The notes under the pieces were generated by a model. The model was not told where the DNA came from. It saw only the letters and a list, made by a program, of their open reading frames with translations, and made no database searches. A DNA stretch of 64,000 nt from the NCBI RefSeq assembly GCF_000787575.1, contig NW_012236495.1, positions 62,001 to 126,000 of the forward strand, written 5' to 3'. Each line of letters starts with the position of its first letter. Position 1 is the stretch's first letter. The position numbers were made by a program, and so were the translations under genes. Positions 1-64,000 of the stretch are shown in pieces. The stretch is from Acytostelium subglobosum LB1. Lineage: Eukaryota; Evosea; Eumycetozoa; Acytosteliales; Acytosteliaceae.

Positions 1-2
1 TA

Positions 3-203
3 GGCGAGGATGTCAACCTAGAGGAGTTCATCATGTCCAAGGATGAGCTGTCCGGTGCCGACATTAAGGCCATTTGCACAGAGTCTGGTCTGTTGGCTCT
101 CCGTGAGAGAAGAATGAGAGTGACTCACGCCGACTTCAAGAAGGCCAAGGAGAAGGTTTTGTACAGAAAGACTCAAGGTGTTCCAGAGGGTCTATACATG
201 TAA
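3..203 (+). CDS. psmC1: 26S proteasome regulatory subunit 4 (Rpt2/PSMC1), C-terminal fragment
   Basis: Last ~66 codons of an AAA-ATPase of the proteasome 19S base; the 5' part lies outside the window. The reading frame contains [20 protein letters not shown] (the sensor-2/C-domain segment typical of Rpt proteins), then [19 protein letters not shown] and a C-terminus ending GVPEGLYM, closely matching the PSMC1/Rpt2 tail (LYKK.EGTPEGLYL), where the penultimate Tyr belongs to the HbYX motif that docks into the 20S alpha ring. Stop TAA at 201-203. The first bases (tag) could be an intron acceptor or part of a codon; this cannot be decided from the edge. Family identity is firm because the tail differs between the six Rpt paralogues. 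Confidence 0.9.
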
Positions 204-342
204 GAGGAGGGTATTTCCACAACAAGAATCAGCTGCGACAATGCAGCACATACAGCATAGCATAGTTATACATAAACATGACACGAGAGCCTTCCAACTA
301 ATAGATATGTTTATTAATGATTGATTGACTTGACATGATTGA

Positions 343-3131
343 TTAGATACCGAAGTCATGTGTTGTCTTGTCTATGATGGTGGTACACTGCTTCTTGACT
401 GCTTCAACATCGTTGATTGGTGAGAAGCAGACCTTCTCACTGCTGCAGGTGTACAGGGTAGCCTTGCCATATAGCTTGGAGTACTGTGGAAGTGATTTGT
501 TCTGGATGGACTCTTCACCAAAGAAGTCCATATCGGCTGGCTGCTCAGTGTTCTTAAAGAGCAACACCTTGTTTGGTAGATAGAATTGGTGCACAGTGGA
601 TAGGATGGCCTTGAAGTCGGCGGAATCCTTCTCGCCCACCAAGGAGAGCGAGTAGTTGGGCTCGAGGTAGGTCATGAGTCCACATACCATCTGAGGGAAG
701 ACGATTGGAGCACGGTGTAGATACAGTGAGCATGACTCGAGGGTTAGGCGAGCCTTTTCCTGATAGTCAGGGTTGTACAGCATTGAGGACAATCTCAAGA
801 GGTTGAGACATGAGATTGACTGGCACGATGGCTCAGCGCCATCATGCTCCTCCTTCTGTCTTGACAAAATGCTATTGTCCAGTCCACTGCTTGAGAAGTA
901 TCCATGGCCCTCTGTGTCCCAGAACAACTCGTCCTGTTTCTTCTGTAGCTCATAAGCCCATCTCAAGTAGCTAATGTCGCAACTGCTTTCATACATGTCT
1001 ATGATGGAGGGAAGAGAGATGTCAGTGAATGAGCGCGGAGCTTATAATCATTACTATACATACCAAGCAATGCTTGAATAAAGAATGCATAGTCATCGGC
1101 GAAGCCATCAACATTGCTTGGACCCTCGCGATAGTTTCTGATGAGAGTATGCTTCTCTTGATTGTACAGGTTGGTCCTGATGAACTCAATTGCTCGCTTG
1201 GCAGCCTCCAGATACTTTGGTTCATCCAGGAGTTGGTAGGCCTTGGCAAAGGCTGATATCATCAGTCCATTCCAGGCAGTGATCACCTTATCGTCAAGGT
1301 GAGGTCTTGGTCGTTTGGCTCTCTCAACCAACAACTTGGCCTTTGATCTCTCGACAGAGCTGGTGATCTCCTCCAATGACTGTTTGAACTTATCGGCACA
1401 CTCTTGGAATGTGTGGAACTGCATCACAATGTTCTTGTCCACAAACTCTGCATGAGGGTCCTCCTCTGCCGACACATTGCCACCACTCTGAATGCCATAG
1501 ATGTAACTGAATACCTCTGCATCATCCTTCAGAATGTTCTTGATCTCTAACTCTGTCCACACATAGAATGCACCCTCGCCCTTCTCTCCATTCTCCATTA
1601 GACTGTCTGCATCCTCTGCACTGTAGAAGCCACCATCTATAGAGCAACATGTGTTAGATTTGCTTGTCGGTCACAATTGATGATATCCAATACTTACCAT
1701 GATGTGTAAGGTCCTTCAAGACATAGTCCAAGACTCCAGTGGCGACATCTTTGAAGAAGGTGTCCTTTGAGATTTGATAGGCGTCAAGGTAGACTGTGGC
1801 GATCTGTCCTTGATCGTAGAGCATCTTCTCAAAGTGTGGCACCTTCCAATCTGGTGTCACAGAGTATCGATGGAATCCTCCTCCCAAGTGATCGTACATT
1901 CCACCCATTGCCATCTTTCTCAGAGTGAAGTGCAGCTTGGTGAGCGTGTCATACTGGTCCAATGAGGTGGTAGCGGTACATGACTCTTTGTTGGCTGGAT
2001 ATTGTCTGTACACTCGATGAAGGAAGTTGAATATGGACGTTCGAGGGAACTTGGGAGCGTCGGAGAAGCCGCCAAACTCTGGGTCGAACTGCTCGACCAA
2101 CTTCTTGTGGCACAAGTCGATCGTATGCTCTGAAAGAGCGACCTCTTTGTTACCCTGTGGCTTCTCCTCCTTTAGGAAGCTGATAAATGTCGCGCCCCTC
2201 TCTGTGACCATCTGTCTATTGTTTGTCCAGAGGCTGTTGATCTTCTTACACATGTCAGGGAAGCCTGGTCTTCCATACTTTGCCGCTGGTGCAAAGTCTA
2301 AAGTGATTGATCAGAGACAATGTTAGCATTGTTGGCAACCGATTGTGTTGGTTCCGGCAATGTACATACAAGTTCCACCAGTGACGGGCTCCAACTGAGG
2401 AGTTAGCCAAACACCTGGAGGTTGAATGAATGAATGAGTGAGTCAATGTACCTCACTAGTGCACTGACAACAAGAATACATACTCATTGGCCATCCTCCA
2501 TGGCCAGTTGTCTCTGTTATGTAGGTCATGTATATCTTATCAATGTCAGGTCTCTCCTCTCTATCCACCTTGATGTTGACAAACAGTTCGTTCATGACCT
2601 TGGCAATGTCTTCACTCTCAAATGATTCTCTCTCCATCACATGACACCAACTGTTATTGTTTGAATGTTAGACAGGATGATGATAACATGTATGAGATGA
2701 ATGAGATAGTATAGTACTCACTGGCATGTACTATATCCAACACTGAGGAAGATCATCTTGTCCTCTTTCTTTGCCTTCTCGAATGCCTCCTTTCCCCAAG
2801 GGAACCAATCTACAGGGTTATGAGCATGTTGTAGAAGATAAGGTGACTTCTCATGTATAAGTCTGTTGGTAAACTTATGATCAGTATGTCCTCCTCCTTG
2901 ATGTGATGTTTGTGTTGATGTTGACGTTGATATCGTTGTAGTATTGTCCGACATTGTTGAGTAGGTACGTCTTGTTGTTGAATACTTATAACCAAATGTT
3001 GATGTAGTTGATGTATTAACTAATGACGATGATGATGATGATGATGTAAATGATATAGATGGCAATGACTTGTTATACAAATAACATGTCCTCAGTGTAT
3101 TAATGAATGACTTGTTCAACTTCAACATCAT
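343..3131 (-). CDS. SPATA20/YyaL-like thioredoxin-domain protein
   Basis: Six exons (complement of 343-998, 1064-1636, 1698-2297, 2370-2414, 2484-2650, 2722-3131) join in frame to 816 residues, close to the animal SPATA20 length. The N-terminal third is a DsbH/DUF255 thioredoxin-like domain: [20 protein letters not shown], then [19 protein letters not shown] with the CxxC-type STCHWCH motif, then [13 protein letters not shown]. The rest is the (alpha/alpha)6 barrel-like part with [17 protein letters not shown] and [13 protein letters not shown]. The first ~40 residues ([20 protein letters not shown], then Ser-rich) look like a mitochondrial presequence; a second Met (MSDN) lies about 60 residues in. 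Function in eukaryotes is poorly defined (redox or sugar-isomerase-like fold), so I do not assign a reaction. All introns are GT-AG and 65-72 bp except a 61-bp one. Confidence 0.9.
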
Positions 3132-3344
3132 TAATGAAACTGGGGATAGAGAGTGAAGTTGACACTTTCATTCATTTCATAACTCTTTGTTGTTGGCTTG
3201 TTGTTGAAAAGGGCAATCCTTTATTTGGTAAATATATATATATTTTGGTTGTCCAATCATTCAATCATTTACCTCATCCAGCAGGACTGAATCCTGCTTA
3301 CCAGACTCCTCTTTCAAACTCTGCTCCAAGAAGAAGAGTCATTG

Positions 3345-4600
3345 TTATTCTTGAGGGTCATCATCTCCAACACTGAGATAGTAATCCAACATGTAGCCAC
3401 AGCCCTGCATGTACAACTTGAATGGCTCGATCATGAATGTTGGATTCTCAGCAGTGACCAAAAGGCCACAGTCTGGAACCTGTAGCAGTGTAGCGCTTGA
3501 TGGATTGAAATGAGAGAATAACTCAACAATATCCTCGGCATCTGTTGCGTCCTTTCCAACGATCACTAGAACCTTGGCTCTGTACATTGTGAGTGTAGAG
3601 TAGTGAGTGTTAGTATGGCCAAGTCCAAGTCCAATCAATCAAACATTCGAATGCTTACCTTAGTGCACGTATATCGGACATCTTAATATCCTCTCTCCTA
3701 TTTGATTGATAACAGTTAGTATGAATATGTATGAATGAATGTGATCAATCAAACAACTTATTAACTTACTTGAGGTATGAATCTATATAATGACACATGT
3801 TCTCCATGTTGATATTGGAGACTTCTACCTTGATGGTCTCCATGATGTTTGGGTTGTCTGAATGATAGTGATCGAGTAGGTAGTTGAAGACACTCTGTGG
3901 ATTCTTTGTCGATGGCATGGTCTTCCAGCCGACCCAATGTTTCATAGTCTCCATCCAACCGAATCCCTTCAGTTCCGATCCAACCAGGATCAATCCGACC
4001 ACATACTTTGGTTGGAGAATGGCGAATTGGGTCAGAACTGCTCCGCCAACTCCTACTCCAAAGCCAATGAAGTTCTTGACTCTGCCATGATGATTGATCG
4101 GTCAGTAAGTGAGTCGGTCTGATGGGACCCAACACGAATAAATATAAATATAAACATACTTAAAGTATTCAAGGACATAGAGTATATCTTTGGCCAACTG
4201 AGTGAATGTTGGATAATCATCTTCTGGAATGGTCTCTGCCTTGTATTGGTGTCCAGGGGCCTCGATGTGAATGATGTTCATGAAGGGCAGAGCGGTCTTC
4301 ATTTTAGGATGTTCAAAGAATGGATTGAAACATGTAATGTCTTATTTCAACGAGTCGAATAATGAATGAAGATTGTTTGTTAGTTGATTGGTGGTCTATT
4401 CAATGTTGAATCATGATGTACATACGATTGATTCCAACATCATGATATGTAATTACGAATGGAAGGTTGTTGGAGTGTGCATTCTCAGCCTTTCTGAAGA
4501 AGCAAGTGAGTGATTGTCCATCTCTTGTGTTGACCTGATGTCTCACCTCTCCAGTTGTCTGACCATATTCATTCTCAACGTTTATATCTGTTGCATCCAT
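3345..4600 (-). CDS. NDRG-family alpha/beta-hydrolase-fold protein
   Basis: Five exons (complement of 3345-3579, 3659-3697, 3770-4081, 4160-4340, 4426-4600) give 313 residues. Family hallmarks of N-myc downstream-regulated proteins are visible: LPFVITYHDVGINHITCFNP, then IHIEAPGHQYKAETIPEDDYP, then VKNFIGFGVGVGGAVLTQFA followed by VVGLILVGS. NDRG proteins have the hydrolase fold but lack the catalytic triad; the nucleophile-elbow position here is G-V-G-V-G with no Ser, in keeping with a non-enzymatic role in stress response, trafficking or growth control. Every splice junction restores the conserved reading frame, including a 39-bp microexon. It is followed tail-to-head by the SPATA20-like gene on the same strand, about 210 bp away. 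Confidence 0.9.
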
Positions 4601-5330
4601 TTTTGTATGTATTGTTTGATTGATTGAGATTGATTGATCGATATATTTGTTGAGATTGTAGTTGTTGTTTGTATTTGGTTTGGTATGTATTGTAACAATG
4701 TACTATAACTATATTTATATATATAATGTATATGTAATGTAATGTATTTGTATCAAATCGAAGGTCAAAGAAAGAAAGAGAGATGGGCTATTCAAGCATG
4801 CTTGTCAACAACACTGATACTAGAAGGATTGGAGAGAGTGTGAAGATGGCCCGCCGTCATTCAACTTATTGTCATCCTAATCTCACTCCTCAGTGTTGTT
4901 CATTCATGTATTCATTCATCCAAGACATGGTTTTTCCCACTTTCATTCACCCCTTGTGGTCATGGTCGAGTGTCAACCACTAGTGTGGGTTAAGTTATTC
5001 TTAGTGTTGGATGCCCGACAAACTCTGGACAACTACCGAATTGGGTCAGTATCCTAGAACCCTCTAAATTATTACCTTAAACGGAAGTTTGGCCCGGGCC
5101 CGCGTTTTGTCAAACACACCCACCTCACACACTTCACTTCACTTTATCATAACGGGATATGACACATCACATCCGCCACCAAAATGCCATCTAGATCCCC
5201 CTTTCACTGTTCGAGCATGACACTGCCCAGCCCCAGGGCCAGCTCTATCGAGTGTGATGGGGATCGAGATCGTACATGTATGGTCCATGGACCGGGTTGT
5301 GTTTAGGTTCTAAGCAGTATAACATTTTAG
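4601..5330. other. Intergenic spacer between NDRG-like start and RIO1 end
   Basis: About 730 bp. The part next to the NDRG start codon is AT-rich (TATA-like runs near 4710-4730) and is probably its promoter. The distal part (about 4790-5310) is less AT-rich and holds no convincing ORF; it contains a 10-bp palindrome ggcccgggcc at 5091-5100. No RNA gene recognised. Confidence 0.5.
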
Positions 5331-7236
5331 TTATTTCTTCTTTCCGAACTTCTCTGCTTTCTTCTTCTTTGTCAACTTCTTGATGTGCTTTGGTATCTTT
5401 GTCTTTCTTCGCTCTCTGTTCTGCTCTTTGACCAACTTCTTTCTGTCCTTCTTGTCCATATCTTCTAGACGTAATGGTTTCTCAGCGCCTGGCTCACCAT
5501 CTTCAACTTCATCATGATCACTATCATCACTGCTGTCGTCATCATCATCATCGTCGTCATCATCACTATCATCATCGTCTTCACTATCATCATTGCCATT
5601 TCCAGCTTCATTATTTCTAATGATCTCTGGTTGATCCAATGTCTTTGTCAATGTGGAACTAAGTCCCATAATAGTGTTGTAAAATATCTATAGATGTTTG
5701 ATTAGATTGATTAGGAGTTGTCCTTGGATGTCCATCACTTCAAGTGCATCACTTACATCATCTCCAGTCTTTGCTTTGGCCAAGTCACGATCCAGATCAA
5801 TAATTTGGTCCAGTGTCCTAGGAATGTATGCATTCCTGAACACCTCCTCCTTGATCTTATCCTCGTTACTCAGATCACCTCTATCCATGATCCTCTTTTG
5901 TACCTGTTTGATGATTGATAAAGTGATTGTAACATGTTAGCTCTTGGTCCAAGAGTCCAAATGGTCCAATGGTATTGAGAGAGGGACACATACAGCATCC
6001 AAATATTCATCGATATTGTCATCATTGATTGATAGATCGGTAACAAACTCAAACAACTCTTGAGTGAGCATTGTGTGTACACCAGACTTGCGGAAGAAGT
6101 CGGTCATGTTGACACAGTCCATGCGAAGGAACTCCAGTGAGTGGGGATGATCGTGCTCGACAGACTGTGACACATCGATGATGAACAGACCACCCTTGTA
6201 GTAGAGGATGTTGTACTCGCTCAGATCGGCGTGCACCAGACGACATTTGTGGTAGAGCGTGCGCATCAGTTTGATGGCGTCCAGGTACAGCTCGTGGTAT
6301 CGCTCGTCCGAGACGACGGCGTCCTTTAGACGGGGTGCGGCGTATCCGTCCTTTCCAATAAAGTTCATGATGAGGATGTGATTGCGCAGGACCAGGGGAG
6401 TCGGACAGGGGATGCCGGCAGCCTTCAGACGCATCAGATTACGATACTCCTTCTCGGCCCACACCTTGACCATCTTTCTCGGATTGCTCTTGCTGTAGCC
6501 ACGACGGAAACGGAACTCGCCCGTCACATATCTGTCACGATCCTTGAACACCAAGATACTTGTCTTGTACACCTTGATGGCTCTCTCCTCGCCCGTAGCC
6601 GTCACGGCATGATAAACATTCGCCTCCTTTCCAGTGCTCACACAACCATTGATCTCACTAATAACTCCCTTATTGATCATCTTGAACAACATCAATCTTG
6701 TCCTTGGGTCCAGTACCTGTTCAGTTGTCGCTCTATTCTCCTTATCAGCAATCCTTATACTGTTGTTTGATTGATCAGATGATGGGTGAGTGAACATGTA
6801 CCGTGAATGTCCAATACTTTGATGTGACTTACCCTTGCTTGTCATCCTTCTTTTTGATCTCGCGCACTTCGTTGGACACGGTGTTTGGTAGACTGCGATG
6901 TGAGTCGTCGTCGATGATACGTCTCATTTGACCGAGATTGATCTTGTTCTGATACTTTTGCTCCAACATATTATTCTTTGGTTGTAATGTTTTGTTGCCC
7001 AATGCTGATCGTTCATGTAGTATTGCATCCTCATCCTCGTCAGAGTCAAAGTAATCGTCATCATCATCATAATCTTCATCGTCATCATAATATTCTCCAT
7101 CTTCGTCATAATATTCATCATTATCTTGTTGTTGATGTTGTGAAGTTGATGTTGAAGTTGAAGTTGCAGCATTCTCCAATGCTACCACTGCTGTAGAGTT
7201 ATCTAAACTCTTCTTGTTATTGTTTTCTAATTCCAT
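5331..7236 (-). CDS. rio1: Serine/threonine-protein kinase RIO1
   Basis: Four exons (complement of 5331-5687, 5757-5903, 5994-6759, 6833-7236) give 557 residues. RIO1 acts in final cytoplasmic maturation of the 40S ribosomal subunit. The N-terminus is acidic ([20 protein letters not shown]). The kinase core shows [14 protein letters not shown] (flexible P-loop), [19 protein letters not shown], the catalytic [14 protein letters not shown] and the metal-binding [14 protein letters not shown], both signature RIO1 motifs. After the core come IPRTLDQ, a second acidic stretch and a basic tail ([18 protein letters not shown]), like human RIOK1. The last intron was placed so that ...TGDD joins IFYNTIMGL, matching the human D-ILYQTVTGL; this skips an in-frame read-through that would end early. 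Confidence 0.95.
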
Positions 7237-7722
7237 GTTTGAAACTTTAGACGAATGAAAAAAAGACGAGTGTCCATTTGTTGTTTTATCTCAATGTGTG
7301 TGAGAATAAAGATAGAACTTTTGTTTCAATCTTAATAATGAGAAATAATAAGTTTTGAGATTGAATGTCAATCAATCAATATGTTAGAGAGGCACCTGCC
7401 AGGTGTTATCCAATCACTACCGACCAGTTTCCACGTTTGGAAAAGTAAGATCACCAACCTCTTAGATTAAGGGATTGGAAGCTGGTAATGGTAAGTTATC
7501 AAAGAACAGATAGATATATAAATATATATATATATATAAATATATGAATAAATATATGTATATACAAGAATGTAAATATCTGAATAGAACAATTATTTTA
7601 TTTTATTTTATTCACAAGATGGAAATCAGATTGAAGTTTCGTGCCCTTTCACAGAGGACCTCACTTCACTCGATCAATTTCCAATTCAAACTCTGATAGT
7701 TGTAAACTACAAACAATAGAAC
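7237..7722. repeat. Divergent promoter spacer with TA-rich microsatellite
   Basis: 486-bp head-to-head spacer between RIO1 (-) and sideroflexin (+). It carries an AT microsatellite at about 7513-7562 (runs of ta with ata/aaat interruptions). No ORF of note. It presumably serves both promoters. Confidence 0.6.
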
Positions 7723-9205
7723 ATGTCATCATCAACTTCACTGCCATTATTCGATGGACGTAAGTATCAATCTATCAACCATTCAACAACTAAAGACAAC
7801 ACAACTCTAACCCATCTGTTGCATCTATTGTCTCTCTAGACTCTGGAAAGTATGACAACAAGACCTTTTGGGGAAGGTTCCAAAACTTCAGGGATGTCAC
7901 TGATCCAAGGTAAGCTTGATCCTGCTCTGTGTGGATACACAGTGATCAGTCAATCGATGTTCAGTGAGTTGACCATTCCATCCCCCCAACACTCAAGGTC
8001 GATGTTCATTACAGATGCAGAGTTGCAGAGTTCTGTTGACCTGATCGATCGATTCAAACAAGGAAAGATTGATCCTGTCTCCAACGGTGAGGCACTCTGG
8101 AGGGCAAAGAAAGGTATGCACTCGTCATCATTCATTCATTCAATCAATTGATCACTGACTCTATGTCACGCAATCACTCAACAACAACAACAACAGTCAT
8201 GGATGCAACTATACATCCAGACACTGGTAAATCGATACCCCTCCCATTCAGAATGTGCTCATTCCTACCGATCAATGTTGTTATTTGTGCTGGTCTCATC
8301 CTTCCCAATGCATCAGTAAGTTATGTGACGATCACTTACATTACATCAATGGCTAACAACATCGGTCACTCAATCACTCAATCAATCATTCATTAGGTTG
8401 GAACAACGATCTTCTGGCAATGGATCAATCAATCATACAACATAGCACTCAATCATTCAAATAGGAATGCAAGCAACACAATGTCCAATCAGCAGGTATT
8501 GAGTATGTATCAGCTCGTCCATCCATCCATCCCAAGTATGCATCAAACACTTACACATCCCCATCGCTCCAACTTCAGCCGCCTACTCCACTGCCGTGGC
8601 TATATCATGTTCGTTGGCCGTTGGTCTTGGACATGTTGTCAACAAGCTGAAAATACCCAATGCAGCCATTCACAGTGGTCTAAAGACCCTGGTACCATTC
8701 ACCGCTGTCACCTCTGCTGGTGTTGCCAACGTGTTGGTCATGAGAGGAAATGAGATGAAGTAAGTGATGCACGCATTCGTCAATCTTATCCTTCGTCACG
8801 TCATCCACTCACACTCAATCACTCGCTCTCACTCAATCAAGGGATGGCATTGATGTCAAGGATAAATATGGAGACGTTCATGGAAAGAGCAAGGTGGCTG
8901 GAAAGCTGGCGGTGTATAAGGTGGCATTCTCTCGCGCTGTCACATCATTCCCGGCATTGATCTTGCCAAACATTGTGATGAGCTTTGTCGAGAAGCTCTC
9001 ATTCGTCCAACGATACCCCAAGGTCAAGATGCCCATCAATCTCGCTGTTATTGCCGCCATCTTCAACAGTTCTTTGCCCGCGGCCATTGCCATGTTCCCT
9101 CAAGAGTCCACCATTGATGCTGGCGACCTCGAACCAGAGTTCCGCGGTCTGAAAGACAGGGATGGTCAGCCCATCCAAGAGTACATCTATAACAAGGGAT
9201 TGTAA
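7723..9205 (+). CDS. sfxn: Sideroflexin (mitochondrial amino-acid transporter)
   Basis: Seven exons (7723-7759, 7840-7909, 7998-8113, 8197-8315, 8397-8502, 8579-8759, 8842-9205) give 330 residues, the usual sideroflexin size. Sideroflexins are inner-membrane carriers; SFXN1 moves serine for one-carbon metabolism. Recognisable stretches: TFWGRFQNFRDVTDPRSMFI at the N-terminus, HPDTGKSIPLPFRMCSFLPI, the family signature FWQWINQSYNIALNHSNRNA, and the C-terminal FVQRYPKVKMPINLAVIAAI...FPQESTI ending in YNKGL (human: YFNKGL). The exon 5 donor was chosen at 8503 because only that phase continues VL-TAYSTAVA. A polyadenylation-like aataaa lies at about 9266. Confidence 0.93.
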
Positions 9206-9437
9206 TAACCTCGCACCTACTAGTACTAATACTAATACTTCTTTCTATACGCATGCGTGCGTGTAATAAACTGTGTTTGACACAGCAAAGCATGACGAAT
9301 GCAAGCAATGAATTTCATTGGACTTCCGCACTTCCACACTTCAGTCGACTTTTGAGCGTTCATCGTAATAACTCCAGATGTACTCATTCATTCATTCACA
9401 GAGATACATACTTATAGATATAGACATATATACAATC

Positions 9438-10302
9438 ATGATACTGTCATCACTTCTCAACAACTCATTTAGACAACATGGCAACAAGATTGTAAAGTCA
9501 TTTGAATACATGACACGTGTCTCATTGACTGGATCACAACATCATGCTCGATATATTACATCATCATCATCAACAACATCAAATATATACAGAACAACAC
9601 ATGGACAGACACTATTATATACACAGCAACAACAGAAACAGACTCAACCATTCAATAGTGGGAGACGATGCAGTTGCCTTGGATCTCGACACTTCTGCAC
9701 CGACTCAACAACAACACATAAATCAATCAATGATCAAGTGGAGGCTTTAAAGAAACAACAACAACAGCAAGAACAACAGAAAGATCAACAACATAGTGTC
9801 AAGGTATCAAGCGAGCCAACACCTGCAGAGGTGGACATTCACAACAAAGACGAAACAGAGGTGGAGCAACAAGTCAATAGTCAAGGTGTTCGAATTGAGC
9901 CTCAGTATTATATAGAGTTCACATGTACGCACCAACCGCATGGCGCGAGCGAGGAGTGTGGCTTCCGATCCAAGAAGACATTCTCCAAGCATTCCTATCA
10001 CAAGGGAGTGGTCATCATCCGATGCGAAGGCTGTAAGAAGTATCGTATGTATCATACTCTCTCCTGGTTGGCAAAGTAAGGTCTAATCAATTGATCGTTC
10101 GTTCATACATCTAGATTTGATTGCCGACCATCTAGGATGGACAGGTTATGGTGGAGGAAAGACCATCGAGGATTTCATGGCTGAGAAGGGCGACACTGTC
10201 AAGAGATACATGGTGGAGAAGGATGATGAAGTGGAGCCATCAAACAAAGACAGCCCAATCAAGTCGATCAGTGGAAACAACAATGAAAACAACAAGAAAT
10301 AG
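9438..10302 (+). CDS. DNL-type zinc-ribbon protein (Zim17/Tim15/DNLZ, mtHsp70 escort)
   Basis: Two exons (9438-10044, 10115-10302), 264 residues. The conserved core near residues 155-235 has CTHQPHGASEECGFRSKKTF with the first Cys pair, VIIRCEGCKKYHLIADHLGW with the second CxxC and the DNL-equivalent H-L-I-A-D-H-L-G-W. Zim17 keeps mitochondrial Hsp70 soluble during protein import. The N-terminus from MILSSLLNNSFRQHGNK is basic and hydroxyl-rich, fitting a presequence; an in-frame upstream ATG at 9378 exists but 9438 has the AT-rich upstream context seen at other starts. A Q-rich linker (residues ~95-130) is inserted before the core, which makes it longer than the yeast protein (174 residues). 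Confidence 0.88.
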
Positions 10303-10430
10303 GTTGCATTGTAGTATTACTTGCTCGCTAGATTGATCGATAGGGTATCCCTCTTTTAGTCAAAAGTTACATTCTCTCTCTCATTGTTGTTGTTGTTGTT
10401 ATCTCTATATATCACATGCGATTCGATCGA

Positions 10431-11070
10431 TCAGAACGGCAGCTCACTACCTGCGTCCGTCTTGTTAAGGAACCTGTTCACTGCTGGATGATTCAGAATG
10501 CTTCCAATGATTGGCAGCTTCCTAAGAATGGCGATTACAATTGGGAAGGCATCACTTTATAGTTTGATTAGAGTCAGTAAAGGTTATGTTGTTGTTGTTG
10601 CTAACAATGAATGAATGAACATACCCAAACAGATTGATGAAACCGAATCCTTCGATGGCCAGACCAACGATGGTCCTGCCCATGATGACCAGGAGAATGC
10701 CCAAGAAGAAACAAATGGTTCCCTTGATCTTCTTCTTTTGGAAGAAGAATGTGTAAGTTCTACCAAAGCCTAGACCCAATGCAATACCTGCAAGGAATAG
10801 TAACTGTGATCGTTGTGTTGTTGTAAGGTGTTAGCAATCATGTCATCCTGTTCCCTATATTCATTCATTGATTCAATCATACATTTCCAATGGCCAATAG
10901 ACCTCTATCAAGGAACATCAGGAATCCAAACACTGTGAAGAAGATACCCATCGCAGAGAGCATAACTCCAATCTCTACATGTTCATTTGAAAGGACATAT
11001 CATTAGTTGTTGGTGTTGTCATTGTTTCAAGCTACACATGATCCATACTCTGTTGATCTGTCAGAACCAT
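10431..11070 (-). CDS. got1: Vesicle transport protein GOT1
   Basis: Four exons (complement of 10431-10554, 10625-10803, 10883-10974, 11049-11070) give 138 residues, the same as human GOT1B. Order: MVLTDQQKIGVMLSAMGIFF, FLMFLDRGLLAIGN, LLFLAGIALGLG, then the FFFQKKKIKGT motif matching the human FFFQKHKMKAT, and ILRKLPIIGSILNHPAV. Four membrane segments are visible. Got1 is a Golgi/ER protein that supports vesicle fusion and COPII traffic. The first exon is only 22 bp and would be missed by ORF scanning; the chosen splice gives T-D-Q-Q-K-I-G, aligning with T-D-T-Q-K-I-G in animals. Confidence 0.92.
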
Positions 11071-11232
11071 TTCTTATTGTTGTATATATATATATGTATT
11101 ATCTATGTTTGATTAATGAATGAATGAATGCTGAGACGAATGAGTGAATGTTAACATTGAGCTCAGAGTTGTGTGTGTGTGTTCAGGTGGGGGATGAGTC
11201 AGAGAGTTCAAGTTCAAAAGTGACTTGCAACG

Positions 11233-11243
11233 TTTCGCGCCAA
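11233..11243 (+). promoter_or_regulatory. E2F-like site
   Basis: tttcgcgccaa fits the E2F/DP consensus TTTSGCGC. It lies about 165 bp upstream of the GOT1 start, in the short spacer before the 3' end of the neighbouring gene. A match of this length can arise by chance. Confidence 0.25.
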
Positions 11244-11364
11244 GTTGGATGGAGGTGGTCAACTCTTGGATTGATGGGATTGAGTGGATCTCAATATTGG
11301 ATGTCCATCAAAAGTCCTGTTTATTACTTTACTTTATACAAATAATAATGAAGGTACCCTAATG

Positions 11365-14270
11365 TTACATGCTTCCATCAACAAGGAGTGTGGGTGGAGT
11401 TGCACTTTGTTCTTCCAACGAGTCTTGGACTTGTTGGTCGTCACTAGGAATTATTTGTGTGGCCTCCTCAGATTCATGATGATGGTGTTGCTCTTGATCG
11501 ACATTTTCGTGTTCATGTTGTTGTTGTTCGTCTAGATGCTGATGATGTTCACTATATTCGCTCGGCAGTGTTGGATCAACTTCATAATGAACCTCACTAT
11601 CATCAATTGGCAGTGTTGGCATCAGTTCATCTGGTGTTGCCTCGATATGTGTATGATGCTCATCATTATGTTGCTCCATGTGTTCGTGGCTGTGATGTTG
11701 TTGTTGTTGATGTTGGTCGTCTTGTTGGTGAACATGATGATGCTCATCACCTTGTTCGATATGATGATGGTGATGGTGATGATGGTGTTGTTGATGTTGC
11801 TGATGTTGATCATCATGTATCAGTTCATCATGATGGTGATGATGATGATGATGGTAGTGATGTCCATCATTGTGCTCTTGGCCATCACTATTTGAATTGG
11901 CAACAGCTGATGTATATTCATCAGCTGGCAATGTAGCTGGTGTTTGTTCATATGAATTTGATTCCACAATAAGTGTGGCGGGTGTAGGGCTGACTGTTGA
12001 TGTCTCCATGTTGTCATTGTTGTTGTTATCGTTGTTGCTGTTGTTGTCGCCTTCGAATGTTTGTTCCTCCTCTGTATGATGGTGATGATGATGACTATGA
12101 TGACCATGATGTTGCTGCTCATGATGCTGATGCTCCTCAACATCTTTATCAGGTATCTCCATTTGTTTGTCATTGTCATTGTCATTGCCACCATCATTAT
12201 CATTGCCATTACCATTGTCAATGTCATTGTCATATTGCTTTGCTTGATGATGTTGTACATTCTCAGAGGATGTTGATGGAGATGTTGTTGAGCTCCTCTG
12301 CTTCTTCTCGTGGTTGAATAGGTCCAACAGATCATCTTGTGAGTCTGTATTCTGCTTTGATGATGGTGCTCGTTGCTTGCGCTTCTTCTGCTTTGAATCA
12401 TTGTTGGTGACAGTCGCCGCCTGGCCACCTGACGTCGACGATGAGTTGAATACACAAGGACTGTTCTTGATGGCTGTTGACTCAATCTCTGCATGGAGAT
12501 AATAGGCACCATTGTGCGTTGGGAAGAATGACACGCCAAGTATACCCGGCCCCACAACATAGATATATGCAGGATGTGGACCGGGAACGGGTTGCGGGCC
12601 TTCCAGGTAGATCTGAATGGGATGCGATGAGACTGGTCCGTAGCCACTGTGACTAGAGGTGGTTGTTGTTTGAACTGGGTTGTCCAGTGCGTCGCGAAGA
12701 TGTACATGAGCCGACATGACGCGTCCAGTTGTGATGGATAGCGGGGCAGTAAGCGAGAGGAATGTCATTTGAGGTGAGATTCGATTGAGTGCAGGGTCAT
12801 TGTTGAGTCCATCTCCCGCAGAGCTCCTGCCCAACTTTTGTGTTGGTGATGGTGACGTTGATGAGGGTCGCACGCGACTGGGTGTGTCCACGTCTTGATT
12901 CGTCTTGTTTGTCGGTGACACGTTCTGACGATGAGGGGAAGGAGTCGTACCCATGTTGCGAAGTATTGATCGATTGCTTGATCGATTGATTGATGGCGCA
13001 CCAATGTCATTGTCATTGTTATCGCTGTTGCTCCTGCTTCCGCTACTGTTGCTTACCCTGTCTGCACTTGAACGACCTACTGAAGAAGCAGGTTTGGAGT
13101 TTGAAGTGGTCGATGTGATAAAGGTGCCATTGATATCATGATCGCGATAAACCTGTTTGTGTTGCGTTGAATCCTCATCAGTGTCGTCATCATCCTCATT
13201 GTTGTCTGCTGCATCATCTGTCGTCTGCTGATGTTGCTGTGTTGGTGATGTTGTATTGGTATTGGAGAATGTCGTGCTGAATGACATTGCTCGGACCTTT
13301 GGCCTATAGACCATCGATGAGACAAAGTATTGATAGACAGGTGGTACAGTGGCCAACAACAATGGGAAGTTGACCCTACTCAACAAGTCTACATAGTCGA
13401 ATGCATCCTTGCATATTATACACACTGGACACGACCAGTTCTTCTCTTTGATCCACTCAAAGAAGTTCTATATGATGAGGAATGAGTGAGTGATCGATCA
13501 ATGAATCAGTCGTTGTTTGTCATGATGAACATACATAGCATGCCTCATAGTCAACCTCTTTGTCAATGACTATTCTAAAGTGTGATGGAGGTATGTTCAT
13601 CAAGTGACTGTTGGACACTATGAATTGGAATGCCTCAGCAGTGTTGAGCTTGATGATCATCTTGAGACGACCTCCACACTCCAGTGATTGTTGCTGAGTC
13701 GACAGTCCAATCCACAATACAGTAGCCTCACACTTGTCATAATCTGCAGTCTGTTGCTCGCGCAATGACAACATTATAAGCATCGATGACAACTTTATCA
13801 AGTCGCTACCAATGTTTGATTGATTGAGTGTCAGTATGAGTGTCAGTGATAATGAGTGTCAGTTAGACATGCTGGGTAAGTGAGACCATACCCTATTGCT
13901 TCCTTTAGTATATCATTCTTTTGTTGTTGTTTGCCCTTCCCAACTGGCTTCCTCTTCTTTATCAGCTTGCTCATTATCGTCTTGAGACCATACTGATGCA
14001 TCATCGATTGAATATGTGATACATTATTATCAATAGTCTCTATTAGTTGATCATCTGGAGCAGTGTGACATTGTTAGTATCCACGTCACAATGGTGGCAT
14101 CTATTAGACATACTTGTTGAGTCATCTTCTGTTGTGTTAACCTGGGTATTCAGATCATTCATTAAGCTAGTGATTGACTCTGTTAAATTGGCATCAATAG
14201 TTGACACTGTCCTCATTGACTCGACCAACGAGTTAAGTGACAAAGATAGTGTCGGTATACTATCCATCAT
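11365..14270 (-). CDS. Large His-rich protein with SP-RING-like and filamin-like segments
   Basis: Four exons (complement of 11365-13467, 13535-13805, 13892-14054, 14114-14270) give 897 residues. Residues 1-60 are helical and Ser/Thr-rich; ~60-200 form a conserved-looking globular part. At ~190-215 the joined exons read YEACYNFFEWIKEKNWSCPV followed by C, resembling the W-x-C-P-x-C half of a MIZ/SP-RING finger, although the upstream Cys/His ligands are not clear. Residues ~430-560 (ITTGRVMSAHVHLRDALDNP..., GPGILGVSFFPTHNGAYYLH, ending KNSPCVF) look like an Ig-like filamin/ABP repeat. From ~630 to the end the chain is dominated by His, Gln, Asp and Glu with several runs of 6-10 His. Possible roles: SUMO-ligase-like factor, metal-binding scaffold. 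Function unknown; domain calls are inference. Confidence 0.7.
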
Positions 14271-14442
14271 TATCTCTCATGAATCTGTGTATTTGTTTGA
14301 TCAAACGAATGAATGAGAGAGTGAGTGTGTTGTGGAGTCAAATGATTGAGTGGACCTCAGTAACTTCAAAGATGGGCATAATGAGGGAATCTGGATTAAC
14401 AGATGACTTTAAATCATTTATTGATTATGGGCAACAACCCAA

Positions 14443-15929
14443 CTACTTGACTACAACACCAACACCATAGTGAGTGTTACTCATCTGGACGAGTCCATCC
14501 TCAACTATTGAGAATCCACCTGTGAATAGTTGTGATTGATCATCCACTAATAGACCACCATCAAGGTCACCTCCATAATCTGATAGTATTGCCAATAGAT
14601 GTGCCGCTGCATTACTATTCAAAGATGATCCGACCATTGAACCAATCCAAACCTTCATACCAAGATCCCTAGCCTTTGTAATTGCTATCAACGCCTCCCT
14701 AACACCTCCAGTCTTCTCCAACTTGATGTTCACTCCATGTGCAATATCCTAAACATATTAATTAATACCATGTCACTCAATCAATCATTCAATCAATTCG
14801 ATCACTTACAATTAAGTTATCAATGTCATCTGCGTTGCAAACTGATTCATCTGCGAATATGACTAGACCATGCCTGTGGTACTCCTCCTTGATGTGGACC
14901 CATTGTTGAATAACTGGATCGTCTTTGATTGATTGATTACCCTTGGTTGTCTCAACCGGGAATGGTTGCTCAATCATTGATATAATGTTGGTGAGTGTTG
15001 AGAGATATGGAAGATACTTGAGGGCAATCTCCGGTGTCCATGATGAATTGGCATCGATTGATATCTTTGTAATTGGTTTGTTGATTGATTGACAAAGTTC
15101 CAATATTGTCTTTACAATCAATACTCCACGATCAAAGTCAGAGTCCAACTTGATCTTAATATATCTCGTATACTTTAGACCAAATTCCAAACAATCAATT
15201 ATCTGTTCCATTGTTGGGCACAATGATACAGTATAATAGAATGGTAGTTCCTTGCACTCCACTGATGATGACACTAGTTTGTATAACTACATGATAAAGT
15301 TAGTATTCAAGTTTGATCAATGTCATGTGATTGATCACACACTGGCATTTTGAGATGTTTGGACCAACAATCAAGTATGGCTGTTTCGATGCATGACCTG
15401 GCAGCGAATGAGTAGTCCTTGGTATTCTTGCTACATTTGTCCAATCTTTCCAAGAGGTATATGAATGGACTTTGATTGATTGTTGTGGTTGTTGTTTCAG
15501 ATCGAACTGATTGGAAGTAGTGTGATGGTAGTTTGGAGAATGGATCGTATAAAGTTGTAGTTGTTGTTGAAGCTATATCTGGTATGTTGGTTGTAACATT
15601 GCCAAACAACTTTAGTTCTTCAAAGTATGTTTGACAATAATCTACTATGTCATTGTAATCTGCAAAGTAACAGAGAGGCTTCTTTGGAGGGACTCCACAT
15701 TCACCATATCCAAAGACACCATTAACAGTGATTGTTATAAGTGCATTGTTTCTAACTGTTGTCAATGAATGAGCAGTACTAATAATGTTTGTTTGGTTAA
15801 ACCTCAGTCAATCAAACAAAGTTTGTATAACTATATTGCTTACCCGAATGGATTTCTCAAGTTCAATCTATAAGGACTAAGAACAATCTTGATTATATCA
15901 TCTAGATTATATCTTAAACTGACTTCCAT
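14443..15929 (-). CDS. Enolase-superfamily enzyme, dipeptide epimerase / MLE-like
   Basis: Four exons (complement of 14443-14748, 14810-15286, 15343-15778, 15844-15929), 434 residues. It has the N-terminal capping region (ALITITVNGVFGYGECGVPP) and the modified TIM barrel with the muconate-lactonizing subgroup residues in order: K-x-K in YIKIKLDSDFD, metal Asp in SIDANSSW, Glu in MIEQPFP, Asp in IFADESVC, and the second Lys in VNIKLEKTGG. This Lys/Lys pair fits L-Ala-D/L-Glu or other dipeptide epimerases better than mandelate racemase. Two Thr-rich insertions break the capping domain. Substrate is not decidable from sequence. About 170 bp separates it from the His-rich gene. Confidence 0.85.
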
Positions 15930-16770
15930 TGTATTATTTATGTTTGTTTATATGTATATATGTTTGAACAGGTCTACTACTTCAGATCAAAGTAACAAGT
16001 AGTCGAGAGAGCACAGCTCATTCGAATCAAAGGTCATCCATCATCTTACAAAATATCTGAACTTTTAGATATTTTCATCAGATTCATTTAGTCCAATTCA
16101 GAACATTAGTTCCTCATTACCTATTTCTCCACCTCTATCTCTATCCTCTATCTCTATCTCTATCTCTATCTCCACATACTATCACTCATTGATACATGTC
16201 ATTGTATACCCCCAACAAGTGTTTGATTGATTGACATTCATTGTGGTTGTTCAATTCAGATGACACCTGTGGTGTGCTTCTCGCTCACATGTACAACACA
16301 ACTCAACAACACCAACAACACAAATAATAAAACACACGTTGAAATGGATAGAGAGTGGTGGGCGAAAGAGATAGAGATACCAAGAGGCCGCTTAATACTT
16401 TGAAACAACATCATATATCCTGGCCTCGCCTCATAAATGCCAATATACCTTATTCCAATTGAGTTCGTTGTACAACGAGAATTAATTAAACGTATTACAG
16501 TCGCCTCAAATTAACTCCTGATGCCCTACCCCGGACTACCTTACCCTACCAACGTCAACTCTGATTGGTTGTGTAATCCTTACATATTCCTGTTGTATAT
16601 GATTCCGTCGATTGACTTTACAATCAGACATTTAAACATTATCCCTTTATATCCAACTGGTACTCAATCCATACCTATTTAAAGGCAATGAATTCATTCT
16701 AAATCCATCATCAAATCAATCAATATCAATCAAACAATATCAATCAATCAATCAAACAATCAAACTAACA
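15930..16770. other. Divergent intergenic region
   Basis: 841 bp between the epimerase (-) and the CBM49-like gene (+). It contains a pyrimidine-rich ctctat/tctctat tandem at about 16128-16175 and, close to the downstream gene, a Goldberg-Hogness-like tatttaaa at about 16675-16683 and repeated atcaatcaa up to the start codon. No coding potential seen. Confidence 0.55.
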
Positions 16771-17148
16771 ATGAATATCAAACTTATTATTATTTCCACC
16801 CTTGTTGTACTTTGTGCAGCACATGTCACCTTTGGAGCCAACCTTGATTCCTTCCCATTCGACCTGACCCAGACCAAGACCGCAACATGGAATGATGGTG
16901 AAAAGACATTCTCAACATTTGATTGCCAACTCATTAACTTGTCGACACAGACCGTATCGCTGACCGAGATCACCGCCAGTAAGGCACCAGTAGCCGTATG
17001 GGGTGCTCTGTCCTACTCTGCCACCACCAAGTTCCCCGTTCAATCGTGGGCTCAATCCATCAGTCCAAATGGTACCGTCAACTTTGGATATCTCGTAGAC
17101 TGTGCAGGTGCCATCAGCTGGTCATGGTGCAACCACAATGACGTCTAA
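16771..17148 (+). CDS. Small secreted CBM49-like cellulose-binding protein
   Basis: Single exon, 125 residues. Residues 1-22 form a clear signal peptide ending near VTFGA. The mature part is one domain: TWNDGEKTFSTFDCQLINLS..., VAVWGALSYS, KFPVQSWAQSISPNGTVNFG followed by Y. This matches the CBM49 pattern (W..G..y....v.N, W.l, lP.W...i..G.s..FGYI) of dictyostelid and plant cellulose-binding proteins. Two Cys (in FDCQL and VDCAG) could pair. The protein would be exported and bind cellulose in sheath, stalk or cyst wall. A TATA-like element at ~16675 and the AT-rich leader suggest strong regulated expression; aataaa follows at ~17182. Confidence 0.7.
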   Translation: MNIKLIIISTLVVLCAAHVTFGANLDSFPFDLTQTKTATWNDGEKTFSTFDCQLINLSTQTVSLTEITASKAPVAVWGALSYSATTKFPVQSWAQSISPNGTVNFGYLVDCAGAISWSWCNHNDV

Positions 17149-17640
17149 GTCATGTGTCCAAGGATTGTATTAATACTATCAAATAAACTTATATTCTTAT
17201 TCAATCACATTCAATCAATCTTGAGTGAACACTACATTCTGATCATATGATTTGGTTGATTGAAGTGTCAACTGATGACCAGTGAGTGAACGAATGACAT
17301 GTGTGACAAAATGAATGTCTACCCAGCCCTGGGTCACACTCAACTTTTGATTTGAAATATCACAATAATGAAAAAAATAAAATCAAATTGTTTATTTTTA
17401 ATGCTTGATACTGTTTTTCAGCAGAGATAGAGAAGGAAGAATGAGGTGTGTGTGGGTGAAAGGAGAGCTCTCATCCCCACTCACACACACTACCCAGACT
17501 GACACTCAACAAAGATCCTCATTCATTCGTCGACTTTAGAAATCACTCAACTCACAGTCAGTCTTCATCATCCATCATCTCCACTTATTATTATTATCTA
17601 TTTTATTACATATTATATATTACATATATCATCAACAAGG
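17149..17640. other. Intergenic spacer upstream of V-ATPase C
   Basis: About 490 bp. It holds the polyadenylation-like aataaa of the CBM49-like gene (~17182) and an AT-rich leader (tattatatattacatatatc) just before the vatC start. No ORF or RNA gene recognised. Confidence 0.5.
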
Positions 17641-19230
17641 ATGTCTTCTGAAAGTCAAGTGTCGTGGTTGATCTCAGCACCAAACAGATCGGTCGGTGAT
17701 GTCTTTGACATTGTCAACACCAAGACTGCCAAGGAGGCCAACCTCTCTGTGAACATCAAGTTCAATGTATGATCGCGATCAGCACAGGTGGAAGACGAGA
17801 ATGAATGAGCGAGCGATGTCGATGAGAAGCAGGATGATCGATCAGGAACAACACACTAACACCTTGTTGTTGATGTTGTATTAGATTCCAGCACTCAGAG
17901 TAGGAACACTTAACTCTTTGATCACACTCAATGATGAGTTGCAAAAGATTGATGCTTTTGTAGAGTTGACTTCAAAGAGAATCAGCAAGCAGTTGTCGGA
18001 TCTCTCTGGTGCCAAGCCAACCAAGGAGAAGTCCATCTCGATCAATGGTCACACCATTCCACAGTACCTCAACCAGTTCAAGTGGGACGATGCCAAGTAC
18101 AACCCCAAGTCATCGCTGCAAGAGATCGTCGACAAGATATTCAATGTATGTTTGACCTGTCACATCCAGAGTCTCTGGATCATGGAATATATACCTAACC
18201 TAACCAATGGCACGTGATGCCATCAACTCCAAACAGACAGTGACCAAGTTGGATGAGGACCTCAAGACCAAGACTGGAGAGTTCAACACTTTGAACTCTG
18301 CTCTTCAGGCTGAGGAGAAGAAGTTGATGTAAGTGGAGATGAGACGCACGTCATCAAGATTAGCTAGCTAACACCAATGAATGAATGGGATGACATACAC
18401 ACATATTACAGGGGCAACCTCCAGGTTAAGACATTGACAAACGTTGTAGCACCAGAGATGAACGTTCAAACCGAATACTTGACCACCGCCTTTATCGTCG
18501 TTCCACTTAACAATGAGAACGACTTCCTGACTCACTATGAGTGCTTCGATGAGAAGGTCGCCGATGAGAACTTCAAATACGTTCTCTTCAGATCTGCCAA
18601 GTATGTTTAATCACATGAGTGGCCGACTGACTGGCACTGATCACTAACATTATCATCATAACCGCCAACCAACAACAGGAGGATAGAGGCTGACAACGAG
18701 TATGTCCTCTATTCAGTATGTGTATTTAAACGATTTTATGAGAACTTCAAGCAGAGGTGCTCCGAGAGAAAGTATGCATCATCCAATCAATCAATCAATC
18801 AATCAATGATGTTGGGACCATTCATCAAACTAACAATCAATCAAATCAAACTAGGTGGTACTTGAGAGACTACAAAGCAGAGACTGACAACAAGCCAAGT
18901 CAAGATAGATCCAAGCTTACTGAGGATCAGAGGAACTACAAGGCATCGTTCATGAGATGGTGCCGTCTGAATTTCCCAGAGTCGTTCATGGCTTGGATCC
19001 ATTTGAAGGTGTTGAGGATATTCGTCGAGTCTGTACTTCGCTTTGGCATTCCAATCAACTTCCAGGCGATCCTGATGAGACCCGTCAAGAAGGAGGACAA
19101 GAGACTCAGAGATATACTGTACAACGAATTCAAGTATCTGGGAGCACAGCACACCAGCTCCAAGGGAGAGGAGGAGAGCTCAGAGAAGTTTTATCCATAC
19201 GTCTACATCCCAATCGACTGGGAGCTATAA
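17641..19230 (+). CDS. vatC: V-type proton ATPase subunit C
   Basis: Six exons (17641-17766, 17885-18145, 18237-18328, 18412-18600, 18679-18771, 18855-19230), 378 residues, the normal length. Subunit C bridges the V1 ring and the stators and governs reversible assembly of the proton pump on endolysosomes and contractile vacuole. Seen: WLISAPNRSVGDVFDIVNTK at the N-terminus, YLTTAFIVVPLNNENDFLTH, and the highly conserved SFMAWIHLKVLRIFVESVLR then FGIPINFQAILMRP (human [20 protein letters not shown]). The exon 3 start at 18237 is the best in-phase choice; an acceptor 4 bp later breaks the frame. Confidence 0.94.
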
Positions 19231-20221
19231 GTGCAGTGTCTTGTCAGGACCCTTTGCTTGCGACATTCAACACTTCAACAACATCATCATCATCATCATC
19301 ACACTCAAGTCTCTGTGTGTGTAGCGACTTGGCCTACTCCGACAAGTCACGCATGCGCAGCCACCTGTCCGTTCGTCCCATCTTGCAACAAACTAACCAT
19401 CATCTAAATACTTAATATCATCATCATCATGGAGTCAATAATAAAAGCTTATATAATCATGTGGATGCATCAAGAGTAATAACAAACAAGACGATAGATG
19501 GATGGATTCCAGCAATGACCTCTCCCTACCTGTAGGTTAGTTTAGGTGATGTTGGTTGACAAGACCCAACCCATCATCAATTGATTGCATCCCACCACCG
19601 ATCTGGGTTAGATCAAAGGGTGTGTGTGTTGTGATTGATGAGTGGTTTGTGGTGATTGATTGATGGCTATCATAACGATGGGGTTTGTGGACCATGTCTC
19701 ATGATTGAATGTCTGTCTAGTCTGAATGAATGAATGATTGAATGAATGAAAGATCGTTGTTGTTGTTGATGTTGTGTTGCCCTCTGACGAACTATCAACC
19801 ATACGTACACTACAATACATACTAGTAGTGGTACTAGTACAACATCGTCATTCATCATCATACATCATACATCATACATACATCCAACAATCAATATTAT
19901 CTCTACCAATCCAATATATATCTCCAACATCATTAACACAACAATCGTGTTGTAATACCATTACACTTACATTTATTTATTTATTTATTTATAAATCAAT
20001 CAATCAATCTTTATCTGATCAGCAGACACAGATCAATCTTAACCTTTAATCTTAAGATATATTGTTGTTGTTGAAGTATTTGTTTCCGACCAAACAGAAT
20101 CTTGTGATTGCTTTGGGTCGCGCACACTCACTAAAGTTGATGTGACACAACTACAACAACTACTACGACGACGAACAACAATAACTTAGCTAAGTTCATT
20201 AATATCATAAACGACGCGACG
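19231..20221. other. Intergenic region
   Basis: About 990 bp between vatC and the ankyrin gene. It carries an aataaaa polyadenylation-like signal (~19440), ATTT repeats (tttatttatttatttat, ~19974-19991), catcat/acatacat repeats (~19855-19885), and an AT-rich leader before 20222. Short ORFs here are low-complexity and unsupported. Confidence 0.5.
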
Positions 20222-23200
20222 ATGACATCGTTCAAAGCGATTCAATTGGAGAAGCATTATATTAATAATGTTTCCGAGCTATTCAATCATCTTTGTTCGA
20301 TCAAGTTGCCTCCATCGGCAGCCACACTCATTCAAAGCAGCCATCATCATCATCCAGGAGTGGGCACCCTGAGGCACTCACATAGTTTACCATCAATGGT
20401 TGCCAAACAACAACAACAACAGCAGTCACTACAACAACAATTACAACAGGAATGTAGTAGTAATAGTACAAACTATAACAACACGTCACCAAATGTTTAT
20501 GCAACTAGTCCAACAGGGACAGGTCCATCTGGCCTGGCGGGTTTGATCAAAGAGAAGGCATCCACATCAGTCAGCATCACAACTACACACTTTGGAACAC
20601 TGAGGAAGAAGGATAGAGTTGTGGTGGCTGACCTCCAGGACAAGGCCAATCGCGAGGTTGAATATCTAAAGATGATCGTAAGTGTTATTGGAATGGAATC
20701 ATTCAAGATATGGCCGTGATCACAACTAACACTCACCATCACTTAAGGACGATGTATCACCATGCCTCAATGCCATCCACCAACTAATGACTGTTAAACA
20801 CTTGTCATTGGCCAGTGTATTTAGAGAGAGGATGACACGTGCCAGGTCAACATTGTCATGTGCCGCCATACAACATCTAACATTGTTGTGCCAGTATTAT
20901 GTGGCCATGTCAGATCAGTTCAATGTGGATAAGATTAGAGCCAATATAGTGATGGCCGAACAGTTGTTGACATACCTCAACACATACTCTGTGGACTGTG
21001 ACAACTGTTTTGTTGGTCTGATGCCTCATGAGGACCTCCTTTTCAAGCTGGCCAAGGACTTTGACTCGATCAACGCCATCAACCCATTGGCCAATGATCT
21101 GGGGCAGCAGCTCTCGTCCAACATATCAACGACACGCGAGCAACTTCTCGTCAACATTATCAACTGGTCAGCAATCTCTGATAATATCCAGTTGTCCAAA
21201 GCCGTGCGCCGCTACGCTTCAATCTTACGCGGGGTCGACAAGATAAAGCGTGGAGACATAGTAATTGTGCGCTTCCCAGAGGACAGGAAGAGCTTCAGTG
21301 GGCACAAGGCCGCTGCCATCGCATCAGGTCAATCACCAAGTGTAAATAGTGTACATAACATCAACAACAACGCTGTAGGCAACACCAACAATGGTGCGAG
21401 TAGTAGTTCTGGTGTGGGAGGCAATGGTACCACTCACAGGAACAGCTTTAGCTTGGCGCGACAATCCAGCCAGAGCAACATTGTCACGATGCAGGAGTAC
21501 TTGGACAGACGCGCGTTCCAGCCCAAGGCTCTGTTTGCCAGATTCAACGGGGACCGCACATCACACACGATAAATGTATGGCTGAACGCCGAGGAGACAG
21601 AGTTCCTGGTCGTGGGAATCGAGGATGTGTTGTTACTCAACAAGTCGACGATCGAATGTATCCGCGAGCATCGCAATGTAGACAAGATTGTACAGTCACC
21701 ACTCGAGCGTTTCTACGCGCAGATCATCGAAGAGAGCAAGCTGCACACGATCAACTACCTGTCAGAGAGCGGCGTGGACATGTCATTCTTTATTGGCGAG
21801 TGCGCGGCTCCGTCGCTCCTGGACCTGGAGCGTCTGCGAGCCATCGAGTCGACGTTCAAACAGATGTGGGATTTGGCCGACCACCCGACATTCCGCGCGC
21901 TCGAGCTCGGCATGAAGGAGCGCATCGACAAGTTCTTTGCCGACACAGACCACCGCCTGTTCTTCATGCCCAAGTATGAGAGCATCATTGTGGACATCCG
22001 TGGCCAACATCATCTGACGCTGGCGCGAAACAAGCTCCGACAGCTGCTGTGCGAATGCGAGCTGCTCTTTGACAAGATCAAGTTGGAGAAGCGTGACATT
22101 CTCAATGGCACCATCAAGAACCAGATCACCGAGTGGTGGCTTAAGCTGATTGAGACCAAGACCAACGCGTTCCTACAGGAGCGTGGTTACAACTTTGGCG
22201 CCATACCCGAGAACTATATCGAACAGCCTCCAAACAACATGAAGGATGTGATCAAGAACCTGGCCCTAATCAAACGAATACTGGATTCAAAGTTGAATGG
22301 AAATGCCATCGACACGATGGACTTCGATAGTAGTAGCGCCAACTCCACACCTAGCACGCGTAGTTCTACCCTCTCCAATGTCATTAGTGAACATATCAAC
22401 AGCAATCAATCAGGCAGTAGCTCACCAATGATTGAACCACACTCATTATCTCCAAGGTCAAATGGCAGTTCCCCTATCAAGGATGCTGCCGCTGCAGCCC
22501 CGAGTCCATCTTCATCAACTACAACCGTTGATCAATCAACGTCCAATAAGTGCGCCTCACCAGTGTTGCTGATCAAGGAGTTGCGACAAGAGATACAACC
22601 TGTAATCAACACGTTCATCAAGAAGAGTCATATTGTGTTGAGCGAGATGCTTGGACTGCCACTATCCAACGTCACGGTCCAGGTGGCCTCAGAGCGACTG
22701 AAAGATCGAAGACAGCAACAACAGATAGATGAGCAGTTGGCATCAAGTATCGATGACTTGCTGTCCGACCTCGAGTATCTTCGAGAGATGATACACTTGG
22801 AGGATGCGACGACGAGTGAGCGCAGTTTACACATCGTTCCTATAAGTGGATTGGTGATGAACACATTCGCTCGCATTGAGAATGAGCTCAAGACTGTGGT
22901 AGAGCTATGGAACAGTTCCAGTATGTTTGTTTCGGCCATGGACGGTGCTGACCCAACGGGCAAGACCCCCTTACAAGGACCAGTCAAGCCATTGAACGGC
23001 GATCAAAAGTCTGAACTTCATCTCGCCGTGACTGAGGAGAGGCTGGAGGACATAAAGACCATCCTGGCGGACAATGGATCAGCATCGATTAACTTCACAG
23101 ATGTCAATGGATGGACGCCACTACACTCTGCCGCGCACTCTGGTAACGCAGACGTGTGCATGTTGTTGCTCTCCGTCCCCAACATAAGTGTATCGCTAAA

Positions 23201-23813
23201 GAACCGCGATGGCGCATCCATTCTACACTACATGGTGCGCCACACTCTAACCGACAGCCGCAAGCAAGTCGTCCAAACACTGTTGGACAAGGGCCTGGAC
23301 ATCAACACTGGCAGCCGGCACGGCGAGACTCCACTACACTCTGCATGCTTCCGCGGCGTCGACGATGTCGTATTGTTCCTCATTCAGAATGGTGCCAATG
23401 TCAATGCCATCACCAATGGAGGTGAGACGGCGTTACACTACGCCGTGACAGCAGGTCGCGCAAGCATCGTATCCACACTACTACAACATGGCGCACAGGC
23501 ACATATCCGATCAAAGCGTGGCACACCATTGGAGATTGCCAACAACTTCAAACTTCATGCCATTGCTACATTGATCAATGCTGTATTGCAGGCGACTGCT
23601 GGAGGTGGTGGAACTGCTTCATCTTCGTCCGACACCACAACATCAATGAAGACTACGACACAATCATTATCTTTCAATCAGACTAATCCCAGTGCTGGCG
23701 GAACTGGAACCAACAACAGCAGGACAGGAGGTATGGAGCGTGGCGAGAGGTTCAAGATAGGAGGTGCCAGACTTGGTATGCCATCATCCACAAGTACAAG
23801 TGCCAACCAATAA
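20222..23813 (+). CDS. Large ankyrin-repeat protein with novel N-terminal region
   Basis: Two exons (20222-20677, 20748-23813), 1173 residues. Residues 1-150 contain Q-rich and Ser-rich spacers. Residues ~155-700 are mostly globular and helical, with aromatic/charged blocks such as YLNTYSVDCDNCFVGLMPHE, LFFMPKYESIIVDIRGQHHL and ITEWWLKLIETKTNAFLQER; a Ser-rich linker follows (~700-790). Residues ~915-1090 contain about five ankyrin repeats, including VNGWTPLHSAAHSGNADVCM, RHGETPLHSACFRGVDDVVL and NGGETALHYAVTAGRASIVS. The tail is Gly/Ser/Thr-rich. I do not recognise the central region; no kinase, GAP or GEF motif is evident. Likely a cytosolic scaffold. Confidence 0.85.
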
Positions 23814-23925
23814 CAAACCTTAGTATAGTATGTATGTAATATTGAATGACTTTGGATTGATTGATTTATTCGCCAGCTTTCCATATGAGTTTGATTGATT
23901 GTTGCAATCAATGGGATGTCCTATT

Positions 23926-25084
23926 CTACTTGAATAGCAGATCACCAATGACTGGCAGATGGTCAGAGTAAAGTGGTCTCTTGAAGTCATAATCTTTCAG
24001 TGACTCATCCACTACCTGGAACGAGGATACACCAAAGCCCTTGTTGACAAAGATGTAGTCAATAGTGAATTCAAACTCCAAGTTGAATCCAGTGAATGTC
24101 TCTGTTTGATTCATTGAATGATGTGTCAGTCGGTCAGTGATGGCAAGTGGAATCAATGAATGAATCCTTGATGGATTACATACTCTTTGGACCAGTCTTT
24201 GATTGTGTGATCTCCGATGCATTGTATAATTGTTGCAATGAATAGCCAGGTGCCACAGGAATCTTAAGATATCCAAGGTATTGATGTCCATCGATATCTT
24301 TCTGTGATCCCAATAAGGTCTTTACAGGCTTGGTCTCCTCATAGGCATTGAAGTCTGATCCAATGATTGAGTGAGTCAGTGAATGTGATTAGCCATCAAT
24401 CAAACATGTAGACATACCTCCAACAAACACCACTGGGATATTGTGATCCAAGTAGGAGATAAAACTCTTGATCATCATGCAACCTTCAGTCCTGGCCTCC
24501 TCAGAGATATGATCCAAGTGAGTGTTGATAAAGTAGAACTCACGGCCAGACTTGGTACACTTGAACCTGCCCCATGTAGCAACTCTCGGACATACAGTCT
24601 CCCAACTCTTTGATCCAGGAGTATAACTATCCTTTGATATCCAGAACTGTCCATTATGTACCATCTATATCAACCATTCAATGAATATGTCATATTCAAT
24701 GTATCAATCAATCAACCAATCGAACATACCTCTAACTCTGATCTCTTGTAGAATATTGGGGAGTACTCTCCAAGTTGCTTGCCATCATCACGTCCACAAC
24801 CAATATGATCATATTCATTGTTCAATGCAGACTTGATCTGGACAAGTTGACTATGAAGGCATTCCTGCAGTCCGAATATAATAGCTGGATTGATTGATTG
24901 ATTGTTGGTCAATCAACAACATCATAATCATGATAATCATTTAGACACACATACGATTATACTTCTTCATCATATCGATTACCTGCGGCATCCTGTACTT
25001 CCATTCATTGATACCATCCTTTGGAGTATCATACCTGATGTTAAAGGTCATCACTCTCATTGTTGATGTTGATGAAGATGCCAT
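23926..25084 (-). CDS. Endonuclease/exonuclease/phosphatase (EEP) family protein
   Basis: Five exons (complement of 23926-24101, 24184-24354, 24418-24664, 24730-24884, 24955-25084), 292 residues. All EEP active-site blocks are present in order: MRVMTFNIRYD (metal-binding Asn), IIFGLQEC (Glu), FYFINTHLDHISEEAR (His), VVFVGDFNAYEETKP (Asp/Asn), FEFTIDYIFVNKG (Asp) and the catalytic LYSDHLPVIGDLLF. The spacing is that of the short cytosolic EEP enzymes, similar to bacterial and fungal endonuclease/exonuclease/phosphatase proteins. Substrate (nucleic acid, phosphoinositide or other phosphoester) cannot be told. There is no signal peptide. It converges with the ankyrin gene (112 bp apart). Confidence 0.88.
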
Positions 25085-25485
25085 TATCATAGTATTTGAT
25101 TGTTTGCTATACTAAATATATATATATATGTATTATTGATGCCTTTACCTTTGGTTGATTGATTGGTTAGGTTTAGAATGATGACTCACAGAACTGAACT
25201 CAGAGTGTGAAGTTGATCGGAATCATAAGTTAGCCCCGATCAATTTGATTGATTGAACAGTCGTGTTGGCATCAGGTGGGAACCAGGTCATAACCTTAGT
25301 TCTACCAACAAGGTAATAATAAGTTATTTCCTGTTGTCCATCAAAGGAGTTAGCAGATCTGGACAACAGAGGTGTTTTCTTGAAGTTGTGACTCACATTA
25401 CATCACACACTTTATTGTTTGAATCAATCATTAATTACATTCGAATAAGGAGAGATAGAGACAAAGAGACAAGAGAGAGAGAGGA
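25085..25485. other. Divergent promoter spacer
   Basis: About 400 bp between the EEP gene (-) and the PIG-Y gene (+). AT-rich near the EEP start (atatatatatatg, ~25116-25132) and purine-rich (agagacaagagagagagag) just before the PIG-Y ATG. Nothing else seen. Confidence 0.45.
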
Positions 25486-26121
25486 ATGCATAAGAGGACA
25501 CCTTCACAGCCATCACCCTCATCTCCTTCATCATTGTTGAGTGGTGGTCCTTCATCATCATTTACAATGAATAGGTTGGCACCAAATAACAACAACAACA
25601 ACGCAGCTAAGCTCACACCAAACTCATCATCGATAACAATGGCCACTGTTATACAACAATATCAACAACTGCAGTTACAACAACAACAACTTCAACTACA
25701 ACAACAACAACTATTACAACAACAACCACAGATGATCAATCAAAGACATCATCAAGTATCAACAACATCTGCATCGTCCACTGCTACTACACCGGTGGTA
25801 TCACAGCAGACCACTACAGCAGCATCTGCATCGACACCACCCGCAAGAAAGAAGTACAAACCATTGCAACGATACAACAATGCCAATAATGATGAAACAG
25901 TGTTCTATGGCTGGTTCGTGATACTCTGCACATTGGTCTTCTTCCTATTCTCCACATACTGTCTGGTCATCTCCAAACTGCTGCCAGACACTGGTAATCG
26001 CATTCTCGACTTTATCAAATACGACTGGTACTACTGTCTACTACTGCCCGTCATCATCCCTGTCACCATCATCACTGTATATCTCAACTGGCTCAGTCTA
26101 AAGTTCTTCCGTCACAACTGA
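25486..26121 (+). CDS. pigY: PIG-Y-like GPI-GlcNAc transferase subunit with Q-rich extension
   Basis: Single exon, 211 residues. The last ~72 residues match PIG-Y, the small subunit of the ER complex that starts GPI anchor synthesis (GlcNAc to phosphatidylinositol): two membrane spans, FYGWFVILCTLVFFLFSTYC and YCLLLPVIIPVTIITVYLNW, and the C-terminus LSLKFFRHN, which is nearly identical to the human end (MGIKLFRHN); human also has YSLLLPITIPVY. Residues 1-~130 are Ser/Pro then Gln-rich low complexity and absent from the 71-residue human protein. Internal Met codons (MATVIQQ..., residue ~47) could be the true start; I kept the first ATG because the frame is open and dictyostelids often carry such extensions. 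Confidence 0.8.
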   Translation: MHKRTPSQPSPSSPSSLLSGGPSSSFTMNRLAPNNNNNNAAKLTPNSSSITMATVIQQYQQLQLQQQQLQLQQQQLLQQQPQMINQRHHQVSTTSASSTATTPVVSQQTTTAASASTPPARKKYKPLQRYNNANNDETVFYGWFVILCTLVFFLFSTYCLVISKLLPDTGNRILDFIKYDWYYCLLLPVIIPVTIITVYLNWLSLKFFRHN

Positions 26122-26899
26122 GTTTAGTTTGAATGATTCATTCAGGGTGGTCTCTCACTCATTCCCTTCATTCATTCAACAACTTCATCGATCGAGATGA
26201 ACTGGATCCCATCCTTCATCATCTGTTGCCAACAACTGATGACATTCCTTAGACTGTCAGTCGATCAGTCAGTCAGCTGATGACTGACCATGCAGCTGTC
26301 CGGTGGAGATTGAATATGTTAGTCGTTGCCAGATGATTGATTGATCGAGTGCTAAGGGACTTACCAAAAAGCGCAGACAAAGCTCCACTAACTCGCAGAC
26401 TTCCTCAATCTTGAGGACACAATAAAAGTGAAAAAAAATCAATGATTTTGGTGAATGGTCCAAAGAAAAGCAAATACTTGGTCTCCCACGTGTCTCTTCT
26501 CAATTCATTCAACAATAACAACAACATAATATATATTAATCTAACAATCTATCTATCTCTTTATCTCTTACTTACTACTATTACTATTACTACACCTCTT
26601 ACTCATTCTCACTTTGAGCCACTAACCACAAACAGTTACACACATTCCATTCATTCACACGTACACTCATTCACTCAATTCACTCATTCATTACATTCTT
26701 CATTCTACTCAAAGGAACAAACAAGCAAATAGACTTGACACTAACTGAATAAGTTATTGTTGTTATTATTGTTGTTGTGTATCACATATATATATCTAAA
26801 GATTCATAGAATCATCAATTAATATAGATCGATCAAATACATACAGTTCAGAACAGTACAGAATAGAATAGGATAGGACCGTAAACAAATTAATTACAA
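26122..26899. other. Intergenic region containing a transposed 79-bp segment
   Basis: About 780 bp between PIG-Y and VPS28. Apart from the 79-bp paxillin-derived copy (26304-26382, separate entry) it holds AT-rich and ttactacta/attcattcac low-complexity DNA, a short poly-A run (~26433) and an AT-rich leader before the VPS28 start. No coding potential. Confidence 0.5.
26304..26382 (-). repeat. 79-bp exact copy of paxillin exon/intron boundary
   Basis: Identical over all 79 bases, and in the same orientation, to 54552-54630. In the paxillin gene that stretch is the last 18 bp of the large exon (coding V-C-A-F on the minus strand), the GT donor and most of the last intron. Here it sits outside any gene, about 180 bp past the PIG-Y stop. 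Because it keeps unspliced intron sequence it is DNA-derived (or pre-mRNA-derived), not a copy of mature mRNA. It could also be an assembly artefact. Confidence 0.9.
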
Positions 26900-28090
26900 A
26901 TGTACAATCCACCAGTTCGACAACATTACGCTCCTCAGACATTCCAGCCATCTCCTCCTCCAGGCCAACCAGGAATGAAGCCATATCCACAACAGCAGCA
27001 ACAGCAGCAGCAATCACCACAGCAACAGAACTTTAATGAACCACCTCCTCCAGTATGTTATCAAACACCTATGACAGATAGACGAGCAGGCAGACAGACT
27101 CTAACACATAACTACATACATAGTACTATCATAATCCACCTGGATATGCTGATAACAAACAGGTTAAACCACTACCACCAACTCCAATGTATGGACTACG
27201 TCTTCGCGATGCTTGGTGATCATCAACGACACAAACTAACATTCAATCAATCAATAATATAGGGGACCACCTGGCCAACACTCGAATGGTGTACCAAATA
27301 TGAATGGCCTTCCAAGTGGACTAGCGTTCAGCTTGAAGGAGGTGAAACTATGTAACAATACCAAGGACAGAGAGACATACGACAATCTGGCAGAGCTCTA
27401 TTCGATTATCAAAGTGACAGAACACTTGGAGAAGGCATACATTAGGGACAGTGTGCTGCCCAAGGACTACACCACCGCCTGCTCCAAATTGATCGCTCAG
27501 TTCAAGTCCTCACAGACACTCGTCAAGGACTCTGTACCAAACGTCACTACATTCATGAGAGATTACAACCTAGACTGCAAGGCTGCATGTATGTGTACTA
27601 TCATCATCACGCATGTGTCACTTTCTAACACTCCTCTCTCTTGCCTCGTATAATCAGACGATAGATTGGTGAACAAAGGTTACCCATCAACATTGGAGCA
27701 TAATGTTACAACAGACTCTAACGACTCTATGATGGCCAAGTATGTTCTCATTCAATCAATCAATCATTGCATCAACATCATACTAACTACTACATGCATC
27801 ATCTTAGGAATGTGGCAGAGACAGTACAACACTTTATCACAACAATGGATTCGGTTCGATTGAAGTTTGTAGCAGTAGACAACATACATCCATTGCTGAG
27901 CGACCTGCTTGAGAGTTTGAACAGGAACACTTGGTTGTCAAACTTTGAGGGCAAGGAGAAGATCATGAACTGGATGGCCACACTGAACAAGATGAAGGCC
28001 AGCGAAGAGTTGGACGAGGATCAAACGCGACAATTGCTCTTTGATCTCGACAGCTCCTACAATGCATTCTATAAAGCAATCAAGAGCTAG
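26900..28090 (+). CDS. vps28: ESCRT-I subunit VPS28
   Basis: Five exons (26900-27052, 27163-27188, 27263-27588, 27658-27739, 27808-28090), 289 residues. VPS28 pairs with VPS23/TSG101 in ESCRT-I for sorting of ubiquitinated cargo into multivesicular endosomes. After a Pro/Gln-rich N-terminal extension (~70 residues) the core starts with VKLCNNTKDRETYDNLAELY, then EKAYIRDSVLPKDYTTACSK and VPNVTTFMRDYNLDC. The C-terminal four-helix domain has VRLKFVAVDNIHPLLSDLLE and ends LLFDLDSSYNAFYKAIKS. A 26-bp exon is needed to keep phase (P-P-T-P-M-G-P-P-G). Core length matches the family; the N-terminal extension is the dictyostelid addition. Confidence 0.93.
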
Positions 28091-28543
28091 AGAGGATGGG
28101 GTCTATCTATCTCCTCTATCTTGTTATTTATAAACATATATATATATATATATATATATACTCAGCAGCAGCAACAGTAGAAGCCTAGCCATCAATCTAC
28201 CGACTGCACTCCCTCACTCCCTTTACCTTCCTTCCGACTGCATTTCAAATCTCCACTGGCTTGTAACTGGTACTACCTTGAGCAACACTTGGCCTGTGTA
28301 TGATAGTAGAATATGTAAATAAACTACTTTGGTAGCCAGCCAATCGTATACAATGTATATTGATACAGTTCTGTTGTCTGTTTAATGATTGATTGATTCA
28401 TTCATCTCTCTGCCTTCTTGTTGTCTATTAGTGAGTTTGGAGTTGTCCAACTGAATACACTATCCCATTGATCATCTGCCTGCCACAAGACTCTAGGTTC
28501 GAGTAACTCGATTGAAGTGAAGTGAAGTGGACATGTTTACAAT
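28091..28543. repeat. Convergent 3' spacer with (TA)n microsatellite
   Basis: 453 bp between the 3' ends of VPS28 and SPT4. Contains a (ta)n run at about 28135-28161 and an aataaa at ~28317. No genes recognised. Confidence 0.6.
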
Positions 28544-29000
28544 CTATCTCTGTGAATCATCGTCTTTGATTGACAGTGCATAGCAACCTGGTACTCTTCT
28601 CTCTGTATTATATATATGTCAGTCAGTATCATGTTATCATCAACAATCTGAACGATGTGTGCATCTACATACCATAATGTTGTCTTCTAGCAATCCAACT
28701 CTCAGTAGGCTTCATGATTGCCATGATGCTGCGATGAGTGTTAATATGTTGTTGTCGTTGTCGTTGTCGTTACAGTACTATGCTTAGTACATACCCTTCA
28801 AAGTTTGTAGTGGTAGCGCTTCCTGTATCTCTATCCTTTCTTCTCTCGCTCTGTCTATCACAGTTCTCGCAACCATACTCATCGAACTGAGCAGTAGTCT
28901 TGACCAGACCACAATTTACACAAGCTCTGATACTTCTAAAACTTGTTGGTACAATAGTCCTCTTATCTCTCTTTTCTCTTGTTGATGTTGAGGTACTCAT
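28544..29000 (-). CDS. spt4: Transcription elongation factor SPT4
   Basis: Three exons (complement of 28544-28602, 28673-28728, 28795-29000) give 106 residues. SPT4 pairs with SPT5 (DSIF) on RNA polymerase II. The zinc finger is intact: RACVNCGLVKTTAQFDEYGC followed by ENC, i.e. two CxxC pairs as in human (RACLLCSLVKT...GCDNC). Later, NFEGIMAIMKPTESWIARRQ and VPGCYALSI match [20 protein letters not shown] and KPGVYAVSV. The second and third exons are too short for ordinary ORF scanning and were placed by splice phase. The N-terminus adds ~20 Ser/Thr/basic residues. Confidence 0.9.
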
Positions 29001-29662
29001 TCTCTATATTATAATATATTTATATCTGTATATGTTTGAATGAATGAATATTGTTCATTAATTAATGATTTCAAATTGATGAGAACTCTATGTTTTGTTG
29101 GTTTTGAGGACAAATGAAAGTTTGTTGAACTCCTTTCATTTATGGTTGGAACTGTTCTTTCAACACAAATAATAGTTATACTGATAATTCCTGATATAGT
29201 AGTATATATAATCATATCATTATTTGCATAGTCAATGACAATTGACAAGAAGACAAAACTTTGAAGTTATAGTAGCAGGTCAATGGGAAAATTCCAGAGA
29301 CTTCTTCTTTCAGCCCCAAAAGAGCAACACGAGTGACTTTTGAATTGTTGGGGGATGTTGATTTTTTTTTCGAAACAGATCCTAACTGGCGCGACAGACA
29401 CATTTATTCAGTCAGTCAGCATTGATTGACAATCGTTCTTCATTGACACAACAATCTAATATCAATAACAGGCCAAATAAGAGGATAAACACATCAACAT
29501 CATTACTTTACTCTACATTACTTTATTATTACTGAACCAGGCAGGTGTGATTGACAGACGACTGACGTTGTAATATAGTTAGTTTAGATAGATAGATAGG
29601 TTATTGCATTGCCACAACAAATACATACCTCCCCCAACAACAACAACAACAAGAAAGAAAGA
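29001..29662. other. Divergent intergenic region
   Basis: About 660 bp between SPT4 (-) and the Q-rich unknown gene (+). AT-rich on both flanks, a T9 run at ~29360, tggcgcg at ~29389 (weak E2F-like), and a short gata repeat at ~29586-29600. No ORF of note. Confidence 0.45.
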
Positions 29663-30758
29663 ATGGAGGAACAATTGATTGATAAGTCATACTTCACATC
29701 GTTGTATAAACAGATTAGACTACAGGAGTTCTTGGAAGTGGCTCATACGATTTTGTTGGACCGGCTGGAGAATGGCTATGGAAGGACGGTAAAGGGCGTG
29801 CCACTCGGTTGTTTACCGGTCGAGTTGTTCCGCGATCACTTCTCATCGTTCAGGTCATGGCGTAGCTACACCAAGGACCGTGTCACATATATCAATGGCG
29901 AGAAGGTCAATGTACAGCATCTCTACTTCACATTCAACGCACGCTCTGGCTATCCAACACTGTCCACTGGCAAGGATTGGACAAAGAAGAGGATCGAGAA
30001 GAAAGAGGGCAGCGTTGGCCCCGTCGTCCAGGCCTACCAAAAGGTGACATTCATTATCAGCTATCGTGATACTCGTGTCGAATGCGACTTTAAGATGGCC
30101 ACTCTGGGTCCAGAGACAACATCAAATTCACCAGCAACGCAACAACAACCACTGTCAACAAGTATGCCACAATTAGATCAACAACAANCAGCAACAGCAA
30201 CTACAACTTCAATATCAACAGAATATACCAAATACACAACTACAACTGCAACAACAACAATATCAACCTCAGCCTCAACCTCAACTTCAACAACAAGATA
30301 CAATCCAAATGCATCAACAACAGATAATGATGCAGCAGCAACAACAACATCACCAATCACCAATTCTTCAACAACAACAACAATTCGTCATTCCACAACA
30401 TCACCTACCAATGCACGATACGACTACTTCGACTCTGGACACTACAACAACAACATCATCATTGGCAGCAGCAACAACAACAACACATCTACTTCAACGA
30501 CCGGATGGATTTTCCTCATTGCCATTGATCGACAATAGCACCAGCAATAACAACAGTGGCAGCTCTCCATCACCCTCCTCTCATTCACCATCAGTGCACA
30601 CTCCGCCTCCAGTGCACCATGCATCGTCAGCATCAACACAACAAGAAGGTACTCCACCACTCTATGCATCCACCTATCCCACCATACTGGCGACTCACAG
30701 CGGCAGCAGCAGTAGTGGCAACAATAGTCAAACACAAGTTAAGTTTGAGGCCATATAG
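29663..30758 (+). CDS. Q-rich protein with unknown conserved N-terminal domain
   Basis: One exon if the N at 30188 is taken as a spurious base: the frame before it (from MEEQLIDKSYF) and the frame after it (Q-rich, ending QTQVKFEAI) differ by one, and dropping the N gives a continuous 364-residue protein. Residues 1-150 form a globular domain with YFTSLYKQIRLQEFLEVAHT, VPLGCLPVELFRDHFSSFRS, NVQHLYFTFNARSGYPTLST and QKVTFIISYRDTRVECDFKM. I do not recognise it. The remainder is Gln-, Thr- and Ser-rich, as in dictyostelid transcription factors and RNA-binding proteins. The N lies in a CAA/CAG tract, where base-calling slips are common. Confidence 0.7.
30188..30188. other. Single ambiguous base (N) in a CAA repeat
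   Basis: Lone N inside caacaaNcagcaacag. It coincides exactly with a one-base frame change in the host gene, so it is most likely an extra position introduced by consensus calling. Confidence 0.85.
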
Positions 30759-31403
30759 AGGGAGGAGTGTTGCTTGTCTGTCTGTATGTCTATGTACAAG
30801 ATTGTGAATGCATGCATGCATGGATACTCTGGTGCAGACAATAAACTCGGATAGGACCTCCTGTTCACACACTCAAACACACACATAAATCACTCGCTCA
30901 TACACACTCACATACACATACATTCGATATACTATTGATTGTATCTGTCCAAATAAGTATAAAGGTAGGTAAGTCTTACAATTTATAAGTACATATGAAC
31001 TCAAGATATTGGACATTCATTGAATGGAATGAATCATGGTCAAATGAATAACACCTTATTAGGTAATGTTTCAAAACAGAACCACACCCCCTTCACACAG
31101 GTGTACAAGAACAACAATGGAAAATATCCTTTTATATACATACAGATATGAGTGTTATCTATGTGTGGGGTAGTTGTAAGATTGATATCATGATAATCCC
31201 ATATCCATACTACTATTGCGTCAGAATACTCTATTAACACACTTTAACCATTCTACAAGTAATATTCAAGACAACAACTTATAAATACATTCATACTCAA
31301 TCTCTATCTTTCTTAATCTCTAAATAATTATTATTATCTGTAAATACAATACTGTATATATTATTATTATTATTCATAATAAATAAATTAAATTATTAAT
31401 AAA
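30759..31403. other. Intergenic region
   Basis: About 645 bp between the Q-rich gene and the hydrophilin-like gene. aataaactcgg at ~30840 is a likely polyadenylation signal. Upstream of 31404 the DNA is strongly AT-rich (attattattattcataataaataaattaa). No coding potential. Confidence 0.5.
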
Positions 31404-32084
31404 ATGACCGAACAAGTTAAGAAGAGTGTTTACACAGCTGTTAAGAGTGGAGATTCCACATACAGCTATGCTCCAGGCTCACCAATGATCACAACACATA
31501 TCTCTGAAATCCAACAGACCGCCACAGAGAATGTCCAGCCATTTGAGAGCAAGATAACAGAGCAATCATCAAAGTTCTTCCCAGGTGAGCAATCGGCTTC
31601 CTCCTCAATGGACACAACAACCACTTCCACCGAGGGACTATCAAAGACCGAGGCTTTGAAGCAGAAGGCTGGCAATTTCATTGACAAGATTGAGCAAAAG
31701 ATTGGAGGTACTGGAAGCCAGACTGATTCCACTGCCGCCGGTACCGGACTAGCTTCAAGCACAACCGAGGAGGCCACCACTGGAGGACATATCCCAACAG
31801 CTTCCAGCTTGACCAGTGATAAATCCACAATGGTATCCGAGACCACCACAGGACCATCCAGTGACACCTACTATGATGGACTCCAGCACTCTGACTCTGT
31901 GCACCCAACTACCAGCTCTGGAACCGAGCCACACAAGCCATCGACTATTATGAATGTTAAGGGATTCATCAAGGAGAAGGTTGGTCACATCACCAAGAAC
32001 ACCAAGATGGAGGAGGAGGGCCGATCGCTTGAGGCTGTATACCAACAGCAGAAGCAAGATTACACCACTTTTGCCAAGAAGTAA
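31404..32084 (+). CDS. Disordered hydrophilin/CsbD-like protein
   Basis: Single exon, 226 residues, hydrophilic, Ser/Thr/Gly/Glu-rich, no signal peptide or membrane span. Two repeated amphipathic blocks are visible: ALKQKAGNFIDKIEQKIGGT (~residues 83-102) and IMNVKGFIKEKVGHITKNTK (~182-201), the second followed by MEEEGRSLEAVYQQQKQDY. The KGxIKEKVGxxTxNxxxEEEG pattern is like the CsbD/YjbJ stress-protein motif and LEA-like proteins. A role in stress or dormancy is a guess. The very AT-rich leader and strong 3' aataaa (~32116) fit a highly expressed gene. Confidence 0.7.
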   Translation: MTEQVKKSVYTAVKSGDSTYSYAPGSPMITTHISEIQQTATENVQPFESKITEQSSKFFPGEQSASSSMDTTTTSTEGLSKTEALKQKAGNFIDKIEQKIGGTGSQTDSTAAGTGLASSTTEEATTGGHIPTASSLTSDKSTMVSETTTGPSSDTYYDGLQHSDSVHPTTSSGTEPHKPSTIMNVKGFIKEKVGHITKNTKMEEEGRSLEAVYQQQKQDYTTFAKK

Positions 32085-32310
32085 TCTAATACAGATATAA
32101 TCCTCGTAACGATCAAAAGATATCAATAAAAAATTGATAAATAATTATCAAACACCACATCGGTTGATTTTCCATTTCTTATAAATATCTAGTATGAGGT
32201 GTTGATGAAAATTTGATAAGATAGATAGCCTAAATCATAGACGTCATTTCATTTCATCTCACATTCATCATTTATATATAGATATAATTCAATTGTTAAC
32301 AATTAGATAC

Positions 32311-33962
32311 ATGGCATCCTCTGATCAAAGACTTAATGATTTGTTGGCTCAATTGCCTACGATCGCCAATAACATGTACTCTGAAGATGAGAAGGTTGTG
32401 TTTGAGGCTGTCAAGAATGTTAGAGTTATGTTATCCTTCGAATCGGCGCCACCCATCCAACAGATCATCGAGGCTGGTCTAGTACCAAGGATGATACAGT
32501 TGGTTCAGTTTGGTGGAACTGAGTGTCAAGTATGTATATATACTCACGCTCCTATCTCTCATCTTAAGTCTTTTACATTCTAACATCCAAACTCCCTCTC
32601 CTCCCTCCAATCCATAGTATGAAGCAGGTTGGGCTTTAACAAATGTAAGTTATAACAATCTTAAGAAGGACAACAGAGACTAACCAACAGCAACTTGTTA
32701 TCATTCATTTAGATCGCTTCTGGCAATCCTCAACAAACATTGGTCCTTGTACAGAGTGGCGCAATTCCAATGTATGTAGCCATTAGCCATTAGCCATTGA
32801 TTCATGAATGATATTGACCACATACTAATAACATTCGTACAGCTTTGTAGAGATGCTCAACTCACCAATCAAGAAGGTTGCTGAGCAGGTACTTTGGTGT
32901 CTTGGAAATATAGCAGGTGATTCGATTGACCTGCGCAACCTTGTGTTGAACAACTTTGCAATTGAAAACATCATCAAGCTCATGCACAGGAACATCCAAG
33001 ATGTGTCCCTGCTACGCAATGTCGCATGGACCTTTTCAAACTTCTGTCGTGGCAAGCCACATCCATCTAAACAACATGTAAGTAGTATCCTCAGTCGACC
33101 CAATCATACTCATAAGTATACTTACCACCTCACTCAATAGGTCGACCTTTTCCTTCCATATCTTGCCAAGTTCTTGGACGCCACTGACCAAGACATATTG
33201 GTGGACACAATTTGGTCATTCGCCTTCATCACAGACACCACATCAGATTGGTTGATCAATGCCGTGATTGAACTCAATGTGATACCCAGGATCATGAAAT
33301 ACTTGGGAACCAACGAGTCGGTCAAACTGCTGGTGCCATCACTGCGATCAGTGGGCAACATCCTCTCTGGGAACGACGTTCAGACACAATATATCCTCAA
33401 CCATGGCGTCATTGAAAGGTTCAATGAGCTGGTCACTCATCCCAAGGCCAACATTCGCAAGGAGGTCGTGTGGTCCGTGTCCAACATCACATCTGGCACC
33501 AGACCACAGATCCAAGCCATCGTCGACTCTGGCATCTTGAAGGAGCTGACAACCAGAGTGATCGCCAAAAGGGAGCAACAAGATTTGTTGAAGGAGATCA
33601 TGTGGGCACTGGTCAATGCCTCAACAGGAGGCTCAATCACCCAGCTCGAGTACCTTGTCAACATCAACACCATTCAGAGTCTGATGGTCGTGCTCCGAGA
33701 GCAGTACGCCAGCATGTACTCTTTGGTATTGGAAGGCTGCGCCAACCTTCTCAATCAAGATACCAACCTGCCCCAATGCAACATTGTTCGCACCTTTATC
33801 GACGAAGACTTTAGAAGTGTGGTACAACAGATACAGACAGAGCAGCCTGAGGAGATAGAGAAGTTTGTTCAGATGCTCAACAACCAAGACATCATGCTCA
33901 AATTTTGGTCATCTGATGATCCCTTGATCGAGGGTCTCAACCAAATGAACATTGACCAGTGA
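32311..33962 (+). CDS. Importin-alpha-like ARM-repeat protein lacking the IBB domain
   Basis: Five exons (32311-32529, 32618-32644, 32713-32771, 32843-33077, 33141-33962), 453 residues. ARM repeats with the NLS-binding W/N pairs are clear: YEAGWALTNIASGNPQQTLV, LWCLGNIAGDS, RNVAWTFSNFCRGKPHP, VDTIWSFAFITDT, VPSLRSVGNILSGND, KEVVWSVSNITSGTRPQIQA, KEIMWALVNASTGG. The C-terminus contains the acidic-poor EKFVQMLNNQ segment rather than the usual acidic tail. The normal N-terminal importin-beta-binding domain (about 60 basic residues) is missing: only 26 residues precede the first helix and only 227 bp separate the ATG from the preceding gene, with no basic ORF there. It may bind cargo without importin-beta, or serve another role. 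Confidence 0.88.
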
Positions 33963-34508
33963 GTGAGTAGACCATCTGGAACGACAACAATGTACACAAA
34001 GATACAAAACCAAAGTTATAGATATAACCATAAACTTCTTTCTTCTTTTAAATGGAGCCAGCGTGAATTGGCATCGGTCGTTGTTGATGTATGTCAATAA
34101 TAAATATCTTTAACTCTATTGGTTGGTTGGTTGGACAACCAATGCCATTGATCAATTGTTTGGATTGACTGACCAAGGTACCACCATGACGTGTGGCTAC
34201 TTTTGACTGTTTGTGTGGGCTTTGGGCAAGACCCACCTCCAGGAGGGTTTGGAAAACTTAGAAAAACATGGTTGTTGTTGCCAACCCCATCCAAACAGTT
34301 CAACAACACAACAAACGCGTCTCACATTTTATCAATTCAAATATCTAGTTTGTGTTATATTCTTCATACTTTTCATCAACCATCCAACAATCATTACCAC
34401 ATAGTAATAATTAAACTACAACATTTAATAAGCAACAACAAACACATAGTAATAACAACACAACAACAACAAAGTAGATAACCAACAAACAAACAGTAAT
34501 ACAATACA
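33963..34508. other. Intergenic region
   Basis: About 545 bp between the importin-alpha-like gene and the kinase. It has a ttggttggttggttgg tract (~34118-34134) and AAC/ACA-rich sequence leading to the kinase ATG. No gene recognised. Confidence 0.5.
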
Positions 34509-36595
34509 ATGAGCAATCAACATTTGAGAAAGATGAGCAATGAACTTGACTCACTCACTCTGGACAATGATAATGATTATGATCACGACACAGATGACGA
34601 TAGTAATAGTAGTAGTAGTTATTATTCGAATAATCACATCGATGCACCAATGGCATCGAATCTACCACCGATCAACTTTAATGATGGAAAGGCACCTAAA
34701 CAATCAATGACAGCTGCCACCAAACAGATGATTGGACCATACGTCATTGGCGAGATTATGGGCAAGGGAGGCTCAGCCTCAGTCTACAAAGGACTAAACA
34801 CAGTGTCAGGTGACTTTGTCGCCGTCAAGTGCTTCCAAAAGTCAAAGATATCACGCGAGCAGCTGTCAAGCATCATGGTCGAGTTGGATCTGCTGCAAAA
34901 GTTGAGCCATGACAACATTGTTCGTATCCTTGGCAAGGATGAGAACGACACCACCATCTACCTGATCATGGAGTACATGGAGAATGGCTCGCTGGCCAGC
35001 ATCATGAATCAGTTTGGCACGTTCCCCGAGTCGCTGATATGCACCTACATCGAACAAGTGCTTCAAGGTCTCGTCTATCTGCACAGCGAGAATGTAATAC
35101 ATCGCGATATCAAGGCGGCCAACATTTTGATCAACAAGATTGGCGATGCCAAGTTGGCCGACTTCAATGTGGCCGCCCAGCTCAATGACTCGGACAAGAG
35201 ATACTCTGTGGTAGGCACACCCTACTGGATGGCACCCGAGGTGATCGACATCAGTGGTCACTGTCAAGTATCCGACACATGGTCTCTTGGTTGCACAATT
35301 ATTGAGTTGTTGACTGGCTCACCACCCTATTACAATCATAATCCCATGGCTGCCATGTTCAGAATCGTTCAGAATGACAGACCTCCATTCCCCAAGAACA
35401 TCTCAGAGGTATGTTCGTACATCGTGTTCACGCCAAACAGACCACTAACCATCACTTCACATGAATAGGAATTGAATGATTTCTTGGGAAGATGCTTTGT
35501 CAAATCTGTGGAGGAGAGAGCTTCAGCATCAGAGCTGTTACATCATAGATGGATAACAAAGTATCGATCAAATCAACGTGGATCATTCATCAATCATAGA
35601 GCAAGTTCAAACATCATGGATCACATTTCAAAGACATTGTCTGCATTCAACAATACGACCAAGGATCGATCAATATCATGTGGTTCATCTGGCTCACCAG
35701 GCTCAGCAAGCATACTCGAATCAATCAATGAACATCACCTGGATAGCAACGATACTTCCACCGATGAGAAGAGCAACACAATCTCATTCCGACCAAGCTC
35801 ATTGCCATCATCACCGCCAACACAACGTGATTCAGTCGAGTTGAAGAAGCAGATTGTATGTCCACGCAACCAACTTAACATTGATCATCCGTCAAGTCAA
35901 CATATACTAACAAACATACACACATCCAGATTCAGAATACAATGTTACAAGAGAGGATCAAGGAGTTGGAGAAGGAGTTGAGTGTAGCGAATGAGGAACG
36001 AATGGAGAATGAGAGGAAGTCCAGAGAGATACTTCTGAGTTCCATGCATTATATATACATTGTGGATAGCTCTGGGAACATTGGCGTTAATCCAACCGTC
36101 AAGATATCAGATGATGTCGCCAATCTTCGTGCAGTCATGCGTGATCAAATAGAAACAGAGTACTTCCATACATTCCCCGACCGCAACATGGTACCAAGAT
36201 TCATCGAGAGGGTATGTCTAGGACCGTCACAACTATCAGCCATGATGGCATCGACCCACTAACACCTCATTCTCTACCCTTAGCGTCTGACACGTGATAC
36301 ATTGATTCATCTACCAAAGAAGGCATTGGAGACACAGAAGAAACGAGAGAAGGAGGAGAAGAAGAAGGCAGAGAAACGAGAAAAGGAGAAGCTGGAGAAG
36401 GAGAAGAAGGACAAGAAGAAAATGGGTTCAGTGTCATCACCGGTGCTCTCTCCAGAAGTCACCTCGCACTCTCCAAGCAAGACACAGAAGCGATCACAGT
36501 CCAAGGGTCAACTGCTGACACATGAGTTGGTGAAGGAACTCAGTCAACAGAACTTTAAGCTCAACAGTGTACCAAGCAATGTGAAGACACATTGA
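34509..36595 (+). CDS. STE-type Ser/Thr protein kinase with DFN motif and coiled-coil tail
   Basis: Four exons (34509-35408, 35469-35855, 35930-36211, 36284-36595), 626 residues. The kinase domain (~residues 77-340) has the P-loop GEIMGKGGSASVYKG, VAVK, the alphaC Glu in MVELDLLQKL, catalytic HRDIKAANIL, activation segment VGTPYWMAPEV and SDTWSLGCTIIELLTGSPPY. It belongs with MAP3K/Cdc7(SepA)-like STE kinases. The metal-binding motif reads A-D-F-N-V-A: the Asp is kept but Gly is Asn. After the kinase come a Ser-rich linker, a coiled coil (QERIKELEKELSVANEERME), a conserved-looking block (HYIYIVDSSGNIGVNPTVKI...) and a Lys/Glu-rich tail. Activity is likely since Lys, HRD Asp and DFG Asp are present. 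Confidence 0.9.
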
Positions 36596-37237
36596 GAACG
36601 TGACTCCCAATGAGAGACAGTAGATGTAGAGATAGAGGAGTAGTAGCAGAGAAGTGTTGGAGAGAGAAGAGTATGGGTAATGGTAAAGAACGAACGACTC
36701 TACAACTGGGCGACCATGGTCATTGGCAACATGCATGTAATTGTATAATAAATTTGAATGGAATGGCTGGATCGTTGTTTGGATGGCAGACTGCGACCCG
36801 ATAAGTCCAATCAAACCAGACGACGACGACGCGACGACGAGTAACATGATTGGTAGCATATAACTAATGTTGTGATCGAGTAGTGGTGAAAATGTAATAG
36901 TAGTGTGTGTTTGATTGATCATCTGATCACATTGTGTGTGGTAGTGGGTGGAAGTATGTGTGTGGAGTGATCAGATGTGACGATTGACTCGAGATGAAAT
37001 GGTCAATTTACTTGTTTGAACATGTCCAACAAAGTTTATTGAACTTGAACTATCTATTTTTGGGTTGACCTACCTACATCTATCATCATCATCCTTGAAT
37101 TTGCAATCCAATAATATTTATCCTTCATTCCAGCTCACTAACTCTCCAATATAAATACTTCTGAATTCCATTTCAAATTAATCATCAATTCAATATTCAA
37201 TCAATAGAATAATAATAATAATAATAATAACTTGAAA
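36596..37237. other. Intergenic region / promoter of hssA-like gene
   Basis: About 640 bp. tgggttgacctacc at ~37062 resembles the GT/CA-rich boxes seen upstream of developmentally regulated dictyostelid genes (weak). Just before the downstream ATG is an (aat)n tract, 37208-37230. No ORF of note. Confidence 0.4.
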
Positions 37238-37597
37238 ATGACCATTCTTGGTAGGTACCAAAATAATCTAGTTGTTTTCCATTTCCTTCCAATACTAATT
37301 AATTAATTAATTTCCATAGCCGCACTTAGTTCTTTGGGAGGAGTTTCCATCACATCATTGTCAAAGGCCAGCATTGGAGGTGGAGTTGGAGGTGGATTCG
37401 GCCAAGGTGCCAACAGTATCGCCTGTAACTGTGGAGGTGGTGGTGGTCATGTTGTCTCTCCACCAATTGTTCATGTGCCTCACGGTGGTGGCGGTTGCCA
37501 CGGTGGTGGTGGCTTGAACCTTGGAGGATTGGTCCAGGGACTGCTTGGAGGACTTCACCTTGGAGGTGGTGGTGGCGGTGGTTGTGGATGCCACTAA
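37238..37597 (+). CDS. hssA/2C/7E-like small glycine-rich protein
   Basis: Two exons: 37238-37250 (coding M-T-I-L and one base) and 37320-37597, 96 residues. The 13-bp first exon and phase (CTT-G|CC) recreate the MTIL-A-A-L-S-S start typical of the dictyostelid hssA/2C/7E family (M-T-L/I-...-S-S-I-S). Then SKASIGGGVGGGFGQGANSI followed by A-C-N-C and Gly-rich tracts with His and Cys, ending GGGGGCGCH. In D. discoideum such genes form a large family expressed strongly in development; molecular function unknown. Only one copy lies in this window. An aataaa-type signal lies at ~37690. Confidence 0.85.
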
Positions 37598-38025
37598 ACT
37601 GTCTGACACTATCTTGACAGGCACAGCAACAACATTACTCGACATCGTAACATTACTCACAGCTACCATTACTACTACTACTACTTGAGTCTAATAAACT
37701 CCAACACCTTAAGAATCTAATCAGTTAATGAGGGTAAGGGTAAGGGTTAGGGTTAGGGCTAGGGTTAGGGTAAGGGCAAGGACGAGGGTTAGGGTCCGAA
37801 CATATGTCAACCATTTATTAGGTGATTGAGAACATATGGCATATGATGATGTTGTTGTTGTAGTGGTTGTTAACTCCATTGTTGTTGACAGGTACTTGGA
37901 TTGATATTGTTGATGTTGTCATGCGTGACCATTGTACAGTGATTGATTGAATGAATGTAGTTGACCGGTCAACAACGATAAGACGAAAGACTAGAGATTA
38001 TAAGGGTATTCATGAATACGAATCA
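37598..38025. other. Convergent 3' spacer holding telomere-like repeats
   Basis: About 430 bp between the 3' ends of the hssA-like gene and UBE2C. Contains the telomere-like tract (separate entry) and ordinary low-complexity DNA (tgttgttgt, ~37850). Confidence 0.6.
37731..37796 (+). repeat. Interstitial telomere-like repeat, eleven AGGGTT-type hexamers
   Basis: Eleven consecutive hexamers in perfect 6-bp register, all starting AGG: four exact AGGGTT (TTAGGG permuted), the rest AGGGTA, AGGGCT, AGGGCA, AGGACG or AGGGTC. The register with point-mutated units suggests an old insertion of telomeric repeats, or a site of telomere-repeat healing, that has since drifted. The G-rich strand could form a G-quadruplex. 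Confidence 0.9.
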
Positions 38026-38592
38026 TTATGCAGTGATACCACCAGCCTCTTGATACTTCTTGAGCAATACCTTCTTGTACTCATCTTGGTTCTCCCAGAT
38101 GGAAGCGGCGTAGGAGTTGAGTGGTGAGTCATTGTTTGGCTCGCCCAAAAGACTCTGGATCGAGAGCAACAGTGTGCGCACGTTGTATATTGGCGACCAC
38201 TTGTCCTTTAGAATGTCTAGACAAATGTTGCCCTGTGTATCAACGTTTGGATGGAAGCAGCTGGTCTCAAACTTGACGACGGGTGGCTTGAAAGGGTACT
38301 CTGAGGGGAACTTTAACGACATCTTGAACTCTAGATTCTCATACACTGTACCTGCAGCGCCTTGAATCGTTCCGACCCAGCTGAACATGTTATCTGCCTC
38401 TGGAAATGCTGAGATACCTGGGCTGCTGGCCATCTATAATATAAATATTTCAATGTAAGTAAGGTGCATGCATGTTACTGTTGTTGTTATCAAACATCAA
38501 GTATAGTATAGTATTGTACATACCATCAAAGCCATCAGCTCAGACTGTAGTCTCTTTCCAACTGATACAGAATCTGTCTTTGGTGTTGACAT
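38026..38592 (-). CDS. ube2c: Ubiquitin-conjugating enzyme E2 C (UBE2C/UbcH10)
   Basis: Two exons (complement of 38026-38433, 38524-38592), 158 residues. It is the E2 that works with the anaphase-promoting complex. Signature features: [20 protein letters not shown] matching VGKRLQQELMTLMM of human UBE2[41 protein letters not shown] with the catalytic Cys, and [20 protein letters not shown]. The C-terminal extension is short. The promoter (38593 onward) has accaatgg next to tggcgccaac (38744-38760), a CCAAT-box plus E2F-like pair of the kind expected for a cell-cycle gene. Confidence 0.96.
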
Positions 38593-39352
38593 ATTGTTGT
38601 TATAATTATATGTGTGTAATGTTGTAATGTTAATGTACAATGAATGTATGTTATTATATATATAAATATATCTATCTTATAATCGAATGGATGCCCTTAA
38701 GTCGTCTACTTTATACCCTTTGAACAACAGTTGAAATGAGGAACCAATGGTGGCGCCAACTTTTCAAATTTGAAATGGAACATCCTATTTCGAATGATCC
38801 ATCACATTGAGCTACAACTTATAGATAACATTGTATAAATAAGATTGGACAGCAATGGGTAAGAAGAAACAACCAATCCAATAAGAGATATAGTTAGTGA
38901 TGACAATGAGGACAGTGTCTAACTATCAATCAAAAGTTGATTTACTTTGGAGTATATTCAAATGAAGTTGAAGTTCCAACTTCTGTGTCTCCAGGAATAA
39001 AACTGACCCCCCTGGTCCAGGTCGTGTTTCATTCCCTCAAACACACACTCTCCCACTCTTTCAAACTGATTGGGGTGACAGAGACACACGCACATCACTC
39101 CTAACTTGATGGTTATTACTTACATACATTTATACCTTATACATACTCATAACAATCAATCACCTACAACTATTACTTATTTACAACAAGACTATACTTT
39201 ATACCATCATTCAAGTTCAATAGTTTTATCGCGAGATTGACAATAATCAGTTATCAGTGAATAGATCATCATCCATCATCATCATCAGTGATAGATAGAA
39301 AGATAGATAGTTTAGATTATATATATATACATACAACACAAACACATATGAA
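38593..39352. other. Divergent intergenic region
   Basis: 760 bp between UBE2C (-) and the 39353 gene (+). Has AT-rich stretches on both ends (tatatatataaatatat ~38655; gatagatag/tatatata ~39295-39331), the CCAAT/E2F-like cluster at 38744-38764, and no credible ORF or RNA gene. Confidence 0.5.
38751..38764 (-). promoter_or_regulatory. E2F-like palindrome upstream of UBE2C
   Basis: tggcgccaactttt: palindromic TGGCGCCA followed by a T-run, about 160 bp upstream of the UBE2C start and beside a ccaat. Consistent with cell-cycle control, but based on consensus only. Confidence 0.3.
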
Positions 39353-40248
39353 ATGTCACATCTTCAACCATCGAGTACAACAACAACAACTGAAAGACCT
39401 GATCTGCCGCTGACAGCTGAAAGACTGAGGCAGTCAGTTAGATTCCAGCCTGCAAAGTATTGGAATCCAAACTCTATACAACAGTGGATAGATACCGCCT
39501 ACGACGAGTCGGATGTATATATAAAGTATCAAAAGGAGAAGGAAGAAGAGGAGTTACAACAAAAGAATAACTCAATGAATACAGATGATGATAATAATAA
39601 CAACAATAACAACAACATCAACAACAACAACATTAACAACAACACAAACAATATAAATAATACGAATAATATGAATAATAACAATGTTGATGATCATAAG
39701 ATGGGGAACTTCGAGCGTCATCAATGATGAATACCCTCATTTATAATATATATAATACACATATACAACTATGCGCGAATAGACTCCCAACAACGATCGC
39801 ATGCATCAACAAGCCCAGCCCCTCTTCTACCCTGTCGACGCCAACTCTCCATCCTCTCATCCCAACCATCTCCATCCACCCCTCCAACATCTTCAAATGA
39901 ATAGACTGCAACAGTCGATGATGCACTCTACACTCTGGTCGATCCCCAGGCAGCAAACGGACACCGGTGTCGCCCACTTTCATCCCTTAAAGTCAGTCAG
40001 TCAGTGCCAATGGACAGCAACAGCTCAGCATCAACCAATTTCACCATATTTTCATGACATCAAGAGTTGCAATTCAATCTCATGAGATTGATAGGCGAAT
40101 GAATGGCACACTCAGTGAGTGCGCCTGGTGGCTCAGTCTACAACTACAGCATTTCATTGGCGCTGTGGCAAAGGACAGTGAGGTGACACTTCAGAAGTGG
40201 CAGCAGCAGATGCAGCAGCAACAACAACAACGGCGAATTAGAACTTAG
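39353..40248 (+). CDS. Unknown Asn-rich protein, provisional multi-exon model
   Basis: First exon from 39353: residues 1-65 look ordered (LPLTAERLRQSVRFQPAKYW, then SIQQWIDTAYDESDVYIKYQ), followed by an Asn-rich run; this frame closes at 39727. Farther on, a separate frame reads TATVDDALYTLVDPQAANGH and joins, through a GT-AG intron of about 60 bp (39969-40028), INQFHHIFMTSRVAIQSHEI followed by DRRMNGTLSECAWWLSLQLQ and a Q-rich end (stop 40246-40248). These two pieces fit one phase. How the first exon is linked to them is unclear: a TAG immediately precedes the TATVDD segment and could be an intron acceptor. No family recognised. The C-terminal block is helical and may be a coiled-coil subunit. 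Confidence 0.5.
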
Positions 40249-40484
40249 ATCATGCATGCCGCCCGGGCGATTCAATACTCCTACTCCTCCTTCAAATACC
40301 CAACCAATATGATCGAGACATTCAGTGCATTAAAGACCTACCCTATTCATTATCGAGTACAATCAATCATGATTGAAATATATATAACAACAACCAGACT
40401 CATTTATACAAGTGATTTACGCTCATGAGGTTGCCATGGCGACCTCCTCCAACAACAATAACAATGTGATCTACATCGTTATAA

Positions 40485-41586
40485 TCATTCAGGTGGCGGG
40501 GTTCTGGATGTGTGATGGTATACAGTAGGCAGGGACTTCACCCACATGTTGTCCTTTGCCCTTGATAGATTGGAACGTGCCACAAGTATATCGATTATCT
40601 TGTCTGCATCGCTCTCAACTGCTTCGATATATTGGCTCTCTGACACTTCGAACCTATAATTAGATTGGTCAGTAGGTGCCATGACGGTCAACAAACCAAT
40701 CCAGGAGTCATAAAACATACTTGATAACAATATTCTTATTGTCCACTCGAGTCAACTCCAAGACAGATTGATATTGGAAGGTCTCTCGAACATGACCATC
40801 GGCAAGTCTGAGGAAGCAGTTGGGTGTGAATCTAAACCTCCTGATCTGATGTCTTGAGTACCAGTTGGTTCGGATTACTTCGCACTCAAAGTCCACACCT
40901 TCATTCAGTTGTGGTGTTGTAGTCGCTGTGTTGTTGTCTCCACCGCCACTTGGATCAACGACCTGCCATGAATAACTGAATAGACCCTTGACCAATCCAA
41001 ACAAAAGCCATTCAGTAATATTGATTGTCGTATCGATGTAGCCCAGGTTCAACTGACTTGTCTCTTCTGTTATAGACTCTTGACTAACATCCTTATTCTC
41101 AATGAATGCCTCCAACACTGCTGATCTCTCCTCTTCACGATCTCCACCAGAGTTAATATGTATGAGTGCCTTTATCTCTTCTTTCCTCTCCTCAACATGT
41201 ATCGCTTCCTAATCAATCAGATTGACCAAACAATGAATGTTAGCAACCAAACATCCTGATCGTAAATCAGTACTACTATTTACTTACTCCCCATAGTTGA
41301 CCATTTATCTCTACATAGGGATATTGAGGTATCTTTACACAATGCTTCCTGATCTCTGCCTGCTTTGTATAATCAGCACTGAGGTCCACAACTAGGATGT
41401 TCTGTTGTGATACACCATTGGTCAAGAAGAATCGTGCCAAGAAATGTTGTAGTTTAATCGATGTAACATTATGTTTATATCTATCTACGTATAGTTTAAC
41501 GACCTAATCAATTGATTGATTGATTATAGTTGTTAATGAAAGACATGTTATCTTTGTCAAAGAATGATACTTACTGTACCCTCCAT
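40485..41586 (-). CDS. Glutaredoxin-like domain fused to PH-like domain
   Basis: Four exons (complement of 40485-40653, 40721-41208, 41288-41503, 41575-41586), 294 residues; exon 1 codes only M-E-G-T. Residues 4-75 form a thioredoxin fold of the glutaredoxin/SH3BGR kind: VVKLYVDRYKHNVTSIKLQH, NILVVDLSADYTKQAEIRKH, the cis-Pro turn KIPQYPYVEINGQLWG. No CxxC is present, so it is probably not redox-active. After a charged linker, residues ~175-270 (FECEVIRTNWYSRHQIRRFR, then FLRLADGHVRETFQYQSVLE, VDNKNIVIKFEV, ADKIIDILVA) resemble the N-terminal PH-like fold of GRV2/RME-8 (DNAJC13), which binds phosphoinositides. The pairing is unusual. Assignments are by pattern only. Confidence 0.75.
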
Positions 41587-42003
41587 TTTAAGTTTGTTGT
41601 TAATTATTATTGTTTATTTAAATATTTACAACACAATAATAATAACTGTATTGTTACAAGTACGAGTGATTGAACTAATGATTGGTCTGGACCACAATGC
41701 CTCCTCCACTTCAACCTCATCAATCCAGCTGGCCTTACCACGTCACAGAACAGTAGAGTGCACTCACCCACACACCCTTCTTTCTTCTCAACTTTGTGTG
41801 AATGATATGAACTTGTCAATTCGAGTCCAGAACCATTCACTGATTTGATTGGTTTGATCGATTTGATCAGATGTCCCTCACTTCAAACTAAACTATTAAG
41901 TTAATTAATGTATCACTATGTATTCTATCTATTATTTAATTGTAGGAAGGTATGTAGATCTACCTTTAAAGTATGCTATTTGACTTGACTTGTCCATTTG
42001 GAC
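41587..42003. other. Intergenic spacer
   Basis: About 415 bp between the glutaredoxin/PH-like gene start and the 3' end of glucosidase II, both on the minus strand. AT-rich on both flanks; the central part (~41690-41830) is less AT-rich without a supported ORF. Confidence 0.45.
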
Positions 42004-44886
42004 TTAACTAAACTCGATAACCCAATCACCAGCAATTGGTAGGTCTGGCTTCCTGATGACAAGCTTCTGGAGATTCTTGTCATAATCGAAATGGAGACTG
42101 TTGCCACCAGATTGAACCTTGGATGGAGCCTTGTTCAATCCAACCAACACGATTCTCTCGATTGTGTTGCTTGGCTGGTAGATACCCTTGGTGTCCAACG
42201 ACTTGGAAGTGAGCTTGCCATTGGCAAAGTTGAACGCGCGGTAAGTGTACTGACCTTTCTGGTAGTTAAACGTGTGCTCGTCATCAATGTACAACTCGCC
42301 GGTGGCCTGCTGGTCGGTGCTGAGTGCCACACGCAATGTGTAAGGGTCGTCGCGCATCTGGCTGGAAGAACGACGCAGTCTCTCCTTCTTTGGAACGATT
42401 GAGCCACCGCGCTGGTAGACTGGCATCTTGTCCAATGGGGTGTCGACATCGTAGTGACCCGACGTGAACTTCTTGTCAGTGTCAATGTCGTACCACACCT
42501 GCTTGGAGTCGCCTGGCAAGATGACCTTGACGGACTGACGGCCCTGCTCGACGACTGGGTGAACGAGTATGGCGCTGCCCACCATAAACTCATCCTCGTA
42601 GGCAAAGAGTGAGGTATCGGCGGGGAACTCGACCCAGAGTGGTCTCATGGTTGGGTAGCCATTGAGGGTGTTCTGATGGAACAATGTGTACCAGTATGGC
42701 AGGAAGCTGTAACGTCTCTGGATGGCAGAGCGCATGACATCGAGGTATTGCTGGTCGAACAACCATGGCTCACGACGCTTGGCATCGAGATGGGCGTGGC
42801 CACGGAAGAATGGCTGGAATGAACCTGCCTGGTACCAACGGGCCATCAGCTCTCCATCGGGGTTACCAAAGAATCCACCAACGTCGGCGCCACTGAATGT
42901 AATACCGGCCAGACCGAGCGAGAGGAGCATTGGCTGCGAGGCCTTCAAGTGCGACCACTGGGCGGCGTTGTCACCAGTCCAGATGGCTCCGTGACGCTGG
43001 GAGCCAGCAAAGAAGGCACGCGACAGGACGAATGGACGGTCGTTCTTGTCTGCGTTACGCTCCACCAAGCCCTTGGCCGTAGCCATGTGCTGATAGAATC
43101 CGTACATGTTGTGCACATCGCGGTGCTCGACGTTCTCGTGGTGCAGGTTGTCCTTGTGCATCGAGATCTCGGGGCCAATCAAACACGGAGGGCTCATTCA
43201 TGTCGTTCCAGACGTAGAGAGCGGGCGTGGAGCCTGCAAACTTGTCGTAGGAGAACTGGGCGGCCCACCAGTCGCGCACGGCGGGGTTGACAAAGTCGAG
43301 GTAGCTGCTTGTGCCTGGCCAGCACCAGCCCTCAAAGTCGTTGTTGTCCTTGTTCTTGACGTACAGGTTGTTGCTCTGTGCCTCTGAGTATATCATGTAG
43401 TTGCTGTCCTTCTTGATGTGTGGGTCGATGATAACAACCATCTTTCTCTGCTTGTCGGCGATCTTCTTTTGCATCTGATCTGGTGTTGGGAAGTTGGTCT
43501 TGTCCCAAGTGAAGTATCTCTTGCCATCAGTGTGCTCAATGTCCAACCAGATCACATCATAAGGTATCTTGTTTGAATCGAATCCCTCATCAACCTGCTT
43601 AACATCATTCTCATCCTGGGTGGTATGACCTGATCAGTACATTGATTGATTGATTGAATGAATGGTCTCTTTCAACTTACTCTGTAGTTCCAACGACATT
43701 GATGATAGGCGATGGAGAACATTTGTGGAAGTGCAGTGGTACCGGTGAGGTAGGCGTATTGGGCAAAGATGTCCTTGGGAGTGGGGCCTGTAAGGAAGAA
43801 GACGTCCATCTGTCCACTCTCACTAATCCATTGGGTGTCCTTGGATGGCACACCATTGTTGTTAGAGTCTGAAACATCGATAAAGGTCTCGGCGGCATTC
43901 AACCAGAACACTGCAACGGTCTTCTTGGCATCGTGCGAGATCATCAAGGGGACGGCACCATAGAGTGCAGAGGTCTTGTCCAGCTCGTACTCAAACACAT
44001 CGAGGTTGTACAGACGGTAGGGATGCTCGTTGATTCCCTCGCCCTTGGTCGAGCGCAGGGCCATCGCGGTAGAGTGCTCGGGGATACCGTAGACGTGTGA
44101 TGATCCGACGAAGCTAATGTCCATTCCGAACGACATTGGTCCATGTGGCTTGGAGTCGTGGTGGCTGTTGAAGCGCTCCTCCCACATGCCATCTGGGTAG
44201 GCGGGGGGAGGAGGCACTGGAGCTGGGGCGGCGGGCACGGGTGAGTCGTCGGGGTTGTCGCCGGCTGGTTGAGGAGGCTGCTCCTCGCCCTTGTTCTCGG
44301 GCTGGGGTGGCAGAGGTTTGGTCCTCATGTGCTCAAAGTGGAGTAGGCCACGAGAGTTGGATGACATTGCCAACTCGCCATTGACGTAGACGTCCAGCTT
44401 GAATGGGTGCAGATAGAGCTTGGCGACAGAGTTGTGACCAAAGCTGAACGACACCTGGCCAGCGACGCTCCTATCCAACGACTTGATTGCGACGTACTTG
44501 ATCGAGTCCAACAGTACGTCCTTGATTTGATAACGCTTCTTATTCTCCAGTGACTTCTTCTCCTGGACACGCAGACGAATCATGCCATTCTCTAATGCGC
44601 TGAGCTCAAGTGTGAGCACGTGATCCAAGTCGCCATCGACGTTGAGCAGCTCGGCCACCAAACGTCCGTCGTTGTTCAACTGCAATGTATTATCGATCAC
44701 CTTGTATGTTGGAGGTTGTGCGACCACCTCATTCCTATTACGTCTACAGAATGACAAATCATTGCATGTCTTGAATTTACTCGCGTCAACTGCCTCTGTA
44801 TGCTGAGTCATCATCGCAGCAATCATCAAAGCAACCAGCAATGATACTGATACTGCGACCAATGGTGATCGCCTATCCCTCTTCAT
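42004..44886 (-). CDS. modA: ER alpha-glucosidase II catalytic subunit (GH31), with a frame disruption
   Basis: Two exons (complement of 42004-43615, 43681-44886), about 938 residues. N-terminal signal peptide (SVSLLVALMIAAMMTQ, ~residues 12-32). It trims glucose from N-glycans in the ER. Hallmarks: NDLSFCRRNR, SFVGSSHVYGIPEHSTAMAL, the HQCRWNYRDENDV junction across the intron, DVIWLDIEHTDGKRYFTWD, catalytic nucleophile in YVWNDMNEPSVF, GAIWTGDNAAQWSHL (acid/base Asp) and GADVGGFFGNPDGELMARWY. A Pro-rich insertion lies at ~residues 195-245. At about 43174-43182 the sequence carries one surplus base: the frame before it ends MNEPSVF and the frame after it continues G-P-E-I-S-M-H-K-D. Total exon length is 3n+1. 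A sequencing error is likely; a real allele is possible. Confidence 0.93.
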
Positions 44887-45157
44887 TGTTTGTGTGTTTG
44901 TGTGACTGTGATGATTCTGTTTGTATGTATAATGATTGAATGAAATGAATGAATAAATGATGAATGAATGCAAGGTGTCACTAACACTCATGATCTTCAA
45001 CTGACTTCCAAAAAACCAAAGTAATTGGTGACTCAGCAAACAAACGAACAAAGTTAAACCCTTGACCAAACCCTTACCCTCGCTCAAAACTCATCTTTGT
45101 CATTCTTCTCCAACATCTCAACAAACAGATACACATACTTAGACAAACAAAACAAAG

Positions 45158-46043
45158 ATGGAGAATCACTCAATGGTATTACCTCATATCACTGAAACTA
45201 CTACTACTACTTTGACAAGTAATAATAATAATATAATATCTATTGATGACTTGGTTGAAAGATTTACAAGTAATGATGACAGCGGTGGTAGTAAGATGAA
45301 GAAGAAGAGCGTGAATTACACATCTATACACATGGCTCATCAGGTATATCTTGACCTGTATGTGTTGAAGCACTGGTACAGCATTGAGTTTGGTACAGTT
45401 GACATTACAACAAACACCAAAGCGTCGTCGGAGGAGAGTATTGTTGTACTCTTTGCTAAAGAGTCGGAACAAGCAAGTGTACGTTGATAACTTCATTCAC
45501 AAGATGGTGTGATTGGATGAATGAATGAATGGATACCTAACATTACACATACATTATGACCACCCTTTGTGCACCTTGCTCCTTGTTGGTTACATTGGTG
45601 GGGTCGTCTCCATGTCCGTCTTGGCTGTTTCGTTGCTGTTCAGGGATTGAGTGTGATCATTCCTTCAAAGATCACCTTAAACTGGTCCATTGTATTGTAA
45701 GCTTAGATGACTTGGATGGTGCTGCAAAGCCAACCAACACGCAAAGAGATAGATTGATTAACCATCTTGAACAACAAACAGACTAGCCGAACTTTATCAT
45801 AAGGCAAATGAACAAGCAAGACGGCACTTGGTGGCGCCACAAGATGCTAAAGACTACAACAACAACAAAGAGACACCATCTACAGTGGAGACTCCACTAG
45901 CAAAGATACTCGTGATATTATGCTTTCTAGATCAAGATTCTTCATTGTCATATTACCGAATGGCAATGCCCACATTTGCGAACCACCCAACAACACAATC
46001 ACCACCACTGTCAACAACTACAATATCAACAGTCGCATGGTAG
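45158..46043 (+). CDS. Unknown protein, three-exon model
   Basis: Exons 45158-45478, 45644-45696 and 45782-46043 join in phase to 211 residues. The core reads YTSIHMAHQVYLDLYVLKHW, EESIVVLFAKESEQASGLSV followed by IIPSKITLNWSIVLLAELYH and KANEQARRHLVAPQDA. I recognise no family. The middle 53-bp exon gives a continuous hydrophobic segment (L-S-V-I-I-P...I-V-L-L-A-E-L). Beyond exon 3 another open stretch (46093-46254: KTRMLDHITINPSTPVNSIH, then LAIPNNVQPFKFELPRLDT and stop) looks protein-like and could be a further exon, but no good donor/acceptor pair gives the right phase. N-terminus is Thr/Asn-rich. Confidence 0.55.
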
Positions 46044-47177
46044 CATGGTAGCCTATGAATGTATCATACACACACTTGAATGGCGAAGTTAAAGATATGG
46101 GATGGTCCAACAACAACAAGATCACTTAATTAAGACAAGGATGTTGGACCACATCACCATCAATCCATCAACACCCGTCAATTCAATTCACACACTCGCG
46201 ATTCCCAACAATGTACAGCCATTCAAGTTCGAATTGCCGCGACTAGACACATGACCCAGACATCTTCTAACTAGGCCCACTTAGTACCCATTGATGGGAT
46301 ACGGACATACGCACCAGACGGGCACCCGTTTGATCAAGGTGAGAGAACTCTGGGGGTGGATGGAAGATGGGACGAGGCTCCGACCCCTCCCTCGCACAGC
46401 CGTTCAATTCCGATCATCCGAATCAGCTGATCAACACACTCACAATGCCTAAGGATAAGATTGAACGACTTGCCGAATCATCAATTACCAATTTGGATTT
46501 GATCTCAACAAAAAAATATCATCACTTTTTTGTATGAGTGAGCAGGGCCTCGGCATTGACCACACAATCTCTTTAGCCGCGCGTCATCATCTTAAAGAAG
46601 CCTCTACACACGTGCATGCAGGTCAGTGAGCACTGTAATAAATGATCGGCATCATCCTACAAGATGCCGTAACCTCATCCTACGTACGGGTGGTCCTTCT
46701 GGCTTCCACTAACTATCTAAGCTGGCACATCCATCTCGACACTCTATGGCCCACGAGTACTCTCCCTTCCTTCCCCATGGTCCCGCTAGACGGAGTCCGT
46801 CGCTGTATGTATGTGTGGATGAGTGTGTGAGTGAGAGTGGATATTGCCGTGACGGCTAATTGAATGGTTGATGGTGTTGATGGTGATGGTTGTGAAGAGG
46901 GGAGAGAATAGTCAAGTGCAATGATTGAGTGTGGGGCACTGCTGCATGTATGATTGATTGATTGATTACTTCGGATATCGAGCATTGCACCTTGCCACTC
47001 TTTCAAATTGACTCCCACCAAGTTATACACAACAACAATCAGATACTACATCTTATCTTAACGATCAAACACTCTCACTCACTCTCTCGCTATTCCAACA
47101 GCGCGCGGATATTTGGTACTTTGTCGTCCATCCACTCAATCATTCAATCAAACATAATATCATATTATATTATACAA
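46044..47177. other. Long intergenic region
   Basis: About 1.13 kb between the unknown gene and the GATA factor. It contains a possible orphan exon (46093-46254, see previous entry). The segment 46260-46440 has higher GC than its surroundings (gacgggcacccg, gggggtggatgg) but no tRNA or known ncRNA pattern. The rest is low-complexity leader DNA. Confidence 0.4.
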
Positions 47178-48921
47178 ATGGAAAGCACAACTACCTCAAC
47201 AACTAGACAGATGCTGACATCCCAGAACGTCTGGAAGTCATGTTGGAAAAAGGTATGCCTCAGCTATGGCCGCGGTTAATCAATCGACTGGCCAGCTGCT
47301 GTCCAAGGCAGACGCGGCGAACCACTCGACCAACTAGGGAATTTCCGAAATCTAATGTGTACTCATCACACTTTCTTGGTTTCCGTTTCTCTCTCCTTCT
47401 CCTTCTTCTTCTTCTTCCCCTTTCTCTCTTCGTCCCCTTTCCCACTCATTCAATCAGATCCAACAATGCGGAACAGAAGTCCAATCGTCGGCAGGACTCA
47501 TCTTAAGTGAGGGTTCCAGCCAGCTGGGCCAACACGACATGTTTGAACTCTTTGAGAAGACACTCACACTCCTACTGCTGGTAGAGAACTCCACGCGCCA
47601 ACTCAACAACAACCAATCCCTTTTCCAACAATTCACCGAGATGATGTCCACCAACGACTCATCCTCATCATCCGCTCTCCTCGAGCTGTGTAGTGGCAAT
47701 GAGACCCTCATTCCACTCTTCACCCAGCTGTCCAAGCTGTCCTCTTGTATCGATATCACCCAACTCCTAGACACACCAGTCGCCACACCATCACCATCAT
47801 GTAACAACAACCACAACAACAACAACATTACCAACTCAAACTCACTCCTCAACTCACTTTACTCGCCCAAGTCCTCATCCGAGAATTTGCTCGCCAACCT
47901 GGCCGCCTCGTCGAGCTCCTCCCAACTGGACTCGGCCAACTCCACACCAGTCCTCCATGGACTGGACTCCTCATCCAACTCGTCGAGCCGTGGCTCCTCG
48001 CCATTCCAACATTCCGTGTCTGACCTCCCACCCCTGTCCATTCAGGGCGACGATGATATGGACGACACCAACTCCAACCTTTGCTCCTCGAGCAACATGG
48101 TCCCATGTTCGCCACCCAATGGCGGTTCCATCAAGGGCAGCTACTCTATGTCTGGCTCGTCCAACAACTCCAACAATAGCAATTCCAAGCGCAAGAGAAG
48201 ACCCAGAGCACCAGCTCCATTCTTTGACACATTGTTCTGCCACTCGTGTGGCGAGACCCAGACCTCCCAGTGGCGTCGTGGTCCCGATGGATGCAAGTCG
48301 CTGTGCAACGCCTGCGGTATCCGTTTCGCCAACATTGTCAACAAGGAGAAGGCATTGGCTGCCAAGGAGACCTCCAAGTGCATCTCAATCAACATGCTCC
48401 TGTGTGACTCTGCCCAAGCCGAGGCCAACAACGCCATTGCCAACGCTTCCGTTTCAAACACCATCAACTTGCTGAACGACTCCTTCCCAGTCGTGCCAAC
48501 AGTTGCTACCGCTACCAGCGCCAGCGCCACCATTGCCCAACAGTTCCAACAATTGAACAAGAGCGTACCATATTACAACAGCTCCAAGCTGGCATATGCA
48601 CCACCACCACCACCCAAGGGCAAGCTGTCCAGCAGCGCCAACTCACTCCCAACCTCCACCACCACCGCTACACCATCCACCTCCAACACACACAAGAGAA
48701 AGCAACCGTCAACCACCGACGTGTCAATGCCAACCAAGTCACACAAAGTCTTCCAACATGATGACAACCTGTACAACAACAACAACATGCACAACGAGGT
48801 CGCTTCCAACACAAGCGAGTCCTTCAATTTTTCCTCCTTTCCAATGCTTGACGCACTGACAACCCTGACCTCGCTGGCTTCATCCGAGGCTCAGCTGATA
48901 TCTGCTGGCGTCGATGTCTAA
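47178..48921 (+). CDS. GATA-type zinc finger transcription factor
   Basis: Two exons (47178-47252, 47458-48921), 512 residues, separated by a 205-bp intron, the longest here, which ends in a cttcttcttc polypyrimidine tract. One zinc finger at ~residues 265-290: CHSCGETQTSQWRRGPDGCK followed by S-L-C-N-A-C-G, i.e. C-x2-C-x18-C-x2-C with a preceding basic stretch (NSKRKRRPRAPAP) as nuclear signal and a following RFANIVNKEKALAAKE. The N-terminal ~100 residues (SCWKKIQQCGTEVQSSAGLI, FELFEKTLTLLLLVENSTRQ, FTQLSKLSSCIDITQLL) are helical and ordered; the rest is Ser/Asn/Thr-rich. Resembles dictyostelid GATA proteins such as the gta group or stkA; which one I cannot say. The x18 loop is of the fungal/plant type. 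Confidence 0.9.
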
Positions 48922-49841
48922 AGGTCCAAGGTCCAAGGTCATCCTACCGACCTACCTAAGGTACCTACATCCCTCCCTCCCTTTTTTTTTTTCCTTCCTC
49001 CTTCCTCCCCTCCTCCTTCCCAAGCCAACGCACTCGTCTCCCCTCCATCCTACCAACGCAATCCAACATACTTTAAACGTACGCAAACGTCTCAATCGAA
49101 TGGACCATTCCCAACCAACAGTCAATGCATGACTGTTGTGTAGTAACTACTGCAGGCATGCCGGTCGGCAGAACACCAATCATCAGTTGTGTTGCTGCAG
49201 GCAGTAGTCGAAGTATAGAAGCAATAAACTTAAGGTTTATGTAAATGATAATAATAATATTTGAAGTTTATGTGTTGTCAGACTTTGGCCACTTTATTCT
49301 GTTGAGTTCATTCGAAAGGTTTTCGATGCTTCGTCGATACTTAATGCCTTCAATATGGTTGTTTCAAAGTATGATGTGATGGGATGGTCTGGTGAAGGTT
49401 TAGCCTTCAACTCCTGAATGTTGACCTGACCAGTGAAGTAGATAACCAACTGATCCAGACATGGTCGAGTCGAAAAAATTGCAATTCAAGAGCATCGATG
49501 CCGTGAGGATCTCCAAAGTCAAGAGCTTGTTATCTCCATCAAAGTCACCATTGATGTCATCAAAAATTGGGTGCCATCCCTCTCTCGAAGTTGATGAAGT
49601 AGACCATTAAAATGTCCTCCTCTGATTACTACATCATTGAAAACTAGGGAGGACATTTTTGGTACTTCCTTCTGAATAGGTGGACCGATCCACTTCAATT
49701 ATAAATATATATTTTGAGTATTTTTAATATATATTAATAATAATATTAATAAAAAAATAGACATCTATATATATTTAATACACTTGAAATATTTACTCTA
49801 TATATTTATCATAATAGAAGATTAGATTACAAAAACATGGA
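48922..49841. other. Intergenic region with decayed coding remnant
   Basis: 920 bp. First ~180 bp is pyrimidine-rich 3' UTR-like DNA (cctccctccctttttttttttcc). aataaac at ~49224. The middle (49294-49660) holds a coding remnant on the minus strand (separate entry). The last ~150 bp is very AT-rich leader DNA. Confidence 0.5.
49294..49660 (-). pseudogene. Probable decayed coding remnant, family unknown
   Basis: Minus-strand reading gives protein-like segments in successive frames with no single long ORF: VFNDVVIRGGHFNGLLHQL, then HPIFDDINGDFDGDNKLLTL followed by EILTASMLLNCNFFDS, then LDQLVIYFTGQVNIQELKAK and PSPDHPITSYFETTILKALS with a terminal stop at 49294-49296. Segments follow each other without large gaps, with about two breaks in total. 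Composition matches host coding DNA rather than spacer. No family is recognised and there are no terminal repeats around it. Confidence 0.45.
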
Positions 49842-50310
49842 ATGGATATAGTCAAAGAATATCTAAACTCATGTAACCTCCAAGTTCCAAAGGATCACAA
49901 TGTTATGAAGATCATCGACAACAACAATATTACTCCTCAAAATATCCAAACACATACAGTAGCTCATCTAATGATTGACCTTGATATTCCTTATCGTATA
50001 GCTTGTAAATTAGTGAACCAATATTCTCCCAATCATAGTAAGTAATAATTGTGTCATAGTATATTTATAAATATGATAGATATACTAATCAATTCAATTG
50101 AATTTACTTGATTGATTAGAAGAGGAATATTTCTTACACTGTGTAGATGTTAAAACTGATGATGGTGAGGATATAATGATACCAATACCAAGTGAATATT
50201 ATAATGATATTGATACTTTGACCAGTCTTGAACTAGTTCATTATGATCGAACAGCACACAAGGACAATTCTGAAGACATATCAAAGAGGAGCATTACACA
50301 AAGAAGTTAA
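49842..50310 (+). CDS. Small unknown protein, SAM-domain-like N-terminus
   Basis: Two exons (49842-50037, 50120-50310), 128 residues. Residues 1-65 (VKEYLNSCNLQVPKDHNVMK, ITPQNIQTHTVAHLMIDLDI, PYRIACKLVNQY) resemble a SAM domain helix pattern (L-x-x-L-N-I...I..G.R..I...I). The second half is acidic and Tyr/Asp-rich (IPSEYYNDIDTLTSLE). Codons are distinctly AT-richer than in neighbouring genes. An out-of-frame ATG lies a few bases upstream of the start. SAM call is tentative. Confidence 0.6.
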
Positions 50311-50631
50311 GCCTCCAAACAACAACTACACCAACTAAAACAATGAAGTTTGTCAAATAAACGTCAGTCAGTGATCAATCTTTATCATTGTCTCGTTGAA
50401 TTTCCCCCACTTTCTGACAGGTGTTTATTATTTATTCCCAGCGATCCAAGCTACACCATCATAATTGACATTCCGGAAACGTTTTTTTGACATCATTAAT
50501 TATTACATAAACTCACGACATATATACAAATACATATACATATACATAAAAATATAACATATAAACATATATATGAATTTGTATATATGTAATACATATA
50601 CATAAAAATATAACATATAAACATATATACA
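50311..50631. repeat. AT-rich spacer with ~37-bp direct repeat
   Basis: About 320 bp between the small gene and the PTTG1IP-like gene. A near-perfect ~37-bp direct repeat (tacatatacataaaaatata... ) occurs at about 50535-50571 and 50593-50629, offset 58 bp, the second copy ending at the start codon. This probably arose by tandem duplication of the leader. Confidence 0.7.
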
Positions 50632-51225
50632 ATGAAGTACTACTTAACTATACTCGCCTTTTTGGCTTTGATACGTATGTATTGATGTGATCGATCAATC
50701 AATAGTTTAACGATACAACATGATGAGTACTAACTTACCAAAATGTATTCAATATATATAGTATCTGTATCAGCCTCATCATACAATGATTCTGACAATT
50801 CATCAAGTTGCTCTCAAAAGACATCTTGTTCAGACTGCACAGACGATCATGGTTGTGTTTGGTGTGAGGGCGCTGGAGAGTGTCATGATGGTACTTTCTA
50901 TGGATCAAAGCCAATCACATATTGCAGGGACTTTAGATGGATGCAGTGCAAGATGGACGGTGTCTACACACTGTTGATATCTGTCGCTGTCGCCCTCGTG
51001 CTCATCGCGCTCATCATCACTGCTATTAAGGTTGCTATCTACTTCTGCTGTTGCGCCCGCAAGAGAAGCACCAAGCCATACACCAACATCCAGGAGGAGG
51101 ATGAGTCGCGCAGTCTGCTCACCAACCCTTCGCAATCAGTGACACCAGTCACTGACAAGCGCAGAGAGGAGTTCAGAATGAAGTACGGCATTGGCAAGCA
51201 GACCTCAACATCATCATGGGACTAA
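50632..51225 (+). CDS. PTTG1IP-like single-pass membrane protein (PSI domain)
   Basis: Two exons (50632-50674, 50762-51225), 168 residues. Signal peptide MKYYLTILAFLALILSVSAS spans the intron. A PSI-type Cys-rich domain follows: SSCSQKTSCSDCTDDHGCVW followed by C-E-G-A-G-E-C, then a membrane span (LLISVAVALVLIALIITAIK) followed by YFCCCARKRSTKP. The cytoplasmic tail ends RREEFRMKYGIGKQ, matching the human PTTG1IP tail (R..E.R.KYGLFK). Human PTTG1IP (PBF) has CEDCLKNVSCLWC, the same CCCC...RRKRS juxtamembrane run and similar length. Function in amoebae unknown; likely in endomembranes or plasma membrane. Confidence 0.8.
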
Positions 51226-51702
51226 ACATCAGTCACATAGACCTTTACGCCTCAAGCACATGTACTGCTTTATTTCTTCAAATAGCAGTCCACTCAGCGC
51301 ATCATTCAATCAATCACATTCTTCTTCTTCCTCTTCTTCTTCCTCTTCTTCCTCTTCTTCCTCTTCCTCCTCACCTCCCTCTATATCTTTGTTCACAACC
51401 ATCCATTGTAATAAATTCAATTAGCCCTCATCTTACCTCGTAAAGTGTTTATTAGATTGAGTAGTAAGTATCCATCATGATTGGGGATGGACCAGTCTAG
51501 TCCTTGGACTCGCCCTTCCCCAGGCCCCCATTGATGACACCTTAGAACACGATGGGATGGGACGAGACGTTCCTTTTTCTTGTTCTTTTTCTTCCGCTGA
51601 TCATCACATGTCCACGAATGTTCCTTCAACTTTGTTTGATCAGATTGATTACTTTACTAAGTTATACTATACACATAAAGAGATAATAAGTATATACATA
51701 CA
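51226..51702. repeat. Spacer with (TTC/TCC)n polypyrimidine tract
   Basis: About 475 bp. A ttcttcttcctcttc tract runs from ~51319 to 51372 in the 3' flank of the PTTG1IP-like gene, followed by a possible aataaa (~51410). The AT-rich segment before 51703 is the TPP1 leader. Confidence 0.6.
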
Positions 51703-54160
51703 ATGATAAAGACATCGTTATTACTGATGCTTGTTGTGGCATCTGTTGCCCTGGCCTCGGCTTCCAGCCACTTAATGGAGGGCGCCTTCTACCATGATGA
51801 TGTGCCAAGCGGATGGTCTAGAACCGGACGTGCTGTTAGTGATCATGACATCACCTTGACATTCGCACTCAGACTTTCAAACATTGATAAACTAGAGGTA
51901 TGATACCATATATGGAATCATTCCAATCAGGTACTCATACTAACTTTATGATCACCTATTTAGGAGTTGCTGTTGCAACATATCTCAAACCCAAGCTCAT
52001 CATCGTACCGCAAGTACTTGACTAGACAGGAGGTCGACAACTTGGTTGCCCCAAGCCAAAAGGATGTTACCGCCTTGAAGAAGTGGATCGAGGAGGAGCT
52101 GCAGGGAACCATTGTCAAGGAGCTCCCAGATTACATTGTGGTGAGCGCTAATGCTGCCATCGCATCAGCCAAGCTCGACACCAAGTTTGAGCAGTTTGAG
52201 CATCCTCAAACCAGCAAGACTGTGATCCGTACGCTCGGACCATACTCTGTGCCCTACAAGCTGGCCTCGATCGTTCACTTCATCGGTGGCACCGTGCGTT
52301 TCCCCAACAGACGCGTCAAGAGCATCAACGCCAATGAGAACGTGGCCGTCGCCGCCAGTGGCTGCAACAACCCAGTGATCCCCCGTCTCTACGCCGGTGA
52401 CGAGTCGTTCACTTTCATCATGTTGCCCAAGACCCAGAGTGGCGGTGTTTGGACCGATCCCTCGCAGGTACAGATGATGGGCGTTGCCATCTCCAGTGCC
52501 CAGTACTCCACCCCTTACTCCACCATCCTTGAGCCATCGCAGCTTACCTGTGAGTCCTGCTCCCAGATCACAAACAGCGCAATCCAGCAGATCTGCCAGC
52601 GCACCAACCAGCAGAACTCGCTGCCCGCCAACACAGTCTATTGTGTGAGCGAGGAGATCACCTCGAGCGACTTCCAAAACTACCGCCCATACAACCTGTC
52701 GTTTGTGATCAACTACTCGACGGGCAGCTCCAGCGCAGCCACCTACGACCAGTTCTACATGGGCCAGTACACAACAGTGCAGGCCATCCAAGAGCGCTAC
52801 AACATGCCAATGATTGAGGGTGCCTTCCCCGAGGGCCAGTACTCCTCGTCGCCCGTGCAGCAAGCCGTGGCCGAGTTCTTGGACCAGTACTACAACGGCA
52901 CTGACCTCGAGCAGTTCTTTGAGATCATGGGTTTGGACCCAAGACTTGCCGCACGCGTCTTTGTCAATGGACCAAACAATGTGACCAACCCAGGTGCTGA
53001 GGCATCCTTGGACATCCAATACCTCATGGGTCTTGCACCAGGTTTCAACACAACCTTCTACTCTGTCGGTGGCACTGTCAATGGACAAGAGCCATTCCTC
53101 GAGTGGATCACAGATGTCCTCAATGATAACAATAGTATGTATTCAATCATCAAGTCAATCAATCAATCACATGACTTACACACGCTTGGAACCATTCCAG
53201 TCATTCACGTTCACTCTGTATCATATGGAGATGATGAGAACACACTGTCGTTGGACTTTATGAACAGAATCAATCAAGACTTTATCAAGGCTGGCGCAGT
53301 TGGAATCACAATCATGTTCTCTTCGGGTGATCTTGGCGTGAACAGTGGAAATGGTACAATCGTCGATGAGTTTGTTCCATCATTCCCAGCATCATCACCC
53401 TATGTTCTTGCTGTTGGTGCCACTCAATTCTCCACTCAGACCTCCCCAGTCTGCTCGATCAAGCCAGTCGGAATCATCTCTGCCAAGTGCAACCAAGTCG
53501 GTGAGATTGCTTCATCCATTGCCACTGGCTCCAGGATCACCAGTGGTGGTGGTTTCTCCAATGTCTTTGGAAGACCATCCTACCAAGATGCCGTCGTCCA
53601 AGACTACATCAACACTCACCTTGAGAACAACATCCCATCCAGTTATTACAATCAATCTGGTCGTAAGTCTCAATAACTTAATCAATCAACCAATCAATCA
53701 ATGATGACTAACATTGACACATATAATAGGCGCCTATCCTGATGTATCTGCACTTGGCCACAACTTTATCATTGTTTTGGCTGGAGAGGTGGTGACCGTC
53801 GATGGTACCTCTGCCGCCGCCCCAACCTTCTCCTCAGTGATCACCCTGCTAAACGATAGATTGATGTCCAGAGGCAAGGCTCCACTGGGGTATGTACCAT
53901 GATTGACTAACCATCACCCTTCCATGATCACTAACTAACCAACTTCTGATAACAGATTCTTCAATCCAACATTGTACCAACTGGCTACCAGCCATTCTGA
54001 TGCCTTCTTTGATATTGTGATGGGAGACAACAGCTGCGGCGAGTCTCTTTGCAACCAATATGGTTTCCCAGCTGTCCCAGGATGGGATGCTGTCACTGGC
54101 TTTGGCTCTCCAAACTTTGAATCATTGTCCTATGCCGTTGACATTGAACAATCACAATAA
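51703..54160 (+). CDS. tpp1: Tripeptidyl peptidase 1-like sedolisin (S53)
   Basis: Five exons (51703-51897, 51964-53134, 53201-53662, 53730-53889, 53956-54160), 730 residues. Signal peptide (residues 1-20), then the S53 prodomain (LLLQHISNPSSSSYRKYLTR, PSQKDVTALKKWIEE). Catalytic set: Glu and Asp in NPGAEASLDIQYLMG, Asp in IMFSSGDLGVNSG, nucleophile Ser in VTVDGTSAAAPTF. RAYPDVSALG and the C-terminal calcium-site region (FFDIVMGDNSCGE, GWDAVTGFGSP) are also present. It is a lysosomal acid protease that removes N-terminal tripeptides. It is ~170 residues longer than human TPP1, with the extra material (roughly residues 150-320, Cys-rich SCSQITNS...) between prodomain and catalytic domain. Exon 3 start at 53201 gives IIHVHSVSYGDDE. 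Confidence 0.93.
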
Positions 54161-54451
54161 ACCTACTTTAGTAAGTTGATCAATCAAAATAATAATTGTC
54201 CAAAAACCAATAATTATTATTGAATAAATATTTATTTAGTAGTAAGTTAATAATGTTATGATGGAGATGGAATGTAGAGTATGGTGTAGAGTAGTAGCAG
54301 GAGGGTATGGTTGGAATAGTGTTGGCAATCATTGATTGAATGAATGAGGGAGGATTATGATGTACATATGGATGGTTACCAAGCAGGTTGATACATGATT
54401 TGTTTCCTTTTTTTTGTTGTTGCTTGACTTTGTTGGTGTAGTCGTCGTTGC
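54161..54451. other. Convergent 3' spacer
   Basis: About 290 bp between TPP1 and paxillin 3' ends. It has gaataaat near 54221 and a T10 run at ~54405; nothing else seen. Confidence 0.45.
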
Positions 54452-56075
54452 TTATTCGAATAATTTAGAGTGGCACACCTTGCAGTATGGCTTGCCATTG
54501 TTAGCTGTGTAGGATCCACCTGCCAATGGGTTCATACTATGATTGGTTGGTTGGAGATTGAATATGTTAGTCGTTGCCAGATGATTGATTGATCGAGTGC
54601 TAAGGGACTTACCAAAAAGCGCAGACAAAGTGCTCTGGATGCCACTTCTTGTCGAGGGCATCGATGCAACGGCCGCTGACAGCCTTGCCACAGCCAGAGC
54701 AGACGGAACCGGCCTGCTGGTGGTAGTGAATGTCACAGTAGGGCTTGCCTCCAAACTCAAAGAAGGTGCCGTTGGCAAAGCTCTTCTGGCAGTACTGGCA
54801 GACAAAGTGCTCTGGATGCCATTGGGTGCCGAGGGCGTTGATGCACTCGCCACGGATTGGCTGGNNNNNNNNNNNNNNNNNNNNNNNNNNNNNNNNNNNN
54901 NNNNNNNNNNNNNNNNNNNNNNNNNNNNNNNNNNNNNNNNNNNNNNNNNNNNNNNNNNNNNNNNGGGTGGCAAAGGTTGAGTAGTAGTCGGTCTCACAGT
55001 AGGGACGTCCGTCGCGCTCAAAGAAGTTGCCGTCCTCAAAGGGCTTCAGGCACTGTGTGCAGACAAAGTGGTGGATGTGCCACTTCTTGCCCAGGGCGGT
55101 GATGCAGCGGTCGGTGATGGCGTCATCACAGTGGGCGCAGCGGGAGCAGAACAGCTCGTGGTAGCACTTCTCGCAGTGGGGGAAGTTCTCTTGCTCGTAG
55201 AAGTTCTTGGTGCCGATTGGGTTGTGGCAGTTGTGGCAGACAAAGTGCTCGGGATGGTACAGCTTGCCCATGGCCTGGATGGTCTCGCCCAGGATTGGCT
55301 TACGGCAGTGGCCACAGGTACCTCTTGGTGTTGGGCCAGTGGTGTCAATGTCGTTCATCTGCGAGGTGAGGTTGGTGAGCAGGTTGTCCAAGTCGTCGCC
55401 GGCAACAACCTTGCCAGCTGGCTTGGCGGCAGCCCTTGGGGCGGCGGCAGCCTGCTGGTGGTGGTGCTGTGGCTGGTGTTGATGATGCTGATGCTGGTGC
55501 TGGTGCTGGTGAGCTGGAGCAGCCTGCTTGTAGTCGACCACTGGCTGCTGTGGGTTCAAGTTCTTCAAGAGCTCGTCCAAGTCGTCGGTGCTGTGCGAGG
55601 CTGATGAGTGGATGGGTGCGGGAGCACTCCTCTGTGCTGGGGCTGTGGTTTCCAAGACGGCTCTGGACACCTGGGGCTTCTTCACGACGACTGAGGCCGT
55701 CGAGGTGTATGTCTTGACGGGTGCAGCGTGCAATGGCGCTGGCTTGGCCGAGGATGAGTATGTCTTTTGGGACGCAGGCTCGTTGGTCTTGACGGCGGTG
55801 TGGATGGACGTGTTGAGCGACTCCATCAGAGCGTCCAAGTCGTCGGATGATTCAAACGCCTGCTGCGAGGTCGAGTTGTTGTTGTTGTGGTGGTTGTGAT
55901 GTGTTGGCTCCTGTCTGCCGGTGGTCTGAAGATCAGACATCAACGACTCTATCTCATTCAAGTTAACCTTTGAAGAGTTGTGATTATTATGTCCATTGGA
56001 TGCAGCTGGAGCTGGCTTTGCCACTCCACTCTTGGGACTTCCCAAATCAGCGAGTAAAAGGTCCAAATCGTCCAT
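54452..56075 (-). CDS. paxB: Paxillin homologue (LD motifs plus four LIM domains)
   Basis: Two exons (complement of 54452-54536, 54613-56075), about 490-515 residues depending on the gap. LD motifs: MDDLDLLLADLG at the very start, LNEIESLMSDLQ, SDDLDALMESLN, TDDLDELLKNLN, GDDLDNLLTNLT. Four LIM domains follow: CGHCRKPILGETIQAMGKLY..., CAHCDDAITDRCITALGKKW..., a third (broken by 100 N) resuming QPIRGECINALGTQWHPEHF, and CSGCGKAVSGRCIDALDKKW with its end after the intron (CAFCMNPLAGG...KVCHSKLFE). Paxillin is a focal adhesion scaffold needed for cell-substrate adhesion and cell sorting. Between YYSTFAT and QPIRGE the LIM pattern needs only about 6-8 residues. Confidence 0.95.
54552..54630 (-). 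repeat. 79-bp segment duplicated at 26304-26382 (source copy)
   Basis: Covers the end of the paxillin penultimate exon, the donor and ~60 bp of the last intron; identical to the copy near PIG-Y. Here it makes functional sense, so this is the parental copy. Confidence 0.9.
54865..54964. other. 100-N assembly gap inside a coding exon
   Basis: Exactly 100 N, the conventional placeholder length. It falls at the first zinc-knuckle of paxillin LIM3. Confidence 0.99.
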
Positions 56076-56900
56076 TATTATTATTATTATTTAATATATA
56101 TGTAATTCTATAAGTTGTTTGATTGTTTGATTGATTGATTGATTGATTGTTAGACATCTTTCAATGATTGATCTACCATCATTGCTGGACCAGATCCAAC
56201 CTCCGACCTTCCTTCCTTCCTTCATCATTCATTCTTTCTTCCTTCAATCAATCATGATCTCATTGTCCATGACTCTGACTTAATCTTCTCTTCATCATTC
56301 ACACCCACTCTCTCACTCACTCTCATCATCCTGCCTCACATGATCTGAATGATTGATACCTACATGACAGAGTGTAGTATATGTATGTATAATGAATATA
56401 GATATATGATGTATATGTATATATATGTATCTGTATTCAAAGAAGAAGAAGTCAAAGGTAAGTGTCGATGATGGATGGATGCTGTCTCTCTGTCTGTTTG
56501 TTTGTTGGTTTCCTTCTGCCAATGTTTGTTTGTTTGGATAAATCAAAGAGAGAGGGAGGTTGGGGGTGTGGGTGGTCTGTTGGTTGGAGGGAAGGATGGT
56601 GGTAAGGGTTTGTGTTTGGCAGTGTGTAGGGAGGTAGTGGTTGGGAAGAATGACCCATTTATTTTTTTTGCATTCATTAATATCATCCAATTGGGGGGTT
56701 TTTTGTTGTACATTTGAAATCCATGTTTTATTTGAATTTTTGGTCATCCAACTTTAAAAAACAATGAATCATTCGAACTTCAAACTTTCATCCAATTACA
56801 GGAATTCAAATGTTTGTAATTTCCAAAGTGATAAAGTGGCGCATTTTGCAATTCAAGTTATAATTATAACTTCATCCACACACAAACAAACAGTTACACA
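56076..56900. other. Divergent intergenic region
   Basis: 825 bp between paxillin (-) and the BRCT gene (+). gattgattgatt repeats just upstream of paxillin, ttccttccttcc (~56206-56224), atgtatatatgta (~56410), gtttgtttg tracts (~56500, 56526) and a T8 run. A gtggcgcattttg at 56836-56848 is a weak E2F-like match near the BRCT gene. No gene recognised. Confidence 0.5.
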
Positions 56901-58873
56901 ATGGACACACTAGTTGAGGATGCTGACCAAGTGGATATAAACCAGAAGAAGTTCAAGAAGAATAATGTTGTGGCAGAGTTCACCAACCTGGAAGAGGTTG
57001 ACTCAACTCCTCCAATTAGTGAGAATGAGAGGAACACTGCTGCTTTGGCAGCTGCAATGAACAATGATGATGATTATAAAATCAATGCTGAAGGTTAGTG
57101 TGTGGATGATCATTGATTGATTGATTGATTGAGCAAGGTATTGACTCTCAAGTTCATTGACAATGCAGGCTCAGACTTGGACATTGACCAAGCATCATTG
57201 GATGAAAAGAAGAGTGCTGCTGCCACTGCTACAAAGAAAAGACCAGCGCCACCAAAGCCAGCATCACCACCTGTCAAGAAGAGAGCATCAAGGCTGAGAA
57301 AGGCAGCTGTCAGTGATGAGTCTACGAATGAAGAGTCTGATGATGATGATGAGAAGGAGCCAGACACAAAGAAGAAGGGTAGGGCATCATCAAAGAAAGA
57401 GACAGAGAGAGAGAAAGAGAAGAAGGAGAAAGAGAAGGAGAAGGCAAAGGAGAAAGAGAAGAAGGAGGCTGAGAAGAAAGAGAAAGAAAAGGAGAAGGAG
57501 AAGGAGAAGAAACAAAAGGAGAAGGAAAAGAAAGATAAAGAGAGGAAGGAGAAGGAGGACGAAGACAAGGCAAAGGCGAATAAGAAAACAGATAGTACAA
57601 AGAAAACAAATGACAAGACAAAGGAGGACAAGAAAGAGGAGAGCACAACAACAAAGAGAGCAACCAGATCAAGGTCAAAGAAGGAGGATGAAGTCGAAGA
57701 TGATGTGGATGATGAAGTCTCTGAAGATGAAAAGAGACCCGTGAAGAAAGATACCAAGACAACATCATCAAAGTCCACAAAGAAGGAAGCAGCCACAACA
57801 ACACCAAGCAAAACAAAGGAGAAGGAGAAAGAGAAAGAGAAGGAGAAGGGAAAGACCAAGGCAGAGACAAAGGCAGAGACACCAAAGTCACTTGGAAAGA
57901 GAAAGAAGAATGATGATGTTGATCAACTGTCAGATGAGGAGGTTGAGTCACCTACAAAGAAGTCAAAGGCAGAGACAAGCAAGAAGGCAGTCACTCCAAC
58001 AAAGTCGATTGTGGAAAAAGAGAAGAAAGATGACAAGAAAGATGACAAGAAAGATGACAAGAAAGAGGACAAGAAGGTTGACAGTAAGGACAAGAAGGAG
58101 AAGAAAGGAAAGGAGAATGAGGATAGCAATGCAGGATCAAAGACAAAGAAGACACCAAAGGTCAAGGCATCTAGGGACAGTGTTATCAAGGAGAAAGAGG
58201 AAGAGGAGAAACATGTCGAGGACGAACATATGAGCGATGAGGACGACGACATTTGCATCTGTCTATCGGCATTCTCTGACGAGCAGAGGGAAGGACTGGA
58301 CCATGTGATCAGGAAGATGGGTGCGACAGTCACAGACAACGAGACTGAGTGCACACATCTGCTGCTTGGCTCCAAGGTGCGCACTTACAAACTGCTACAT
58401 GCAATGGCCTCTGGCAAATGGATCCTCACACATCAATGGGTCATTGACTCGGACAAGAAGAGAATGTGGCAAGAGGAGTCAGACTATGAATCCAATCACT
58501 TTGCTGGCATCAAGGCAGCGCGCACTGCTCACGAGTCTGGCGAGACCCTATTCAAAGACATGTCATTCTTTGTTTGCAAGAAGATTGACAAGATGTCAAT
58601 GAACAAGGATCAGAAGACGAAGCTCATCACATTACTTGGTGGAAAGGTAAGTCATCGAAGCTCATCCATCACATCATAGGTTGACTTTGCTAACTCATCA
58701 AACAACTACAACAACAGTTGGTTAGGGAAGTGGACAAGTGCGATGTTTGTATCTCAGACACCAAGGCAGAGGCATCTGGCGCAGGTGACAAGCCAGTGGT
58801 CACTGAGAAATGGATATTTGATTCACTGGATCAATACAAGCTGTTGCCTCACAAGGACTACTTGGCGCAGTGA
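56901..58873 (+). CDS. Tandem-BRCT nuclear protein with long Lys/Glu-rich region
   Basis: Three exons (56901-57097, 57134-58646, 58718-58873), 621 residues. Residues 1-90 are acidic and ordered-looking (VVAEFTNLEEVDSTPPISEN, VLTLKFIDNAGSDLDIDQA); ~100-410 are a KEKEK/KDDKK low-complexity helix-forming region with several basic nuclear signals. Residues ~435-620 carry two BRCT repeats: ICICLSAFSDEQREGLDHVI with RKMGATVTDNETECTHLLLG and GKWILTHQWVIDSDK, then FFVCKKIDK...LITLLGGKLVREVDKCDV and PVVTEKWIFDSLDQYKLLP. The pair resembles the phospho-Ser-binding C-terminal modules of MDC1/PTIP-type DNA-damage proteins (G-A/G-K-V and W-I). No FHA or RING is seen. The first intron (36 bp, 57098-57133) is the shortest and its boundaries are less certain. 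Confidence 0.82.
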
Positions 58874-59014
58874 TTGATTGATCCAAGACCATACACGACA
58901 ATGACAACATATAGCAAGCAACGCAATCAAACAAAGGTTTTGGATCACTTTAGTTAGTGATCAATTGATTATTGGCAACATGTTGCCAGCACATTCCATT
59001 CCATTTCGATCCAT

Positions 59015-59872
59015 TTATTGTCTCGTGAATATGAACATCTTGGCCATTGTAGACACAGTTGTATCCTTTGTGAATGTAGAGATTGGCACTGATGTCATCT
59101 AGATTGATTGATCGATTGGATTAGCAAGTTGGAGGGACAGCACAGAGGAGACCAAGACTTACATTGAACTTATAATGGGTGGATACTCTCTCCACAGTTG
59201 GAAGATGATTCTTTCTGTCCAAGAATGACAAATAGAATGAGGATCCAGGTTCGCCACTGAGAAGTTGGTTAACTGTGTAGAATAGGGGCTCGATAGATGC
59301 GTCAAAGTAGACCAAGTCCGATCCAATGATGATGTCAAAGTGATTGCCACCATAGCTCTGTTTGATTGTATCCAATGTACTGTTGTTGCCCCACCCCAGA
59401 TGTACAACAGTTGGTCTCGTCATGTAAAGATGTTTGTTGTTGTCAATGTTGAGTTCAAGTTGTTCGAAAGTAGACTGCTCTCCATCACTCATCACGGTTG
59501 TACGAGCAAACTTTGATACGGCCAATCCACATACTCCAACGCCTGTACCCAATTCCAGCACAGTCTTGTCCACAAATTGTTTACGATTGAATGCAATATA
59601 ATGACCAAGTATAGATGCTGCAGGCCATGGTAACAGACCAGTAGTTGGTTGTATATTCTGATTCTGTAGTCTACATGAGTGAATGAGTGGAGTGAGTGAA
59701 TGATTGAGTGATTGATTGAATGAATGAGTGTCACATCACAAACTTACTCTTGTCCTTTGATTGTAAGTGTTAGGTCATCTGCAAAGGTGTACTTGTAATC
59801 TTCAACAGCATCGCTGACTACGAATATATCAGACAATCCAGTGATATCCTCATCATCACTATCTATTGACAT
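59015..59872 (-). CDS. METTL21-type protein lysine methyltransferase
   Basis: Three exons (complement of 59015-59098, 59163-59670, 59748-59872), 238 residues. Seven-beta-strand SAM-dependent methyltransferase of methyltransferase family 16: TTGLLPWPAASILGHYI (the G-x-x-x-W-P/W-x-A motif), motif I TVLELGTGVGVCGLAVSKFA, acidic loop VMSDGEQSTFEQLELNIDNN, and post-motif HFDIIIGSDLVYFDASIEPL, in which S-D-L-V-Y is the METTL21 D-x-x-Y signature. Members methylate Hsp70, eEF1A, eEF2 or VCP; target not inferable. The last exon reads MTSVPISTFTKD... and ends MFIFTRQ, the usual terminal beta-strand; another frame of that exon is also open to 58950, so the 3' end is less certain. Confidence 0.85.
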
Positions 59873-60134
59873 CTATAACACTTATATTACTGTCTTGTTA
59901 TTTGTTTGAGTGCGAAAGGCGAACGGAATGAATGACGTCGAGTGTTTTCCCCCACATGATCACATTCGTTAACGACACACCCACACATCAGATACAGATA
60001 CAGATACAGATACAGTTTATTACTAAATAAGGAAATAACCAAGTAGGACTCCATGATCAACAATATCTCTGATTGTGAGATTGATCGATTGACCATCAAG
60101 ATTTATGAGTGCACTCACTCGATCACTCGATCAA
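59873..60134. repeat. Spacer with (GATACA)n hexamer repeat
   Basis: 262-bp spacer. About four gataca units lie at 59991-60015. The remainder has gatcgatc/atcaatca low-complexity DNA next to the F-box gene stop. Confidence 0.6.
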
Positions 60135-61754
60135 TCAATCAATCAATTGTTGTTTGAAACGAATATAGTTGTAGGAGCAAGTCCTTGAGACAAACTGACC
60201 TATAAAGTCGCCAGTGTCCATCTGTCGCTCTTTCATCATCGGTGCAATCATTTTGTGATCAGAGACTTCAAACTCGATGTTGTCTATGCTGGATAGTGGA
60301 TACCTCGCCAGGACTCCAAATATATCTCGTAGGCCATCAAAGTCCTGATGAGCACGCATATAAGTACCAGACACAGATGTATCTTGTTCGCGCCCTTCGC
60401 TACGGTTTGATCTACCAATCAAAATCGATTCCAACTTGGTCTCGCCCACCACCACGTTGATCAGCCTGTCCTTCAGATCGTTCGTGAGATGCTTGTAGTC
60501 GCCAATGAATAGACTGGACAGTCGTTGGTGGGCGCGAAGGAAGTCGAGGAACTGATCAAAGTTGTCGTGAGCCGTGAGGTATCGATGGTGATCATACAGG
60601 AATAGTTGTAGCAGGTTGGACGCTGTGTTTGCCTTGAGGAACGATGTGAACGCTGCTGGTGTAGTTTCATATTGTAGCCATAGTTTTTGAATGTTGTCCG
60701 GCAACTTGGGTAGTACTACGGCATGTTGTGTGTTTGGAGCTGCCTCCATGAGTGATCCCTGCAAGTAAAAGATACTTGGCTGGGCAGAGATGGCCACGAG
60801 ATGATCAGGTCGCACACTGAATGGCAAGTGGAGGATGGTGGGATGGTCAAGAGTCTTGAGGTACGCGATGAGGCCAGCGTTGAAGTTGTCTATCTCGGCC
60901 TGCGAGTAGATTTTAGTTGCCAGAGTGGTCACCTTGAGCTTCTCGATATGCTTCTGCGTGGACAGTCCGCGGAGCAATGATCCAAGGTCGCCAAGGTACA
61001 ATCTTTTGATTTTGAGTGTAGTCAAACGACAGCGCGCATTGGCCAAGATGTCAAACACTCGCTCAAAGAATACAGCAGAGGTTGCTCGGCGCCCTGGTGG
61101 CACGTATGATGATTGTCGCGTGTTTAAGGCCGAGAGGAAGGAGAGCTTCTTCAAAGTGGGCGCGGTATCCTTGAGTAGTCCCAACAATGTACTGTTATGC
61201 TCGTCAACTTCTCCAAGGAACATGATGATGAGGCTCGTGAGATGTCGGAGCGGGAAGTCCTGGGCAGGGTAGTGATGCACAATCGACGACTGAAGACAAA
61301 TGTTGCTGAGCGAGGGTCGCTCACTGATCATACGGTACACTGTACGGATCATGTTATCGTGAGACGGGTCGATTTCAGATGCGCCAGAGTACACAGCAAA
61401 GTGAGTGGTTTGCGACATCATCTTGGCGAGCAGTTGCTCGCCATCTGGGTGATTGACGTACAGTGCACGCAGATTATGGAGGCTGGCGACAAAGGCCGTT
61501 GTGTAGCGGTAGGCAAAGTTGGGGCTAGCCAGGTGGACTCCAAAGTCAGACTTGAGGAACATGTCACCAACGTTGCTGGTCAGATGTGCAGAGGCGTGTT
61601 CAGCAAACACTTTGCACACCAAGAACATTGTCATCTTCCATTTAATACCTACAAAGTGATCCACCATGCTATAGTGCACAATCCTGGCCAACACATAATG
61701 AGGCAGTTGAATCAATGATGATGGTGATGATGGTGATGATGAAGTATCCGACAT
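60135..61754 (-). CDS. Dictyostelid F-box/LRR-like protein
   Basis: Single exon, 539 residues from MSDTSSSPSSPSS; an in-frame ATG 57 bp upstream is less likely. Residues ~15-60 (LIQLPHYVLARIVHYSMVDH, KWKMTMFLVCKVFAEHASAH) match the F-box-like start of many dictyostelid proteins (L-P...I..Y...W....LVCK.F). The rest has leucine-rich, irregular repeats (LRHLTSLIIMFLGEVDEHNS, PTLKKLSFLSALN, CRLTTLKIKRLYLGDLGSLL). Likely an SCF-type substrate adaptor or relative; dictyostelid genomes hold many diverged copies. It contains no introns, unlike most neighbours. Confidence 0.7.
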   Translation of the reverse strand: MSDTSSSPSSPSSLIQLPHYVLARIVHYSMVDHFVGIKWKMTMFLVCKVFAEHASAHLTSNVGDMFLKSDFGVHLASPNFAYRYTTAFVASLHNLRALYVNHPDGEQLLAKMMSQTTHFAVYSGASEIDPSHDNMIRTVYRMISERPSLSNICLQSSIVHHYPAQDFPLRHLTSLIIMFLGEVDEHNSTLLGLLKDTAPTLKKLSFLSALNTRQSSYVPPGRRATSAVFFERVFDILANARCRLTTLKIKRLYLGDLGSLLRGLSTQKHIEKLKVTTLATKIYSQAEIDNFNAGLIAYLKTLDHPTILHLPFSVRPDHLVAISAQPSIFYLQGSLMEAAPNTQHAVVLPKLPDNIQKLWLQYETTPAAFTSFLKANTASNLLQLFLYDHHRYLTAHDNFDQFLDFLRAHQRLSSLFIGDYKHLTNDLKDRLINVVVGETKLESILIGRSNRSEGREQDTSVSGTYMRAHQDFDGLRDIFGVLARYPLSSIDNIEFEVSDHKMIAPMMKERQMDTGDFIGQFVSRTCSYNYIRFKQQLID

Positions 61755-62215
61755 GATTATTACAATATATATATCTCTGTTTGTTAGGAGGAATGAGTGA
61801 TCAATGACCATGGATAGAGTTTCCTTTGTGGTCTCACTTTTTGATCACTTCTGGAACTTCAGAATTGATTGATTGGAGCATTGACAATATCAGGTGTACT
61901 ATAAAGTCACTCCTCTTCTTCCATGATGATAGGTTGAAAGAATGATAGAGATAAGACCGATGATTAAGATAGAAACTTTTTGATGCCAACGAACAAATAG
62001 ATGTACAGACTAGGAAGGTCCTCCAATACACCATTTAATTAATAATTTAATTAAATATTTTTCTCGCAGCTGAGGAGTGGATCTTCCAGTTATTAATAAC
62101 CAACACCGGTCTTCATTTGTTTAGTTGTTTGATTGATGAATAGACTTTTATTTAATAGATGACAGTGCAACAACAACTATATTAATTATCTCCTCCAACT
62201 CCTTTTTTTATCATC
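61755..62215. other. Divergent intergenic region
   Basis: About 460 bp between the F-box/LRR-like gene (-) and the coiled-coil gene (+). AT-rich around 62033-62060 (taattaataatttaattaaat). No gene recognised. Confidence 0.45.
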
Positions 62216-62662
62216 ATGGCAGATCAACAAAAACAACAACAACTACATCAACCCGATCAACAACAGCAACAACAGCAACAACAAAAACAACAACAACCCG
62301 ATCAACAACAACAATATGCTTATCCCGGTTGGGTCCCCGATCCAAATATCCAAGCACAAATTGATGCAATGGAGAACAACAACAATCTCACAGATCAACA
62401 ACGACTCTCCATTATTCGGAGAATAACCACGGATATTAGATATCTCAACCTGAGGTTGCTTCTTTTATTTGCCGATCAAGATGCCCCTCAACCAGCCCGT
62501 AAGTACAAACATTGGCTCAATGTCTTCATTCAATACTAAAGTACAGTTGTTCAAGCCGGTGAAGCAGGAAAGAGATCTTATGAGGAGCTGGAGAAGCAAG
62601 TCCAGAACCTGACCGAAGAGGTTTGCATTCTACGTCTAGATCTCATCAATTTCAAAGAATGA
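62216..62662 (+). CDS. Small Q-rich coiled-coil protein, unknown
   Basis: Two exons (62216-62498, 62547-62662), 132 residues. Residues 1-40 are nearly pure Gln; then YAYPGWVPDPNIQAQIDAME, LTDQQRLSIIRRITTDIRYL and, after the intron, SYEELEKQVQNLTEEVCILR followed by LDLINFKE, a leucine-heptad coiled coil. The intron is 48 bp (62499-62546), among the shortest here. No family recognised. Upstream leader is AT-rich. Confidence 0.65.
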
Positions 62663-62692
62663 TTCTCCTTAAAATGGATGGATATTGATGAT

Positions 62693-64000
62693 TTATTTGC
62701 TGACAGTACTCATCTCTTTGAGCTTGGCCTCAACTCTGCGGTCTTCAAGTCGTATCTGTTTGTTCTTTTTAAAGACTACATAGGCTACACCTACTGCGGC
62801 TATGATAGTAACACCACATACAACTGCGATTGTAGCAATCTTCCATGTGCTGAACTTGTCGTCTTGTTGTACAACAGACACACCACATAGCACTGGATGT
62901 TCCTCATCATTGCCTGGATCGACCAGCATTGCAAAGTTTGGATCAATGTCACACAGATGGCATTGTGGCAGGTGGATGCCAAAGTATGTGTCATTGATCA
63001 GTTCGTTCAATGAGTAGAATGGACGGCCGTCCGACAGACCGACTGGTAGGAAGCTGCCGTAGAATTGCATTCCATTGTAGTTCATCTTAACATATTGGAG
63101 ATTGCCATCTACTGGATTGACACCCTTGATCAACGACGGGTGGCAGGCAGAGTCTTGATGTGTGAATCCCGAGTCCATCTTGACCATGATCCTCAACGTG
63201 TTCAAGTTGGACCTATATCTCCATCCATTGACCTTCATCGACATCTTGATTGAGTGAGCATCAAGTGTTGTGTTGGTACCTGCGAATTGAATAACAGTGA
63301 GTGATGACGATGTCTGGAGACGGACGATTACATCCAAGTAGTCATCTTGTTTGTTGATCAAGTTGTACTGATTGATTGACAATGCACCATTGGTATAGTC
63401 CATCCTACTCCATGACGTTGTGAGCACCTCCTTGACAACATGATCAAGTTGGTCCAACTCTTGGATTGACACGATGGATATGTTGAATTGAGAGACGTTG
63501 GATGTCAACATTGTAGTAGGTGTGTCGACCACGGGTAGACTGATGACAGTGTTTGGATTGATCTGTGATTTACAAGTGAGCCCACCATAGTTGGCAAAGC
63601 ACTGGCACTGCCCTCTTACACACACTCCATTGCCATGACACTTGGATTGGTTTCCACATTGATCCTTGATTACTAATGGCACCACCATGAGATCTGAACT
63701 TGATGTATATATACTGCCTCTAACACTAATCGTCAAGTTGGCAGGACCAGCATTCAATGTAGAGTCGAGGTGGCATACTATTGATGAGTTGGTGATTGCC
63801 AACACTGTGCAATTCAACTTATCAATCACAACCTTGGTGTCATTTCCAGTCACATTGTATCCAAAGTTGCCATATATCGTTACATTGGTTTGATTGGCCA
63901 ATATAGGTGGGATGGAAGTGACCAAAGGGTAGTCTATATATGTGACCCAATGGATGGTTAGCAAGTTTGATTGATTGGGAGTCATGGAGTGGTTACATAC
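62693..64000 (-). CDS. EGF/TIG-domain cell-surface protein, C-terminal part
   Basis: The frame is open to the window edge, so the 5' part is missing; 435 residues are seen. Order: an IPT/TIG-like beta domain (SIPPILANQTNVTIYGNFGY, TISVRGSIYT), an EGF-like domain (CGNQSKCHGNGVCVRGQCQC followed by FANYGGLTC), a ~200-residue beta-rich extracellular region of the dictyostelid TIG/EGF surface protein type (YLDVIVRLQTSSSLTVIQFA, WRYRSNLNTLRIMVKMDSGF), many N-x-S/T sites, a membrane span (IATIAVVCGVTIIAAVGVAY) and a short basic/acidic cytoplasmic tail ending EMSTVSK. The architecture fits tgr/comC-like adhesion or signalling receptors. It is convergent with the coiled-coil gene, only 30 bp apart. 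Confidence 0.85.
   Translation of the reverse strand, partial: VCNHSMTPNQSNLLTIHWVTYIDYPLVTSIPPILANQTNVTIYGNFGYNVTGNDTKVVIDKLNCTVLAITNSSIVCHLDSTLNAGPANLTISVRGSIYTSSSDLMVVPLVIKDQCGNQSKCHGNGVCVRGQCQCFANYGGLTCKSQINPNTVISLPVVDTPTTMLTSNVSQFNISIVSIQELDQLDHVVKEVLTTSWSRMDYTNGALSINQYNLINKQDDYLDVIVRLQTSSSLTVIQFAGTNTTLDAHSIKMSMKVNGWRYRSNLNTLRIMVKMDSGFTHQDSACHPSLIKGVNPVDGNLQYVKMNYNGMQFYGSFLPVGLSDGRPFYSLNELINDTYFGIHLPQCHLCDIDPNFAMLVDPGNDEEHPVLCGVSVVQQDDKFSTWKIATIAVVCGVTIIAAVGVAYVVFKKNKQIRLEDRRVEAKLKEMSTVSK

Follow-up and report, generated by a model that had tools for sequence, protein, structure and literature searches.

Based on the sequence comparisons presented here, we describe in Acytostelium subglobosum LB1 a 79-bp segment in the 3' flank of the PIG-Y gene that is an exact copy of an exon/intron junction of a paxB-like gene on the same contig, at a distance of about 28 kb. 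This copy is probably a class-2 templated sequence insertion, left by break repair on a DNA template. A second, independent patch of gene sequence, copied from an importin-alpha gene of the same region onto another contig, indicates that the 79-bp copy is not the only event of this general kind in the genome. The window, i.e. the whole stretch of 64,000 nucleotides that was analysed, corresponds to positions 62001-126000 of contig C19 (209,746 bp, GC content 43.3%) in an assembly of 30,731,823 bases and 56 contigs; coordinates given without a contig name refer to the window.

Results

An exact and isolated 79-bp match

Positions 26304-26382 and 54552-54630 are identical at 79 of 79 bases and lie on the same strand, and the identity extends by 0 bp on either side. 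The preliminary description of this DNA had reported a base-for-base, co-oriented match about 28 kb apart and set between unrelated flanks, and both statements are exact: when the 40-base flanks were compared with 2,000 random pairs, 43% of the latter aligned as well as the left flanks and 79% as well as the right ones. A longer, diverged homology surrounding the match was thus rejected, the flanks aligning at the random level. Considering base composition alone, an exact 79-mer is expected by chance about 1e-32 times genome-wide, and a chance origin is excluded. A search of the whole 30.73-Mb assembly, which the preliminary description had proposed as a check, found the sequence at these two places only, both on C19. 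An ordinary dispersed repeat or transposon, which would be present in many copies, is not supported by this result and was rejected.

A list of 20 exact repeats on C19, each 28 bp or longer, places the match in its context. Three of them besides the 79-bp pair were examined, two of which lie inside longer paralogous similarity, while the third is an identical stretch of 57 bp flanking an N gap. A further entry of 53 bp is the continuation of one of the examined repeats, and the rest are close tandem or low-complexity repeats, as judged from their spacing and sequence. Among the long exact repeats listed, none other than the 79-bp pair is isolated. Elsewhere on this contig, C19:1854-2000 and C19:17405-17551 (pieces L003 and L004) share 147 bp with one mismatch inside a longer partial similarity, and represent a local duplication.

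The probable donor is a paxB-like gene

The source of the copy (54552-54630) belongs to a minus-strand gene with coding ends at 54452 and 56075, which harbors LIM domains (Pfam). Its designation as paxB-like follows these LIM matches and the name given in the preliminary description; the piece 54615-54863 has paxillin as its best match among solved structures. Read on the minus strand, the copied segment takes in the final 18 nt of a LIM exon (54613-54630) and goes on for 61 nt into the intron that follows. This intron, the last of the gene (54537-54612, minus strand, 76 nt, GTAAGT...CATAG), is supported by an in-frame splice (...HFVCAF-CMNPLAGGSY), and its removal keeps the frame open to the stop at 54452. 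Only 61 of the 76 intron nucleotides are present in the copy, the last 15 nt, including the acceptor, being absent. The anatomy proposed earlier, namely an exon end, a splice donor and most of the last intron, is therefore accurate. Because the segment runs on into the exon and the intron acceptor at paxB only and is an orphan at PIG-Y, we infer that copying proceeded from paxB to PIG-Y. The LIM-coding part of the paxB-like gene is interrupted by a 100-N gap (54865-54964), next to which a 24-bp sequence is repeated in different LIM domains (54621 and 54798).

The recipient site and its junctions

The neighbor of the copy is the PIG-Y gene (25486-26121, plus strand, 211 aa; Pfam PIG-Y PF15159, E 1.8e-18), whose reading frame is intact, with the insert outside it. 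The copy itself (26304-26382, plus strand; 26304-26364 intron-derived, 26365-26382 exon-derived) starts 182 bp beyond the PIG-Y stop at 26121, in agreement with its earlier placement just past this stop, and ends 38 bp ahead of an AATAAA motif (26421-26426, plus strand). This motif is the only one between 26122 and 26900 and is probably the PIG-Y poly-A signal; the VPS28 gene region begins at 26900.

Direct repeats of at least 4 bp were looked for at offsets of up to 11 bp from both junctions, but there were none, and no poly-A was seen in the insert and its flanks, so the preliminary description was right on the absence of both a target-site duplication and a poly-A tract. Microhomology is likewise lacking at the junctions, with zero adjoining bases common to donor and recipient beyond the match; gapped continuations of one or two bases, seen by eye, were judged to be chance. 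An inverted repeat with an 8-bp stem and a 5-base loop (26268-26288) is located 15 bp to the left of the insertion junction. A similar inverted repeat is found within 40 bp of 3.6% of 20,000 random C19 positions, and its presence here is only weakly suggestive of a break or stall site.

PIG-Y is read on the plus strand and paxB on the minus strand. To judge from this layout, any PIG-Y transcript extending as far as the AATAAA at 26421 would contain 79 nt perfectly antisense to the paxB pre-mRNA. One could thus imagine a functional element, either a regulatory site or a PIG-Y 3' UTR directed against paxB at its 5' splice site and intron, with selection keeping the two sequences identical. We regard this explanation as very improbable: the sequence occurs at two places only, and a low mutation rate explains the identity without selection.

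Age of the copy

With a D. discoideum mutation rate of 2.9e-11, which may not be that of A. subglobosum, 79 neutral sites may stay identical for about 1e8 generations, with a 95% upper bound of 6.5e8. For base substitutions in D. discoideum, one report gives 2.47e-11 per site and generation (PMC7466956), which likewise allows identity over some 1e8 generations. Since a Dictyostelium-like mutation rate is low, extreme recency is not required. The earlier conclusion that zero divergence implies a very recent or artefactual copy was too strong, an age of about 1e8 generations being compatible with the data at such a rate.

A sister event on another contig

Searching the genome with the whole window revealed a second patch, located on contig C42 (C42:229337-229539, i.e. 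L021:2837-3039; 203 bp) and derived from a stretch of an importin-alpha gene that contains intron sequence (32661-32869, plus strand). The assignment of the donor gene is based on the piece 33141-33959, which matches importin alpha. The larger part of the patch is 32661-32825 in inverted orientation, with 1 mismatch over 165 bp. It is followed by 32829-32869 in direct orientation, without mismatch over 41 bp, and the two pieces overlap by 3 bp at the switch point. It is unspliced, including importin-alpha intron sequence, and inspection of its sequence showed no poly-A. A 20-bp direct repeat flanks the patch, well above the 5 bp taken as the minimum for a target-site duplication. Among 1,490 random C19 pairs, none had a direct repeat of 20 and three had one of 16 to 19, although simple repeats can approach this length. 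At the right edge, donor and target agree at 10 of 11 bases, as do only 17 of 400,000 random pairs. The patch adjoins the ATG of an open frame, and the two ORFs found there have no Pfam match. A search with the 6 kb around the patch gave no further copy but the donor among the best 40 of 162 candidates.

In twin priming, which is known from LINE-type insertions, the 5' part is inverted and the 3' part is direct. The structure on C42 is expected from such twin-primed reverse transcription and equally from template switching during repair. Given that the sister event has a target-site duplication and the 79-bp copy has none, a shared mechanism is not required. The C42 event is arguably the more informative of the two.

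The sister patch also bears on whether the 79-bp copy was created by the assembly, in which paxB sequence could have entered the PIG-Y 3' flank by way of a chimeric read, a filled gap or an incorrect overlap. Several features of the contig are in line with such an origin: the zero divergence of the pair, the 100-N gap only 234 bp from the copied segment in the source gene, and the four single N bases on C19. In addition, a 100-N gap at C19:166787-166886 (within C19:166730-166943, piece L014) is bordered on either side by an identical 57-bp sequence, indicating overlapping contig ends that were left unmerged and, hence, that contig ends were not always merged in this assembly. However, there is no N near the copy, the closest on C19 being at window position 30188, and an internal insert requires two false joins 79 bp apart in gap-free sequence. 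The C42 patch hardly looks like an assembly error, because it combines an inversion with a single-base difference and a 20-bp direct repeat at its flanks, and this weakens a purely artefactual reading. An artefact is thus an unlikely explanation of the 79-bp copy.

Search for further patches

Genome searches, run at E cut-offs of 1e-5, 1e-10 and 1e-9, covered the whole 64-kb window and four of the 16 other pieces of C19 (L005, L006, L010 and L013; 40 kb), about 39 candidates being scored in each search except where few arose; the other 12 pieces were compared within C19 only, for exact repeats. The 104 kb queried yielded at least two isolated patches, both touching the window. This number is a lower bound, because each search scored few candidates and a repeat took up most of the list in one of them. 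The 40 kb of other C19 pieces gave no isolated patch; their matches were to paralogues, to low-complexity sequence and to a single dispersed repeat. The latter (C19:36705-37378, piece L006) is present in many copies, parts of which reach 97-98% identity, and accounted for most of the candidates obtained with L006.

Discussion

A probable patch of break-repair type

The 79-bp copy has several of the features that define class 2: it is templated from another unique locus, the donor is kept, and there is neither a target-site duplication nor a poly-A. The exact match, its restriction to two places, the unspliced donor continuing into a proper gene, the lack of homology at the junctions and the existence of an independent sister patch are the observations on which this assignment is built. 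Other origins were considered as well. The 61 nt of intron within the copy speak against a processed pseudogene, and the lack of a poly-A tract and of any target-site duplication reaching 5 bp speaks against a class-1 (LINE-mediated) insertion. tRNA-targeted retrotransposition was rejected, ARAGORN having predicted 0 tRNAs in the window, using the bacterial code setting, which may miss some eukaryotic tRNAs.

We propose that a double-strand break or a collapsed fork would have arisen in the PIG-Y 3' flank. The broken end may then have been extended on the paxB locus 28 kb away, or a short paxB DNA fragment may have been captured. Homology-free joining of the 79-bp patch to the other end would have completed the repair, with both neighboring genes still readable. 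Such a patch could be produced by end joining with a polymerase of the theta/nu type or by classical NHEJ capture, and no microhomology or filler base singles out one of these pathways. The genome contains three DNA_pol_A loci, and a conserved DNA_pol_A piece on contig C39 has polymerase nu and then polymerase theta as its best solved matches; polymerase theta joins a helicase to a polymerase part, and this comparison, which concerns the polymerase piece only, does not separate it from nu. D. discoideum is reported to possess NHEJ factors and PolQ (PMC8529158).

DNA or RNA as the template

The preliminary description had listed three causes: template-switch repair using a nearby locus, capture of pre-mRNA-derived DNA at a break, and an assembly chimera. 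Repair on another template is the best supported of these, and the other two are retained as lesser alternatives. The RNA-templated route deserves to be taken seriously, even though we consider it improbable. According to this scheme, a fragment of paxB pre-mRNA would have been reverse-transcribed, by a retrotransposon or another reverse transcriptase, and used at a break in an endonuclease-independent, class-2-like manner. Both donors are indeed genes that were copied with their splice sites, but a genic donor says little in a gene-dense genome. The genome also has RVT_1 ORFs, one of which has a weak endonuclease-like match (22.0 bits vs a cut-off of 24.5 bits). Moreover, experimental human patches are described as enriched for transcribed sequence and more than three-fold fewer with reverse transcriptase inhibitors (PMC5110952). 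The C42 event fits twin priming through its inversion, its 20-bp target-site duplication and the primer complementarity at its 3' edge; however, it is also unspliced and without poly-A, and its homeologous junction (10 of 11 bases) fits DNA template switching equally well. An ordinary retrocopy or another RNA route is disfavored for the 79-bp copy because it is unspliced and has neither a target-site duplication nor a poly-A. A DNA template is the more likely, and the unspliced sequence leans that way, although not decisively. In a separate locus of the genome (L029:172-2700, contig C49), a reverse transcriptase domain and a leishmanolysin (Peptidase_M8) match are found in one open frame, perhaps reflecting an element in or beside a protease gene.

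Comparison with known systems

Short templated insertions occur in plants and yeast. They have also been described in humans (PMC5110952) and worms (PMC4490562). In the description of human class-2 TSIPs, a patch from a distant locus is inserted without target-site duplication or poly-A, and experimental insertions in human cell lines measure 73-414 bp (PMC5110952). The 79-bp copy resembles them in being short, in having kept its donor and in falling within this size range. The same review, which defines class 2, argues that the experimental patches came largely from reverse-transcribed RNA (PMC5110952). In contrast to the human cases, the A. subglobosum copy is found in a compact, dictyostelid-like genome, and its donor lies on the same contig at a distance of only 28 kb. 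Class-2 insertions also vary in presence between individuals and bear NHEJ features at their junctions, such as a microdeletion, microhomology or added bases; the 79-bp copy, known from a single assembly, has zero microhomology.

A templated insert at a repaired break, as we infer for the 79-bp copy, is also reminiscent of polymerase theta-mediated end joining in Caenorhabditis elegans (PMC4490562), and a piece of a theta/nu-type polymerase is present in the A. subglobosum genome. However, the worm inserts are reported to match sequence close to the break, and simple junctions there have mostly single-base homology (PMC4490562), whereas the template of the 79-bp copy is 28 kb away and its homology is zero. 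Filler DNA and numts at plant and primate breaks, as these are generally described, share with our case the capture of an existing DNA fragment as a patch, but the donor of the 79-bp copy is nuclear and genic rather than mitochondrial, as it is for numts. The C42 event is closer to class-1 TSIPs and twin-primed LINE-type insertions, given its 20-bp direct repeat, its 5' inverted and 3' direct parts and the retention of its donor. It differs from class 1 in the absence of poly-A, in its unspliced template and in an 11-bp homeologous junction that fits template-switch repair equally.

A limited literature search found no report of such insertions in social amoebae or Dictyostelium. The phenomenon is known elsewhere, and the instance described here is new. 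At its own locus, the 79-bp copy is probably a neutral scar without function, and the consequence for PIG-Y is probably nil. It is conceivable, if rather doubtful, that the genome is seeded at an appreciable rate by short unspliced patches of its own genes through at least two routes, one being homology-free capture and the other, which duplicates the target, being template switching or twin priming, and that some of these patches, the 79-bp copy among them, give the 3' UTR of one gene a stretch perfectly antisense to the splice site of another. A density of two per 104 kb, if typical, would correspond to hundreds of patches genome-wide. Should this density prove general, the copying of gene pieces by break repair would be cleanly recorded in a small genome that has a theta/nu-type polymerase, and new splice sites or antisense stretches could arise from such copies.
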